DNA of 64,000 bases, taken from assembly GCA_008330645.1 (NCBI GenBank), contig VLTN01000003.1, forward strand, positions 992,001 through 1,056,000, written 5' to 3'. How positions within the stretch are numbered: the first letter of the stretch is position 1; every line of letters starts with the position of its first letter. A program made the translations under genes and the position numbers. Below, piece by piece: positions 1 through 64,000 of this stretch. A model generated the notes under the pieces. It did no database searches and was not told the origin of the DNA. It saw nothing but the letters and a program-made list of their open reading frames with translations. Source of the stretch: Cafeteria roenbergensis (taxonomy: Eukaryota > Sar > Bigyra > Bicosoecida > Cafeteriaceae).

Positions 1-152
1 CGCCATCCGGTCCGCTGACAAGGCGGTGGCGTGCAGCCGTGGCCAGAGCGCTGTGCTCGCGGAGGCCACACCCATTCCTTGCCAGGCGCAAACATTGCGG
101 GGCAGCAAACGCAAGCAGCGACGCACTCGCCCCGCAGCGTTCGGCGTGGACG

Positions 153-732
153 ATGGCTGCGAGCTTGACCACCCCGATCGGGCCAGGCTCCCCCTCCAAG
201 CAGCTGCGGTTTAACACGGCGGACAAGCTCAACGTGGAGATCTTCATCGCCGGCGACGGCGAGCACTACCCCCGCAAGGGCCAAACCGTTGAGGTGCACT
301 ACACCGCCTACGTGAGCCGCGCGCCGGGCCGCGCGCTCCGCCTCTATCGCGTGCGCCTCCGAGAGCTGCCTGATCCGCGCCCCACTTCGCCAGCGGCGCG
401 GTCTTCGGGCCAGGCTGCTCTGTACTGCGAACCTCGCGACTGGCCTGCGCTGCTGCTTGCGTCGTTGCCCGCAGCGGGCCGACGGGAAGCTATTTGATTC
501 GACCAGGGCACGCGACCGCCCGCTGGCGTTCCGCATCGGTGAGGAGCAGGTGATTCCGGGCCTGGAAGCCGCCGTGCGCACAATTTCAAAGGGCGAGCGG
601 GCCAAGGCAACGCTCCCTGCAGCCATGGCGTACGGTTCGCGAGGCTTCCCGGGCCGTGTCCCACCAAACATGGACCTCTTGTTTGACCTGGAGCTTGTTG
701 ACATCCGCGGCTCGGTCCTCCCGGAGTCGTAG
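153..732 (+). CDS. FKBP-type peptidyl-prolyl cis-trans isomerase
   Basis: A 138-residue single-domain FKBP after removal of one intron (312-474, GTGAGC...CGCAG, phase 0). Joining the exons restores the family core: HYTAY, then ADGKLFDST, RARDRP, EEQVIPG, GERAKATLP, AYGSRGFPGRVPPN and LLFDLELV. These correspond to FKBP12 Tyr26, Asp37, Arg42, Phe46, Val55/Ile56, Tyr82 and Phe99. The floor tryptophan (FKBP12 Trp59) is replaced by Leu in VIPGLEA. No signal peptide or membrane helix is seen, so a cytosolic or nuclear prolyl isomerase is inferred. The ATG at 153 is the only one that gives a compact N-terminus; about 20 residues precede the fold. The next gene lies tail-to-tail on the minus strand. 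Confidence 0.93.
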
Positions 733-1160
733 TATGCCCAGTCCAGCGCGGCTGAATCTGGGGGAAGAATGAAGGACAGAGCAGCGCCTCCCACGCCCTG
801 GCCAAACCGGCGCTGCCGCCACGGATCCCTGCTGCCGGCGGAGTCCAGCTCCGGGCCCAGCCACTACTGGGCCGCACAGTGCCTGCTCCGCGGACGCCGC
901 CCGGCCACCGGGATGAGTCGGGTCTTTTGGCGCGCAGCACAAGCGGCTGGCGCGTCGCGCGAGCAGGACTCCTTCGAGGAGCGCGAGGATCTTTTTGCTT
1001 CCGTTGCATGGCATGTGTGATTGTGCGTGTGTGTATTGCATCCGCGAGCCGGTCTCCGCTGCGCAACGGCAGTCAAAGGGAGCGGCCGTGTCTTGAAGCG
1101 TCCCTCGCAATGCACCGCGCAAGCCATCACGACGGCCTGCCCCACTCCCCCCCAATCGCC
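733..1160. other. Convergent intergenic region with GT-rich tract
   Basis: Space between two stop codons on opposite strands. It holds a GT-rich stretch at about 1010-1042 (TGTGTGATTGTGCGTGTGTGT) in the sense of the upstream FKBP gene, a candidate 3'-end processing element. No believable coding sequence or RNA gene is seen. Confidence 0.5.
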
Positions 1161-3254
1161 TCAGCTAACGGCGAGCACGACGCTCGCGCGTGCAGCGCCA
1201 CGGGGCTTCGGCCGCACTGTGGACCCTCGCAGCGTGCGCCTCGCCGAGAGTCTGGCTTTGGGGGACTCCTGCAGCACCTGGGGCTTGCTGGATGCGCGTC
1301 GAATCGGGCTCGCCGCAAAAGACGGCTTTCGCGAGCCGTAGGGCCGCCACTGAGTGACGCTCCGCTCCACAGTCGTTTTCGCAATGTCGGCCCTACGCAC
1401 CGGGCGCAGCATTCCCAGCGCGTCCGTGTCCGCCTCCTCCACCTCTTCGTCGTCGAACTCTTCCACGGAGGGGGCGGACATCATCGCCCCAAGCCGTGGC
1501 CTGCCATGGAAGCTTCCTCGAATTGGCGCCAAGTCGGGCAGGCGAGTCATCGTGTTGGGACCATCGATTGCCACCTTGCCAAGGGGCCCAGAGCGGAACC
1601 GGTCGATCATTTTATCGATCTCCTCGGGCTGCACCTCAGGCAGCGTTGCTCCCGCGCGCGCAGGCTTCGTGCCGCCTTGGGCAGCAAGCTTGCTCCTTCG
1701 CCCACGCCGGGCAGAACCCGGCCGCTTCGCAGCCTCGACGATCACGGCCCGGTCCTCTTGCAGCGTCAGCAGGTTGGAGAACACCATGGCAAGCTCGTCG
1801 ACCTTGGATTGTGTGGCTCCCATGAGCTGCTGGACGCTCACCAAAGTGAGGCGAAAAGGCTCGTGCCCGTCCTCTGGGCACTCGGACTCATCGTCGTCGC
1901 CTCCCGTGCGGGGTTTCGACCTGCTGGACTCTTTCGATTCTGCCGCAAGCTTGAGCGCCGCGGCTGCCCCGGACCCGCCTGCAGTCGCCGACCGTTTGGC
2001 GTCGCAGCTGGCTGCGAGGTCCCGCACGCCCAACACCGCGGGGTTGTCGCCGCCCGACGCGCTGTAGGCATCGACCGCTACCCGAGTCAGCCTGTTGCAC
2101 AGATGCCTGTGGAAGTTGAGCAGCTGTGTCTGCTCTTGGATTTTGCCGTTGAGGATGCTGTGCTCGGCCTTGGTCCGCTTGAGCTTGTCCTTCCAAACGA
2201 CGGAGGACTTGGCAATTTCCTTGCGAACATGCTCCGACTGGGTGATGACGGATGCGAGGCGAGCCTCGTGGAGCTTCAGGTCCTTGTTCAGGCGTTGGAT
2301 GTAGCCGTACTGCTCGTACTTGTTGCTCTCTTCGCCCGAGAACATATCGATCAGATCGTCCAAAGTCTCCAGGCCTGCGCGACGCAGCATGAGCTGGAAG
2401 ATTTCCTGGAGCTGGGCGGTCTGCTCGTACAGGCCGCGAATGTCCGCCTCTACCGACTTCATCTGGGCGTCCAGAGTGAGGATTCGCTGGCGCAGCTGCG
2501 CCTCTTCCTCCTCAGTGAGATCGCCCGACCCCGGCCCCTCTCCGTCCGCTTGCTTGCCGAACTCGGCTGACTGGAACACGCCCGCCTTGAGGGCCGCGAT
2601 GTCCTTGTCAAGCTTGTCCATCTCCGCCTTGAAGTCACTCTGCTCCTTGTCGTTGAGCGCCTGCAGCTCCTCCAGCTCTTGGTGAATGGCCTCCCCGTCC
2701 TCTTGCTCGTCGTTCGCCTCTTGAAGCGCGGAGACCACGCGCGCGCGCTCCGTCATGAGTCGGGTGCGGAGCTTCCCGAAGAGTGACTTTTGCGCTTTGG
2801 CAGACTCGCGGTGGAGGTTCACCGTGCGCTTCATCTCGACGCATTTGGCATCCGCCTTGTCTGACCGCATGCGCATGCTTGCGAGCTCCTTCTCCAGCAG
2901 ATCCAGTCGCTTGGCAGTCCAAAGCCGCACTTGCTTGTCCGCGAGCACTCCTCCCATGGCTGCGCGGGCGGCCTTCACCTCGAGGAGCTGCTTGCGCGCC
3001 TTTTCGGCGCGCTCCTCGTTGGCCGCAATATCCTCCTGGAGCAGCCCGCCGCGGCGCTCAAGCTGCTCCCGGCGCATGGAGAGCATGTTTACTTTGCCGG
3101 CGGCCTCGGTTCCAACCACCAGCGCCTGGGAGAGGGTGCTGACCGACTCCGCGGCCAGCCGCATCGACTGCTCGTCCATCTTCTGCGGCGGCTTCCCAGA
3201 CGCCCCCGCCGCCGACCGAAGCATCGCCGTGAGATTGGGAGGGATGCTGGCCAT
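1161..3254 (-). CDS. ODAD1: Outer dynein arm docking complex coiled-coil protein (ODAD1/CCDC114, DC2-like)
   Basis: Intronless, 697 residues. Roughly residues 35-400 are almost continuous coiled coil (for example RREQLERRGGLLQEDIAANE and QRILTLDAQMKSVEADIRGL). The segment AGLETLDDLIDMF followed by GYIQRLNKDL, near residue 300, matches the CCDC114/CCDC63/DC2 family, where a helix-loop step precedes a region like FxYVNELNNE. The C-terminal third is Ser/Arg/Gly-rich, low complexity and probably disordered. In ciliates, algae and animals this protein fixes outer dynein arms to the doublet microtubule, so it implies a motile flagellum. ATG at 3254 is followed directly by the coiled coil. It is divergent from a smaller coiled-coil gene starting at 3644. 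The exact orthologue (ODAD1 versus ODAD3 or CCDC63) is an inference. Confidence 0.72.
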   Translation of the reverse strand: MASIPPNLTAMLRSAAGASGKPPQKMDEQSMRLAAESVSTLSQALVVGTEAAGKVNMLSMRREQLERRGGLLQEDIAANEERAEKARKQLLEVKAARAAMGGVLADKQVRLWTAKRLDLLEKELASMRMRSDKADAKCVEMKRTVNLHRESAKAQKSLFGKLRTRLMTERARVVSALQEANDEQEDGEAIHQELEELQALNDKEQSDFKAEMDKLDKDIAALKAGVFQSAEFGKQADGEGPGSGDLTEEEEAQLRQRILTLDAQMKSVEADIRGLYEQTAQLQEIFQLMLRRAGLETLDDLIDMFSGEESNKYEQYGYIQRLNKDLKLHEARLASVITQSEHVRKEIAKSSVVWKDKLKRTKAEHSILNGKIQEQTQLLNFHRHLCNRLTRVAVDAYSASGGDNPAVLGVRDLAASCDAKRSATAGGSGAAAALKLAAESKESSRSKPRTGGDDDESECPEDGHEPFRLTLVSVQQLMGATQSKVDELAMVFSNLLTLQEDRAVIVEAAKRPGSARRGRRSKLAAQGGTKPARAGATLPEVQPEEIDKMIDRFRSGPLGKVAIDGPNTMTRLPDLAPIRGSFHGRPRLGAMMSAPSVEEFDDEEVEEADTDALGMLRPVRRADIAKTTVERSVTQWRPYGSRKPSFAASPIRRASSKPQVLQESPKARLSARRTLRGSTVRPKPRGAARASVVLAVS

Positions 3255-3643
3255 CTTGTGGGCCGCTGCAGTGGCCGCGACCCCCGCTCAGCCTCACCGA
3301 CGCGAGCTGGGCAGTCGGCCCGAGTTTCGCGCTCCTGCAACCACGTGCCGGAAGCGCCGGCTTCGGCAGAGGGCCCGCCCGGCGGCCAGCCGGACTGGGA
3401 GCACTGGCACTCGGCCGGAGCGTGCGACAGAAACAGGGCGCACTGCCAGTTCGCAGGGGCGGGAGTGAAACCACGGTCGCAACAGACCTGCGCGATCGAT
3501 GGCTGCTCTGCCTGCAGACCGCGATCGCGGTCGCGAGCAGCGGCGCGGGCTGGGCCCGCTGGCCGGGCGCACCCGCTTCGCGCCCGGGGAAAGTCGCTCT
3601 GGCAACCGCACGCCCGAGGCAGCCGCGCGCAAGAGCGAGGGGC
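3255..3643. promoter_or_regulatory. Bidirectional intergenic region of a coiled-coil gene pair
   Basis: 389 bp between the ATGs of the ODAD1-like gene (minus) and the coiled-coil gene (plus). No TATA box is seen. An out-of-frame upstream ATG at 3499 opens a reading frame that overlaps the start of the plus-strand gene, so it could act as an upstream ORF or mark an alternative 5' end. Confidence 0.35.
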
Positions 3644-4833
3644 ATGCCCGGCGGGACGCCCGAGCGCGCCAAGGTGCTGCGCGACATACGCGGCGAGCTG
3701 TCGGCCCGGGTGAAGCTCTTGAGGCGGCAGGAAGAAGAGGTGGCCCAGCTCCGGAAGAAGAAGGAGCGCGAGGCCGAGCGCATGGCCTTCCTGGACGAGT
3801 CCCGGCAGTGAGCTCGGTTGGCATTCCGCGCCGGCTTGCGCGCTCGTAGCGACGCTCTGGCAGGCCTTGCCGCGCTGGCAGGCTTCCCCGCAATCGCCCC
3901 CGGCCGCACGGAGCTGAGCAGCACGGCCAGTCTGTGACACTGCATGCGTGCCGCTCCCGCAGGAGGCAAATCCAGGACATGCGGGCTCAGGCTGTTGGCG
4001 GGATGTCGTCGGCGTCGCCCAGAGGCCGCTCGCTCGCCAGCCCCGCCGCCGCAGCCGCCGCAGCCGCCCCTCCGATGTCGCCTGTTCAAGGTGGCGCGGT
4101 GCTGACCGATCGACACGCGTGGGTGGACCCGATTGAGCGGTCCCAGGCAGCGGTGCAGCGCGCCCAGGCAGTTGCAGCCCGCCACCGCACGCAAGCCGCA
4201 GCAATGGCTGCAGTGGCGGCGAAGCAGGCGCAGGCAGCGGAGAGGACCCGCTCACTACAGGAGATTGGCGAGGCCAAAGTTGCAGCGGCCCAGCGGGACC
4301 TGGCCGCGTCGCAGGCCGCGCTGAAGCACACGTCTGCGGCGCTGGACGCGGCGCAAGCGGTGCTCGCCGATCGCAACGCCAAGCTCAACGAGGCGCGCGG
4401 CAAGCTCGCCACCCTCATGTCCATGACGCGCGACCTCCTCCGCCTCGTCAAGCCAGTGGCGCAAATGCGTCAGGCTGCCCGCCGCGCCGCCGAGTCCGCC
4501 GAGCGACGCCTCACAGCCCTCAGCGACTCAGCGTCGCCCGCCAGCGCCGCAGTGGAGGGGCGCAGCGGGCCGCGCCGGCGTCTCGTCCTTTCCCCCGAGG
4601 AGCCCGGGCCCTCTCCGCCGCGGACGGCCGAGCCGCCGGCGCGGCGCCAAGGCCAGCCCATGCCGCCAGCAGCAGGCGCCGCAGGCCGCAGCCACGCCCC
4701 CGCTGGCCTGCTCACTACCGCGACCGCTGCAGCAGACTTGGCACCGACGCCGGAGTTCGAGTCGCCGACTCAGGGCGCAATCTCCGAGGTGGAGGCTAGG
4801 CTCGCCGCGCTGGCGGCCAAGCTGGACCTCTGA
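3644..4833 (+). CDS. Coiled-coil protein of unknown function
   Basis: 344 residues after removal of an intron at 3808-3962 (GTGAGC...CGCAG); the split codon CA|G rebuilds Gln, giving DESRQ-RQIQDM. Residues 1-60 are a charged coiled coil (QEEEVAQLRKKKEREAERM). Residues 95-220 are a long Ala-rich helix (AKVAAAQRDLAASQAALKH, AVLADRNAKLNEARGKL). The C-terminus is Pro/Ala/Ser-rich and disordered. No known domain is recognised. It is head-to-head with the ODAD1-like gene, which makes a ciliary role a fair guess but no more. The start is uncertain: the frame stays open upstream to 3422, and ATG 3644 was chosen because the sequence ahead of it does not look coding. Confidence 0.6.
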
Positions 4834-5353
4834 CGGCCATCCCGGTGGCTCCACCCGCACTGTAGTGCTCTCTTCGTGTCGCCTGCCCTGCTTTGTCTGC
4901 GTGTGACGGCCCGCCGGCCGGCGGCGCGCGGGGGGGGGCGAGCCCGATCGCAACGTGAGTGTCCGTGACACCGCCGCCACGCCGCCGGGGCGGAACTCCC
5001 GATTTCGTCTGAGCTGGGACCGGCACAGCCGCTGCTCGAGGCAGCGCCGCCCTCCACCTCCACCTCCACCTCCACCTCTTTCCCCGCGCACGCGCACACA
5101 CACGCACTCATGCACTCGCGCGCAGATGCACACGCAGACGCACACATGCAAGCAGCCCAGCGGTTCCGACACGCACGATAGCCGCTTGCATACAGCACAG
5201 CGGCGCCAGCGCAGTGGCGCCAGTGCATGCCCCCCCGATGCCCAGGACCCGCCAGGCTCCCCCCCCCGGCCCGCCAGGCACTACCCCGGCCCGCTAGGCA
5301 CCCCCCCCCCCCTCGCCCACTTCTCCCCGTCCTCTCCACCCACGCTGCCGCCC
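4834..5353. repeat. Convergent intergenic region full of simple repeats
   Basis: Between two stops. It holds a (CCTCCA)n run at about 5051-5078, CA-rich tracts at about 5090-5150 (GT-rich in the sense of the ZIP gene that ends at 5354), imperfect repeats around CCCGCCAGGC and CCCGCTAGGC at 5248-5300, and a C12 homopolymer at about 5301-5312. No gene is seen. Confidence 0.6.
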
Positions 5354-6696
5354 CTACCCCTGGACCAGCGTGAGGGCAGCCATCACGAGGCACCCCACCA
5401 GCGTGGACGCCACCATCGCGACGCCGGCGCCCGCCGTCGGGCTGGCCTTGGCCCAGCCGCCGAGCGCCCCCGCCTGGGCAGCCTTGACGGCGTTCTCCCA
5501 CGCCTCCGGGAGCAGCTCCTGCAGGCACACTTGGACCATCACCCCAGCTGCGACACAGAGCAGTGCCTTGAGCGAGGCAGAGTCGCCTGACATGGAGGCT
5601 GGCCCCGCGGCCGAGCCCGCCCCCGCCAGGCCCAGCACCAGCAGGGTGAGCACGGCACCCACGGGCTCCGTGAGGCCGCTGACCAGCGTGGCGGCGAGAG
5701 CCTTGAGCGGGCTGCCTGTGGCCGCCAGGACGGGCGTGGCGAGCGCGAGACCCTCCACAGCGTTGTGGACGGCGATGGCGGCTGTCATGTGGTTTCCCGC
5801 CGCGGCGGACGACAGCGACGACGCCGCCACCGCCACTCCCTCTGGCAGGTTGTGGATCGTGAGAGCGAGGAACATCACGGCCGCGAGGCGGCTCTGCCGA
5901 GCGGCCGCGGTCTGCGCGGCCGTCCCCGCCGCCTTGGCCTGGGGGCCTGAAGGTCCGGGCGCGGCAGCGGCTTGGCCCGCCTCGCTTGCCGTCCTGCCGC
6001 TGCGCGACCGGACCCCCTCGTGCGAGCTGACGCTGCTCCTCCCCGAGTCGCTCTCGTCGTCCCCCCCCGACGCCGCTGCGAGCCCGCCGCCAAGGCCGGC
6101 CTCCGCGCCTTGGAGGAGCCCCTCCTCGGCGGAGAGCTCCATGGTGGGCCCGGCATCGTCAACGAGGGCAGTTGCTTCACCGTCCAAGGCGCCTGCAGGC
6201 GCTCCGGGCCCCGCCAGCCCCGCACCGGCGCTGGGGCGGTCTGCCTCCGAGGCTGGCTCCCGGGGCGCCGGCGCAAAAAAAGGCACAGCCGCTGACACGT
6301 CGGAAGGAAGCAGCGCGTCGGCAAGCACCATGATGATCATTCCAAGCACGAAGCAGGCCAGGAAGGTCACTGCCATCAGGCTCGTGTGGGAGCCAGCGAG
6401 CGAGGGCAGCAGCATGTCCGTCATCGACACCGTCACCATCACCCCGGCCGCAAAGGCCAGCACGAACGTGAGGATTGCGTTGCTCCCCGTCCCCGTGCAC
6501 GGGCAAAAGTAGACCAGCGCCCCGACACCTGCGGCGTGAGGGCAGGAGCTTGCGCGGGCCAGGGCTGTGGCGACGGCAAGCGTTGTGCCGAAGCGCCTGC
6601 GCAATTGGCGGTGAGGGGCCGGCCGCGCCTCGTCTCACTTGTCATCAAGCCGGCCACGACGCTGTTCAGCACCGGGGTCGACAGCAGCAGCCCCAT
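5354..6696 (-). CDS. ZIP-family zinc/metal transporter (GufA/ZupT-like)
   Basis: 410 residues from two exons: 6639-6696, then 5354-6528, with intron 6529-6638 (GTGAGA...CCGCAG). The split codon A|GT gives Ser, so MGLLLSTPVLNSVVAGLMTS runs into VGALVYFCP, the usual first ZIP helix. Helices 1-3 are followed by a Ser/Gly-rich, probably cytosolic loop of about 110 residues. Helices 4-8 follow, with metal-site motifs TIHNLPEGVAVA (helix 4) and AIAVHNAVEGLALA (helix 5; the usual Pro is Val). This is the GufA/ZIP-I-like layout, which moves Zn2+ and related divalents into the cytosol. Membrane location is inferred. It is divergent from the gene at 7000. Confidence 0.9.
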
Positions 6697-6999
6697 GGCC
6701 CGCGGCTCCGCTACCCCGTGCGAGTGCGGTCGCTGGCAACGGCGGGCTCTGCCACCAGCAACGTGCCGTTGTGGTGCCTGAAAATGCCGCCCGGGGGAGT
6801 CTACAAGGACGGCCCGCTTGACAGTCACGTGGTGATGAGGAATGCGGGCGGAGTGCGCATGCCGTCTGGCCAGAAGCAGACGCCAAACGCTTCCGCTTGA
6901 CCGGCTCCCAACGCTTGGACTAACAGATGCAGGTGCGGGCAGAGCTCGCAGGCTGGCTGCCGCCAGCGCGGGGCTGCACAGCGACCGGCGCGCGCTGCC
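6697..6999. promoter_or_regulatory. Bidirectional intergenic region (ZIP transporter / orphan)
   Basis: 303 bp between two ATGs pointing outward. No TATA box or recognisable motif is seen; its role as a shared promoter is inferred from geometry only. Confidence 0.3.
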
Positions 7000-9036
7000 A
7001 TGTCCGGCGGAATCGACGCAGCGAACCTGGCCAGCATGGCTCGGATGGTTGCTGATGCTGTGCCGCCAGCGGGGGACTGGATGGACGACGCCCTGATGAC
7101 GGTCGCAGCGGCAAGCCGCCCCAAGCGGCGGCCTCGCCCGGCCAAGGACACCCGCGCCGCTGTGCTGCTGTCCCAGCCGGCCCGCCTGGTGGGCCTTGAG
7201 AGCGACATCGAGGCGCCCGCCGCCGATCTGGTGGACTTTGGCGCGTGCCGGCTGCTGGACGCTGCCAATGTGATCCCGGTGCACCTGGCCTGCGACCCCG
7301 ACGACGAGGACGCTGTGCAGGTCGGGCAGGCCCGCGTCCCGCTGCTGGCCTCTGGACCGGATACGGCCATGCTCGCCCGCGCGTTGCAGGCGCTGCTGCT
7401 GCGCGAGAGGCGCCAGAACCTCGGCTGGCACGAGCCCGCCGTTGAACGGGCCGCGGCAGCCGCTGCGAGCGAGGGCGGCGCCATGCAGGCAGGGGGGCAC
7501 TACTGGGGGCGCGGGGTCGGGCGAGGGTCGGCGCCTGGGGCTGCGGGGGCCACAGCTGTCGCTTCCGCTGCTGCGGCCACGACGGCCGCCAGCGCCTCGG
7601 GGGAGCACGCTGCAAGCACCGGCCCCACTGCCGCCCGGGCGGCCGCGCCGGCCGCCGGTGCGCCCCCCCAGCCGTCAGCATCGCCCTCCCCAGCTGCCTC
7701 GTCCGCTCGGGCAGCAGCGTTCGGGACCCTGCGCCTGTCAGGTGTTGCCGGGGGCTGGGCCGTGGCGCGCCCTCTTGCTCCCCGCACCGCCGATGAAGTG
7801 AGCGTCGCTCGCCCAAGGAGCATCGCTCAAATAACCGGCTCTACCGGCACAAGCGCCGGCACTCTCTTCGTGGTTCTGGACGACAGCGGAGCTGGCGACG
7901 GGGCAGCGGGCCCGCCCCCCCGGCTGCTGCTGCTCGAGCGCCGCGCCGATGCGGAGGGCGACGGAGGCTCCGTGCGCTGGCTGGGGTCGGCAGACCTTCC
8001 CAGCGGCGTGGGGGCGGCAAACCTGATGAGCGTTTTGCGCACGTCGGAACTGCCGCCGCGCGAGGGCTCCGCCGAGCGGGCGGGGGACGGGGAGGCGGGG
8101 GGGGCAACGGAAGTGCGGCTTTTGCTTGGATACGGGGCGGGCGCGGCGGGCGGTGCGAACGGGCTGGCCGTGGTGACGGTCGTGGTTGAGCGGGGCGGTG
8201 GAATTCGCGTGGCGGCCGGGGGCGTCGCTCCGCTGGCGGATCCGGGCCCTGGTGCGGAGGCGGCTTCGGCTGGTTCAGGCGCTGGCGCTGGCGCGAGTGC
8301 TGAATCTGGCGGTGCTACTGGCGCCGCGGCTGCCTCGGCCGACACTTCGGTGGTGCTGAGCGGCGCCGCGTCGCTCAAGTTCGCGGGCAGTGCCTGGGTG
8401 TGCCGCGGGTCGGGGCTGTGGCTCGTCTGCCCGGGGGGTCGCGACTGGGCGCGCGTCGCAGTAGCACCGGGGAGGGGCCTCGATCCGCCGGCCTGGGTGT
8501 GTGTGGCGGAGGTGCCGGCAGCGGGCCCGCCAGACGCTGACAGCGGAGCGGGCGGCGCCCGCCGCTACGGCGACGACGAGGCGCGGCTGCTCGTGGGGGC
8601 GCTGCCGGGGCCAGGCGAGGAGGGCGGCTCGGTGCTGCAGGTGCTGGTCAAGGGAGTCCCCCCCGGGTCCGGGCGGTTTCACGGCTCTGCCGAGGGCGTG
8701 GTGTGGCGCGGAGGCCCTGGCGAGGTGGCGGCGGGGGTGAGCGTTGGCGCCGCGGGCGGCAGCCTTCTGGCAGCCGTGGCCGTCTTCCCGGCAGCGCGAG
8801 TGGACCTGTGTGCGCGGCCTGCGGGGGGCGCTGCTTGGCGGCGGGTGGCGAGGGTGCCGGTTCCCGCACTCGGGCCCACTGCAACGGCGCTGACCCTTCG
8901 AGGGACGGGGCCCGGGGCAGAGGCGGGCCTGCTCGTTGCCTGCGCGCCAACCTCGGAGCCTGGCAGCTCTGCTGGCAGAGCCAGGGTCGAGTGGGGCGCT
9001 GGGTCGGTGTTCGACTTCGCCGTGGTGCAGTCGTGA
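7000..9036 (+). CDS. Hypothetical protein, 678 residues, Gly/Ala-rich
   Basis: A single uninterrupted reading frame starting at a GCTGCCATG context. Residues 1-160 are the least biased part (CRLLDAANVIPVHLACDPDD, then ALLLRERRQNLGWHEPAVER) and look like a folded domain. Residues 165-250 are Ala/Pro/Ser linker. From about 250 to the end, short hydrophobic strands alternate with Gly-rich turns (GSAWVCRGSGLWLVCPGGRDW), which would suit a beta-rich fold such as a divergent propeller, but no WD or kelch signature is clear. No signal peptide or membrane segment is seen. I do not recognise the family. It is divergent from the ZIP gene and convergent with the G3BP-like gene. Confidence 0.6.
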   Translation: MSGGIDAANLASMARMVADAVPPAGDWMDDALMTVAAASRPKRRPRPAKDTRAAVLLSQPARLVGLESDIEAPAADLVDFGACRLLDAANVIPVHLACDPDDEDAVQVGQARVPLLASGPDTAMLARALQALLLRERRQNLGWHEPAVERAAAAAASEGGAMQAGGHYWGRGVGRGSAPGAAGATAVASAAAATTAASASGEHAASTGPTAARAAAPAAGAPPQPSASPSPAASSARAAAFGTLRLSGVAGGWAVARPLAPRTADEVSVARPRSIAQITGSTGTSAGTLFVVLDDSGAGDGAAGPPPRLLLLERRADAEGDGGSVRWLGSADLPSGVGAANLMSVLRTSELPPREGSAERAGDGEAGGATEVRLLLGYGAGAAGGANGLAVVTVVVERGGGIRVAAGGVAPLADPGPGAEAASAGSGAGAGASAESGGATGAAAASADTSVVLSGAASLKFAGSAWVCRGSGLWLVCPGGRDWARVAVAPGRGLDPPAWVCVAEVPAAGPPDADSGAGGARRYGDDEARLLVGALPGPGEEGGSVLQVLVKGVPPGSGRFHGSAEGVVWRGGPGEVAAGVSVGAAGGSLLAAVAVFPAARVDLCARPAGGAAWRRVARVPVPALGPTATALTLRGTGPGAEAGLLVACAPTSEPGSSAGRARVEWGAGSVFDFAVVQS

Positions 9037-9370
9037 GGGCGGGCGCGGCGGGGAGCTTGGTCGGTGCGCCGAGGAGGCAGTTGCGCGGGAGCAGCTTGCA
9101 AGCGAGCTTTGGAGTTGGTTGTGTGGCGGGTGCAGCGCGCGAGAGGCACGAGCGCGGGTCAGCAGCGGGTCAGAGCGAGCACTGGATTGGGCGCCTCGCA
9201 ACGCGGCGATGCGAAACGAACGCGGGAGTTGGGGTGTGTGTTTGTGTTATGGGGCGGGAGGAGGGGCCTGCTGAGAGGCGCGCCGCGAGCCGGCCGTGCC
9301 GGGCAGGGCTGCCAAGCAGCCGCCTCCGACCGGTGGGGGGCGCACGGCCAAAAGCGGGGCGGCGGCCGCC
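9037..9370. other. Convergent intergenic region with GT-rich tract
   Basis: 334 bp between opposing stops. A GT-rich run at about 9230-9252 (GGGTGTGTGTTTGTGTTATG) lies about 200 bp after the plus-strand stop and is a candidate 3'-end signal. No gene is seen. Confidence 0.45.
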
Positions 9371-10881
9371 TCAGGCCCTGGCCGGCGCACCGCGGGACGC
9401 GCCGCTGCGGCCGGCGCCACCGCGGCGGCCGCGAGAGCCCGCCGAGCGCGAGGCGCCCTCTCCGGCGCCGTCCCCTCCTGCAGCGCCGGTGCGGTTCCCG
9501 CGGCGGGCGCGGGACGCGCCACCACGCGACGAGCGGCCCGAGCCCTCTCCGCCGCCGCGCCGGGGCTCCGACGTGCGGGCTTCGATGGTGGCCGGCACTC
9601 CGCCGAGCACGACCGTGCCTGCCTCAAGGCAGGCCTGGACCGAGGCCTTGTTGCTGAACTTCACCGCGAAGCTGCCGCCGTCGGAGGGGTTGCGGATGAT
9701 GAACCTGGGGTCGGCGCCGAAGGGCGAGAAGGCAGCGACGGCGTCCGCGTCCGTGATGGCGGGCGCGGAGGGCGAGCGGCGCACGAACACGCTGAGCTCG
9801 ACGTCGCTCTGGGGGGGAGCCGTGCGGGCCATCAGGCGGGCGGAGGGCACGCCCTTGGCGGGGGCGGGGGCGGGGGCAGCGGCTGCAGCAGCGGCGGGCT
9901 TTGCGGCAGGCTTGGCGGCGCGGCGCTGGGGCGCGGGCGTCGGGGCCGGAGCCGGCGCAGAGCCAGCGGTGCCGAGGGCGGCCGCGTAGGAGAAGGGTGC
10001 CTGGCGGGCGGCCGGGGCGGGCTGCTGGGCCGGGGCCGGGGCCGGTGCCGGGGCCTTGGCGGGCGCCTTGGCGGGCGCGGGAGCCGCGCTAGTCTTGGTG
10101 GTGCCGGCTGCGGAGGCAGCGGGCGAGGCCTTTGCCGCGCCGCGGGTGCCGGCGGGCTTAGCGCCCCGGGTGCCAGTGCGGGAAGCGGCGGCGGGGGCGG
10201 CGTCCGCAGCAGCGGGGGCGGCCTCGCCGGTGCTGGGCTTGGGAGCTCCGCGACGGCGGCGGCCACGGGTGGAGGTGGAGGCGGTGCCGTTGGCGGCGGC
10301 GCCGGTGGTGGTGGTGCTGCCGTTGCTGGTCGGGGCGGCCTGGGCCAGGAGGTCCTGGGACGGGGGCGGGAGGCCGGCGGCGGCGGGCGGGAGGACAGCC
10401 GGGGCCGCTGCGGGCGCGGGCGCGGCCTCGGCAGCGGTGGCGGGCGCTGCTGCAGGCGACGCCGTGTCGTTGTCCCACTCGAAGCCGCCCATGGAGGGGG
10501 CAGTGACCTCGGTGGCCGCCTGGGCCGCGCTGGGCTTGGGGTGGATCGCCGCGGGAAGGCGGGCGGAGGGGGCGGGGAGGCGGGCGCCGGTGTCTGCGGG
10601 CTGGGCGGTGGCCGAGCCCTCCACCTGCAAGACGTCCTCTGCGGGCGCGGCGGGCTCCTCGCTGCTGTCGTCGATGGCAATGGCCGCGGCCGCCGCAGCG
10701 CTGCCGCCCGACACGAGGTCCACGCCTGCGCCCGTCACGGTCAGGATCTCGTTGCGGACGTAGAATGCGGTGGAATCGGTGTCCTCGCTGGCCGGGGCGA
10801 GCAGCACAGTGTGCGAGAAGGGGAACTTGTGCGTCCCGATGTGCACCTTGCCGGTAGCCACGAGGAGGGGGGCACCTGCGG

Positions 10882-10918
<37 letters not shown>

Positions 10919-11350
10919 GGTTGTGGAGAGGGCGGCGGGGGATCGCGTCACGTGGGCTGGCCGGACAACGTGTTGCAAGGTTGCGAGACTCGGGAGCTCA
11001 GGCCGCGCATGCTGCACTCACCGGTGGACGCAGTCTGGTGGAACAGCGTCGCGATGTTGAAGTGCACGGTCTTGCCACCGAACTCGGAGCGCGCGGCCTC
11101 GGCAATGGCCTCGGGCCCCACGGCGCTGCCGCTCTCGGGCATGCTCGTCACCGCCGGGTCGGCGTTGAAGTACGCCTGCGACTCGGGGCCGTAGAAGGAC
11201 TTCATCTCGTCGAACTTGCCATGCGCAATGGCGCCTTCAAGAGCGGCAAACAGACTGCGGGGAGACGCAAGCATTCGCAGCACCAAAAGCACGCGCTCAC
11301 GGAAAGAGAAAAGTGACAGTCAACTTCAGCAGGCCAGCCGCCTTCTCCAT
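9371..11350 (-). CDS. G3BP-like protein: NTF2 domain, RRM and RGG tail
   Basis: 595 residues from three exons: 11301-11350, 11022-11254 and 9371-10875. The introns have GTGAGC/GTGAGT donors and CGCAG acceptors, and both junctions keep frame. The NTF2-like domain spans about residues 17-143 (DEMKSFYGPESQAYFNAD, GGKTVHFNIATLFHQT, HKFPFSHTVLLAP, VRNEILTVT) and is split by the second intron. An Ala/Pro-rich disordered linker follows. An RRM sits at about 450-525 (SVFVRRSPSAPAITDADAVA, RFIIRNPSDGGSFAVKF). The tail is RGG/Arg-rich. This is the domain order of G3BP/Rasputin, which nucleates stress granules and binds mRNA in the cytoplasm. The (GA)n repeat at 10884-10916 forms the polypyrimidine tract of the second intron. 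Confidence 0.88.
10884..10916. repeat. (GA)n/(CT)n microsatellite inside an intron
   Basis: About 16 GA units on the plus strand. In the G3BP-like transcript this reads as (CU)n and ends about ten bases before the CGCAG acceptor, so it doubles as an extreme polypyrimidine tract. Confidence 0.9.
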
Positions 11351-12085
11351 AACACGAGACGCGGCGGAACGGCGTGCGAGTGCAGGCGGCACTGGGGCAG
11401 CTGGGGCAGCGGATTGGCGCCCAGGGCGCAACCCGGCGCCGCGGTTCGGCGCAGAGCGCGGCCGCACTGCCAAAAATCCGAATCGCAGCTTGTCCTCCAG
11501 CAAGCCTCGAGGCGACCGCATCTCCGCGCCTCACTGGCAGCCACGCCACGCGGATCACGCGGCAGCCTCCAAGCCAAAATGAGGCGCGGGGACGCTCGGA
11601 CAAGGCAGCAGCCGCGAAGCGCGTGGCTGGCTGGTGTCGGCGGCTCACGACATGGCTCGGCCTCTTGCTGCTAGCGGTCGGCGGGTGCCGGGCGGCGGCT
11701 GCGGACACAGGCCAACATGAAGGGGCAGCAGAGAGCGCGCATCGCGGGCCGGGCCTCGACTCTGCTCCGGTTTGGCACGCCGTCACTGGCATTGCAAATG
11801 CGGGGCGCGAAGGGGAACCACCACTGCCGCATTGGGGAGGAGGGCTCCAGCTCCCGCCCGCTGCCCAACAGGCGGTTCCCGCCTTCGGCAGGCGGGGCCT
11901 CACGACGCTGCCTTTGCTGTGGTGTTGTGCGCCGCATAACCTGCCCAACTGGGCGCTGGCTGCAGCAGCCACTGAGCGACTATCTCCGACAGCCGAGGGG
12001 CCGGGCCGGGCTCTGCCACGCACACCCTCTCGCTGTGCGGCCGCCGGGCGTGCACCCCCGCTGCGCTGGCGAGCGCCCGCGCGTC
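11351..12085. promoter_or_regulatory. Long bidirectional intergenic region
   Basis: 735 bp between outward ATGs of the G3BP-like and the actin-related-like genes, the widest divergent gap in the window. Open frames here on both strands have random-looking composition and no domain. A noncoding first exon for either gene may lie inside. Confidence 0.3.
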
Positions 12086-13992
12086 ATGTCCGGAGAGGGC
12101 GCTCTCGTGCTCGTGCCCGGCCGCGGGGAGTGGGTGTGCGGGCTCGCTTCGCGCGGGCTGCCGGACGTGGTCGCATTCATGCCTGTGAGCCGCCGCGTGG
12201 GCTGCTGAGCGGGCTCCGCGGGCCGCAGGGCGGGCCGTGCGCCCGTCCTGCTGTGTACGCGCTGCCCATGCGTGAGCGATTGGCTCAGCGGGGGCCCTGT
12301 CACGCGCCTGGTGCTCCCCGGTGCGAGGTTGCTGCGTTTCCGCGCTGCAGTCTCTCTGGCACGCCGTTGCTGAGGCGGGGGAGCCCGTAGAGGACTCGAC
12401 CGTCGATGCTGCGGCGCGGGAGGCCGCCGAGACCGCACTGCTACGGTGAGCTTGCCCGCGCGGGCTGCCTGTGAAGCATCTGCCGGCTCGCGCGCGAGCC
12501 GGATCGAAAGCCGCGAGCCGCGTCTGCGCCGCATTGCCAGCCGACGCAGCACTGCGTCCCCGCGCCCCCGCCGCGCAGGTGCATGCCGCTGACCCGGAAG
12601 TATCCCCTTCTTGCCGTGGTGGCTTGGCCGTCGGCCTCGATACCGCTGCTGCAGGCCACGGTTGCCGCCGCCACAGCCGCTCACTGCGGGCACGCCCTCC
12701 TCACGCAGGCGGAGGCGCTGCGCGACGCCGACACGCCCATCCCGCTGCGCACCGCCGCCAGCGTGCGCACCGCCGTTGCTGTCATCCCGTGGTCGAGCGC
12801 CGCACTCGCGGCAGAAGCCGCCAGCGACGGCACGGCGCTCCACGTCGACGTCTGGCTTGACGGCCAAGGCCGACTCCGTGCCCTCGTTGCAGCCAGTATG
12901 ATGGCGTGCGGAGTGGAGGTCGCTGCCGCAGCGGTCCGGTGGGCGGAGCAAGGAGAGGTGCCAGCCCGGAGCGCGGCAGCCTGGGCGGCGGGACGATCCG
13001 AGGGGCGTGCAGCGGCAGAGCCCGGCAGGATCCACCCGCTGGCCTGCGGGTCGGGGCGCGCCCCGTGGCTGTCGGTGGGATCCCCGGCCCCGGAGGGCCT
13101 GGGGCTCCCGCTCTCCCAGGACCTGCGCCTCGCAGACTCGGACGCGGCCGCTGCGGCGGTTCTGTTCAGGGGCCGGAGCGCGGCGCAGGGCACGGCGGCT
13201 GCCGCCTCTGCCGATGCCGCAGCTGCTGCTGTGAACGACGCTGCCGCCGATGACCCTGCTGCTGCCGATGCCGCTGCTACTGCTGTGGGCGACGCTGCCG
13301 CCGGGCCGGGGCCCACGCTGCCAAGCTCCGATGTGCTCATTGGCCTCGTGTCCGAGGCTCTGGACGAGGCGGTGGGATCGCTCCCCGTCCCGATGGGTGC
13401 GGACGCGGCGGCCGCCGTGGCCTCCCGCGTCGTCATCAGCTGCCCAATCCCGGCCCAGCGCCTGCTGGCGTCGGCTCCGTGGCGCGGCCCCTGGGACGAG
13501 GCGCCTGTCACCGCGACACTCGAGGCAATGGCCAGGGCAGGAAGCCGGCACGTTGCAAAGCTCCTCCTTGGTCCCTCCAGCACGGCCGTGCCGGCCCTTC
13601 CGAAGCTGGGAGGCATGCTGCCTCACGCTGTGGTGTGGATCGGCGCGGCCGCGCTGGCAGGCGTGCCGGAGGTGGTCTCGGCCGCGACGCCCGCCGCTGT
13701 AATCGCGCTGCACGGACTGCCGGACCCTGCGGCCCTGGACGGGCGCAGCTGGCGGGAGGCAGCCGATGCTGACGCCGAACGGCTGCGTGCGGCGTCGTCT
13801 TCCACCGTGGCAAGCTTTGCGACAGCCGGGCCGCGGGCCGGTGACAAGGGCCGCATGCCTCAGCGAGGCTGCGGAGAGTCGGCAGGCCGAACCATGCGCA
13901 CGTTGCCTGGGGGCGACCTGCAGCGACTGCTGGGCGTGTGGACTGGCGAGGCGCGCAACGCGGGCATCGGCACGGACGATGGGGAGTTGTAG
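12086..13992 (+). CDS. Possible highly divergent actin-related protein
   Basis: 535 residues from three exons: 12086-12184, 12351-12445 and 12579-13992, all GTGAGC/GCAG with phases that join cleanly (CG|G restores Arg). Three stretches line up loosely with the actin fold. ALVLVPGRGEWVCGLASRG near the start resembles the phosphate-1 hairpin (DLGSGFTKAGFAG). The middle segment LLAVVAWPSASIPLLQATV is in the position of actin's P..NREK..Q...E region. LPHAVVWIGAAALAGVPEV near residue 450 resembles the actin C-terminal YSVWIGGSILASL. The phosphate-binding aspartates are not conserved, so ATP binding is doubtful. An Arp10/Arp11-like dynactin subunit is one option. I hold this identification weakly; the gene itself is well supported. 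Confidence 0.4.
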
Positions 13993-14961
13993 TGGCAGCC
14001 GGCGCGGTGCCCGCCGCCGACGGTATCCCCTTTGGCATCGGTGCCAGGAGCAGTCTCGACTTCTTCCGCGTGGCGAGGTAGCACTGTAGGCTTGCGCGAA
14101 GCGGGCTTTGCACACCTCGGTGGGCGGAGGGGTGTGTGTGCGGGGGGGGGGGGGGGAGTAATCAGGACGCAGCGGGGAAACTGGCCACGTGCTCCCATGC
14201 AACAGTTGCGCCCAGGAGAACCGAGCAATTCGCCGTCTGGCGCTGCGCTGCGAGAGCAGCCAGACGGAGTGCTGGCAGCAGCATGCCTGAAGTTGCCTGG
14301 CGTGCCAGCCCAAGCGAAGTCGCGCCCGGACTCTCGCTGACTTGGAGCGGCGAGTCTCCTCCAAGCCGGCCAAGCAGCCAGCGGTTCGCCCTTCAACACA
14401 GGAGCTCCGGCACTGCTGAGCACCGCGGCGCGGGGCAACCGTGAAGGGCCTGCCCGGCAAGCGACTTGCCTTGGGCGCAAACGTCCTTTCCCTCCTTCAG
14501 TTGCCCTTGGCTGCGCATCTTCGCTTGCCACGCCGCACGGGCGCGCGTCAGTCCGCTCGGCATCGCAGCGGCATTGTGGCCATTGCGTCGAGCGTGGTTC
14601 TGTCGTTTTGCGACGCCATGACTCTCTCTCTGCCTAGTCTCGCGTCGAACTCGGCTGGCCTGGAGGCCATCACCGCTCGGCGAGATTGGTCCTCGATGTG
14701 AGGTTTGAGGCCGTGTGCGGCTGCGTGCCAGCCTGGCGCAGCTGGCCTGGGTGCATGCTACGATGGACCAAAAGGTTGTTGGTAGCCATCCGCTGGGACA
14801 AGTCAGCGACTCTTGCTCAAAGCCACAATGACGCTGGATACCTGCCAAACCACGCTTGTCTGCCACGCGGCCTCTGCTGCGTGGTGCTGCCCCGTGCCAA
14901 GAACTCAACTCTGGGACCGGGTTACGACACCCGGCTCTCAGGCAAAGCGCAGCGTGCTGAC
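13993..14961. other. Long convergent intergenic region with G15 run
   Basis: 969 bp between opposing stops. A GT-rich stretch (GGTGTGTGTGCGGGGG) at about 14130 runs into a G15 homopolymer at 14142-14156, about 150 bp past the plus-strand stop. The rest is lower in GC than the surrounding genes and shows no domain-bearing frame. It may be long 3' UTRs or unrecognised noncoding RNA. Confidence 0.4.
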
Positions 14962-17778
14962 TCACCCCTCAGGTGCGCGACGGGCTTGACCCAGTACAGC
15001 GCGCGGTGCGGGGCCCTGCGACGGCTGCCTCCCTATTGCTCGGTGCGAGCCAGCTCGCGGCCCAGACGGGAGGCCAGGAAGATGGAGGTGTCTTGAGCTT
15101 GAGCCGAAACCCGAGCTGAGGGCGGGCCGAGCTCGAAGCCCGGGGGCAAGCGCGGCAACTGGGTTGGCACGGCGAGCGGCCAGTGCGGAGGAGGCTTGCT
15201 GGATTGCGCGCAAGGCCTCGGCGCTGACCACAGAGTTCCGGTTGCGGCGAGACCCGGACTCCGAAGCCGACTCTGGCACGGGCATGCGCGACCACGCTCT
15301 CTGGGCCCACTGCGCGCTGGCGCTCGGGGCCATTGGTGGCACAAGCGACTCCGGTAGCCAGACCCTTGCGAGCCGTGGGCTCGAAAACAGCTCGTCGGTC
15401 ACTCGATCAGCAGCAAGCCGCCGACCAGACACGTCGGCCTCGTCTGTGGCAACTTCGTCAGTGCAGGTTTCACGCAGAGTCGACGGCTGGCGACCGTCGT
15501 CTGCGCCGCTCTGGCTTGGCCGCTGCTGTGAATCGAGACGGTCCGAGTCCTCGTCGGCAGCTGCGTCTGCCTCTTCGCCCGATGCCTCGTCGACGTCGTC
15601 TTCTCCCTCGCCACAGTCGTCGAGCTCCAATCCTTGCCCGCTTTCGTCATCGCTGCCCCCGCTATCGTCATCCGCGACAAGGGGTGCTGCGGCCCCAGAC
15701 AACGTGCTCCTGCGTGGCTGGGCAAGAATTGCCGCCTGCCCGATAGCGATGAGCGACTGCCTCGAGCGAATGGTGAGCACCGCGGCTTCAGCGCGCCGGG
15801 TCGCGGCTGGAGTCGGTTCAGCCTTGCCGGCTTTGTCTCGCCCGCCGCCCAAGAATCGCTTGCTGAGCTGAGGTCGCTGCGACGACTGGCGGCGCATCAT
15901 GGCTGGCTGAGCTGCGCCGCTCGACCGACGTTTGGCCAGCGAGCGCTGCGACTGGGCCACTCTGCTGGATCGCGTGCGCCCTGCTCGCCCGAGCTGCCTG
16001 TGCGACACCGAGCTGCGGTGGGCCATGGGCTGCACGCCCCCCAGGCCTGGATGGGCTGGGGCCTCACCTGCCGGGTCCGCCCCGCGAAACCACCCGGGTT
16101 TGACCGACCAGCCGGCTGCATCTTGCCACCCGGTCTCCACATGCGTGGGAACCCCTCGATGCCCGTGCGTGTCTGCGGAATGCCTGGCTGCGGCAGGCCC
16201 AGACTTGTCCAACGCTCTTTGGGCGCGACTCAGCAGTGTTTCCTCGGCGCTGTGAAGCAGGTCCATTTCGCCGTCGTCGCCGTCGTCGCCGCACTCGCCG
16301 TCTTCGGGTCGGAGGGACTGCAGCCCCAGCTCTCGCTCCTTCGATCGCTCCGCAGCGTCTTCCTGGCGAGCCTGGCGGAGCTGGATGAGGCCCTCCATCA
16401 CGAGCTTGTTCAGCCGCTCCGCAGCGGCCCGTTTCGGACTCTGCGGTTTGATTCCAGAGTGCTTCATTGCTGACTCGCGCTTGGCAAGGAGATCCGAAAA
16501 TCGTTGAATCGTGTCGTTCAGCTCCCGGTCCGACACGTGCATGTCCATCTTTCTGGCTCGGCTGCGGGACTGCTTGGCTGGAGCTTCGCCCGCTGGGGAG
16601 CCGCCCTGCGCACAGCGGCCGCTCGTCGCAGGCAGCTCGATCGCCACAGCGCTCTGTAGCAGGGGGTTGGTGGTGTGAGCTCCTCCAAGAACGCCAGTGC
16701 GCTGGCTGGTCGCGCAAACCCAGGCGCAGTAGGCGACGGCACAGAGCGCTTCCAGACAAACGGAGCCCAACATCGGGACGCTGACGAACAGAGAGCCGGT
16801 GAGGAACGCCAGGCTGCGCCGAAGGATATCGGCTGCGATGTCATACGCCGAGCTTTGCACGCCGCCGTTGTCCGAGGTGTCGACCGCGCTGCACTCCGAC
16901 GACGGCATGAAGTTGAAGTAGCAGAGCGTGGACAAGCAGGCCAGACTCAACGCCACAGCCAGCGGCCCCACAATGAGTGGCATCAGGAGGATCAACACGT
17001 GAGCTCTGAGCCTGTTCTGGTACATCTTGCGCACCAGCCAGCCCGCCCCGCAAAGCATAACCACCGCAACCGTGCTGCTGGCAGCCGCGCCTGCTCCGCT
17101 GACAAGCGAAGCAGTCAGAGCCAGCTCGACCAGCTGGCAGCCCAGGAGCATGACGGAGTAGCCAGCCGCAGCAGCCACTGTGGTCGGATGCGAGACGCGT
17201 TCGGACAGCGGTCGTACTCGCTCGCGAAGGCTCGCTCGAGCCATTCTCTCCGCCTTAAGCCGCCGCCGGGCTCTGAATGCCCGAACGTCCTGCACCGCTC
17301 CCACCATCGTACCCATCTCCGCCGACTGATTCAGAACAGGCCAAAGCAGCCGGACGCTTGGGCCACCCGTCCCCACAGAGCTCGCGGCGCTGCTGAGCTG
17401 CGTCTCGGAGCGTCGACGAACGCGAGCTGGAACACTGCGGGATTGGTGGCGTGCTGGGGCCGGGAACGCGGGAGGTCGCAGTCCGGACGCCGGGGCTCCG
17501 CTTGGAGCGAAGACTTTGTTTGCCGGGGTCTCCCAAGGCAAGGGGGCGTCCGCCTGCCGCCGCGGGGGCGCGAGGGCACCGTCGCCAGCCGAGGCTTGTC
17601 GGCGATAGCTCGGCTTGGCGCCCGCTCCAGCGGCTCGATCCCGCGCAACAGGTCCGGTGCTGATCCGACGGCGAGAAGGCACTGCCCCCAAGCGCCCCCG
17701 GGCCAGGTCCGGGCCAGCTTCGATTCCGGTTGAAGCATCTGGCAGCACGGCCTGACCTCCGGGTTGCCTTCCAGCCAT
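14962..17778 (-). CDS. Orphan membrane protein with four to five helices and long tail
   Basis: 938 residues, intronless, start ATG at 17778. Residues 1-200 are Arg/Ser/Pro-rich. About residues 205-365 hold the membrane part: helices around YSVMLLGCQLVELALTASLV, STVAVVMLCGAGWLV, VLILLMPLIVGPLAVALSLA and SVPMLGSVCLEALCAVAYCA, with a short cysteine-bearing loop (FMPSSECSAVD). The remaining ~570 residues form a cytosolic-looking tail with a charged coiled-coil stretch (DRELNDTIQRFSDLLAKRES), an acidic run (GQGLELDDCGEGEDDVDEAS) and Arg/Ser-rich parts. No family is recognised. It is divergent from the PDI gene. Confidence 0.6.
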   Translation of the reverse strand: MAGRQPGGQAVLPDASTGIEAGPDLARGRLGAVPSRRRISTGPVARDRAAGAGAKPSYRRQASAGDGALAPPRRQADAPLPWETPANKVFAPSGAPASGLRPPAFPAPARHQSRSVPARVRRRSETQLSSAASSVGTGGPSVRLLWPVLNQSAEMGTMVGAVQDVRAFRARRRLKAERMARASLRERVRPLSERVSHPTTVAAAAGYSVMLLGCQLVELALTASLVSGAGAAASSTVAVVMLCGAGWLVRKMYQNRLRAHVLILLMPLIVGPLAVALSLACLSTLCYFNFMPSSECSAVDTSDNGGVQSSAYDIAADILRRSLAFLTGSLFVSVPMLGSVCLEALCAVAYCAWVCATSQRTGVLGGAHTTNPLLQSAVAIELPATSGRCAQGGSPAGEAPAKQSRSRARKMDMHVSDRELNDTIQRFSDLLAKRESAMKHSGIKPQSPKRAAAERLNKLVMEGLIQLRQARQEDAAERSKERELGLQSLRPEDGECGDDGDDGEMDLLHSAEETLLSRAQRALDKSGPAAARHSADTHGHRGVPTHVETGWQDAAGWSVKPGWFRGADPAGEAPAHPGLGGVQPMAHRSSVSHRQLGRAGRTRSSRVAQSQRSLAKRRSSGAAQPAMMRRQSSQRPQLSKRFLGGGRDKAGKAEPTPAATRRAEAAVLTIRSRQSLIAIGQAAILAQPRRSTLSGAAAPLVADDDSGGSDDESGQGLELDDCGEGEDDVDEASGEEADAAADEDSDRLDSQQRPSQSGADDGRQPSTLRETCTDEVATDEADVSGRRLAADRVTDELFSSPRLARVWLPESLVPPMAPSASAQWAQRAWSRMPVPESASESGSRRNRNSVVSAEALRAIQQASSALAARRANPVAALAPGLRARPALSSGFGSSSRHLHLPGLPSGPRAGSHRAIGRQPSQGPAPRAVLGQARRAPEG

Positions 17779-18045
17779 GCCGCGCAACCGGCCAGCCTCG
17801 CAAGCCGCTGGGCGGCGGCGCGACCGACGTCTAGCTCGCGCGGCTTCACAGGCCGCCGCGGCCTCTCTTCAGGGACCTTGCAGCGTGCGTTTCGTGCCGC
17901 ACGTCGTGGCTGACGCGGGTTCGCGACTGCGCGAGATGTTTGCACCAAGCGATACATAAATGCGTTGCCGGGCTCCAGACATGGCAACAAGCGAGCGCCG
18001 AGGGCGCCACTGCGATTCGGCTGCGAGGCAAGCCGCTCCGTTCCC
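17779..18045. promoter_or_regulatory. Bidirectional intergenic region with a TATA-like AT-rich patch
   Basis: 267 bp between outward ATGs. Near 17951-17964 it contains GATACATAAATGCG, an AT-rich island in an otherwise GC-rich stretch, about 85-95 bp upstream of the PDI start codon. It could be a core promoter element for the PDI gene. Confidence 0.35.
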
Positions 18046-19571
18046 ATGCGGCCACTCTCGGCTGTGTTGGCTGCTGCTGCTGTGCTGGGGCTCGCAGCCG
18101 TGAAGCCCGCTGCGGCCCTGTACTCCAAGCGCGACGATGTGATCGAGGTAACTGATGCCACGTTCAAGGACGAGGTCACAAAGGCCGACGGGGTCGTGGC
18201 AGTGGAGTTTTACGCACCGTGAGCCGCATTTTCCAGGCCAAGCGTGCCATGGGGAGCTTGCGCGCGTGGGTGGGGGGATTGGGCCCCGGCAGCTGGTGCT
18301 GCAGGGACAGGAGCCACGTGGCGCTCCGGGCCGGTGCCCGCTCTCGCGCGCCCACGAGCTGGCCGTCCCGTCGCCTGTCGTCGCTGTCCCGATGCCGCAG
18401 GTGGTGCGGGCACTGCAAGAACCTGGCGCCCGAGTGGAAGCGCGCGGCCGCGGCGCTCAAGGGCGTGGCCAAGGTCGTTGCGCTGGATGCCTCCTCCGGT
18501 TCGAGCGTGGCGTCCAAGTTTGGCGTCCAGGGCTTCCCCACCATCAAGATCTTCGGCGCCAACAAGCGGTCGCCCAGCGACTATAACGGTGCCCGCACAT
18601 CGGACGGCATCGTGGACGCCGTGATGAAGGAGGTGCGGGCCCTCGTGGCCAAGCGCACCGGAAAGAAGGCCAGCGGCGGCAGCAGCAGTGGCGGCGGCGG
18701 AAGCAAGCAGCGCCGCAACGCCGACGCCTCGCAGCCGGGAGGCGGCAAGCAGGTCGTCACTCTCACCGACGCCGACTTTGATGCCCGGGTGATGGGCAGC
18801 GACGAGCCGTGGCTGGTCGAGTTCTACGCGCCCTGGTGCGGGCACTGCAAGAACCTGGCGCCCGAGTGGGCCGCCGCGGCCGAGGCTCTCGAGGGCGACG
18901 TGAACGTGGCCGCGGTGGACGCCACGCAGCACGCCTCCGTCGCCTCCAGGTTCGGCGTCAGGGGCTACCCCACCATCAAGTACATCCCCGCGGGGGCCTC
19001 CTCGGACGCCGACGTGCAGGACTACAACGGCGGCCGCGACGCCAGCTCCATCACCCAGTGGGCGCAGGCTCGCCTGCAGGCCGAGGGCGGCAGCGCCGGC
19101 GGACCCGTCGAGCTCACGTCGCAGGCCGTGTTCGACAAGGAGTGCAAGAAGCAGCGCATCTGCATCATCGCGCTGCTCCCGCACATCGCTACGGAGGGCA
19201 AGGAGCGTCGCGAGGCCCGCCTCGCCACCATGCAGGCGGCAGTCAAGGCGTCCAAGGCGCCGCAGTTCCGCCTGCTGTGGACCTCCGAGGCGCAGCAGCC
19301 CGCGGTCGAGGAGGCATTCGGCATGCGCGGCAGCCTCCCCAGCGTGGTCGCCGTGTCCCGCAGCAAGAAGGCCTTCGCCCGCCACCGCGGCCCCGTCGAC
19401 GAGGAAGGCATCGGCTCCTTCCTCTCCGGCCTCGTCTCGGGCCGCGTCAGGCCAGCTCTGGCCAAGGGCGGCCTCCCCGCCATCGCCACCGTCGAGCCGT
19501 GGGACGGACAGGACGCCCCGGAGGAGGAGGACGACATCGACCTCGAGGAGCTGCTGGGCGAGAGCCTCTGA
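18046..19571 (+). CDS. PDIA6: Protein disulfide isomerase, P5/PDIA6 type
   Basis: 447 residues; intron 18219-18400 (GTGAGC...CCGCAG) splits the first active-site region exactly at FYAP|WCGHCK. A signal peptide (RPLSAVLAAAAVLGLAAVKP) is followed by two thioredoxin domains, each with the WCGHCK active site, FGVQGFPTIK or FGVRGYPTIK and a YNG motif, separated by a Ser/Gly-rich linker. A C-terminal b-type domain follows. The order a-a-b with an acidic tail (EEEDDIDLEELL) is that of P5/PDIA6, which forms and shuffles disulfides in the ER. The protein ends in LLGESL and lacks a KDEL-type retrieval signal. The two start-proximal Met choices differ by 27 codons; ATG 18046 gives the clean signal peptide. 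Confidence 0.95.
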
Positions 19572-19907
19572 GCCGCCGCGGGCCCGCACGCCGGGAGCAG
19601 CGCGCGGCCTGCCTGGGACGCGGCTCTGCATCCCCGGCTGGCGCCATCGTCGCAGGGTGGCAGCGGGTGCGCGAGGCCCTGAGCGCGTAGGAGCCCGCAC
19701 GCGCAGGCCTGTGTGTGTGACAGGCCTGCGGTTGCGGCCACCGCCCCAAACCAGTGCGCGAGCGAGTGACGGCTCCCCGGAAAGTGTGCGCGTGTGTGGT
19801 GGGGGGAAGGAGTGCACTCCGGCCGCTTGTCGGCGCGCCCAAACGCAACCCTGCTTCTGCCGCCGCTCACACTCCACGCAACGCAAGTAAAGCACGCGAG
19901 GCCCCGC
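19572..19907. other. Convergent intergenic region with GT-rich tracts
   Basis: 336 bp between opposing stops. Two GT-rich tracts (about 19707-19720 and 19784-19804) lie 135-230 bp after the PDI stop. No gene is seen. Confidence 0.45.
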
Positions 19908-20729
19908 TCACCCCTCCGCCTCCTGCGCCAGGCGCGGCCTCTTGGCCTCGAGCCCCGCGCAGGCGACCTCAAGCGCCGCTGCCGTCTGCTCGGCCTCCTC
20001 CCTGCGGCGGCGCACCCGCTCCAGCTTGGCCGCGAGGGCCACCCCCTCGCGCTTCCGCAGCGCGTTCACAGCGTCGGCCGCCGCCTCCACTTGGCGAGTT
20101 CGCAGCTGAATGGCCTCCGTCGATCTGCCAAGGTCGCCGTTGTGGCTCGCCCAGGCATCCGGGCCGAAGCGCTCCAGCAGCGCAACCACAGCCGCCTGCC
20201 CGGCCAGCTCCTCCGCACGCACGCGAAGAGGTGCGGTGGCCGCGGTCCAAGCCGCAGCTGCAGTTTCGGGGGACGCCCCTGGCGGCGGCGGGCCGGGGGC
20301 GTCGGCGCGCAGCGCCTCCGGCGCCGCGCCAGCTTCGACTCGGGCCAGGTCCGCTGCAATGGCGCCCTCGCCAACAAGCACGCTGGGCAACGGCGACTCG
20401 CTGATGCCGCTCAAGTAGTCCGCCGGCGCGAAGGTGCGCATCTCCTCCTCGATGAGCTGTTCTACCGCTTCGCGCTCGCCGGCCGCCTCCCCGTCCGCAA
20501 ACGCCACTGCATCCATTTCCACATCCCCGCGGATGCCAGCAAGCACCGACTCGAGTTGCGCAATCGCCCCCGCTGTGACCGGGTCCCGAAGCTCGGCGTT
20601 GGCAAGGGCTGCGCCAGACTCGAGGGCCGCCGTCGCTGCGTCTTTCGGCGCAGCCTTGGCCGCACCTGAAGCGCGTCGCGCAGCCGGGGCCTTGGGCGCA
20701 GTCACTGCTACCAGGGCAGTCGACTGCAT
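19908..20729 (-). CDS. BCAS2: Pre-mRNA-splicing factor SPF27 (BCAS2 homologue)
   Basis: Intronless, 273 residues. After an Ala-rich N-terminus, EEEMRTFAPADYLSGI with SPLPSVLVGEG resembles the family's NYLEHLP...LP segment. The second half matches SPF27 well: VVALLERFGPDAWASHNGDL (human [20 protein letters not shown]), then a coiled coil ending in ALRKREGVALAAKLERVRRR and ALEVACAGLEAKRPRL. SPF27 is a core subunit of the PRP19/CDC5L (NineTeen) complex that activates the spliceosome in the nucleus. Length is slightly above the human protein (225) because of the N-terminal extension. It is divergent from CFAP206 with only 172 bp between start codons. Confidence 0.85.
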   Translation of the reverse strand: MQSTALVAVTAPKAPAARRASGAAKAAPKDAATAALESGAALANAELRDPVTAGAIAQLESVLAGIRGDVEMDAVAFADGEAAGEREAVEQLIEEEMRTFAPADYLSGISESPLPSVLVGEGAIAADLARVEAGAAPEALRADAPGPPPPGASPETAAAAWTAATAPLRVRAEELAGQAAVVALLERFGPDAWASHNGDLGRSTEAIQLRTRQVEAAADAVNALRKREGVALAAKLERVRRRREEAEQTAAALEVACAGLEAKRPRLAQEAEG

Positions 20730-20901
20730 CCGCGCAGCCTACCTCGCCTCGCGAGCCCGGGGTGCCGGGCAGGTCTGCGTTTGCTACCTCGGTTCGTGCT
20801 CTGCTTGCCGAGCGCAACTATGGCCGCCCGAGCGCGACACTTGCGCGGGGCCCCGAGGCCTCCCCTCCGGCCCGCGGCCAGCCACCGCTTGGCAGGTAGC
20901 C
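20730..20901. promoter_or_regulatory. Compact bidirectional promoter region (BCAS2 / CFAP206)
   Basis: 172 bp between outward ATGs. It must serve a constitutive splicing gene on one side and a cilium gene on the other. No TATA or X-box-like sequence was recognised by eye. Confidence 0.35.
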
Positions 20902-22835
20902 ATGTCCGCGCTTCAGCCGGTGGTTGACGCCGTCGTGGACCGGTGCCGCCGCGTCAAGGCGCCTTGCACGCCGGTGCTGGCGGGCTACTTGGCGCGAGCT
21001 GTGAGAAATCGCCTGCATCGCGAGTGCGGGGGCCATGGTGGCTTCCTGGCCCGGGGGCGGGCGTGAAGTTGCTCGATTGATGCCACCGCGCGGGGTGTGG
21101 TTGGAGCGGGGGCCGCTCCAGGTCGCGCCGCCCTCCAGCCACCTGCAAAGCCGTTTGGCGGCAAGTGCACCTCCCGCGCTCAAGCAGCACCGCCACAGCC
21201 GCAACTGTTGCTCTCCTGCGCGGCTCTTTGTGCACCTCCGGGTTCTGCCCTGCGGACTTGCGAGCGCTGGAGGCCATGCGCGGCGCGTGCACGGGTGCCA
21301 AGCGCTGCTCGCCGAGGGCCTGAAAACCGCTCGCAGTGCCTGCGACGCAGTGAAGCCGTGCCGGCCTTGACCCGAACTCCGTGCCGCAGGCCCTGTTGAC
21401 CGACGAGGCTCTCGCTGGCGACCACGCGGCCCTCGTAGACGCTGCGGCGCGCCTGGCCACCGCAGCGGCGTCGGAGCCCATGCCGTCCACGCTGCGGATG
21501 CAAGCAGCGTACGATGAGGCCCTCGCGGGTGCGCAGAGGCGCCTGGCCTCCCTGCACGCCCGGCGCGACCGCAGGCTGGAGGACCTCTCGGCGGCCGTCC
21601 GTGCCGCCACTGCCAGCGCTGCCAGCGACTACGACCAGATGCAGAGGCTGCACCGAGCCGTCCTGACCTACGCGGGCATCGCGGGCCAGGCAGGGTCGCT
21701 CTCGGGCCCTTCGAGCTCCGCGCCGGGGGAAAGCGCTCCGGGCGCCACTATCGGCCGGGCTGGTGTCGGCGCCGGGGCCGCCGGCCTTGCTGCAGGAGGG
21801 GCAGGGGCAGGGGGCGGAGGAGGGGGCGCAGGGGGCGTTGCCGGCGCGGGACGTCGTCTCGGGGGCACCCTTCCTGCTGGTGGCGCAGCGTCGTCGGCGG
21901 TAGCGGCGGCTCCCAGCGCCAGCGGCGCCGGCGGCGCTGCTGGTGGCGGTGCCGCGCCGAGCGCGGCTGACAGCGCCGCCGCCGCGGCCGAGGTCGCCGC
22001 CGTCGTGGAGAGCGTGTTCCCCCGGTCGGCGCTCAAGCCCTTCCTTGATCTCTCCGGCGAAGAGCGGATGGCCCGCCTTGAGGAGGTGTCCGCCCTCTGC
22101 CTCGGCATCCGCCTCTTTAACGGCCGGCAGGGCCGGTCCACGGCCCCCATCGCGGACACACCAGAGCTGGCGCAGCTCCTCGCCCAGCGCACCGCCACTG
22201 AGAGCAGCCGCGTCGTCGAGGCGGCTCGGAGCGCTTGCGACGCCTACGCCGCTGCGCTGGGGCAGGGCCCCGCGGCTCTGCAGGCGGCGCTGGACGCGTC
22301 CGGGGTGGAGGGCGCAGACGCCAGAAAGGCCCGCGCGGCGCGCTGGGTTCGGGAAAACGCGAACCGGCGACAGCTGCTGGCGCTAGCCAGCGCAGTGCAT
22401 GCCGACGTGGGGCTGGCGTTGGAGCACATTGCCGCCCTGCGCGAGGACATCGAGGCCGGCGTTGAGGAGCTGCGGCGGATGGTGGAGGGACAGGCCAGCG
22501 TGCCAAAGTCGGAGGTCTTTCCGCGGTTTCACGCGCTGGCTGAGGCCTGGATGGCCGTGGAGGCAGAGGGCGAGGCGGTGGGGGTGCGGGCGGAGGCGCT
22601 GGCGTCGCTCCGGCCGTTTGCCGCCCCGGCAGTGTGCTCCCTCGGACTGGCCGCCGCCCGCGCCGCCCGGGCCGCCAAGACCTCCCCCGCCATCCTGGGG
22701 GGCGCGGACAGCTCGTCGGCGGGCGCGCAGAGCGTCGAGCGCCTGCAGCTTGAGGCCACGCCCGAGGCCATGGAGCTGCCGCTGTCGCTGCTGGCGCAGT
22801 GCCCCGTGCTGCTGGCCGGCGTCAACCTCTTCGAG

Positions 22836-22875
<40 letters not shown>

Positions 22876-23687
22876 ACGTGTCTCCTGGCCCGGGCGTGCT
22901 GGTGACCGGCGACCCCTCGCTGGGAGTTCTGCGCTGGAACCATAAGCAGTTTGTGTGCTCGAGCGAGGCCGCATCGCGGGCCTTCATGCGGCGGCCGGCG
23001 CAGACGTTCGAGGCGGCGCTGGCGGCAGCAGCGGCGGCGCCGGAGCTCGTGAGGTACCTGCAGGTGGAGGCGGAGGTGCCCGCCATGGACCTGGGAGCGC
23101 TCATCGCGGCTCACGCCGGGCCGCCGCCCGAGTCGTCCCGGGTGGATCGCGGCGACCCGGTGAGCTCGGAGCGGGTGGCCATGGCAGCGATGCTCCTGCC
23201 CAAGCCCGGGTCCGCTGCCGGCGGCTCTGCCGCGCTGCTTGCCATGACGGACCCTGGGGCCAGCCTGGCGGCCACCTCGGCCGCAGGCAGGAAACGCGAC
23301 GCGGGGACGGACACGCCCGTTCACTTTGTGGAATCGAGGATCCTGCCCAAATACACCAGCTCCGAGTGGGAGCTCCGCCGGCGGGCGCTCCAGGCGGCGA
23401 GCCTGCACAACTGCGCCACCCACTCCACCCAGACCGACCGCTCCCACTTCCGGCGGGAGACGGACACGCAGGCGTGGGGCCGACGCTCCGCCACGGTCCA
23501 GACCGGGGTGGACGCGGGGACCAACCCGATTCACCGCAAGACGTTTGTGGTGGGCATGCGGGGAGGGGCTGTGCCCGTGCCGCCGCGGCCCTCCGACTCG
23601 GAGGCCGTTGCAACCGCCAAGCGAGAGGCCACCAAGGAGGCAACGAGGACGCGCGTCAAGACCGTCACGCTCGAGTACGTGCCTTGA
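20902..23687 (+). CDS. CFAP206: Cilia- and flagella-associated protein CFAP206 (radial spoke adaptor)
   Basis: 798 residues from exons 20902-21000 and 21390-23687; the 389-bp intron is GTGAGA...CCGCAG, phase 0. Family segments appear in order: MPSTLRMQAAYDEALAGAQR; VVESVFPRSALKPFLDLSGE; CLGIRLFNGRQGRSTAPIAD; VPKSEVFPRFHALAEAWMAV; LAQCPVLLAGVNLFEG; LGVLRWNHKQFVCSSEAASR; SSEWELRRRALQAASLHNCA; THSTQTDRSHFRR. CFAP206 anchors radial spokes at the axonemal microtubule and is needed for regulated beating. A Gly/Ala-rich insert at about residues 130-210 and an (Ala-Asp)n run near 518 are lineage extras. Human CFAP206 is about 622 residues. It is divergent from BCAS2. Confidence 0.92.
22838..22876 (+). 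repeat. In-frame (GCCGAC)n hexamer repeat in CFAP206
   Basis: About six GCCGAC units encode an Ala-Asp dipeptide run just after FEG in the CFAP206 frame. Being a multiple of six, length changes would preserve frame. Confidence 0.85.
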
Positions 23688-24236
23688 CCGCAGTTGTCCT
23701 GTCGAGGGCCGAGGCTGACGATCGGGCGAGGCACGCGGGTGGCGGTGGGCGTGGTGGCTTGGGGCTGCGGCGGTGTGGGCGCGCGCGTGCGGGTGCGTGA
23801 TGAGACTTTTGGGCTGTGAGACGTCTGTGCTGCCGTTGGGCGTACCGCAATACGCAGAGCGCACCTCAGCACGCCGCGCGCACCTCAGCAGGCCGTGCCG
23901 CGACGCCATCTCCGCCAGCAGCACGCCCACTCGGAGCGATGGTCGTCAGCTGGCCCGCCACGCTCACCAACGGAACCAGCTTGGCAGCCCTCCCTGCGGC
24001 GTTGGTGCTCGCGCCTTGGCCACGCGGCACTCGCGGCCCGACTCCCAGTCGCCCGGCGCCCAGCCAGGCCACAGCCTGCAGCTCCTGCCGAGGGCGCGCC
24101 TCTCACCCCGCCCCCGCTGCGTGGCTGCAGCGAGCGGCCACGCCACTTTGGCGGGGAGGAAACCAACCCTTCGTCCCCATTGCCGCCTCCCCGTGCCGCT
24201 CCCAGCCGGCCCGCCTGCTGGCGAGCCTCTGGCCGG
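23688..24236. other. Convergent intergenic region
   Basis: 549 bp between opposing stops. The first 130 bp are G/GT-rich (GGTGGCGGTGGGCGTGGTGG, then GCGTGCGGGTGCGTG). No domain-bearing frame is seen in the rest. Confidence 0.4.
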
Positions 24237-25673
24237 CTACTCGCCGAACTTCTTTACCTTGTCGGTGTCGCGCAGCCCGGACACGGGCCCGCCGCCGTGG
24301 TCGACCCGGTACACCTGGCCCTCGAGGTGTCCGAGGCCGAGGGCGGGGTGGGCCTCTGTCCATGCGATGGGCGGGCACGGCCAGACGTCCTCGTTCGGGC
24401 ACACGTCCGGCTTGAAGGCCTCCACTTCAAAGAGGGAGCCAGTATCCAAGGCCTCGTAGCAGCCAGCGAAGCGGCCCTGCTTGGCCCCCCTCAGCGAGGA
24501 CACGGTTCCGAAGTGCTGGAGGAGGTTGTGGCGGAAGGCGAAGTGCTTCCTGTCCATCTTGTACCGGGCGCTCTCGGGCGACTCCCCGGCGAACCACTCC
24601 ACCAGCAGGTGGTCGGGCGGGCGTCGCTGCACGTGCCTGCGCAGGTAGTCAGCCAGAGCGGCAATGTCCTTCCCCGGCACCACCGCCCCCGCCAGCCCGT
24701 AGGATATGCGGAGCGCGATCCAGCGGGCCTGCACGCGGGCCATCTTCGCGACCGCGTAGTCCAGCACCTGGAAGAAGTGCGGGCAGAGCCGGAAGTCGTC
24801 CTCCATCACAAAGAAGAGGTCCGGCTTGAGCGCGGCGCTCGCTTCCATGAGCGACGCCATGTCCACAGTCTGTTGCCGCACCTTCGCGCCAGGGTGGTTG
24901 GCAGAGCCGAGGTCTGACTGGAGGCCGTGGGTTGCGGGGTCGGGGTTGGTCTCAAACTTGAGGTACCGGCCCATGGGATTCACCTTGGGGTTGAACCTGG
25001 CCACCGCTTTTTCAAAGGCGGCGTGCTTCTTGCCGTGGCCGTTGTTGAGCACGAGAATGCGAACGCGGTCCACCAGCAGACTTCCCTGCGACGTCTTGGG
25101 GTCCGGAAGCTGCTCCACGATGTAGTCGAGGGCGGGGTTGAGGTAGTCGAGCGCATCGCGGCGCGCCACGGTCGGGATGCCGATCACGAGCCACGGGTGG
25201 GCGGGCTCCTCGTCGCAGTCCGGGAGCTGCGGCGCCTTGGCGAGCGCCAGGCGCAGCTGCTCCTTCGTCTTCACCAGCTCCGAGTGCAGCTGCGTTTGCT
25301 CCCACTGCGAGCTTTCTAGCCTCTGGCCTTGGTCCTCGAGCTTGTTGCGAAGCACGCGCAGCAGCGCCAGCGAGGGCGCCCCGCCCTCGCCCTGCTCGCC
25401 AAAGTCGCCGCCGACCGGTCCGTGGCGCCCCCCGCCCACCCTGCCGGACGGGGACAACACAGACCGGGGCGAGGGCTCCTCGTCCTCGATGGGAGGAGCC
25501 GCAGTGGCCTCCCGGGGCGAGCGAAGCGCGGCGAACGCGCCCAGACCGACCAGCACGAGCGCGAGGGCCGCGCCCAAGGTCAGAAGCTGGATTCGCTGCG
25601 AGCAGGACAGCGCCCTGTTGGCATCAGACCGCGCAGCGCGGGCATCCTTCGGCCGGCGAGCAACGGCTTGCAT
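24237..25673 (-). CDS. MGAT4-family glycosyltransferase (GnT-IV-like), type II membrane protein
   Basis: 478 residues, intronless, start ATG at 25673 (the frame is open further upstream but Ser/Arg-rich there and not convincing). A basic N-terminus and one helix (RIQLLTLGAALALVLVGLGA, residues ~25-50) give the Golgi type II layout. A coiled-coil stem follows (LRNKLEDQGQRLESSQWEQT). The catalytic domain starts with PWLVIGIPTVARRDALDYL, as in GnT-IV (LTIGIPTVKR). It continues with FFVMEDDFRLCPHFFQV (the metal/nucleotide EDD site), a segment HLLVEWF, and FRHNLLQHFGTVSSLRG, the counterpart of FRPSLFQHVGLHSSLSG. GnT-IV adds GlcNAc to the alpha-1,3 mannose arm of N-glycans; the real acceptor here is unknown. 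Confidence 0.83.
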   Translation of the reverse strand: MQAVARRPKDARAARSDANRALSCSQRIQLLTLGAALALVLVGLGAFAALRSPREATAAPPIEDEEPSPRSVLSPSGRVGGGRHGPVGGDFGEQGEGGAPSLALLRVLRNKLEDQGQRLESSQWEQTQLHSELVKTKEQLRLALAKAPQLPDCDEEPAHPWLVIGIPTVARRDALDYLNPALDYIVEQLPDPKTSQGSLLVDRVRILVLNNGHGKKHAAFEKAVARFNPKVNPMGRYLKFETNPDPATHGLQSDLGSANHPGAKVRQQTVDMASLMEASAALKPDLFFVMEDDFRLCPHFFQVLDYAVAKMARVQARWIALRISYGLAGAVVPGKDIAALADYLRRHVQRRPPDHLLVEWFAGESPESARYKMDRKHFAFRHNLLQHFGTVSSLRGAKQGRFAGCYEALDTGSLFEVEAFKPDVCPNEDVWPCPPIAWTEAHPALGLGHLEGQVYRVDHGGGPVSGLRDTDKVKKFGE

Positions 25674-26146
25674 CGCGGGTCTCGCTCGTGCGCTGCTGCT
25701 GCTGCTGCTTCTGCTTCTGCTTTTGCTGCTGCAGCCCCTTTGGCCGCCTTTGGCGGAGGCGTGCCGTCGGTTCGCCGCTGCTGGCTTGCACGCGCCCCAG
25801 GCGGTGCCGCGGGCTTCTGGGTGCGAACAACAGGGAGTCCGCACTCTGTGCCCTGCGCTCTCGCTTGCCCGAGCGCAGTGCCGCGAGCGCGAGTTTGATC
25901 GGGCGCGTGCAGGGCCGGTCGGCAGAGGCTGACTTGGCTGCCCAGACGAGGTGGTGCGAGCGCGCAAGAGCCCAAGCGGGCGCCCGCAAAGCCGTGCGTG
26001 AGCGTGTGGGTGATTGCGCGCGTGAATGTGGGGCGTTGATTGCAATGCCCTGGCTCGCGCATTGGGCGCTACGAATCGCCCGGCGCGCGCGCCTGGCCAG
26101 GAATTGCGACGCTGGCGATGCAGAGCGCCAGCGGCAGCTGGCCGTC
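25674..26146. other. Intergenic region with CTG/CTT-rich repeat
   Basis: 473 bp between two minus-strand genes: the MGAT4-like start at 25673 and the DCUN1D stop at 26147. It holds a CTG/CTT trinucleotide run at about 25693-25732 and GT-rich sequence near 25990-26035. It should contain the MGAT4-like promoter and the DCUN1D 3' end. Confidence 0.4.
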
Positions 26147-27162
26147 CTAGGCCTTGAGCGACGCCACAAAGTCGTCGATCACGACCGGCCAGGCAGCGTC
26201 CTCGTCGTAGGACTCAACCGAGGAGGGGAAGGCCTTGGAGAAGGCAAGGGTCTGCATCCACGTGTCCTTGGTGACGTTCTTGATTTCTTGCGACTCGAGG
26301 AACGACGCGAACTTCTCCGCCAGGGCCCAGCGCGGGCCGAGCAGCAGGCGGATGAGCCCGACTGCCACCTCCCCGTCCAAGACCCTCATGCCCTCGCGCT
26401 TGTTGGCGTTGAATGCGTACTTGAAGAAGGCCGCGAACTCTGCCGAGCCGCCTGTGATTCGGGCTGCCAGCTTCGGCATCTCCGCCTTGAGCTCCTCGAC
26501 AGTCGACGTGCCAAGAGCGGACATGCCCCGCGTGAAGGACTCGTTGGAAATGTCCGTGAGGTCGTCCGCCTGCATCACGTAGCCGAGCATCAGCACTTCG
26601 GGAGACCCGTAAATATCCAGGCCGAGGTCTTCACACAGCTTCTCGATGCCGTCAGCGTCGATTGCGCCCGACGACGCATCTGCAAAAGGACGGGGGCACG
26701 CAAGAAGGGCTCATGCCGACGCTTGCGATCGCAGCGCACATCGGGCTCAGGCCTCGCCCCTCGCGCGACCGGCCACGCGCCGGCCACGGGTCTCCACGCG
26801 GCGGCAGACACGGTCGGCTGACCTGCATACTTGGCAAACATGGCTGCCACCTTGGGGCCCGACACCGTGCCCTTGCCGGCGGCGCCAGCAGGCTTCATTC
26901 CAGACGTGAACCAGTCATTGGTTGCCGCCTCCACGCTCCACTTGTGCTTGCGGAGCATCGATGCCGCCTGCGAGTCCCTGCGGCACACGAATCGCAATAC
27001 CACCGGCGCAGGGACAGCGAGGTAGCTCCTAATGGGCAGGGCGGGCAAGCACGAGTCAGAGTGAGTGTGGATCGACGAATTTCCCCCGCGGGCTCACGAG
27101 GCATTGGTGAGGACCTTGAACTCCGCCGTGGCGCGGCCCTGCGAGGAGCTGGATGCCGCCAT
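26147..27162 (-). CDS. DCUN1D1: DCN1-like cullin neddylation factor
   Basis: 250 residues from three exons: 27098-27162, 26823-26977 and 26147-26679. Donors are GTGAGC and GTCAGC, acceptors CGCAG and TTGCAG, and all junctions keep frame. The UBA-like domain (residues ~12-50) reads FKVLTNAS|DSQAASMLRK and SVEAATNDWF. The potentiating-neddylation (PONY) domain follows: KVAAMFAKYA|DASSGAID, ADGIEKLCEDLGLD, LMLGYVMQADDLTDISNESF, KREGMRVLDGEVAVGLIRLL, FLESQEIKNVTKDTWMQTLA and the C-terminal DEDAAWPVVIDDFV. DCN1 acts as a co-E3 that helps RBX1 and UBC12 put NEDD8 on cullins. Length matches human DCUN1D1 (259). Start-to-start distance to PDCD2 is 133 bp. Confidence 0.95.
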
Positions 27163-27295
27163 GTGATCGGTCCCTCTGGAGCGAGAGGAGGCGCGCGCTG
27201 TGGCGCGGCGCGGCAACAGCGCAGGGCACTGCCGGCAGGCTTGCTGCCTCGGCTTGGCCCGGCAGAGCAGGCCGCCGCGCGGCACCTCGACGACA
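27163..27295. promoter_or_regulatory. Very short bidirectional promoter region (DCUN1D / PDCD2)
   Basis: Only 133 bp separate the two outward ATGs, the tightest divergent pair in the window. 5' UTRs must be very short or overlap. Confidence 0.4.
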
Positions 27296-28929
27296 ATGGC
27301 CGAGCTGGCCTTTTGCGAGCCCTGCGAGGCAGGAGGCCCCCTCGTGCGGGAGGGCACGAGCCCGTTCTCGGATTGGGATGGCGGGTCCGCCGGAGGCAAG
27401 CCCGTGCGTGTCCGCGGACGGCGCGCGCCGCGCAAAGCAGCGCTCCCGCGCGGCGTGGCCTTGGAAGCCTCCACAGCGAGCTGCTCATGTGGGGTCTGGT
27501 GATGTTGGGCTTTGATGTTGCGTCGCAGGCGTGGCTTTCGCCGGCGGACCTCCCGGGCCCGGGCTCGCTCAAGTGCGCGTCGTGCGCCGGCGCCCTCAGG
27601 TTCCTGCTGCAAGCGTACTGCCCGGTCGACGACCACGACGGCGGCGACAGCGGCGATGGCGGCAGTGACAATGCAGCGCTGGGGGGCAAGGACCGCGCCT
27701 TCCACCGCATGCTGTACTTGTTCGTCTGCGCGCGGCCCGGGTGCGTGGCCAAAGGGAGCGTCCTCGCGCTCCGGTGCCAGCTTCCGAAGCAGAACCCGGT
27801 CATCGCCTTCAAGCGTGACGCTGTGCTGCCGGCGCCGGCCCCAGGGCAGGTGTGCGCGGTCTGCGGGATGCCTTGCGACGGGACCTGCGCCTCGTGCGAC
27901 CAGCCTAGCTCTTCGCCGGATGCGGCCAGCGCCGCGGCGGCGGCGCGCCCCGGCTGGCCGGCGTTCGACCTGGTGCTCGGCGGCGGCGACGAGGAGGATG
28001 ACGGCGAGGATGGCGACGAGGATGGCGACGAGGAGGACGGCGGCGAGGGTGAAGGCGCTGGGGCCCGGGGAGCAGCCACCAGTGGCGGCGGGGCTGCGAC
28101 GGGCGCTTCCGGGGCGGGGTCTCCGGCCGACCTGGCCGCTGCTGCGGCCTCCGCCGGTGGCGGAGACAGCGGTGGCCGCTTGGCCGCGCTCGAGGGCGTG
28201 GGCGCGACTGGCGACGACGACACGTCGCAGGGCGACCTCGTGCGCGCGATTGGCGGGGACGAGCGGCTGGCCAAGGTGGCGGCGCAGCTGGCGGAGGACG
28301 AGTGCTTCGCGCACTTCGAAGTGGAGACGAGGAAGGATCCCGATCAGGTGATGCGGTACGCGCGGTGGCAGGACGACGCAGTGCTGTGGGCGAGCGACAC
28401 GCACCGGCCCGCCGGCGCTGCGGACCCCGCCGCGGAGGACCTCCCCTCCACCCACGGCGGCCCCGCTGCGGCGCCGGCTGGCGCAGGCGCCTGCGGCCCC
28501 GCTGCGTGCGTGGCCAAGGAGACCGCGCCAGGCACGTCTGCGTGCCTTGCCGTGGGCCCCAAGGGCGCTTCCGGCTTGGAGGACGGGTGCAGGACAGTGC
28601 CGCCGTGCGAGAGCTGCGGCGCGCCGAGGAAGTTCGAGATGCAGGTGATGCCGCAGCTGATCCACTTCCTGCAGCCGGAGGAGACTGCGACTGGTGGTGC
28701 AGGCGCTGGTGGTGCTGGTGGTGGTGCGGCAGCGGCGGCGGCAGCGGCGGGGACAGACGGAGCGCACCCGCGTGCCAAAGAGGCGGCCGGGGGCGCACCC
28801 CCGCGGGGCACCGGGGAGGAGCTGGACTTCCAGACGCTGGTGGTGTACACATGCTCCAGGGCGTGCAGAACCGGGCAGGCCGGCCTGGGCGCGTACTCTC
28901 GCGAGTTCGTGTGGGTTCAGACGGAGTGA
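27296..28929 (+). CDS. PDCD2: PDCD2-like protein (programmed cell death 2 / ribosome assembly chaperone)
   Basis: 502 residues from exons 27296-27403 and 27529-28929; intron GTGCGT...TCGCAG, phase 0, joining GGKP|AWLSPADLPGP. The N-terminal half of the PDCD2 fold shows LAFCEPCE, the GGKPAWL signature and LKCASCAGALRFLLQAYCPV. RMLYLFVCARPGC and LRCQLPKQNPV follow. Of the MYND finger only CAVCGMPCDGTCASC remains. A long acidic/Gly-rich insert is followed by the C-terminal domain: DPDQVMRYARWQDDAVLWAS, PPCESCGAPRKFEMQVMPQL, TLVVYTCSRAC and SREFVWVQTE. PDCD2 proteins escort ribosomal protein uS5 during 40S assembly. Loss of most of the MYND finger recalls PDCD2L. Confidence 0.92.
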
Positions 28930-29053
28930 GCCGGTGCGGGCGTGTGTGCACCCGCCCAGGGGCTGCGCCAGCGGTGAGGGCGAAGGGACTGGCAGCGCTC
29001 GAGCTTCAAGCCCGCGTCCCGCGTTCGAACATGCACCACACGCACACACGCGC

Positions 29054-29744
29054 TCACTCGGCAGCAGCAGAGCCCCGCATGCGCGTGTAGATCTGATGTT
29101 GCACCCAGCTGACGGGGTAGGAGTCGTACTTGAGGGTGTGGGGGTCAAATACGAGGAAGGCGATGTCGGCGAGCGACACCAGGTACTTGAACAGGTCCGC
29201 CAGCTCGTACGAGAACTGCGTGACGCCCGGGTTGAGCTCCGCGAGGCGGTGCTCGTACATCTTGATGACGCCTGCGGCCAAGGGGCGGCGGTGGGGAGCG
29301 GGGACGACAAGCGGCAGCACAGCTCAGGTCGGCACTGCTGCGAATCGGGCGCGGCCGTCGTGCAGCAGGCCAGGTGCCCCGCCGGTCGAGGCTGACCGCG
29401 GGCTCACCGTCAAGAGCCTCGTCCAAGCGCTCAAAGTCGTGGTACGTGCGCGAGGTGATCTCGGGCAAGAGCTGAACCAGCACAATTGTGTGGGAGCCGC
29501 GGGACACCCGCTTCTCCAGCGCGGGCGAGAAGTCAGCGGGGGCTGCGAGGGGGAGACGGGCGCACAGGGAGGGTCGGCAGGGCCGGGGGGGGGCGGGCAA
29601 GAGTCCGTGGCGGTGGGGCGCGCCGCGCTGCTGCCCGACAAAAACAAAACGACGAGCAGGTCGGCAGCCCCCGCGCGGCAAACGCGACGCCCTCGCCGGC
29701 CAGACCCCGCGTTCTCGCGCGCGAGACGAACCTGCGGCAGCCAT
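29054..29744 (-). CDS. ERH: Enhancer of rudimentary homologue
   Basis: 121 residues from three exons: a 13-base first coding exon (29732-29744, ATGGCTGCCGCAG), 29408-29542 and 29054-29271. Phases fit (G|CC and G|GC codons), with acceptors TCGCAG and CCGCAG. The ERH core is clear: SHTIVLVQLLPEITSRTYHD, FERLDEALDG|VIKMYEH, SYELADLFKYLVSLADIAFL, HTLKYDSYPVSWVQHQIYTR. Human ERH (104 residues) starts directly at MSHTILLVQ; here about 20 residues precede it. ERH is a small nuclear homodimer that partners RNA-processing factors. The first exon and so the N-terminal extension are inferred from phase and splice consensus; the rest is firm. Confidence 0.9.
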
Positions 29745-30101
29745 GCTTCCCGGCGCCAGAGTGGGCCGCGCGCCGGCCGGGGGCTCCGGCTGGGGCGGCC
29801 CCTGCCCGCTCTTGCTTGCCTCCCCGCTGCTCGGCGGCGGATTGCGCGGCTCTGCCGAAGCGCGATCGACAACCACCCGCCCGGCGGCGCTCGCACCGAA
29901 GCGCGGCGGCGGCGACTGCAGCGCGCCAGCCTCGCAGCTGAGAGGCTTGCTGGCCGCCCAAGCGGGACCCAGCAACGAGCTTCGCCCCCGTGCGCGAGGC
30001 CGGGCCATCTCCTGCGTCGCACTGCGCTGGGCGGCAAGGTTGCTGCTCGGCGTGAAAGCTTGAGAGCGCGCAACCACGGAAACCGGTTTCGCACTGCCGC
30101 C
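29745..30101. promoter_or_regulatory. Bidirectional intergenic region (ERH / PH-RCC1)
   Basis: 357 bp between outward ATGs. No motif recognised. Open frames on both strands here have no domain content. Confidence 0.3.
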
Positions 30102-32321
30102 ATGGCCGACCACGCGGGATGGCTAACGAAAAAGGCCGTGAAGACAATCTCCAAAGACAGCTGGAAGCGCAGATGGGTCACGCTTAAGGACAATATGATC
30201 ACCTACGCCACCGCCAAGGGTGCGACGCCCAAGGCGCTGCTTGTGATGACGGACGCAGCTGAGGTGGCACTGACGACTGAGCACGGCCCGCGCCATCCGC
30301 ACGAGTTTGTGGTGCGGGATGCTGGCTTCACCCTGTTCGCGTGCGGGGACTCCAGCGAGGTCACTGCCGGGTGGGTTGCCGCGCTCTCAGCGGCGGCAGC
30401 GCGGCTCAAGGAGTGCAGAGACGTGGGCAGTGAGGAGATGCTGTTTCGGCAAAAGCTCGAGGCTTTGCGCAGGGCCGAGGCCCAGGAGAGCCTCGCGCGC
30501 GCTGGTGCAGACCCGGCAGCCGGCACTGCGGAGGCAAGCCCCGGGGGCGCGGCTTCTGGCCATGCCGTTGGCGGGGCACGGGCCCAAAAGCATGGCGCAA
30601 AGTCGGCAGCCCAGCGGCGACAGAGCATCATGCGCCGCAAGGACCGCCTGCACGCCGTCAAGGCAAGCCTGGACAAGGTCACGTCCGACACGCCCATCGC
30701 GGAGGAAGCGGAGACGGACTCCTCGGGCGAGGCCGGGGGGGGGCGCGGAGCTCGCCGCAAGAGCGTTGGTGCGCGTCACGTGCTCGGGGCCGGCGTCAAT
30801 GATTATGGGCAGCTCGGCTTGAGCCGGACTTCGGCAGGCGGCGAGCCGGAGCCCTCTGTGCTCCCAGTTCTCGACGGCCCTCGCGCGCCGACGGCGCTGG
30901 CCTGCGGGTTTGACTTTTGCCTGGCCGCGACAGGCGCAGGCGTCTTCGTGTGGGGCAACGGGACGCGCGGCCAGCTGGGCGTGTCAGAGTCCTACACCGG
31001 GGCACTGCGCCCATTCCCGAACCCGCGGCTGCGCGGCAAGCCCGTCAAGTCCGTCGCCTGCGGGAACACCCACGCGCTCTTTGTGGACGCCAAGGGCGAC
31101 GTCTACGCAATGGGCTCCTCCTCGTCTGGCGCTGTGGGGATCGGGCAGGAAAAGCCCGCGAGTACCACCCCGGCGCTGTGCCTCGAAGGGCAGGACGTCA
31201 TTGCAGTGCGGGCAGGGGGCCACAACTCTGCCGCCATCACCCGGTCAGGACAGCTGTACCGCTGGGGGGACAACCGGCTCGGAGTCTTGGGCAACCCGAC
31301 CAGCGGCCTCAGCTCCATCTGGAAGCCCATGCTGTTCGACGATGAGCTGCTTGCGCACGGGGTGGTGGACATTGCCTTCGCCAGCAGCTTCACCTTGATC
31401 ATGGCAGCTGCGGCCAGCCACGGCGAGTTCCAGCCCGACTGGGTGTCCCTCGAGGCCGGGCGTCGCGCGCCCGCGGCGTTCCAACTGCTCATCTGCGGGG
31501 CGCCGGCTAGCCCTCTGTCGCACTTTGAGGAGAACCGAGTTGCGTTCACCTGCCCGCACCACACTCGCGCGTTCATGGACCAGTCGGTGACGAGGGCCAT
31601 CGCTGGAGGTCACGGATTTGCCCTGGTGCTTGCCAAGGGCTCGGTGCATTCATTCGGCGAAGGTGTCTTGGGGCACTGTACCAACAGAGCGTCGGAGGTG
31701 TGCGCAAGGCACCCTCGCAACCGCACCGACCTGGCCGGCCAGAGCAAAAGCATCGCCCATGAGCCGGTTCGGGTTCCCGACCTGGACTTGGAAGACATCG
31801 TGCAGTTGGCCTGCGGCGTCGGCCACTGCTTGGCGCTCAGCGAGCGCGGAGTCCTGTTTGGCTGGGGCTTGAATGCCTCCGGTGCGCTGGGGACATCGTC
31901 ATGCGCCGACGAGGGAGCGCCGATTCCGGCCATGGTTGCACCTGGCACCGTTGTCCGGTCTGTGAGCGCTGGCGGCGCGTTCACCATGTGCGTAGCCAAG
32001 AACGGCGAGACCAAGGCGATCAGCGACAGCCAGCGTCGTGCCCAGAATGTTGCGGACAGGTGGCTGCGCCACTTGCGCTCAGAGAGGGCCAAGCGGGACA
32101 CCGCCTCGGCCGCTGCTTCCTCGGCAGGCCCCCCGCCCCCGATTCCGCGACGCCGCCCCCACCGTTCTGGTCTGGCGGGAACACGAATTGCGGTGGAGGG
32201 TGTGGAGGATGCCGTTTCGTCGCTGCAGATGCAGATCAAGAGCGCCCTTGGCAGCGGCCTCGAGCCCGCTGACCAGAGTGGGGCCGAAGGTGAGAGCGCT
32301 GCGACGGCTGCAGCAGAGTGA
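30102..32321 (+). CDS. PH domain plus RCC1-repeat protein
   Basis: 739 residues, intronless, start ATG at 30102 in CTGCCGCCATGG. Residues 1-105 form a PH domain: ADHAGWLTKKAVKTISKDSW, KRRWVTLKDNMITYAT, and the terminal helix EVTAGWVAALSAAAARL with its invariant Trp. A charged linker with coiled coil follows. From about 225 to 630 come RCC1-type repeats: HVLGAGVNDYGQLGLS, GVFVWGNGTRGQLGVS, DVYAMGSSSSGAVGIG, QLYRWGDNRLGVLGN, SVHSFGEGVLGHC, GVLFGWGLNASGALG. PH plus RCC1 recalls plant PRAF proteins, but no FYVE finger or BRX motif is seen. The propeller may act as a guanine nucleotide exchange factor or scaffold at a phosphoinositide membrane. Confidence 0.88.
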   Translation: MADHAGWLTKKAVKTISKDSWKRRWVTLKDNMITYATAKGATPKALLVMTDAAEVALTTEHGPRHPHEFVVRDAGFTLFACGDSSEVTAGWVAALSAAAARLKECRDVGSEEMLFRQKLEALRRAEAQESLARAGADPAAGTAEASPGGAASGHAVGGARAQKHGAKSAAQRRQSIMRRKDRLHAVKASLDKVTSDTPIAEEAETDSSGEAGGGRGARRKSVGARHVLGAGVNDYGQLGLSRTSAGGEPEPSVLPVLDGPRAPTALACGFDFCLAATGAGVFVWGNGTRGQLGVSESYTGALRPFPNPRLRGKPVKSVACGNTHALFVDAKGDVYAMGSSSSGAVGIGQEKPASTTPALCLEGQDVIAVRAGGHNSAAITRSGQLYRWGDNRLGVLGNPTSGLSSIWKPMLFDDELLAHGVVDIAFASSFTLIMAAAASHGEFQPDWVSLEAGRRAPAAFQLLICGAPASPLSHFEENRVAFTCPHHTRAFMDQSVTRAIAGGHGFALVLAKGSVHSFGEGVLGHCTNRASEVCARHPRNRTDLAGQSKSIAHEPVRVPDLDLEDIVQLACGVGHCLALSERGVLFGWGLNASGALGTSSCADEGAPIPAMVAPGTVVRSVSAGGAFTMCVAKNGETKAISDSQRRAQNVADRWLRHLRSERAKRDTASAAASSAGPPPPIPRRRPHRSGLAGTRIAVEGVEDAVSSLQMQIKSALGSGLEPADQSGAEGESAATAAAE

Positions 32322-32732
32322 CGAGGCACCATCCTTTTCGTCGACACCCGCTGCAAGTGGTTGTCGAGGGGCAGGGAGGATGTGTGGCAGAGCGTCGTCG
32401 CCTCTCCTTCAGCTCCTCTGTTGCCCAGCAACGGAAGACGACGCTCGCGATCGCAGCCCGCGCTCGCGACAGCATTTCAAGCCTTGCGCGGCACTGGCAC
32501 CTGGGCGGGCAGCAAAACTTGCGCGCCTGCTGCTCGGAGGCGAGCGACTGCGCAACGTTGTATTGCAAAGCATCATCACGCAGAGTCTTCAATGTGCAAC
32601 AAGGGCATGCCACACCCGACACGAAGGCAGCGAAACACTCCTGCGACGAAAAGAAAAATGCGGGCCGCCCATGCTCTCGTGAGCACTCGCTACCAGGCCG
32701 CACATGCGCAAGGGCGGAATTTGCGGTTCTGA
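32322..32732. other. Convergent intergenic region, lower GC
   Basis: 411 bp between opposing stops. Composition is visibly less GC-rich than flanking genes (for example around 32600-32680). No coding frame with domain content; probably two 3' UTRs. Confidence 0.4.
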
Positions 32733-33143
32733 TCACTCTGTGTCGTCCAGAATCTGCCTGACCTGAGCCATGGCAGCCGCAATGACGTCTGGGGAGCCTC
32801 TGAAGGACACGATGGCAGTGTCGTTGGCGGCGTTCTTGATGGAAACGCTGGCCCCCGACTCGTCCCGAACGCGCTTGATCGTCGTTCCGCCTCTGCCGAT
32901 GATGCGTCCGGCCATTTTGCGGGGAACCACCATGGACGACGCGCCCCCTTCGGCCCCTGCGCGGGTCTTTGCGCTTGGCGTCCTTCCCCGTCCGCGGGTT
33001 CCCGTGGCGGGGGCGGGGGCAGGCGCTGCGGCCGTCCCGACGGAGGCCGCTCCCATGGCGAGCGCTTGCGCCGTGTCGATCGCGCGTTTGCGGTAGAACC
33101 GCCCGTGAGACTCGACCACAATGGTGGCAGCGGGGGCCGCCAT
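32733..33143 (-). CDS. Small single-KH-domain RNA-binding protein
   Basis: 136 residues, intronless, ATG at 33143. The N-terminal half (MAAPAATIVVESHGRFYRKR, then an Ala/Pro-rich linker with a basic patch TRGRGRTPSAKTR) precedes one KH domain at about residues 70-134. That domain contains SSMVVPRKMAGRIIGRGGTT with the GRGG loop of the GxxG motif, IKRVRDESGASVSIKNAAN and IVSFRGSPDVIAAAMAQVRQ. This is the type I KH pattern of hnRNP K/PCBP/vigilin proteins that bind single-stranded RNA. The frame is open upstream, but no Met gives a more convincing start. It is divergent from NOL10. Confidence 0.85.
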   Translation of the reverse strand: MAAPAATIVVESHGRFYRKRAIDTAQALAMGAASVGTAAAPAPAPATGTRGRGRTPSAKTRAGAEGGASSMVVPRKMAGRIIGRGGTTIKRVRDESGASVSIKNAANDTAIVSFRGSPDVIAAAMAQVRQILDDTE

Positions 33144-33326
33144 CCCTTCTAGCCGCGCACCGGCGCCCTGCGCGTCCGGTGTGCGGGCCTCCCGCGAGTC
33201 GTCAGCGAGGCACTGCTGAGTGTTGGGGCGCCGGCAGAGCCGCAGCCGCTGCGGACGCCTGCAGGGTTGCAGCGAAGACGGCACCCCAGCCTTCGGCGCG
33301 AGGCGCAGCCGCCGCCGAAAGCCGCC
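33144..33326. promoter_or_regulatory. Bidirectional promoter region (KH protein / NOL10)
   Basis: 183 bp between outward ATGs of two RNA-related genes, which would allow coordinated expression. No motif recognised. Confidence 0.35.
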
Positions 33327-35453
33327 ATGTCCCTTCGGGCACAGGTCTCGAATGGGGTGCGGGTCTACAACCTGGCCGCCACCAAGAGCCTGCCGGAGTG
33401 GCTCAAGGACGGGAAGAGCCGCAAGGCCTTGCGCCGCAACGACGACTTTGTGCGCCGCGTGGAGCTCATCCAGGACTTCGCCTACCCCACGGCTGCGTCG
33501 TGCATCACCATGACGCCCGACCAGCAGTTCATCGTCACGGCGGGGGAGTACCCGCCTCAGATTCGCGTGTACGACGTGCAAGAGCTCTCGCTCAAGTTCG
33601 AGCGGCACCTCGACTCGGGCGTGGTGCGCACGGTGTGCCTCTCGCAGGACTGGAGGAAGCTTGCGCTTCTGCACGACGACCGGTTCATCGAGCTGCACGC
33701 GCAAGCGGGCCGCCACGCGCGAGTGCGCATCCCGCGCTTCGGTCGCGACATGGCCCTCCGCGCCGAGAGCGCGGAGCTGCTGGTGCCCGCGGCCGGAGGG
33801 CAGATGTTCCGCCTGAGCCTCGAGGCCGGGCGCTTCATGGCGCCGCTGGAGAGCAGCTCCCCGGGCCTGAACCGCGTGTCCGTGTGCGCGGCCACGGGTC
33901 TCGTCGCCGCCGGCGGCGAGGACGGCTTCGTGGAGATCTGGGACATGCGGGCGAAGCGCCGCGCGTCGCGGATCCACGCGCTGGACGCGCGCGCCAACCC
34001 GGCCCGGGGCGCCGCCCCAGAGGCTGGCTGCGAGGTGACGTCGCTGCTGCTGGACAGCGGCGCCATGACGCTCGTCACCGGCGCCAGCGACGGCCACGCC
34101 GTCGTGCACGATATCCGATCCTCTCGCCCCCGCCTGACCGTCGACCACCGCTCCGACGAGCCCATCGGGGCCGTGCGCCTGGTTCGGCCGCAGCACCCCG
34201 GAGCCTCCCCGCTCCTCATGACCGCAGACCGCACCTCCATCAGGTTCTGGGACCGCGCCTCAGGCGCACTCTTCACCGCGCTGGAGCCCGGCTGCGGCAT
34301 CAACGACGTCGTGCTGGCAGGCGAGGCGGCCGTCGCGGGCGCGGCCGCTCACTCGTCCATCGAGTCGGCCATCGGAGGCGAGTCCGACGCGTCCAGGGTC
34401 ACGCGCGACTCCGGCCTCGTCCTGGTCGCGGGAGAGCAGAGCCGAATGGTGCCCATGTATGTGCCCGACCTGGGCCCCGCCCCCCGCTGGGCGTCGTACA
34501 TCGACACCCTCACGGAGGAGCTGGAGGAGGGCAAGTCCGCCGCCGCCGCCGCGGTTGGCAAGGAGGACACGTCTGGGGCCGTGTTCGAGGACTACAAGTT
34601 CGTGGCCAAGCAGGACCTCGATAAGCTGGGCCTCTCGCACCTCGTGGGTACGCCGCTCCTGCACGCATACATGCACGGGTTTTACATCGACCGCAAGCTC
34701 TACCAGCGGGCCATCGCGGCGGCAGACCCGGACGCCTACAGCCGCTGGCAGGCCTCCAAGCGGGCCAAGGCCGCCGAGAAGGAGGACCGAATCCTCCTGC
34801 AGCAGCCGCGGCGCCGTACCAAGGTCAACCACGCACTGGCGGCGAAGCTGCAGGCGGCGGCGGCCGCGGCGGGGCCGGACGGGGAGGAGGGCGGCGGCCC
34901 CAGCCTGGTGGGCGACGATCGATTCGGCAAGGTGTTCAGCGACCCAGCGTTTGCCGTGGACGACGACGCTGCCGCCTTCTTCGACCTGCGGCGCGGGGGT
35001 GCGTCCGGCCGGGCCGGGCAGGCCGTGGACAGCGACGGCGAGGACGAGGGGGGGGGCGACGGGGAGGAGTGGGCCGGAGCCCCGCGGCGGCGGAAGCGGC
35101 CCCGGCCCGCCCACGACGACGCGGACGACGAGGACGCAGGCGTCAGCGTGGGGGCGCTGCTCGCCGCCTCGGGCGCGGCCAGTTCGTCGGCGGCTCGCGG
35201 CGGCTCCGCCGCCGGCGCCGACCCCTCTGGCATGGACGGTGTGAGGCTCCTCGACGGTGGCGGGCGGGAAAAAACCTTCGTGCCCAGCGGCGCCGCTGCC
35301 AAGGGGAGCAAGAAGGCACGGAGGGAGGCGGAGGCAGCTGCGGCCGCGGCCGCGGCGGTTGGGGCCAAGCCCAAGAAGAAGAAGCAGCAGCAGCAGCGTG
35401 CCGGCAAGAAGGGCGGCGCTAAGCGCTCTGGGGGCGGCGGCAAGAGGCGGTGA
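33327..35453 (+). CDS. NOL10: Nucleolar protein 10 (Enp2 homologue)
   Basis: 708 residues, intronless, start at AAAGCCGCCATGT. The N-terminus reads VSNGVRVYNLAATKSLPEWL, as in Enp2/NOL10. A WD40 propeller spans about residues 45-380 (CITMTPDQQFIVTAGEYPPQ, VCAATGLVAAGGEDGFVEIW, GCEVTSLLLDSGAMTLVTG, TSIRFWDRASGALFTALEPG). The family-specific block follows: PRWASYIDTLTEEL, YKFVAKQDLDKLGLSHLVGT, LLHAYMHGFYIDRKLYQ. A NUC153 motif is present (DDRFGKVFSDPAFAVDD). The tail is acidic then Lys-rich, typical of nucleolar proteins. Enp2 is a component of the small-subunit processome and 90S pre-ribosome in 18S rRNA maturation. Confidence 0.95.
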   Translation: MSLRAQVSNGVRVYNLAATKSLPEWLKDGKSRKALRRNDDFVRRVELIQDFAYPTAASCITMTPDQQFIVTAGEYPPQIRVYDVQELSLKFERHLDSGVVRTVCLSQDWRKLALLHDDRFIELHAQAGRHARVRIPRFGRDMALRAESAELLVPAAGGQMFRLSLEAGRFMAPLESSSPGLNRVSVCAATGLVAAGGEDGFVEIWDMRAKRRASRIHALDARANPARGAAPEAGCEVTSLLLDSGAMTLVTGASDGHAVVHDIRSSRPRLTVDHRSDEPIGAVRLVRPQHPGASPLLMTADRTSIRFWDRASGALFTALEPGCGINDVVLAGEAAVAGAAAHSSIESAIGGESDASRVTRDSGLVLVAGEQSRMVPMYVPDLGPAPRWASYIDTLTEELEEGKSAAAAAVGKEDTSGAVFEDYKFVAKQDLDKLGLSHLVGTPLLHAYMHGFYIDRKLYQRAIAAADPDAYSRWQASKRAKAAEKEDRILLQQPRRRTKVNHALAAKLQAAAAAAGPDGEEGGGPSLVGDDRFGKVFSDPAFAVDDDAAAFFDLRRGGASGRAGQAVDSDGEDEGGGDGEEWAGAPRRRKRPRPAHDDADDEDAGVSVGALLAASGAASSSAARGGSAAGADPSGMDGVRLLDGGGREKTFVPSGAAAKGSKKARREAEAAAAAAAAVGAKPKKKKQQQQRAGKKGGAKRSGGGGKRR

Positions 35454-35689
35454 GAGCGGACACCCCGGGGACAGAGTGGCCGCGCGAACAGCAGCGGCTG
35501 CCATGCTCTGGCCTGCTTACGTGCCTGCATGTATGGCTGCGCGCGCGTGCCCGAGTGTGTGTGGCAGCGGTTTCTACAACACTCGACGGACGGAGTGGTC
35601 GCCTCCTACACGCCCCCCCTCCCACCCACCGCACTGCCTCGCTCGCGAGATTCTCAAGGCCGCGCGCCCCACGACAGACACCTGCTGCG
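35454..35689. other. Convergent 3' region with GT tract
   Basis: Short space after NOL10. GAGTGTGTGTGGCAGCGG at about 35553-35570, 100 bp past the stop, is a candidate 3'-end signal. Confidence 0.4.
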
Positions 35690-38119
35690 TCAGCGAAACA
35701 CGGCCTTGACGCGGCTTGCCAGCGATACCTCCACTGCCGTGCGCGCATCGCCAGCCGCTATGACCGGCCGGCAAGCTGTCGCGCCGAGCAGGGAGACCGT
35801 CATCCGCACCGGGCACCGAGCCGCCGCAGCGGGCTCCGAGGCAGCCAGCGACAGCCTGGCGACGAGAACGAGTGGCTTGCCCGGCGTGAGGGCAGCAGCT
35901 GGCAGCCGCCACATCACCTGCTTGTGCTTGGCCGACCAGCGAGCCTCATCGCTCGCCCACCCGCCGGGCATGGGCCCGGGCGCGAACGGGAAGGCGGGGA
36001 GCTGGACCACGATCTCTGCGCGGCCGACGCTCCCGCCAGCCGCTGAAACGCTCTTGTGAACGGCCACTGTCACCGTTAGCTTGACGGCGTCGCCCTCCCT
36101 GGATGCCTCCGCCCCGGCCTTGACGAGAGAAGGCCAGAAGCCAGCCCCGGAGACGAAGCGAGCCACGGCCGATGGATGCCCAGTGGCGGCACCTGCACCG
36201 GCACCGGCACCGGCTGCGGCAGGAGTTGCGGAGCGGCGAATCGTCCACGTTCCGGCGCCTGCATCGTCCCGCGTCGGTCCTTCGCAAGCCATGTGCGAGT
36301 CATCCTTGTGGGTCCGCACCCAGTCAATCGCGCCGGGAACCGCTTCGGCCAGGCTGACGGACCAGGGCCCCTCGCCTCCCAGGTTCACGTCTGCCTTGAC
36401 GTTGCATTTGCGCCCGGCCGCCGACTGCGTCAGATCGACCTCCTCCCTCACCTCCACGCGCACGCGGCGGCGCGGGGCGGGCGACGCCGGCTGGCGGGGC
36501 GGCGCGGGGGGCGGGGCAGGCGCAGCCGCGCGACGCGACGGCGGTCCCGGGCGCGCTGGGTGCATGCCCGAGCCAGAGGGGATGGCGCCCGCCGAGCCAA
36601 CGGCCGCAGTTTCGACCGACAGTCCGGAAGGACCAGCCGCGCACGATGCCTCAAGCCCCGCGCCTGCGGCTTCGGCGGTCGAGCCGCCGCTCCTGGCTGC
36701 GGGGACCATGTCCGCAGGCGTCCGCTGCGGTGGGCCAGCGGCTCCGCCGGCAGGCGCCGCCTGCTCGGAGAGGGCGGTGCCACCAGCTCCCACCGCTTCC
36801 GCGGCCGCTTCCGCGGCCGCTGCTGCCTTGGCCGCTGCTGCCTGCTTGGCCCGACGCGCCACCAGCGCCATGAGTCTCCCCGCAGCGCCTGCCGGACCGC
36901 CAGAGCTAGGGGCAGCCTCGCCGCCGGCTTGCGCAGCTGCGTTGACGTCTGTCCCGCGCGCCTGGCCGCCGGCAAGCGCGGCGCCGGCAGTGCGGTCGCC
37001 GTCGTCGTCGTCGTCCTCCTCCTCGTCATCGAACCGCAAAGAGCCCGATCGCAGCAAGTCAGGCGGGGCCGCACTCGACGCGCCGCCCCCCTCTTGCTCC
37101 GCCAGCGCCCAGCTTTCCCCTCTCAGCAGCCGCGCGGCTGCCGCAGCCTCTGGAGCCGCGTCCGAAGACGCGTCTGTCGTCAGCGGCGCACAACTCGCAG
37201 AGCCTCGAGCCATGGCCTGCGCGGCTGCGGCCTCCTCACGGGCGGCGCTCCCTGTGGCAGGCGTTCCTGCGCCAGCCGGGCCGCCTGACATGGACCCAGC
37301 GGCAGCGGCGGCGGCGGATGGCGTTGCGGCTCTGCCGACGGCCAGGCCGCGCGCCGTGGCCACCAGGGCCGCTGATGCCGTCGCCAGCGCGAGTTGCGCC
37401 CTTCCGATTGTCGAGAGGCTGCCGCCCGACGCCGCTGCCGCCCCTGCTGGCCGCAGTGGGGCCGACAGCCCAGACGTTGTCAGAGGCTCTCCCGCCTGCT
37501 CCGTCCCCCCCGCGAGGCTGGCGGCTGCCAGGCCCAGCGCAAGCTCCCCGTCGGAGGGCACCGACGCTCGCGGCGCCCCTCCAAATGGGAGGTGCTCCTC
37601 CGCCCCGGCGCCGTCCCCCGCCGCGCCGGCCGCTGCGACGGCCAGGTCGCTCGCCGCGGACACCGCGCCCCAGCCGCTGGACGAGCCGCCAGCCAGCAGG
37701 CAGGTGAGGATGGCGCGGTTGAAGACGTCGGCGTGGTGGGTACACACTGTGCTGGCGAGCCGGACGGAGACCGGGCCGCCGCCCGTGCCCGCTGCAGTCC
37801 GCCTGAGCGCCTGAGCGCAAGCGCGGGCCACCTGCGCGGCGGAAACGGTCGCCCCCGACGTGGGCGCGAGCGCTGCGCAAACCGTCACCGAGTCTACCGA
37901 GTGAGTGGAGAGCTCCAGCCCGGTGCCGGCGGCAATGCAGCCGGGTGATCCGTGCGGCGCGCCCGCGAAGGCCGCCCGCTCCAGCGAGCGCGACACCGCC
38001 TGCCACACGCTGCCCCAATCCGACCCCGCGCACGGGCTCGCGCCCCACGGCGAGAAAGAGCCCAGAACAGCCCCGTCGCGGTGGCTCAGCACCGCGACCC
38101 CGCACGGCGGCGCCGCCAT
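35690..38119 (-). CDS. Mu-adaptin-like protein: possible longin domain plus mu-homology domain
   Basis: 809 residues, intronless. Residues ~1-165 start CGVAVLSHRDGAVLGSFSPW and contain DSVTVCAALAP with a helix VSAAQVARACAQALRRTAAG, compatible with a longin fold as in mu subunits. About 380 residues of Ala/Gly/Pro-rich, acidic linker follow, including DDEEEDDDDDGDRTAGA. From about 550 on, beta-rich sequence resembles a mu-homology domain: RVRVEVREEVDLTQSA, CNVKADVNLGGEGPWSVSLA, DAVKLTVTVAVHKS, RAEIVVQLPAFPFAPG, WSAKHKQVMWRLPAAALTPG and a terminal KAVFR. AP mu subunits and TSET/TPLATE mu-like subunits share this order. Which complex, if any, it joins is unclear. It is divergent from the desaturase gene. 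Confidence 0.45.
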   Translation of the reverse strand: MAAPPCGVAVLSHRDGAVLGSFSPWGASPCAGSDWGSVWQAVSRSLERAAFAGAPHGSPGCIAAGTGLELSTHSVDSVTVCAALAPTSGATVSAAQVARACAQALRRTAAGTGGGPVSVRLASTVCTHHADVFNRAILTCLLAGGSSSGWGAVSAASDLAVAAAGAAGDGAGAEEHLPFGGAPRASVPSDGELALGLAAASLAGGTEQAGEPLTTSGLSAPLRPAGAAAASGGSLSTIGRAQLALATASAALVATARGLAVGRAATPSAAAAAAGSMSGGPAGAGTPATGSAAREEAAAAQAMARGSASCAPLTTDASSDAAPEAAAAARLLRGESWALAEQEGGGASSAAPPDLLRSGSLRFDDEEEDDDDDGDRTAGAALAGGQARGTDVNAAAQAGGEAAPSSGGPAGAAGRLMALVARRAKQAAAAKAAAAAEAAAEAVGAGGTALSEQAAPAGGAAGPPQRTPADMVPAARSGGSTAEAAGAGLEASCAAGPSGLSVETAAVGSAGAIPSGSGMHPARPGPPSRRAAAPAPPPAPPRQPASPAPRRRVRVEVREEVDLTQSAAGRKCNVKADVNLGGEGPWSVSLAEAVPGAIDWVRTHKDDSHMACEGPTRDDAGAGTWTIRRSATPAAAGAGAGAGAATGHPSAVARFVSGAGFWPSLVKAGAEASREGDAVKLTVTVAVHKSVSAAGGSVGRAEIVVQLPAFPFAPGPMPGGWASDEARWSAKHKQVMWRLPAAALTPGKPLVLVARLSLAASEPAAAARCPVRMTVSLLGATACRPVIAAGDARTAVEVSLASRVKAVFR

Positions 38120-38356
38120 GGAGCCCCTTCACAGGCGGCCCGGTGCCCCTTCGGGGCGCCGCGGGACAGTGCCGCTTCGGTGCCGCCGCCCAGGCCGCGA
38201 GCTCGGCCCTCCAACGAGGACGCGCGCGCGCCGGGAGGCTGGGCTCGCTGTGACAGGGGCGAACCTGCAGCAGAGCCGGCACTTGCAGTGGCGATCGACC
38301 AAGCACGGTTGAGGCGGTGCTCGTGCAGTTGCTTCACCTCCGGGATTTCGCCGGCA
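38120..38356. promoter_or_regulatory. Bidirectional intergenic region (mu-like / desaturase)
   Basis: 237 bp between outward ATGs. No TATA box or repeat is seen. Confidence 0.3.
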
Positions 38357-40071
38357 ATGACGTCCCAAACGGCCCCGAAGCCGGCCCCCAAGCCCCGGGC
38401 CAAGCTCCCCGTGGCCAACACCGACCTCACGGTGGAGCGGCGCGAGGCGGTCTTCCACCTGCCGTCCGGCCTTGCCGATGTCGTGACGTCAATGCTCCGA
38501 GACAAGCGTGACCTGCAGCTCGTGGAGGCGCTGCTGAGCATCTTGCTCATCGTGCCCACGTCGGCCGCCCTGGTGTTCCTGGCCCCGTGGTGGCAGCTCA
38601 AGGTCGTTCTCGGGCTGCTGCACGTGCCTTTCGTGTTCGTGGTGTTTGCGGCACGCTTCATTCTCGGCCTTCACTATTGGTCCCACGCGCCCCGCGGCTC
38701 CGTCTGGACCAAGGGCATGCCCTTCGCGAGCGTCCTTCAGGCAATCCCCACCATGTTCATCGCCCCCTTCTTTGGCATCCCGGCGGGCATGTACTACCTC
38801 CACCACGTCGCGATGCACCACCGCGACAACAACGTGAGCGTTTTCTAAGCCACTGCAAGTGCCTTCGCGGAGGCTGCCTCGCAGCCAAGACCCGCAGCAG
38901 GCCGCCCCATGGCCCCACCGTGCGCCGTCCTGTGCGGCTTTGCGCGTGCTGCGGTGGGGCGCCAGCCCCGCTCGCACAGCGAATGCCGTCGCGGGACGCG
39001 CGGAAGGCGCGCCCTCGCAAGCGAGTCATTTGCTTGTCGAGAAGTTGGCACCCTCCTTGGGTCGCCCCGACCCCACGAGCCGCGGGGCAGTTCTGTGCAT
39101 GCCCCGCCGGATGCCCGAGCTTCCCATCGATGCTCGGCAGGCGGGCGGACCCGTCCGGTGGAAGAACGGCCCGTCGAAGCATTTGGGCCGTTATGGACGG
39201 GAGTCACCGCCGACTGCCCGGCGCAGGGGTCGCCGGCTGCGCGCCTCCCCGCGCAAGAACGTCATGGACGCGCAAGTCGATCGCTCTTGCGGTCCGAGGG
39301 CTCGCGCGCAGCTGTCGCTCTCGCGTTCGAACTGCGCTTGCTCTCCGTCTCTGCCCGGCTTGATTCGATTCGCAGATGGCCCCGGCGGACCTTTCGTCCA
39401 CCATGCCGTACCAGCGCAACTCGATCCTCGGGTTCTTGCACTACTGGGCTCGCTTCTTCTTCTTCGCGCTCTTCGAGCTGCCCATTCACAGCCTCAACGC
39501 CGGGAACTACCGCCTCCTCGCCCAGGGCATCGCCAGCGCCGCCTTCTTCCTCGCCAAAATCTTCTTGCTGATGCAGGTCGACGCCATCGCGACCACCTTT
39601 GTCTTCGTCTTGCCCTTCTTCGTGGCCTCGCTCGCCCTCATGTTCGGGAACTGGAGCCAGCACATCTTCGTCGACCCCGACGCCTACGAGGACGGTGTCG
39701 CCAAGGACGCCGACGCGGTCAACTACAGCCTCACCTTCAACTGCATGAACAGCCCGGAGAACGGCATGACCTTCAACGACGGCTACCACATCATCCACCA
39801 CCGCTGGGCCTCCCTCCACTGGGCAGACCTCCCCCAGAAGTGCATCGACGACCTCGAGGCCCACGCCCGGAACGACGCCCTCATCTTCAGCGACGCCGAC
39901 CCCATGGCCATTGGCCTCGCCGTCATGTCCGGCAACTGGGACTGGGTCGTGAGCCGCTACGTGCACTACGGCCAGACCCCCGTGCCGCGCACGCCCAAGG
40001 AGATCGAGGCCGAGCTGAAGCGCCGCCTCGCGCCCATCCAGTGCGGTCCCTCCAAGTCGAAGGCCCTCTGA
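38357..40071 (+). CDS. Membrane fatty-acid desaturase family protein
   Basis: 390 residues from exons 38357-38833 and 39376-40071; the 542-bp intron is GTGAGC...TTCGCAG, phase 0. The three histidine clusters of membrane di-iron desaturases and hydroxylases are present. They are HYWSH (HxxxH, about residue 110), LHHVAMHHRDNN (HxxxHH, about 150) and YHIIHHRW (HxxHH, about 296), with NWSQH between the second and third. Helices include LVEALLSILLIVPTSAALVF, VVLGLLHVPFVFVVFAA and TTFVFVLPFFVASLALMFG. The second cluster lies right before the intron, so both exons are needed for the active site. Substrate and regiospecificity cannot be read from sequence; lipid or hydrocarbon oxidation in the ER is inferred. 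Confidence 0.88.
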
Positions 40072-40508
40072 GCAGCCGCTGCAGCGCGGCGCTGCCTTGC
40101 TCCCGGCCCGCGAATCACCGCCGCCCGACGGTCTCTCCTCCCGGCCATGATCACGCCAAGCTCAGGCCGTCGCGCCATCGGTTCGGTTCCGCTGCGGCCG
40201 CGGGGGCCACGCCTCTGTCCCCCCCTTCCCGCCTCCTGCCCTGAGCGCGCTCGGTGAGTGCGCTGCGCAGGTGATCTGCCAGGCTTGTTGGGCGACCCAC
40301 GGCTCATCGTGCCCCGCTTCCTCTGCCCCCTTCCCCCATTCTAACCCGTCATTGCCGGCGTATCTCCCCACGTTTGAGCGCCCAGCTTCACGCAAACACA
40401 CACACACACACACACACGCACGCGCTCACTCGCTCACCCGCCCCTCGCGACGTCGCCACGCCACGCCACCAGCATGACGGCCCCTGGTGAGAGCAGTCCA
40501 GGCGGCGC
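40072..40508. repeat. Convergent intergenic region with (AC)n microsatellite
   Basis: 437 bp between opposing stops. A (AC)n run at about 40395-40417 reads as (GT)n in the sense of the minus-strand gene that ends at 40509, about 90 bp past its stop. The rest is C-rich without coding potential. Confidence 0.6.
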
Positions 40509-43500
40509 TCACACGCGGCCCGACGCGTCCTCCCACGGCCAGGCCACGCTCTCGGTGCCGTCCTCAAGGTCAGGCTGTGCGTCCCAGGCGGAGTCGTCGA
40601 GCCGCTCCCAGGGGCTCTCGTCCTCAGCAGGCTGCGACCGCGCCGCCCGCTCGCTGCCCCAGCCTGCCAGCAAGCCGTCCTCCTCTTCCGCCTCCTCCTC
40701 CATCACGCTCGTCTGGTCCTGGCCAACGCTCATGCCGGACATGACGGCCTCGCGCCCGTACCTCCTGATGGCCGCAGCGACGCGCCCGCCGCCCGGCTTC
40801 TGGGTCTGGCCCTCTGCTGCCGGGCCGGCCTCTCGACCAGCGGGCCGACGCCTTGCCCTGGGCGGCAGCGCGCGCCCTGCGGCCTGCCACTCCGTCGGCA
40901 GCGAAAAGCCGGCCACGATGGGGTGGCCGGGCATGAGCTCGGCCCCGCGCAGGGCCTGTTCCACCATGAGAGCCTCCCTGAGAGAGCTGCAGCGGAGCAC
41001 GACCTCGCCGCCGCAGAGCGCCTGGGGGGGCATGCGATCGCCGTCGGCCAGGCCCACGCGCAAGCCCTGCTCGTGCAGGAGCGCAGCCAGAGCGGCGGCC
41101 ACGGCCGCCGGCCGCATGTCCACGGGCACGCCTGTCACGTGCACGTGACAGGCCTCTGACGCCGGGAGCACGCGGCAAGCGCGCGGTCCCACCTGCACGC
41201 CGAAGAGCCGCAGCGTGTCGCTCGTGGCGACGGCCGCGGCCCGCTCGTCGGCGAACGTCACGAAGGCGTGCACCGGGAAGCGGAGCAACGCGGCCTCGAG
41301 CAGCTCTGCCGAGCGACGCTTGACGGCCCGAGGCAGGCCCGACGTCTTGCGCGAGCCGGCCCCCTTGCCGCCGCCAGCCGGGCGGAAGGCGCCCGGGCGA
41401 ACGGACGCAAGGTCAATGAGCAGGTCCACCTGGGCGGACGCCAGGGCGACCCGGCCCGCAGGCGTGTCTGTCAGTGTCGGGTCGGCAATGAGCGCTGAGC
41501 CGGCCTTGCGGGCGCGGGAGGCGGACACGCCGCCGGCCACGCCCCCGTCCTCCTCCTCCTCGTCTTCGTCCTCGTCGTCGTCGTCGTCGTCGTCGACCTC
41601 CTCCTCCTCCTCCTCCTCCTCGTCTTCCTCGATCTCATCGTCTTCCTCCTCCTCGCTGACGTCCATGGCCCCCTCGTCGGCGCCTGCCGCCGTGCCAGCT
41701 GTCGCGCCACCTCCAGCCGCCTCAAAATCGCGCCCTTCGCCCGCGGCGGCCACCCCCGCAACAGAGGAGTCCCGCGCGTAGCTGGAAACCACGTCGCGGC
41801 GGGACAGACGCCGCTGCTTGTCCCTGCTGCTGCGGCGACGGCGGTGCTTCCTGGATCCACGCATCACTCGGCGAACGTTCCGCCGCCACGTCCGCAGGGC
41901 GTGGGGCAAAGCTGCGGCCCGCGAATCGAGCAGCCTCACGGTGTCGATCTCCCCGCAGCGGCCGAGCGCCGCCTCCACGTCCTCCTGGGTGCAGCCCAGC
42001 GGCAGTCCCGTCAGCATCACCGTCCGCGATTCCGCCTCCGCCGACCACGCCAGCCCGGCCGCAAGCTCCGGGGGCGTTGCGTCCCATGCGCCCGGCGCGC
42101 CCGCGTCCTCCGCTGCCCAGTCCTCAACGCCGGGGAAGGCCGTGCTCGCTGCCGCCGCCCGGTTCCGCCGCACGGTGATGCGGGGCACGACACGGCGCAG
42201 GCGGCGTGAGGCCTGGGCGGGCTGCAGCGGGTGCAGCTGCGCCAGCACCGCGTCCTCGTCCCAGGCGCGAGCGCTCTCGCCGTGAGTGGCGGTAGCCTCT
42301 GCCCAGGGCCCGCTGAGCTCCGTGCCGTCGTCGGACCCGTGAACGGCTTCGTCTGCGTGCTCTTCCCCCTCTGCCTCGGCGTCAGCGGCGGCGGCCTCTT
42401 GGACCGGGTCCGCGCTGGCGCCAAAGCCGAGCTGCGCCATGTAGGCGTCCTGTGTGCCGCTGTCGGAGGGGCCTGCGGCTGCTCCCTGCAGCCAGGCGAT
42501 CGCGTCGTCTTCCTGGCCCTCGTCGATGAGGCGAGCTCGGGACGCGGCGCGCACCTGCACCAGCCTGGCTTCTGCGTCGAGCAGCTCTGCCGTGAGCAGG
42601 GGCAGGCCGGCGGTGACAAGGGGGTCCAGGGGGAGCGCCGCCGCGCCGAGCCAGTGGCGGACCTGGTCGGCCAGCCATGCAATACGGTCCGCGGGCACGG
42701 GGCCCTCCTGCGTCGAGCCGCCTACCAGCGAGCGCCTGAGCTCGCGCAGAGCGCTGTCGTGGAGCAGCTGGAGCAGGGCCCGGGCAGTCACGCGCGCCAC
42801 GGTGTCGGGGCCGCGCGCCGACGTCGACAGGTCCTGCCACAGCGCTGCGTCGCCCGTGGCTGCCTCGAGCAGAGACCGCATAGCCCCAAGGTCCAGGCCT
42901 GCCGGCCCGGCCGCCGCTGTCCCCCGGCCGCCTGTCGCGCCCTCCGGCTCGCTGCCACGCTCCTCCGACGCAGGGGGCGCCGCTGTGCCAGCTACGTCTG
43001 CATCGGCTGCTGGGAGGGCGTCGGTGGCGTCCGCCGCCCCCCCGCCTGCTCGCAGGGCCTGCTGCGCCGCCGCAAGGAGCTCGTCCCACTCGGACGCCGC
43101 CGCGGCCTCAGCGGCCGACGCCCCCTCGGCCAGCGCCTCGGCGGACGGCTCAGCCGCGCCGACCAGGTCGGCGGACGAGGAGCCGAGAGCGCGCGCCCCT
43201 GCGTCCGCCGAGGCGCAAGCCTCCGCCACGAGCTCCAGGGCAGCCAGCGCGGCCGCCTGCTCGGCATCGTGCGCGCCCCCTGCTGCTGCTACCGATACGG
43301 CGGCAGCGTCGCCGGCCGCGCGGCTTGCAAGCGACGCTGCCGCGAGCGCGTCGGCAACCGTGACCGCGTCCTCTGCCTCCGCCACACGCGCAAACAGGCC
43401 CAGAGTCGCCGGCAGGGGCATTCCCGACAGCATCGCCCGGCGAACAGCGTGGACCGCCTGCTCTGAGCGGACGAGCGCGTCGGCGGCGGCGGCAGCCTCC

Positions 43501-46421
43501 CGCTCGGCCAGCACGCCCAGAGCGCTCAGCTCAGCAGCCCGCGCAGCCACTGCCGGCAGGCTGCCGCTTGTGGCGGGCAGGGCGAGGCCCCGTCGCTCTT
43601 CCACCGGCCTCGCCGCGGCCGCCCCGGCGAGGCGCTTGGCAAGCGCGCGAAGACGCGCTGCGGCGCCAGCTGCCTCCTCCGCGTGCGAAGCCTGGCCGCG
43701 TCCCGCACTTCCGGAGTGGTCCGCCACGCCTGGCGTCCCGGGGAAGCGAGGGGGCACCGCCGCCACGTCGGCGAGCAGCGTGGGGATGCGGCCACGCTCC
43801 CTGAGCCGGGCCGCGCGCACAAGGCGGAACCCCTCGACCGGGGAAGCCTTGCAGGCGCGCCAGGCGACGCGGAGGCCGGCCATCTCAATCTCGCGCTGGC
43901 GCTGCGGGCCGCTCAGCGGGAGGGTGGCGCGCAGGGTGGAGAGCGAGGGGTCGGCCTCGGCAGCCGGGGGCGCAGCCGGCGGGCCAGCCGGCGCCTCCTC
44001 GGCGGCGGCGGGAGCCGGCGCGCCGGCGGAGAGCCCTGCCGTCACCAGAGCGGAGTCGGCGTCGGGCGCGAGGCCAACGTGGCCGTCCGCGTCACAGGCC
44101 AGCGCGACTGAGTCGTCGGCTCGCAGCCTAGGAAGCAAGCCCGGGGCGAAGGCGGCGTCCCAGGCCGGGCCGAGCGCGAAGTGTCCCCGGGCAAAGGAGG
44201 AGGGAGCGAGGGAGGGGGCGCGCTGGTCCAGCCAGGCTGCGGCCTCGGCCCCCTCCTGGCCGGCGGACGGCGGTGGCGCGGCCACGGTGTTCCAAAACGT
44301 CGGGACCAGGCGGAGTTTGCGGCGACGAGCGGCGTCGAAGCCTGCCGGGGCACGCCTGCGCTTGCTTGCGCGGGCGGATATGGACAAGGCAGAACGCACC
44401 GGCACCGCGAAGGGGCCGAGGTCCAGTGCGGAGATGGCTGCCTCCGCCAGCGCAGTGGCGCCGGGCCCGTCCGTCTGCGGGTTCAGCACGGCGTCCTGTG
44501 CCTCGGCCACCGCAAGAGCCGCTCGGGCGAGCTGCGGGTCGCCCAGGCACCCCGCTAGGACGAGGGTTGCGGCTGCCCCGTGGGGGCTCATGGCCACTGA
44601 GCTGAGGAGCCGGTCGGCCATGACCTGGCGGTGACGCGCGACTGACTGGGGTCCCGCGCCCCGCAGCAGAGCGCCCACCGCCTCGGGCACGCCGTCCGTC
44701 CCCGCCGCCGCGGCGTCAGAGCCGGCATCGTGGAGCGCGACCACGCTCGGCAGCGGCCCCGGCGCCGCGGAGGAGGGCCCCGCGCCCATGCGGAGAAGCC
44801 GGCCGAGCGACTCCTGGTCGGGGTCGGAGAAGTCCGCAAGCGCCTTGCAGAGCACGTTGGGCAGGCGGCGCATGGACAGCAGAGCCGATAGCACCTCGCT
44901 GGCGGCGCGAACGCGGCAGGCGGCGGCCTCAGCGTCCAGCTCGGTCCTGGTGTGCGGGTCGCGGAAGCAGTCCGCTGGCATGGTGTCGGGCGCCGCTGCG
45001 GCCTGCATGCGAACTGCTCGGGACAGCAGCACGGCCAGGAGCTCTGCCGTGGGGACGTACAGCTGCATGCGGCTCGGGACGGCGCTAGACACGGAGGCCT
45101 CGGCCGGGGCAGGGGCGGGCTCCGCCTCTGCCGGTGCCTCTGCCAGTGCCTCTGCCTTCGTGTCGAGCTCAGCCGCGCCCGCTGCCGCTGTCGCGCCATT
45201 CTCCGCGCCAGCGGCCGGGCCGGCCGGGGCAGCGGCGGCTTGCGCTCTGTGCGCCGCCAGCGCCTGCCGGCGGGCTGCGGGGCTGAGGGCGGCCACGCGC
45301 GTGCCGGAGGCGGCGACGGACCACCGCCGGCTGTCCAGCAGCCACAGCCCCGGCGAGAGCTCGAGGGCGTGCGCGTCGTTGAGCAGGGCGGCCGAGTGCT
45401 CCAGGCCGACGGCGGCGAGGCTAGCCGGGGGCGGGGCGAGGCCGTCCTGGCTGCTTGGGGCGCCGGTGCCGGTGCCGGCGTCGACGTCGGCGTCGGCGTC
45501 GGGCGCGTCCTCTGGGCCGGGCGTCGCGCCGGCGCTGCTGTCCGCTGCCACGCCTCTCGTCGCCGCGTCGACGAGCACCAGCGCCTCTGCCGCGCCCCCA
45601 GCCCGCAGCAGCGACGGCGTCTGCCCGGCTGCCCAGCCTAGCACGCGCGCGGTAGTGTGCCCCGTGCCGTCTGTCAGCGCCTCGCACCAGGCTCTCACCG
45701 GCGAGCCGCGGGAGAGGAGGCCGAGCGAAGTGCGAAGCACTGCAGAGCCGTCGCGCAGAGCCGGGGTGGCCCCGGCAGGCTCGGGCCAGCGGTCACCAGA
45801 GGGGACGGCCTGGGGTTTCGCCCGCCAGATCTCTCGCGGGGGCGGGGCGAGGTGGCGGGCCACGGCGGCAGCCACGCCCGACTCCACGACAACTGCGCGC
45901 GCGAGAAGCGCCCGCTCCGCCGCGACGGGGGGCGGGGCGCCGGGGCGCACCACAGACATGATGTCGCGCCACACCAAGTCCCGCTCGGACGCAGGCAGCA
46001 GCGACGCCAGCGCGCTGCGGAGCAGAGTGCGCTGCTGAGAGCCCAGCACGGACGTGCGCGGGCTACGGAGCGCCGACACGAGCAGCAGAAGCGTCCGCCG
46101 GGCGCTTGTGCTGCACAGCAAGTCCAGGCGGTCCAGCAGAACCTGGAGGGCCTCCTCCTCGCTTGCTGGCAGCGCGGCTGCGCGCGAGGTCAGTGCCACC
46201 CCGGCCCGTGCGAGGTCTCCCCGGGAGTTGGCCGTTGCGAGCGGGACCACGGCCGGCTCGTCTACCAGCGCACTCGTGCCACTGGTCGTGCTGGTGGTAC
46301 TTGCTGCCGCGCCGCAGCGGCGGCTGGGGAAGACGCGCGCAAGGCGGGCCGGCCGGGCGGCAGAAAGTCGCGGCAGAGCAGCCAGCGCCCGGCGGCTGCT
46401 CGCAGCGCGGGCTGCATGCAT
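40509..46421 (-). CDS. Giant putative mitochondrial RNA-binding protein with RRM-like domains
   Basis: 1970 residues in one uninterrupted 5.9-kb exon. The N-terminus (HAARAASSRRALAALPRLSA, rich in Arg/Ala/Ser, no acid) looks like a mitochondrial presequence. About 1400 residues follow that are Ala-rich and mainly helical, with no domain recognised. Near residue 1463 an RRM begins (SRTVMLTGLPLGCTQEDVEA, GEIDTVRLLDSRAA). A highly basic stretch (RRNVRRVMRGSRKHRRRRSS) and an acidic run of about 35 Glu/Asp follow. RRM-like strands resume near 1713 (FPVHAFVTFADERAAAVA), then a second RRM-like unit from about 1757 (CHVHVTGVPVDMRPAAVAAA, CGGEVVLRCSSLREALMVEQ). RNA binding is likely; location and role are inferred. 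Confidence 0.6.
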   Translation of the reverse strand: MHAARAASSRRALAALPRLSAARPARLARVFPSRRCGAAASTTSTTSGTSALVDEPAVVPLATANSRGDLARAGVALTSRAAALPASEEEALQVLLDRLDLLCSTSARRTLLLLVSALRSPRTSVLGSQQRTLLRSALASLLPASERDLVWRDIMSVVRPGAPPPVAAERALLARAVVVESGVAAAVARHLAPPPREIWRAKPQAVPSGDRWPEPAGATPALRDGSAVLRTSLGLLSRGSPVRAWCEALTDGTGHTTARVLGWAAGQTPSLLRAGGAAEALVLVDAATRGVAADSSAGATPGPEDAPDADADVDAGTGTGAPSSQDGLAPPPASLAAVGLEHSAALLNDAHALELSPGLWLLDSRRWSVAASGTRVAALSPAARRQALAAHRAQAAAAPAGPAAGAENGATAAAGAAELDTKAEALAEAPAEAEPAPAPAEASVSSAVPSRMQLYVPTAELLAVLLSRAVRMQAAAAPDTMPADCFRDPHTRTELDAEAAACRVRAASEVLSALLSMRRLPNVLCKALADFSDPDQESLGRLLRMGAGPSSAAPGPLPSVVALHDAGSDAAAAGTDGVPEAVGALLRGAGPQSVARHRQVMADRLLSSVAMSPHGAAATLVLAGCLGDPQLARAALAVAEAQDAVLNPQTDGPGATALAEAAISALDLGPFAVPVRSALSISARASKRRRAPAGFDAARRRKLRLVPTFWNTVAAPPPSAGQEGAEAAAWLDQRAPSLAPSSFARGHFALGPAWDAAFAPGLLPRLRADDSVALACDADGHVGLAPDADSALVTAGLSAGAPAPAAAEEAPAGPPAAPPAAEADPSLSTLRATLPLSGPQRQREIEMAGLRVAWRACKASPVEGFRLVRAARLRERGRIPTLLADVAAVPPRFPGTPGVADHSGSAGRGQASHAEEAAGAAARLRALAKRLAGAAAARPVEERRGLALPATSGSLPAVAARAAELSALGVLAEREAAAAADALVRSEQAVHAVRRAMLSGMPLPATLGLFARVAEAEDAVTVADALAAASLASRAAGDAAAVSVAAAGGAHDAEQAAALAALELVAEACASADAGARALGSSSADLVGAAEPSAEALAEGASAAEAAAASEWDELLAAAQQALRAGGGAADATDALPAADADVAGTAAPPASEERGSEPEGATGGRGTAAAGPAGLDLGAMRSLLEAATGDAALWQDLSTSARGPDTVARVTARALLQLLHDSALRELRRSLVGGSTQEGPVPADRIAWLADQVRHWLGAAALPLDPLVTAGLPLLTAELLDAEARLVQVRAASRARLIDEGQEDDAIAWLQGAAAGPSDSGTQDAYMAQLGFGASADPVQEAAAADAEAEGEEHADEAVHGSDDGTELSGPWAEATATHGESARAWDEDAVLAQLHPLQPAQASRRLRRVVPRITVRRNRAAAASTAFPGVEDWAAEDAGAPGAWDATPPELAAGLAWSAEAESRTVMLTGLPLGCTQEDVEAALGRCGEIDTVRLLDSRAAALPHALRTWRRNVRRVMRGSRKHRRRRSSRDKQRRLSRRDVVSSYARDSSVAGVAAAGEGRDFEAAGGGATAGTAAGADEGAMDVSEEEEDDEIEEDEEEEEEEEVDDDDDDDEDEDEEEEDGGVAGGVSASRARKAGSALIADPTLTDTPAGRVALASAQVDLLIDLASVRPGAFRPAGGGKGAGSRKTSGLPRAVKRRSAELLEAALLRFPVHAFVTFADERAAAVATSDTLRLFGVQVGPRACRVLPASEACHVHVTGVPVDMRPAAVAAALAALLHEQGLRVGLADGDRMPPQALCGGEVVLRCSSLREALMVEQALRGAELMPGHPIVAGFSLPTEWQAAGRALPPRARRRPAGREAGPAAEGQTQKPGGGRVAAAIRRYGREAVMSGMSVGQDQTSVMEEEAEEEDGLLAGWGSERAARSQPAEDESPWERLDDSAWDAQPDLEDGTESVAWPWEDASGRV
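41555..41665. repeat. Coding (GTC/CTC)n trinucleotide tract
   Basis: Trinucleotide-rich stretch that encodes the Glu/Asp run of the giant RRM protein on the minus strand. It probably expanded by slippage in frame. Confidence 0.8.
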
Positions 46422-47216
46422 GGCCGAAGGTGTCGCGAGCTTGGGCGGCGCGCCAGCGCCAGTGCCGGCCGGGAAGCTGTCGTGCGCGGTGAGGAAGCGC
46501 GGCGCGGGAATGCCGAAGCAAGCGCAGGCGCTGCAGGCAGAGCCGCACGCTCCTTACACGGCGAGGCCGGAGTGTCATGACGCGGCAAGCTCGTCGGCAC
46601 GCCCATCCCAGCAGCACAGCACACCCGTTTCTACCCCCCAATTTTCTCCTTGGCTTGTGCCACGCGCCCCCCTTGCCCGGCCTGTGCCTTTTCTCGTGGC
46701 CCACCGGCTGGAAACGTTTTTCCGCTGGCTCAAGACTCGGGAGTTGACCCTCGCCCCGGGTGCACAGCTGCAGACTGCTTGCTGCTGCCTTTAAGTTGCT
46801 GCTGCGTGCCGCTGCCCTTTGCCTTGCAGCCGGGTGTTGGCTGCGCCGTGGCGGACTTTGCACCGCATTCGCGACCCTCGCATGCAACGCGTGTCGAGCA
46901 ACTCTCCCGAGAGGTCGGGTCGTCAGTGAGGCTTCCCGCACACAGGCCGCGGCGCAAGGCTTGGAACCCCCCTCCCTCCCCCCAGCGCACCAACCGTGCT
47001 GGACAGGAAAACGAGCAAGCAACCCTCAAGCGGGAGAAACGTGCTAGGCAGCTGGGCAAATGGTGAAGCAGTCGCTGGGGCACGGGCTGGGGACGGCGGC
47101 GAGCCTCGAAGCCCCCACCCGTCGAGCAGCCCCGAAAGCACGTCGAAGCAGCCAAAGAACGCACATGAATCGCTGCACCTGGTCAAACGCTCCCCTACCC
47201 CAAGACGAAGTGTGGG
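46422..47216. other. Intergenic region between same-strand genes
   Basis: 795 bp between the start of the giant RRM gene and the stop of the acyltransferase gene (both minus). Base composition is more even than in the genes (for example 46620-46830). It should hold the promoter of the giant gene and the acyltransferase 3' UTR. No gene, tRNA or structured RNA recognised. Confidence 0.4.
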
Positions 47217-49163
47217 CTAGGGCGGGTCCCCCATCCACGCCAGGCGCTCGGCTGCGATCTCGCTGGCACGCTTGACGGTTTCGGCGGCAACAGCGTCTGC
47301 CATGGCCCCCATGGTCTCCGCCTCTGACTCGGGCGTGATGGAAGTCAGCCAGATGATGTTGACAGCGCCGTGCGCGACGGGCAGCGCCAAGGCAAGCGCC
47401 GCGCTGTAGCAGTCCACAGCATGGCCCAGCACAGTGTCGACGGCCGGGGCGGCTGCGAGGACTCTCTTTGCCAGCGCGGCGCATGGCCTCTCAACGGCCG
47501 CCTCCAGCCCCACTGCGAGCAGCGCTGAGAGCCCGACGCAGAGGACCATCGCGGCCGCAAGGCCAGCCCCCCGCGCGCCCGGCGACAGCGGCTCCCCCTC
47601 GGAGAGACCCCTGTCCGCGGCCAGCTCGGCGAGCCAGTGGACCTGCGCCGGGTGCGCCCATCCGATTTGGCTCCCAGGCACGCCCCGCATCTGCAGCACG
47701 GGGAGCGGCATCGCAGCTCGAGCCGACACGGCGCCCAGCCCGGCCGCCATGGAGGCCAGCCCGTGCCTCGACGGCACGGGCAGCCGCAGGCTCGAGGCCG
47801 GCATCAAGAAGTGGGCGGCCGGCAGAGCCACCGCAAACACGACGGGGTGCACCAGGTAGAGCCAGTACGAGGCCCGGCCCAGAGCAGAGAAGCCCCGCCA
47901 TGCCATGCAGCGGGTGAACGAGGACGCGGGCGGCGCCGAGGAGCGGGGGGGCGGCACGCCCTGCGGCAGCGGCGGCGGGAGCGGCGGCGGCGGCGAGGCC
48001 GGCCCCGGCCCGTAGGCGCTGCCGATGAGTGGCACGTCGGCCACAGCGGCCACGACGACCCACACCCATGCGAGAGCGGTGAGCGAGCCACCGGGCTGGC
48101 CGAGCACATAGAAACAGCCCTGGAGCCAGCCTCGGCCGGCGCCGGCTGGCATGCCAAACGTGAACTCCCAGATGCAGTTGAGGCCCAGCGAGAGGGCCAC
48201 GAGCGCCCAGCCTACGAGGCGCGAGGCCATCGCGGCGCGCGACGGCCCCCTGAGCCAGACGAGCAGGGCCGGCCGGCGCAGCGCCACCCACGCGGCCAGC
48301 GCGCCCAGCCCGAGAGCGAGCGACCGCGCCGGCGCGGAAACGTAGAAGCTGAACATCAGGTAGCGACCCAGGGCCGTGGCGGACTCGAATTGCGCAAGCC
48401 GCCACCACATCCAGCCGCGCAGGGCCGCGTGGCAGACTGCGAAAACGCCCACTGCCGCCGGCAGCCTGACGCCCTTGCCCAGCGACAGCGTCCGGAACGC
48501 CAGGGGAAACAGCGCCCACCACAAAAACTGGACCGCGATGGACCAGCCATGGATCAGAAAGCCGCCAACCGGGGCGAGGCTGCACATGTGCACGAGGTGC
48601 GTCCACCACGCGCCGAGGTTGGTGCCTTGCCACTCACGCCCCGGGTCCACAGCCTCGGCCAGCTGCTGGTCCACCTCGTTCCTGGTATAGGCCCGCGGCC
48701 AAGTCCGGTTGCCCCAGAAGCATGCGGCCGCAACCGCGAGCACAAACGCCAGCGGCGGCATGATACGCCAGAAGCGGCCCCGCATCGACTCGAAGAAGCC
48801 CCCGTCCTTGCCAAGCAGCAGCGAGCGAGCCGTCAGGTACCCCGTGATGGCCAGGAACACGTCCACGACGACGTAGAAGGACGCGAGCCACCACGCCCCG
48901 GGAGCCGAGAACATCTCGTGTTCACGCATGAGCTGGGACAGCCACCACCTGCCGTGGAACATGGCGATCAGAATGGAAGCCACGGTGCGCAGGCCGTTCA
49001 TGGCCTCGAGCCGCTCAGGCGGCACGCCGTCCGCCGGGCCTGTCCTCGGCGGCGGCCGTCCCCGCGCCGCAGGCGAAGGCTGCAGGCCGTCGGCCGGGGA
49101 CGTTTCCTCTGCAGCGGCGCGCGCTGGGCGCCGCCGCAGGCCAGCCGTCGCCTCTGCATCCAT
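47217..49163 (-). CDS. Acyltransferase-3 (AT3) family integral membrane protein
   Basis: 648 residues, intronless, ATG at 49163 (DAEATAGLRRRP...). After a cytosolic Pro/Arg-rich head, residues 56-70 read MNGLRTVASILIAMFHG, which contains the AT3 signature Arg-x10-His (R59, H70). FYVVVDVFLAITGYLTARSL is the next family block (DVFFxxSGFLL). About ten helices follow (PLAFVLAVAAACFWG, WSIAVQFLWWALFPLAF, VFAVALPAAHFLM and others). AT3 proteins move acyl groups across membranes onto sugars or lipids; NRF-6-like animal members are the closest eukaryotic parallel. Acyl donor and acceptor are unknown. The C-terminus is soluble and charged. Confidence 0.82.
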   Translation of the reverse strand: MDAEATAGLRRRPARAAAEETSPADGLQPSPAARGRPPPRTGPADGVPPERLEAMNGLRTVASILIAMFHGRWWLSQLMREHEMFSAPGAWWLASFYVVVDVFLAITGYLTARSLLLGKDGGFFESMRGRFWRIMPPLAFVLAVAAACFWGNRTWPRAYTRNEVDQQLAEAVDPGREWQGTNLGAWWTHLVHMCSLAPVGGFLIHGWSIAVQFLWWALFPLAFRTLSLGKGVRLPAAVGVFAVCHAALRGWMWWRLAQFESATALGRYLMFSFYVSAPARSLALGLGALAAWVALRRPALLVWLRGPSRAAMASRLVGWALVALSLGLNCIWEFTFGMPAGAGRGWLQGCFYVLGQPGGSLTALAWVWVVVAAVADVPLIGSAYGPGPASPPPPLPPPLPQGVPPPRSSAPPASSFTRCMAWRGFSALGRASYWLYLVHPVVFAVALPAAHFLMPASSLRLPVPSRHGLASMAAGLGAVSARAAMPLPVLQMRGVPGSQIGWAHPAQVHWLAELAADRGLSEGEPLSPGARGAGLAAAMVLCVGLSALLAVGLEAAVERPCAALAKRVLAAAPAVDTVLGHAVDCYSAALALALPVAHGAVNIIWLTSITPESEAETMGAMADAVAAETVKRASEIAAERLAWMGDPP

Positions 49164-49827
49164 GGCTCCCTGGGAGGGGCGGCCAAGACGCTCCCGTGGG
49201 CCGCGTTTGCGCGAGTGCGGCCTGGCGGGCCAGCTGCAGCGCAGGCGCTCGGCCGTCGCGTGAGAGCTGTCTAATCGGCGGGCAGAGTCGACGGACGCCA
49301 CGCACGGCAACCCGCCGGGGCAGCGGCGGCCGCCTGCCCTGAGTCCGCGCTCCCGGCTCGCCCGCTCCAGCAAGCCAGCCGCCACGGCAGCCAGTTGCCG
49401 CGGAAATGCGCTTCCGCAGCGGCGCCAGGCTCCGGGGGGAGGGCCGGCCCGCTCCCGCGCCAGTTGCTGTCGGCCGGCCTCGTGCCGCGCATTTCCGAGG
49501 CAGCGCCAGGGCTGGCGTGTGGCGGCCCTGCGTGGCAGCGGTGCCCAACTGGGCCAGGGCGCCGGCAATCGGCTCGTGGGCTTCGGTCAGGGCTGCCCGG
49601 TCGCGCGCCGCCCGATGGTTTGGGAGCTGGAAGCCGTGCCCGCAAGCACAGCGCCAACGAGAGAGCAAGTGAGAGTGAGAGAGCGTGCTTGCGACAGCGC
49701 GCCACCACCGCCGACGCGCTCGATTCAGCGCAATCGCGGGGCGCGACATCCCGGCGAAAGCCACGCAGCCAAACCAAGCTTCTCGTCACCCGCGGCTGCC
49801 GCTCTGGCGTTGTCGCTGCCACCGCCG
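49164..49827. other. Intergenic region between same-strand genes
   Basis: 664 bp between the acyltransferase start and the stop of the second ZIP gene (both minus). A short GAGAGAGTGAGAG-like patch lies near 49660-49685. No gene recognised; promoter and 3' UTR expected. Confidence 0.4.
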
Positions 49828-50623
49828 CTACACCCACGCGGCAAGCACGCCCATGCCGACGAAGCCCGCGAATGCTGCCGCCAGCGACGCGGCGATGCCC
49901 GAGCGCCCTCGGTCCAGGCCGTGCCTGTCCCCGTGGCTGCCGCTGCGCGCCTGGAGCTCGTGGACGATCATCTCGACCACGCCCACGTGGAGGAACGTCC
50001 CGGACGCAAAGGCGAGCAGGCCGGCTGTGACGGGGGAGTCGCTCAGGCCCAGCTGCGCCACCATGCCGAGCGCCACGCCGGCCGGCGTGACGCATGCGAA
50101 GAATATGGTCAGCGACAGGAGCACGCGCCAGGTCGCCCTGCCGCGCAGCATTGCAGTCACGAGCGCCGACGTCGCCAGGCCCTTGTGCGCGATGATGGCC
50201 ACAAGGATGTCCATCACCTCCCTCGGCCGCTGGGACACTCCCAATGCCGCTCCCGCCACGAACGAGTGGAACGAGAGGCACCCCAGCACCAGCACCGCTA
50301 CCGCCCACTGCGCGTTGTCGCCCACCGACAGCGTGACCCCATGCAGCAGAGCGATGGACGCCCCCCCGCCCCCGTCCTCCGACGCGGCCGCCGGAGCACG
50401 GGGGGAGGTGAGCGGCCGCGACCCGGACCCGCCGCTGGACACGCCCCCCGCAGAGGCTGACGCCATGCCAGCACCCGGCGGGGGCCGATCCGGCGCCGGG
50501 TGCGCAGCGCCAAACACGCCGTCCTCCGCGCCTGCAGCGCTGACGGACGCAACACAGTCCGGCTCGCTCTCGGACTGCGAGCGAGACGCCGCGCCAGCGG
50601 GTCCAGCCCCTTCCCTGGCCGCC

Positions 50624-50657
<34 letters not shown>

Positions 50658-51108
50658 TGCCGCCGCTGCCGCCAACGACAGCGGCTGCCGTTCCAGCGTG
50701 GAGCTGCGCCGCAGTGGCCTGGCCGCCACTCAGGCGCGACGCGCCCTCTTCGATGGCCATTGTGACAAAAAATCCCACCCCCGAGAGGAAATGCGCCAAA
50801 GGGAACCCAGGAACCGCGTCCTCCAGGCCCTCCGACGCGTCCGGGAGCAGGTGTACCAGCGCCGCTGCAGTGAGCACCCCTCCGCTCAGCAGGTACGCAT
50901 AGCTCGCAAATGCTTCACGAGTGCGGTGCCGCACGTTGCCGCAACAGCACTTGTGAAGGGAGGACACCCAGTTGGGAGCCCTCGCAGGGGGGACATGGTG
51001 CAGGCAGATTCCGGCCAAGGACCCGGCTGCCGCAGCGGCGAGGATGGCGGCCATTGCGATCAGCTTCACGTCCACAAGGTCCGACGGCGCCGCTGCGGAC
51101 GCGGCCAT
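49828..51108 (-). CDS. ZIP-family metal transporter (SLC39A1-3-like)
   Basis: 426 residues, intronless. Helices 1-3 are LIAMAAILAAAAAGSLAGIC, YLLSGGVLTAAALVHLLPDA (the HLLPDA signature of ZIP1-3/IRT proteins) and LSGVGFFVTMAIEE. A long loop with a poly-Gly run, Ser-rich and lacking a His cluster, precedes helix 4 LVLGCLSFHSFVAGAALGVS, helix 5 ILVAIIAHKGLATSALVTAM and three further helices (TAGLLAFASGTFLHVGVVEM). The canonical helix-4 pattern HSxFEG is here HSFVAG, so the metal-binding Glu is missing while His and Ser remain. Transport specificity may therefore be changed. It belongs to a different ZIP branch from the gene at 5354. Confidence 0.87.
50627..50674. repeat. (CCG/CCT)n trinucleotide repeat coding poly-Gly
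   Basis: Encodes the GSGGSGGGGGGGGGGG loop of the second ZIP transporter on the minus strand. Confidence 0.8.
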
Positions 51109-51341
51109 TCCAGCCAGTGCCAGGGCAGCCTGCCCCTCCGGCCGTCAGGCACGGGTGCGCACGGGTCCGGGCGCTGTCCGCCCCGCCTGGTCGCGCGCAG
51201 CGCCGTCAGCAAAACCGCAGTGCCCTTGCGTGCGCTCAAGGTGCGCACAAAGGCGCGAAGCAGAGCCGCTAACATTTGATTGTGGCTACCACAAAAAGGG
51301 CAACTCGCGCCCCTGGGTTCGCACACTGCAACACCGGGACC

Positions 51342-54300
51342 TCATATCCTCGAACGCAGCCATCGCAGCAGCAAGCTGCCGGCACTGCCACACGTGCCCA
51401 ACACGGCACCGACTAACACACGCTCGCCCAGCTGCACACGGGCCCACGTCCCGAGCTGAGGCGCGAAAAACTCTCGTGACATCGGTTCGAGCAGGCCCAT
51501 GCGTTGCAGCACGAGCACCGCAATCGGTCCTGAAATCACATCGCTGGCGGTTACGGGGGAAGCAACGAGCGGAACCGACACCGAGAGCGACAGGACCAGC
51601 GCCGCCAGATCTGGCAAGAGCCAAAGGCCCTGCACCGCGCGGTTGCAGCCTCCGCCGCTCTGGCGCGAACGATGCGCGCCCTGCTCTGCAGCGTCGACCC
51701 CACGACCGCGGCTGCTGCTACGCCCCGCGGAACCGCGATGCCTATGCGGCGGCCTGGCATCGTCGTCGGTGACAGCGCATGAGGTTGCGGTGGCAGGGCC
51801 GTGGCGCTCCGAGGTCTGAGGCCCTTCCTGCGCTGCCGCTGCTGCCCGCACCCCGGTGCCCAGGGCACGCTTGCTACCGCCTTGGCTGGCGCCGTCATCA
51901 GTGCCAGCCGCACTCGGCTGGGCCCTGGCCCTCAGGCCTTGCGAGCCCGACCCCGCTGATGAGCCAGCGGTGCTCAGAGCGCCTCCGGGCTGCAAATCCT
52001 CCGCAAGCGGCACCATGTGGCCAGCGCTGCTTGCCGCACCGTGCCGGGCCCTGGACGTGGGAAGCTCCAGCTCAGCACGACTGGCGTCTGTTCGGGTTCG
52101 CGATAGACTCAGGTGGCGGCCGGCAGAGCTGGATGCCGTCTCCTCCGTCGGCTGCGAGTGCTCGGTGAACCAGGACTCTCCTCCGCTCGGCCCGCCGCCA
52201 CCGCTGTCGCTCAGCCTTCTCTGGGAGGGAGCTTTGCGCGCGCCCTCAGCGGCCGCTGGGCCTTGCACGCGGAAGCTCCCCAGCGGCGTCAGCCGCAGCG
52301 GCCCCTCGGCGGGCCCTTGGAGGCTTCCCCGTGGCCCCGCCAGACTGCTGCCGTGACAACGTGCGCTGCTCGGCGGCAGGGCGGGGTGCGGCAGCGATGC
52401 ACACGTGGAGGAGCGAGCGTCGGGGAGGGTGCCGACTCGGGCCGCATGCCCCCCGCCTCCCCGGGCCCAGCCCTCAGGGGCGAACGGCAGAGGGCGCGGA
52501 AGCTCCCTCGAGGCGCCGGCACCGGGCCCGACCATGGCTTGGTCAAGCAGGGCGAGCGAGCGCTCGTCGCTCCCGCCCTCCAGCGCCTCTGCCTCTGCGG
52601 CCCAGGCTCCCTCCAGCAGCTGCCAGGCGCGGGCCGCGTACGTTGCATCTCCGATGCCGCCCAGGACGACAGCCGTCGAGTCAAGGGGCCGGCGCAAGCA
52701 CCCTGGGGCCCGCGTGCGACGTGCAAGCCGAAGCTCGCTATGCAGCTCCACCTCGCTCGAGTCCGGCGCTTGTCCCCCGCCCATGGGCTGCAGCGAGCTG
52801 CGGTCGGAGCGGAGCCGAAGCGGGCCTTGCGAGGTGCGTCCTGCCGCCACGCAGGACGTGGCGGACCCCACCAGGACGAGAGCCACCGTTGTGATGGCCG
52901 CCCACGTGCCACCCGCTCCGACGCTGCCGACGGCCAGGAGGATCCAGAGCACTCCGCACATAGCAATCACGCGGGCGAGCGCGGGAGCCACCGCCCACAT
53001 CGACAGGGCGCGCAGCCTGCGCGCCTCGGCGGCCAGCTGCGGTTGCATCGGCCCAGTGTGCATTCCGGGGCACGCAGCCAGCCCGGGCAGCAGCAACAGG
53101 CCCGTTGATGCGACCGCTGCGAGCGCAACCATTGCGATCGACACTTGATGCGTCCTGGAGGGAATGGTTTCGCAAGAGCCCTGCGAGTCGCGCGGCGCCC
53201 ACCAGTGCGACGAGTGAATCACAGACGTTGTGCCCGTCGTGGATACGAGCTCGTCGCCAAGGCAAGCGGTCACCACAGTGGGCGCCGTGGGGGTCTGGTC
53301 TGCCCACACCAACCAAGCTCCCAGCGTGCGGTGCGCCGCGGCATCGCTCAGAGCCTCTGCGAGGGACAGGGCCTGAACGGCCGGCGCGGTGCGCGCCGAG
53401 AGGCTTGCCAGCGCCAGGAAGTTGTGCCGGGTTTGCGCCGCCCTTGGAGACTGCCTCAACCACCGCTCGTTGCGGCCTTTGCCCGCGAACACCACGGGAA
53501 AGGCCTCCTCACCCCGCGCAGCGCGCGCGTCCACAAGCCAGTCGTTCGCAAAGCTGGAGTTCCCGTGCCCGCACGCGCCCTGCGGGGGAATCCATGCTCG
53601 CAGCTGCAGGCGAACCAGCCTTGTGGCCCTGGCCGGAACGGGGGGTCGGTTGGTCTTGGGGTCTAACGAGGTGTTCGCCCACACGCTGCCATCGCTTGCG
53701 GGCGGGCAGTCTTCGCAGGTCACGACGATGCAGGGCGTGAGGTCTCCTCCCGCCGCGGCTGCTGCTTCCGCAGCCGTTTCTGCGAGCAGGCGGCCGCGCG
53801 ATGTGCGGTGCAGCTGGCCCAGCGGGACGTTGAGCGTGATGGCGACGGAGGCAGTGGACAGCAGGGGCGAGAGCAGCGCGGCAGCGGCGGCAGGGGCGAT
53901 GCCCGCGCCGCCCTGCGAGCCGTCCGCCGGCGCCAACGCGTCCACCGTCCTCGACCGGTGGTGAATCCGCAGCCGGCCGGACCGGGCTGCCGCCTCCAGA
54001 ATGGGCGTCGCGGGCGAGCACGCGGCCGGCCGGCCTTGCTCGCTGCCGCCATGCACCCCCGACCACGCCATGAGCCACGTGCGGCCGGCAGCCGTTCCCG
54101 GCCCCTCGGGGGCCGCCTGCCAGCCGATGGCCTGGCCCGGCCATGCGGGCGACGGCTCGTCGCCGCTGCACAGCGGCACGCACGCTGGGTACCCGGACAA
54201 GAAGCTCACGCGCGCCGACGACCTGCACGCGTACCACGGAAAGGCCCCCTCGTCTGCCTCGCGGAGGGCGGCGAGCGAGCCCGGCGAGGGCACCGTCCAT

Positions 54301-56285
54301 GGCGCCACCACCCTCCGCTGCACCACGCGCGTGATGTTGGCAACGCACGAGGCGATGTCGCACTCGGGCAGCTCCGTCCGGTTGGCTCCCGCTCGCACGG
54401 CCGCCATCGGCCCGCACGCCTCGCACGGCTTGTACCAGACGTTGAGCGGCGAGTAGCCCATCTGCCACCACGAGTGCGCCCGCGAGGATATATGGGAGGG
54501 CTGCAGCGAGCCCAGGATGGTGTCCGGCGCGCAGTACCTGGCGTGAGCGTCGCGGGCGTCGATGGCGTACTGGACGCGGCCGACGATGCCGCAGTCGAGC
54601 GAGAACACGTCGCAGCTGGAGTTGTGCCCGCCGTAGCAGGTGCGCAACGGGTGGCCACGACGCTGCAGAAGCGAATATATCGGCGGCTGCCAGGGCGGGC
54701 TGTTCTGGAAGGGGTAGTTGGCCTTCTCGTAATAGCAAAGCCCGCTGGCCGTCGTGCCGTCGAAAAAGGTACTGAACCTGGTCAATGCGCTAAGCGACGG
54801 CGACATTGACGACGAATTCCACGGCAGGGCGTCGGGAGGAAACGCAACGGAAGTGGTCCCGGGAGGCACTGGTCGGGACCAGTCTGGGGAGTCTGGGCCC
54901 AGGATGGCGCCGAGGCTGGACAGGTTCGCCACCAGAAGCGTGAAGTACTGGTGTGGCCTGTCGTTGAACATGCGAATGGGGTCTTCATCGCTGCCCCCCG
55001 GCGGATCCAGCGGCGAGGACGTGGGGTCCTCTGCTGGGGTGGTCGGAAACGGGACACGCAGCGATGTGTTGGGAGTAGACGGCGGGTTGCGCGCGACTTC
55101 TGCAAGCTGCGAGGGAGTGGCGGGCTCCGTGACCGACACGATGGAGCCCAGCTGGCTGGAACGAAGGAAGTCGTTTGCAACGTACGCGTCCGAAGTCACA
55201 TATGGGTGCGGGACTTTGTGGAAGGACCCCGGACACCGGGGCCTGCGGAACCGCAGGTCGGAGCTGGCCAGCGACATCCGCCACCTGTACAGCTGGTTGG
55301 CACAGCAAGGCGGCACAAAGGTGGTGGGGATGTACCAGGACTCCACAAGAAGCGCCACCTCGCCGCGCAGCGCGATGGCGCCCATGCGACTGGCATTCCT
55401 CCTGCTTGACGCGCAGAACGGCGAGCCGGCGCTGATCGGCACCGCGGGCGAGGATCGCGAGTTGAACATGTCGCCCCCACGTCGCACGGTGGTGGTGGAT
55501 TGCTGCGGCACGCCAAGGAGGGAACGGTGGGGATGGGGCCACGCGAGTGGCGGCGGCGAGGCTGGACCCAGCGAAAGCGAGCAGGCTGCAGATGATACGC
55601 AAGCGCTTGCTCGGTGAGCTGCAGAAGCGCCACGAGCGGCGCGTGCTCACCGCGGACGGGATGCCAGGGACCCCGCGAAAGCCGCTGGCGTGCGTGCTGC
55701 CAGCACGACGCGAGGCTTCGCCGCCTGGGTCGTCCACCAGCGGCCAAAGCGCGCTGTTGGCCGTTGCTGCTCGAAACTCGCCGGTGTCCCACTGGAAGTC
55801 TCCCGGACAGACCGCAGCTTCTGCCTCGGCGGGGGCCCCACACAGGCGCGCAATGTCAGCTGCGATCCGAAAGGAAACAAAGACAAGCGATGCGGCCTCC
55901 CCGCCGGACGCAGGAGCAGGTCGGCTGCGGGCCGAGGAAAGCAAGCCGGAGCGACGGCCCCGCTCCGCAATCCCAGAGCTCCCGGCAGCGAGCGCTTCCT
56001 GCGTCGGCCCCGGCGAGCCAGCAAGTCTTGCCCGACGAGCGCGCAGCTGCGCTGCGTATCCCCGTCCGCGCCGTGGGTTCAGCAAGCGCGCAGCGCCGCG
56101 GCGCGTGCAGTTAGTTGCTCACGAAGCACGCCGGCTGGCGCCCCGCTCGCCATGTTCGCGGCGATGCCGGAGGACACGGCCTGAGTGCGGCACAGCTCGC
56201 TGGCCACGGGGTGCAGGAATGCGGCGGCCGGCGGCGGCGCTGCGGCCAGCGCGGCCAGCAGCATGGCCGCGCACCGCCCCGCCAT
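51342..56285 (-). CDS. Orphan 1510-residue secretory-pathway membrane protein
   Basis: Three exons inferred from phase and consensus: 56123-56285, 55651-55859 and 51342-55502, with GTGAGC donors and CGCAG acceptors. C|CT restores Pro at the first junction; the second is phase 0. The signal peptide is AGRCAAMLLAALAAAPPPAA, probably cut at AAA|FLHP. About 790 residues of ectodomain follow, with many cysteines and N-glycosylation sites (NSSS, NHTS-like), Trp/Tyr-rich blocks (SWWQMGYSPLNVWYKPCEAC, PPCCANQLYRWRMSLA) and DGSVWANTS. Three helices lie at about residues 910-1010 (SIAMVALAAVASTGLLLLPG, IAMCGVLWILLAVGSVGAGG, ITTVALVLVGSATSCVAAG). A ~380-residue Ser/Gly-rich loop and two C-terminal helices follow. 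No family recognised; a receptor or transporter-like surface protein is a guess. Confidence 0.6.
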
Positions 56286-56561
56286 GGCGCACGTGCCGAC
56301 CGGCTTCGAGCCCGACACCGGCATCGCCTGCTCTGCCAGTTGCTGACCCGCCTCGCAGCAGCGGCGGGGCCCTCGGGCGAGGGCGGCCCTTTGCAGCCAA
56401 GCGCGTCGGCTGGCGCGAGACGCAGTTTTCGTGTGCGAGCGCGGGCGAGGGCTTGAAGTTTGCATCGTTGCGCGCGAGGGCGGAGCGCGGACGGGAACGC
56501 GCGGATACGCCCACGCTGGGTGGCTTGCGGCACTCGCACGCGGGGCAGGGCATGCTCCCGC

Positions 56562-58485
56562 TCAGAAGTGGATGGGCTTGTCGTAAGTGGCCATGGCGGC
56601 CTCCTTGAACGCCTCGGAGAGGGTGGGGTGAGCGTGGCAGGTGCGCGCCACGTCCTCGGCGGAGGCGCCGTACTCCATGGCCAGGACGCCCTCGGCGATC
56701 ATCTCGCCGGCGTTGGCACCCATGATGTGGATGCCGAGGATGCGGTCCGTGGCCTTGTCGGCGATCATCTTGACCATGCCCTCGGACTCCATCACGGCGC
56801 GGGCGCGGCTGTTGGCGCTGAAGGGGAAGGTGCCGACGTTGTACTCGACGCCGGCCTCCTTAAGCTCCTCCTCGGTCTTGCCGACGGAGGCCACCTCGGG
56901 GAAGGTGTAGATGACGCCCGGGATGGCGTCGTAGTTGACGTGGCCGGCGAGGCCGGCCATGGTCTCCACGGCAGCGACGCCCTCCTCCTCGGCCTTGTGC
57001 GCCAGCATGGGGCCCTCGATGACGTCACCGATGGCCCACACGCCGGGCACGTTGGTGCGGAGCTCGTGGTCCACGGGGATGCGGCCGAGGCGGTCGGTCT
57101 CGATGCCGACGTTCTCGAGGCCGAGGCCCTGGGTGAAGGGGCGGCGGCCAGTGGCGACGAGGACGACCTCCGTCTCGATGACGCTTTGCTCGCCCCCGGC
57201 GGCGGGCTCCACAGTGAGGCGCACGCCGTCCTCGGTGACCTCGGAGGAGACCACCTTGGTGCCCATGCGGAAGGTCATGCCCTGCTTCTCGAGGCTCTTG
57301 CGGAAGGCGCTGGAGAGCTCCTTGTCGAGGGACGGGACGGCGCGGTCGAGGAACTCGACCACCTCGACCTCAGCGCCGAGGCGGCGCCAGACGGAGCCCA
57401 TCTCGAGGCCGATCACGCCGGCGCCGATGACGACCATCTTCTTGGGAACGGAGGGGAGCATGAGGGCGCCGGTGCTGTCCACGATGCGGTGCTTGTCGTT
57501 GTCGACGGGCACGGGCGGCAGCGGGGTGGGCTCGGATCCGGTGGCGATGAGGATGTTCTTGGCCGAGAGGGTCTCAGAGCCACCGGCGGTCAGGGCGACC
57601 TCGACGGAGGAGGGGCTCGCGATCTTGCCGTGGCCCTTGACGTAGGTGACCTTGTTCTTCTTGAAGAGGAACTCGATGCCGCCGGTGAGGCCCTTGACGG
57701 ACTTGGCCTTGTTGGCCATCATCTGGTCGAGGTCCACGCTGATGTCGTTCACGATCACGCCGTGCTGCTTGAAGCCGTGCTTGGCGTGCTCGTACAGGTG
57801 GGACGAGTGGAGGAGCGCCTTGGACGGGATGCAGCCCACGTTGAGGCAGGTGCCGCCGAGGGATCCGCGGGACTCCACGCAGGCGGTCTTGAGGCCGAGC
57901 TGCGCCGCCTTGATGGCCGCCACGTAGCCGCCCGGGCCACCACCGACGACGACGACGTCGTAGTCGCCAGCTGCGGAAGCACGCGGCGGGAAGCGCGGCA
58001 GCAGGCGAGGCTTGGGCCGGTGGCGAGCGGCCGGAGTGCGCGCCCGGGCGCCGCGCCTTGGGGCCGCCCAAGGCGCGGCGCCAACCCGGCAATGCGCAGG
58101 CAAGGGGCAAAGCGCGGGGCGCAGCTCGCAGGGGGCGCGTGGGGCGCGCCCAGATTCTCACAGGCAGACGCCATGGCGCGAGCCGGCACGGCCGCCTGCG
58201 GGGCGGGGGAGGGAGCCATTGCCAGCCAAAAGCGGTCAAGAGATGCGCGAAGCGGGCAGGCGCGCGCGATGGGCGCGGCCCGCGGGCGCAGGGCGGCGGG
58301 GGACGGCGGCGACGCGAGCCATCCGAGCAGGGCAACGAGGTCGGCTTCCCGCGCGAGCGTTCCGAAGCGGCAGCGCAGCCGCGACGGTCGGCGCCCCTGC
58401 CGCGCGCGGGGCCGCTCGGAGTCGCGCGGGGGAAGCTCACCACACGGGCGGCGCGGGATGCGGTACGGGCAGCGCGCGCAAGCAT
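56562..58485 (-). CDS. DLD: Dihydrolipoamide dehydrogenase (E3), mitochondrial
   Basis: The main exon (56562-57970) encodes 468 residues of a complete E3 flavoprotein. FAD site: YDVVVVGGGPGGYVAAIKA. Redox disulfide: GGTCLNVGCIPSKALLHSSH. NAD site: MVVIGAGVIGLEMGSVWRRL. Second FAD motif: VPGVWAIGDVIEGPMLAHKA. Dimer-interface catalytic base: CHAHPTLSEAFKEAA. This subunit reoxidises lipoamide in pyruvate, 2-oxoglutarate and branched-chain dehydrogenases and in the glycine cleavage system. The start lies in an upstream exon. ATG 58485 (MLARAARTASRAAR) looks like a presequence, spliced either from C|GTGTGG to the CGCAG acceptor at 57971-57973, or from GTGAGC to a weaker AAG acceptor that adds an Arg/Pro-rich stretch. 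The enzyme is certain, the first exon is not. Confidence 0.93.
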
Positions 58486-58655
58486 GATGCGATGCTGTGC
58501 GCCGTCCCCTTCTCGTAGCCTGCCGGTCCCGCGGCCGGGAGGCTGTCTTTGCCGCCTGCAAGCATCTGCCGCGCCCGCGGCCGGCAGAGCCCGCCGAGCT
58601 CGCCGTCCCGGCCTGCGCCGCGACCCGCGGGCCACGGCCTGCGACGAGGCCGAGC
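58486..58655. promoter_or_regulatory. Bidirectional promoter region (DLD / DYNLT2B)
   Basis: 170 bp between the inferred DLD first ATG and the DYNLT2B ATG. No motif recognised. Confidence 0.35.
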
Positions 58656-59559
58656 ATGGCGGCAGCCGCCGGGTCCGCGTCTGGTGCGGCCACAGAGGGC
58701 GCCCTCGGCCCCGACGTCATCTACAAGTATGAGCCCACCTACCGGCTCAAGCCCGCGGAGGACGACAAGTGAGTTCCGTTGCCGCACGCCGTTCGGCGGC
58801 CGGGGACCGGGCAGGGGCTGCTCGGGCGCAGGGCGAAGCGCGGCCCCAGCGCCGGGCGCCCCGCGAGCGGAGCGCGCCCCCCGGCGGCTGCGAAGGCGAG
58901 GCGGGAGTGCTGAGCGTTGCCGCACGGCCACCAGCGCCCGTTGCACAGCCGTGGCCGCCGCCGCCCTCGCCGCCCGCAGGTTCCGTCCCTCGGTGGTCAA
59001 GGCCATCTGTAAGGAGGTCGTGGACGGCTTCCTGAAGGAGCGCGAGTGGAAGGGGGACGAGGAGACCGTGTGGACACGCACGCTCGCCGACGAAATCCGC
59101 ACCCGGGTCAAGGGTGAGGGCAACCTGGCGCAATCGCGCGCGCTCGGCACCCCCGTGCCCGCTCTTTCTGCTCCCCTTGCCGTCTCGTGTGTGCGGGGCC
59201 GGGCGGGGGGTGGGGGATGGACGTGTCGGGGACCGAGGCCGCCGGTGGACCGAGTGGGGCCTCAGCCTCCGCGGCCCCGGCCCCAGCGTCCGAGCGCCTG
59301 CTGCGCTGCTGTCGCCGCCGCCCTCACCTGCCCCTCCGCTGATCCTATCCCTCGCGCGTCTTCGTCCCCGCTCGCAGCGTTGGGGCTCCCACGGTACAAG
59401 TTCGTGGTCCAGGTCAGCCTGGGGGAGGTCCGCGGGCAGGGCGTGCGCGTCGCCTCCCGCTGCCTGTGGGATACGGACACGGACAACCACGCCAGCTACT
59501 CGTTCCGCAGCGACTCGGTGTGGTGCTCCGTCATGGTCTTTGGGCTCTACGCGGAGTGA
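58656..59559 (+). CDS. DYNLT2B: Tctex1-type dynein light chain (DYNLT2B/TCTEX1D2)
   Basis: 142 residues from three exons: 58656-58768, 58980-59113 and 59378-59559 (donors GTGAGT and GTGAGG, acceptors CGCAG); AA|G and G|CG codons rejoin correctly. The sequence tracks the human protein closely: YKYEPTYRLKP, FRPSVVKAICKEVVDGFLKE, the LADEIRTRVK helix, LGLPRYKFVVQVSLGEVRGQ, GVRVASRCLWDTDTDNHASY and the C-terminal SVWCSVMVFGLYAE. TCTEX1D2 is a light chain of cytoplasmic dynein-2, the retrograde intraflagellar transport motor, and is also found on inner arm dynein I1. Two introns in 142 codons make it the most intron-rich gene here per codon. Confidence 0.96.
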
Positions 59560-59996
59560 GCCGCGCCCGGGCCGCGAAAGCCGACGGGGGGGGGGGGGGG
59601 GCGAGTCGCGCGGCTGTGTGGGGCGAGGCAGCGTGTCGGTCCTGCGCCGGGGGGGTTCTCTTGGGAGGACTGCGACTGAGTGTGCGCGTGGCGTGGATGC
59701 GTCCCTCGGCCGCGGCGTGCGTGTACCAATGTGCGTTGTGCTCCGCGTGGCCGCCAGTCAAGCCCTGGGCCAGGACCTGCGCGCCCGCCGCTGCGGCCGT
59801 CGCTCGCCGGAGTCCGCGCTGGCGCCGGGCACAGCCGCAGCTGCGAGGCCCGCTTGCGAGGAGCGGGCGCCGCGGCTTGCGTGGGGCAGCGAGCTGGCGG
59901 GGGCCCCTCCGTTGGTGCAGGGCGCAGAGGCACCCACGCTCACAAACACACAGGCCGAGCCGCGGGTCGCACTCGGGGTGGCGGACTGGCGGCCGC
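59560..59996. other. Convergent intergenic region with G-run and GT/CA tracts
   Basis: 437 bp between opposing stops. A G16 homopolymer at about 59586-59601 comes 27 bp after the DYNLT2B stop. GTGTGCGCGTGG near 59680 suits the plus gene, and CACAAACACACAGG at about 59941-59955 reads GT-rich for the minus gene ending at 59997. No gene is seen. Confidence 0.5.
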
Positions 59997-62900
59997 TCAC
60001 AGCAGCTTGGCCTCCCGCATGCTGAGCACGGTTTCGGCCGTGATGAGGGGCAGGTCCGTGTTTCGCAGCTGCTGCGACTTGTACAGCTCCTCCAGCCAGG
60101 AGCACTTGTGGCGCGAGCAGAGGCACACGGTGCCGCCGTACACGATGAAGGTCTTGAGCTCCTCCGGGGAGGCAGCGGCGCCCGGGGAGGCGGCCGAGTC
60201 GGCGCGCACCGGGGAGTCCGGCCCCTCCGACGCGGCGCGGGCGAGGGCCGACGACGCGCTGGCCGACCGCGTGAGCGAGAGGGCCTGCGAGGAGAGGATG
60301 GAGGCGTGCTCGCGCTGGGCCTCTGAGAGCTTCTTCTCGGCGACGTCGGCGTTGAGGCGGCGGGCAGCGAGGGGGGGCGGGCGCGGCGAGTAGCACACCG
60401 AACAGAAGAGCTTGTTCCAGGCGTTGCGGGCGGTGCAGTTGCGGCAGTGGTAGACGCCGGGGGCCGAGGTTAGGCGGGTGTTGGCGTCGCGCTCCAGCGC
60501 CTGGTACTCGCGCCGCAGGTCCCGCATGCGCGAGGAGAGGTCCTCCGACTCGTCGACCGTCGGGTCCGCCATCCACGCGGCAAAGTCGGCGCTGGCAGCA
60601 GCCGCCAGCGCGGGGGTGCGGGCCCCGCTGGAGGTGGAGCCGTGCGCGGCGGCAGCCCCGGAGGCTGCGCGCGTCGGCTTGGCGCCGCCGGCCTGCGACC
60701 CGATGTACTCCGCCTTGACGGACTCGTACTGGGCCTGCAGGGCGTCGGCGGTTTCGCGCAGGAGGATCTTTGCGCTGTCGGGGGCCGGGCGCTGGCCCGT
60801 GGCGCAGGTGGCGCAGGTGGTGTCTGGCCAGGAGTTGAGCACGGTGCACACGGAGCAGGGCCAGCGCCTGGGCGGGCCGGCCGCGTTGGCCTCCGCCATG
60901 AGGGCGGACACGTCGTCCCTCAGGGAGAGGATGGAGGAGGGCAGCTCAAGCCGCGAGGAGGAGGAGGAGGAGGAGGACGCGCCGCCGGAGCGGCCTCCGG
61001 CGGCAGCAGCGGCGGCCTTGGCGAGCTCCTCGTCCTCCTCGCGAGCGCACGCGTCGCACATGTCCCCCGGGATGATGCGCTGTCCGAGGGCGTTGTTCAT
61101 GATGCCCTGTGAGCCGACGGTGGGCGGGCCGTCGGGCACGACGGAGCCGTCGCGCGCCCGCACGAGGAAGAAGGGCACGCCGGGGGGCGTGAACCGCGCC
61201 CGCACCGTGGCGTACACCTGCTTGCAGGTGGTGCCCTCCGTCACGCGGATGACCACGTCGGAGGGGTTGTCCTCGGCGGCCAGGGGCAGGGGCATGAGCC
61301 GCACGCGGATGCGGCCGGTCCTGTCCCCGGCGGCGGCCATGGCCGCGAAGCCGTTCACCTCCACGCCGTCCCGCAGCGCGTCGGCCGCCGCGAGGTCCCT
61401 CGCCTGCATCTCCCGTGCGCGCCACGTCGCAAAGGCGGCGTTGGAGTCCTCCTGGGAGACGGCCCCACGGGGCCGCCCGTCTGCCTCGTCGGCCTCCTTG
61501 CTCTCCCCTTCTCCGACGTCGGCCGGCCGGAGTCCCGCCGGGAGGCGGGTTCCCGCGCCAGCTGCTGCAGCCGCAGCGGCCGCTGCGGCGCCCTGCGTTC
61601 GGGCCTTGCCTGCCGGCGCGCCGGCGGCGGACGCCGCGCTCGCGGCTGCGCCCGCGGCGGCGGGCGGCGCAGGCGCGTCCCAGCTCAGCCCCCTGCTGGG
61701 GTCGGCTGCGAGGGCGGCCCTGGCCAGGCTCGGCGGCCCCCTTCCGGCCGCCGTCGCGGCCTCGGTATCGTCCTGGGCGGGGAGAATGTCGAGGTTGAGC
61801 TTCGCCTCCCAGTCGCCGGTCCACACGGTGGCGGCTGGCACCGCAGGGTGCATGCCCGTCACGTAGAAGCTCAGGTCCCTTTCGCCCTCCCGGAAGCTGA
61901 CGGTCTCGCCCAGCGTGATGCAGCTGTGCTTGGACAGGGCCATCTGCAGGAACTCCTTCGGCGAGTCGAGGGTGGCAAACTCGCTCGAGAAGGGGAGAAT
62001 CTGGAGGAACTTGAGCTTGGGGAGCTCGACGGGGCGCACCGTCACCTCGATCGCGGCGGGTGCGCGGATCGACGACGCCACCCAGTTGGGGAGGATCACG
62101 AACCGGTCCCCCTGGGGCACGTCGTGCGCCTCGATGCTGTGCGAGCCGGCCACGCCGCAGTAGGTGCGCACGAGGTTGTGCCCTGTGACCTCGACCACGA
62201 AGGCGCGCGAGGACATGAGGGTGGAAACCTCGGCGAAGACGGCTCGCGGCACGAGGATCCTGTTGCCCTGCTCAAAGTCGCGGGGCACGTGCACCTCGTC
62301 GCCGAAGACGTCCTCGGCGAAGGAGGCGGGGCAGGCTAGGAAGGGGGCGTCGAACGAGGAGAGGCGGCCCTTGGCAAGCTCCACCATGGACACGCGGGAG
62401 TGCATGCGGCCGTGCGCCGCGCTGAATGCCTCCACGGGGTAGGCACACGCGGTGTGCATGTCCACGCGGGCGCACTCGCGAGCGAGCGCCGCCTTGATCC
62501 AGGAGAGCACAGCGCTCATCCGCATCTCCGCGGGGCTCCACCCCTCCTTGAAGAGGGCGGGGATGCAAAAGGCGCCGCCCTCGGTGGCGCCCGTGTGAGT
62601 GAGCAGAATCGGCCTGTCCATCCTCACGGTTGGCGGCAACGAGGGAAAGCCGGGCGGCAGGAACACTGTCAGGTGCACCTTGCCGTCGGTCCCGTGCAGC
62701 CGCGCGTGCCTCTCGAGGTCCTCCGCAAACTGCGGGCGGGTGGGGGCGAGCGAGCGCGGGGGAGCGGGTGTCGTGGCCGCCCGGCTTTGCGGCGCAAGGC
62801 CGGAACGCCGCGGCGGGCGGGGGCAAGGGGGCGCCGCCTCTGCGGCTGGCCCAGCAAGCGCCCTGGCGGCGGCGGCGGCGCGGCCGGGGCGCGCGTCGGT

Positions 62901-63234
62901 GGCGGTGGAGAGGCCGGCCGCCGAGGCGGCAGGCAGGGGCGGGCACATAAGCGCAACACTGCGACGGGCCGGCGGCTGGCGGTCCTGGCGCGGGCAGGCC
63001 GGCCGGCCCAAGCCGGGCCGCCGACGCTGGCAACTGCCCAGGGCTGCGGGCGCAGCCGGAGGGGCGGCGTGGGAGGCCGCGCGGTGGGCTCACGGCCTTG
63101 CCACTCGGGGTTCCGTCGTCGAAATCGGCAAGAGTCACCAGCCAGCGCCGCGCGTCCGCCGGGTCCTGGACGACGGAGATGTCCGGCCCGCAGCCCGCGC
63201 GGCACTCCTCCAGGGGGGAGGGCGCGGCTGCCAT
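59997..63234 (-). CDS. E2-like / UFD1 / NPL4-type Ubl / NZF zinc-finger fusion protein
   Basis: 957 residues from exons 63094-63234 and 59997-62729; intron GTGAGC...CCGCAG, phase 0. (1) Residues ~18-130 form a UBC-like fold: VHLTVFLPPGFPSLPPTVRM and GGAFCIPALFKEGWSPAEMR, which resembles the UBE2Q active site GGAICMELLTKQGWS and makes Cys102 the candidate catalytic residue. (2) Residues ~185-360 form a UFD1 domain: QGNRILVPRAVFAEVS, VRTYCGVAGSHSIEA, GDRFVILPNWVASSI, LKFLQILPFSSEFATLDSPK, EFLQMALSKHSCITLGETVS. (3) Residues ~515-600 form a ubiquitin-like segment (DVVIRVTEGTTCKQVYATVR) of the NPL4 UBX-like kind. (4) Two RanBP2/NZF fingers: WPCSVCTVLNSWPDTTCATC (~667) and YHCRNCTARNAWNKLFCSVC (~806). 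Coiled coils join them. A role with p97/Cdc48 in ubiquitin handling is inferred. Confidence 0.82.
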
Positions 63235-63419
63235 GGCAGCGTGCGGCGGGGAGTGGGCGGGAGGGGCGCGCTGGGCCGCCGACTCAGCGGGAGGCTCGCT
63301 CGGGGTTCTGGCAGAGTCGGCCGCCCAACTCCGGCGCAGAGTTGGCGCAGGCCGCCGGCAGGTTGCCGGATCCAGTCGACCGGGCCACTCGCCTCCCTCC
63401 TCGAGCCGCCGACTCTCAG
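63235..63419. promoter_or_regulatory. Bidirectional promoter region (E2-UFD1 fusion / SUCLG1)
   Basis: 185 bp between outward ATGs. No motif recognised. Confidence 0.35.
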
Positions 63420-64000
63420 ATGCTCGCCAGCCGCGCTTCCGCCGCAGTCGCCGGCGCTGCCCGCGTCGGGGCCGCCCGCGCCATGTCCACCACCGCCAAC
63501 GTGTGGGTGAACAAGGACACCCGCGTCCTCTACCAGGGCTTCACCGGCAAGCAGGTGCGTTCGCCGACCGTCCAACGCTTCGCGCGCGCGTGCGGCGCCG
63601 CGCCGCGGTCCCACGGCAGCTGGCGTGGCCCCCGGGCCAGGGACAGCGCGGCCAAGGGCGCGCGCGCGCCGGCGACCCGCCGCGGCGCGCCCCGGAGGCG
63701 CCTGCGGGGGCGGCAAGCTGCCGCGGCGCCGGCCTGGGGCCAGAAATGCCGCACGCCGAGCGGAGCGCCAGCCGCCCGCGCCCCCGCGCAGGCGCTCGCG
63801 CTCTCGCCCAGCGGCAGCTCGTTTCCGGCGGCATGCGCGGCGGCGGCGCGCTCCAGGCGCGCGGGCCGAGCACGCGAGCCCCGCCCGGCGCGCTGGGCTG
63901 ACGGGCTTCGTCGTCGCCTTTTTTGACTGCACCTTGCGCCCGTCCCTCGCCCTTGCGCGGGCGTCCCCGCTTCCCCGCGTCTCGCAGGGTACCTTCCACG
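63420..64000 (+). CDS. SUCLG1: Succinyl-CoA ligase alpha subunit, mitochondrial (partial, runs off the window)
   Basis: Exon 1 (63420-63554, 45 codons) encodes a mitochondrial presequence (LASRASAAVAGAARVGAARA) and the mature start [23 protein letters not shown]. After the intron 63555-63987 (GTGCGT...TCGCAG, phase 0), 13 bases of exon 2 give GTFH. [23 protein letters not shown] is the diagnostic N-terminal Rossmann/CoA-binding start of succinyl-CoA synthetase alpha (human [23 protein letters not shown]-like). The enzyme makes ATP or GTP from succinyl-CoA in the TCA cycle. The rest lies beyond the window. Confidence 0.93.

What the first reader, a model, noticed from the sequence alone, without database searches (positions are those of the whole stretch)
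59997..63234. Single protein joining a UBE2Q-like E2, a UFD1 domain, an NPL4-like Ubl and two NZF fingers
Seen: the four segments lie in one frame after removal of one clean intron. Known: UFD1 and NPL4 are normally separate subunits that form a heterodimer on p97/Cdc48; NPL4 carries an N-terminal UBX-like domain and often a C-terminal NZF finger, and E2 enzymes are separate again. Inference: this polypeptide fuses the ubiquitin-recognition parts of the UFD1-NPL4 cofactor with a potential conjugating module, so it might both extend and read ubiquitin chains, or tie an inactive E2 fold to segregase recruitment. I know of no described protein with this order. The UFD1 and NZF parts are strong, the E2 call good, the NPL4-like Ubl weakest.
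Basis: partly seen in the sequence, partly recalled or inferred. Interest (0 to 1): 0.85.

Follow-up and report, generated by a model that had tools for sequence, protein, structure and literature searches.

The report
E2-like–UFD1–zinc-finger fusion protein in Cafeteria
A marine protist makes single proteins that join a relative of a ubiquitin-attaching enzyme to a ubiquitin-chain reader normally found on a separate protein; the fusion is real and occurs in two genes of the genome, but the enzyme part may have lost its activity in some family members.

Summary
On the minus strand (63234..59997) one intron (364 nt, GTGAGC...CCGCAG) gives a 957-aa protein, matching a deposited Cafeteria roenbergensis protein but for 3 substitutions and one serine. 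It has a UBE2Q-type E2 fold, a UFD1 N-domain, a weak candidate ubiquitin-like segment, two helix-finger-helix modules with NZF spacing, and a conserved C-terminal block. Everything after residue 47 lies in one open exon. Two unnamed database relatives keep the order; three searches returned no others.

New here: a paralogue on contig C24 of the same genome carries E2-like part, UFD1, zinc finger and C-terminal block in the same order. Its E2 part runs through where the window gene has its intron, supporting the splice. Separate UFD1-like and NPL4-like genes exist too.

The "NPL4-like" Ubl has no sequence support and only a low-confidence, unspecific beta-grasp-like model; no NPL4 family domain was detected. 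The E2 cysteine is present here and in one relative, but histidine in the other and alanine in the paralogue; five of five aligned UBE2Q1 transfer residues differ.

Best reading: a multivalent ubiquitin-chain adaptor built on a UBE2Q fold, catalysis optional. No experiment tests any activity.

The parts
63094..63234 (-). exon 1 (residues 1-47; N-terminal part of the E2-like fold)
   Evidence: same join in P0001; paralogue contiguous over the junction. Exon 1 is not visible in P0002/P0003.
62730..63093 (-). intron, 364 nt, GTGAGC...CCGCAG, phase 0; the read-through N-termini of P0002 and P0003 also have Q just before the same position, as a CAG acceptor would give
   Evidence: P0002/P0003 N-termini (inference)
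59997..62729 (-). exon 2 (residues 48-957 and stop), one open frame holding the rest of the E2 and all other domains
62397..63186 (-). UBE2Q-like E2 (UBC) domain, residues 17-158, interrupted by the intron
   Evidence: coordinates
62565..62567 (-). Cys102, at the position of the UBE2Q1 catalytic Cys351; Cys in P0002, His in P0003, Ala in paralogue P0004
61761..62354 (-). UFD1 N-domain (residues 173-370)
   Evidence: coordinates
61056..61325 (-). conserved segment, candidate ubiquitin-like (beta-grasp) domain, residues 516-605
   Evidence: 70% and 57% identity to P0002/P0003 over 516-612; weak beta-grasp-like model (51, 58); no sequence match (31, 40)
60690..60947 (-). helix-NZF1-helix module (finger at 60786-60866)
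60279..60539 (-). helix-NZF2-helix module, similar to the first (finger at 60378-60458)
   Evidence: (0 of 1000 shuffles reach the similarity of the two modules)
60000..60161 (-). conserved C-terminal block (residues 904-957) with CxCxxHxC, kept in P0002 and P0003; a similar block without that motif ends the paralogue

Best explanation
The gene encodes one member of a small family, so far seen only in Cafeteria and two unnamed database sequences, in which a UBE2Q-type E2 fold is fused to the ubiquitin-binding N-domain of UFD1, followed by a conserved candidate ubiquitin-like segment, NZF-type zinc fingers between helices and a conserved C-terminal block. Shown: the architecture, its conservation in the relatives, and its colinear core (E2-like, UFD1, zinc finger, C-terminal block) in a paralogue. 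Inferred: the protein is a multivalent ubiquitin-chain adaptor. UFD1 and finger parts hold chains, while the E2 fold serves mainly as a binding or docking module (as in UEV and RWD proteins; recalled), with catalysis at most in members that keep the cysteine. It would select ubiquitylated clients alongside, or upstream of, the ordinary UFD1-NPL4-Cdc48 route, since separate UFD1-like and NPL4-like genes are present.
For: E2 and UFD1 identified by profile against solved structures. Same order in P0001, P0002 and P0003 (P0001 is the window's own species). Domains are better conserved than linkers (to P0002/P0003: E2 63/52%, UFD1 74/65%, Ubl segment 70/57%, C-term 67/56%, finger modules 48/43 and 52/41%, four linkers 17-39%). 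Paralogue P0004 matches E2 (4e-8) and UFD1 (1e-19) in order; of 1000 locally shuffled decoys, 0 reach the E2, UFD1, second-finger or C-terminal score, and 0 of 2000 shuffles reach the C-terminal one. Catalytic Cys replaced in P0003 (His) and P0004 (Ala). UBE2Q1 residues Y343, L354, Y364, E367 and M371, whose mutation lost or markedly cut discharge (passages of PMC10971424), align with A95, A105, M116, S119 and S123 here (read by eye from the alignment, numbered from C351). Separate UFD1-like gene at C1 (9.4e-36) and NPL4-like gene at C38 (Pfam 9.6e-8, PDB 7e-8).
Against: The window gene and P0002 keep the Cys inside an identical 12-residue stretch, GGAFCIPALFKE, which suggests constraint on an active site there. 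The paper's Y343 mutants still loaded ubiquitin, so changed residues need not mean a dead enzyme. No SHP motif was found by pattern, so the Cdc48 link rests on the UFD1 domain alone. UQ_con and UFD1 matches of the window protein lie below Pfam cut-offs, finger matches too. No confident model of E2 or UFD1 was obtained (mean pLDDT 40.4). The usual ubiquitin-contact residues T-F of NZFs (recalled) are T-V and T-A here.
Confidence: 0.5

Rival explanations
1. Active E2 with a built-in reader: Cys102 is loaded by E1, and UFD1 and finger domains hold the growing chain or the ubiquitylated client so that the E2 extends it before Cdc48 takes over. A parallel: the UBE2Q relative UBE2QL1 drives K48 chains that recruit p97 to damaged lysosomes.
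For: Cys kept in the window gene and P0002 in an identical 12-residue context; 89 residues of human UBE2Q1 find this gene first in the whole genome (1.5e-5), though nearly tied with an ordinary E2 (2.4e-5); UBE2QL1 depletion largely reduced K48 signal and p97 recruitment at damaged lysosomes (passages of PMC6776906).
Against: Cys lost in P0003 and P0004; five of five aligned UBE2Q1 transfer residues changed; the E2 match is weak by Pfam.
Confidence: 0.3
2. A fused UFD1-NPL4 cofactor with an E2 attached: UFD1 domain plus NPL4-type UBX-like domain bind p97 together.
Confidence: 0.07
3. Gene-model or assembly artefact: neighbouring E2 and UFD1 genes run together.
For: About 70% GC genome (abstract passage of PMC6972860) with many long frames of no meaning.
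Against: One uninterrupted exon carries the E2 active-site part, UFD1 and all later parts; two other database sequences and a paralogue at another locus share the order.
Confidence: 0.02

Closest known systems
UBE2Q1/UBE2Q2/UBE2QL1 E2 family
   Same: E2 fold most similar to UBE2Q1 (2qgx 4.9e-8); no HPN motif in any of the four proteins; Cys at the catalytic position; conserved GW after it.
   Different: No UBE2Q E2 I know of is fused to UFD1 (recalled; one search listed no paper, and the papers listed show none in title or abstract start); UBE2Q1 residues Y343, L354, Y364, E367, M371 changed; Cys missing in two relatives.
UFD1 (human UFD1, yeast Ufd1)
   Same: N-domain, both subdomains (2yuj 6.3e-8).
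   Different: Within a 957-aa fusion; no SHP motif by pattern; a separate UFD1-like gene is present in the genome.
NPL4
   Same: At most a beta-grasp-like segment and NZF-type fingers (NZF in some NPL4 proteins is recalled).
   Different: No NPL4 family domain detected; order of Ubl and fingers differs from NPL4 (recalled).
NZF fingers of HOIP, TRABID, Nup153
   Same: C-x2-C-x10-C-x2-C spacing; the poor whole-protein model still lists Nup358, Nup153, HOIP and TRABID fingers (E 0.37 or worse).
   Different: Two copies, each within a helix-finger-helix module, the modules similar to each other; Pfam finger model weak or silent.

Membership tests
UBE2Q-type E2 enzymes | UBC fold most similar to UBE2Q | tested here: met
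   Profile A3 best PDB matches 2qgx 4.9e-8 and 1zuo 1.4e-7, next E2 1.8e-3. By sequence only; no confident model.
UBE2Q-type E2 enzymes | catalytic cysteine | tested here: met
   Met in the window gene and P0002; not met in P0003 (His) and P0004 (Ala).
UBE2Q-type E2 enzymes | residues needed for UBE2Q1 discharge (Tyr343; closed-state Leu354, Tyr364, Glu367, Met371) | tested here: not met
   A95, A105, M116, S119, S123 in the window protein by the alignment; roles from PMC10971424 passages. His409 and Trp414 lie outside the alignment: not tested.
UBE2Q-type E2 enzymes | thioester formation and ubiquitin transfer | not testable with these tools
   Needs enzymology.
UFD1 | two-part N-domain (UFD1_N1 + UFD1_N2) | tested here: met
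   2yuj and human UFD1 in p97 complexes, 6.3e-8 to 2.4e-7; Pfam N2 in 3 of 3 members, N1 in 2 of 3, window protein below the cut-offs.
UFD1 | SHP p97-binding motif | tested here: inconclusive
   0 matches in 4 of 4 proteins by one strict and two loose patterns; degenerate motifs would be missed. Motif recalled.
UFD1 | NPL4 binding | not testable with these tools
   Needs a binding assay.
NPL4 | NPL4 family (MPN-like) domain | tested here: not met
   No PF05021 match up to E 1 in 3 of 3 members, none up to E 10 in the window protein.
NPL4 | N-terminal UBX-like domain | tested here: inconclusive
   No sequence match; weak beta-grasp-like model, not NPL4-specific (51, 57, 58).
NZF / RanBP2-type zinc finger | C-x2-C-x10-C-x2-C finger with preceding W and the T/N of the consensus (recalled) | tested here: met
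   Spacing twice in each of 3 members, once in P0004. NZF1 of the window has W, T and N; NZF2 has Y for W (by eye). Profile: Nup153 0.0013, HOIP 0.07; Pfam 3 of 6 fragments, all below cut-off.

The most novel reading that the evidence does not exclude
Probability: 0.1. Interest if true: 0.85.

Novelty: new variant of a known kind. Interest (0 to 1): 0.55.

Why it matters
Gene fusions hint at working partnerships. UBE2QL1 activity brings p97 to damaged lysosomes in human cells (PMC6776906, passages); a natural UBE2Q-UFD1 fusion in a distant, bacterivorous protist is an independent pointer to the same partnership and gives one protein on which to test it. The family also shows an E2 fold with Cys, His or Ala at the active-site position while fused to chain-binding domains, a natural series for asking when an E2 becomes a binding module.

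Tried and rejected
Relatives: three searches of a 5.8-billion-protein database, with exon 2, profile A1, and P0001 residues 40-370, each returned the same 3 proteins (one of the window's own species, two unnamed, sources 'ena' and 'lgn'). Limits: candidates must share exact 5-residue words; searches scored only 7996 and 7985 candidates, probably crowded by alanine-rich words; one search scored 3811. Two scans of viral contigs found no relative. NCBIfam gave nothing useful.

Paralogue, results against colinearity: Ubl segment not significant (230 of 1000 decoys reach its score; 376 of 2000 shuffles). First-finger profile 9 of 1000; fingers by pairwise score 12 and 21 of 2000, with short alignments. 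Its finger has the NZF spacing and W before it, but not the T and N (by eye), and Pfam prefers a zinc ribbon (DZR 0.0024, RanBP 0.091). Its C-terminal block was not listed by a whole-genome search with the window's block, only by the local comparisons. I thought by eye that the paralogue has an RWD domain ahead of the E2; Pfam gave nothing, so it is not claimed.

Stand-alone UBE2Q in this genome: searched with 89 residues of human UBE2Q1 (10 places). The best is this gene; most others overlap ordinary E2 places; a fragment at C18:125457 (E 0.033) was not followed up, so absence is not claimed.

Neighbour check that went wrong: one search scanned the neighbouring-gene piece 59399-59557 in the wrong frame; one search repeated it in the right one.

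Papers: searches UBE2Q+UFD1+fusion+'domain architecture' (0 papers), UFD1+NPL4+fused+protist (7 listed), UBE2Q+UFD1 (8 listed), UBE2Q+PARP+'domain architecture' (2 listed): none shows such a fusion in the titles or abstract starts listed. I saw passages only of PMC10971424, PMC6776906, PMC6972860, PMC11354881 and PMC1949818. The library holds open-licence papers only.

Full report
What was checked. The window lies in a 36.3-Mb, 167-contig genome (window = G000:C3:992001-1056000). The protein's near-identical database match is FNF31_04881 of Cafeteria roenbergensis, a bicosoecid flagellate now often called C. burkhardae (synonymy recalled). The published genomes are about 70% GC with 1.67-1.89 introns per gene; gene finders were trained with a transcriptome (passages of PMC6972860), which does not show that this intron was itself seen in RNA.

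Gene model. On the minus strand, exon 1 is 63234-63094, the intron 63093-62730 (364 nt, GTGAGC...CCGCAG) and exon 2 62729-59997, giving 957 residues. Sequence alone allows 573 open combinations. The choice rests on three things: the deposited protein has the same join, differing by L58M, L78S, T441A and one added serine; the paralogue described below has sequence like exon 1 and sequence like exon 2 side by side in one frame; and in the two other relatives, whose predicted proteins seem to read into the intron, a Q stands exactly before the exon 2 boundary, as a CAG acceptor would give (inference). All residues after 47 sit in one uninterrupted exon, so the fusion does not depend on the intron.

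E2 part. A profile of three sequences finds UBE2Q1 (2qgx, 4.9e-8) and the related 1zuo (1.4e-7) in the PDB, far ahead of the next E2 (1.8e-3). Pfam UQ_con scores 2.2e-4 on the window protein, below its cut-off, and appears in 2 of 3 members. In reverse, 89 residues of human UBE2Q1 find this gene as the best place in the genome (1.5e-5), nearly tied with an ordinary E2 (2.4e-5). Cys102 aligns with catalytic Cys351. It is Cys in P0002, His in P0003 and Ala in the paralogue: 2 of 4 family members lack it (window and P0001 counted once). UBE2Q1 residues that matter for transfer (Tyr343, Leu354, Tyr364, Glu367, Met371; PMC10971424 passages) align with A95, A105, M116, S119, S123 in the alignment; His409 and Trp414 lie beyond it. 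Against that, the 12 residues around the Cys are identical between the window gene and P0002, and Tyr343 mutants of UBE2Q1 still load ubiquitin, so activity in those two is open. A review reports UBE2Q-type E2s as mainly metazoan and patchy in protists (passages of PMC11354881).

UFD1 part. Profile match to human UFD1 (2yuj 6.3e-8; UFD1 in p97 complexes about 2e-7; yeast Ufd1 9.4e-4), the human ones over both subdomains; Pfam UFD1_N2 in 3 of 3 members, UFD1_N1 in 2 of 3. The genome also has an ordinary UFD1-like gene at C1 (9.4e-36 to human UFD1), a second UFD1-like locus at C9 and an NPL4-like gene at C38; two further weak NPL4 matches at C11 and C39 were not examined beyond.

Fingers and C-terminus. 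The spacing C-x2-C-x10-C-x2-C occurs exactly twice in each of P0001, P0002 and P0003; the profile matches a Nup153 finger (0.0013) and the HOIP NZF (0.07); the Pfam RanBP finger appears in 3 of 6 fragments, weakly. Each finger sits between predicted helices, and the two modules resemble each other (0 of 1000 shuffles in each of 3 sequences), as a tandem duplication would give. The last 55 residues are 67% and 56% identical and carry CxCxxHxC in all three. The four linkers are 17-39% identical.

Paralogue. Searching the genome with the E2 region found C24:76485-76823 (8.4e-8) inside a 1547-codon frame (P0004). BLASTP of the two proteins gives 1e-19 over the end of the E2 and the UFD1 part and 4e-8 over the first part of the E2. 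Profiles of the orthologues placed on P0004 against 1000 locally shuffled decoys: 0 reach the score for E2, UFD1, second finger and C-terminal block; 9 for the first finger; 230 for the Ubl segment. P0004 itself finds UFD1 in the PDB at 4.1e-5 and UBE2Q1 at 0.03. So E2-like part, UFD1, zinc finger and C-terminal block occur in the same order at two loci, one without the catalytic Cys. A whole-genome search with the window's C-terminal block alone did not list C24, so that block's homology rests on the local tests.

Distribution. Three searches of the large protein database returned the same three proteins. The family looks narrow, but the search is word-based, and P0004 was not searched there.

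Function. Shown: the architecture, its conservation, and variation at the active-site position. Inferred: UFD1 and finger parts bind ubiquitin chains; the E2 fold is mainly a binding module, with catalysis optional (0.5), or an active writer with a built-in reader (0.3). The UBE2QL1-p97 axis in lysophagy (PMC6776906 passages) makes a functional link between a UBE2Q-type E2 and Cdc48 reasonable. No SHP motif was found by pattern in the four proteins, so that link is a hypothesis.

Novelty. Four searches of an open-licence library (listings, plus the passages named) showed no such fusion. The parts are known kinds; the combination and the pair of a Cys-bearing and a Cys-less paralogue are new to me.

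Noticed in passing
G000:C24:75072-79712 (L018 1573-6213): 1547-codon frame of the paralogue: E2-like part with Ala at the catalytic position and a long Ala/Ser-rich insertion, then UFD1, a zinc finger and the C-terminal block; its N-terminal region resembles an RWD domain by eye only (Pfam silent).
   Followed up: partly
G000:C9:457828-458924 (L002, L008, L009): Second UFD1-like locus besides the one at C1, split into several exon-like matches.
   Followed up: partly
L005 19-2622 (G000:C38): 867-codon frame with an NPL4 family match (Pfam 9.6e-8, partial; NPL4-like protein 2 in PDB 7e-8), a separate NPL4-like gene.
   Followed up: partly
window 56562-58157, strand -: Pyridine nucleotide-disulphide oxidoreductase (Pfam 3.2e-79 plus dimerisation domain 8.4e-43); looks like dihydrolipoamide dehydrogenase by eye.
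   Followed up: partly
window 58656-59559, strand +: Tctex-1 family dynein light chain gene in apparently three exons: Pfam Tctex-1 5.8e-17 for 59398-59556 and 5.1e-5 for 58981-59115.
   Followed up: partly
window 63420-64000, strand +: Start of a gene resembling succinate-CoA ligase alpha subunit by eye, divergent from the fusion gene with start codons 186 bases apart; a 45-residue piece gave no Pfam match.
   Followed up: partly
G000:C18:125457-127699: E2-like matches in pieces, some within a 1017-codon frame, including one to human UBE2Q1 at E 0.033; could be another unusual large E2.
   Followed up: no
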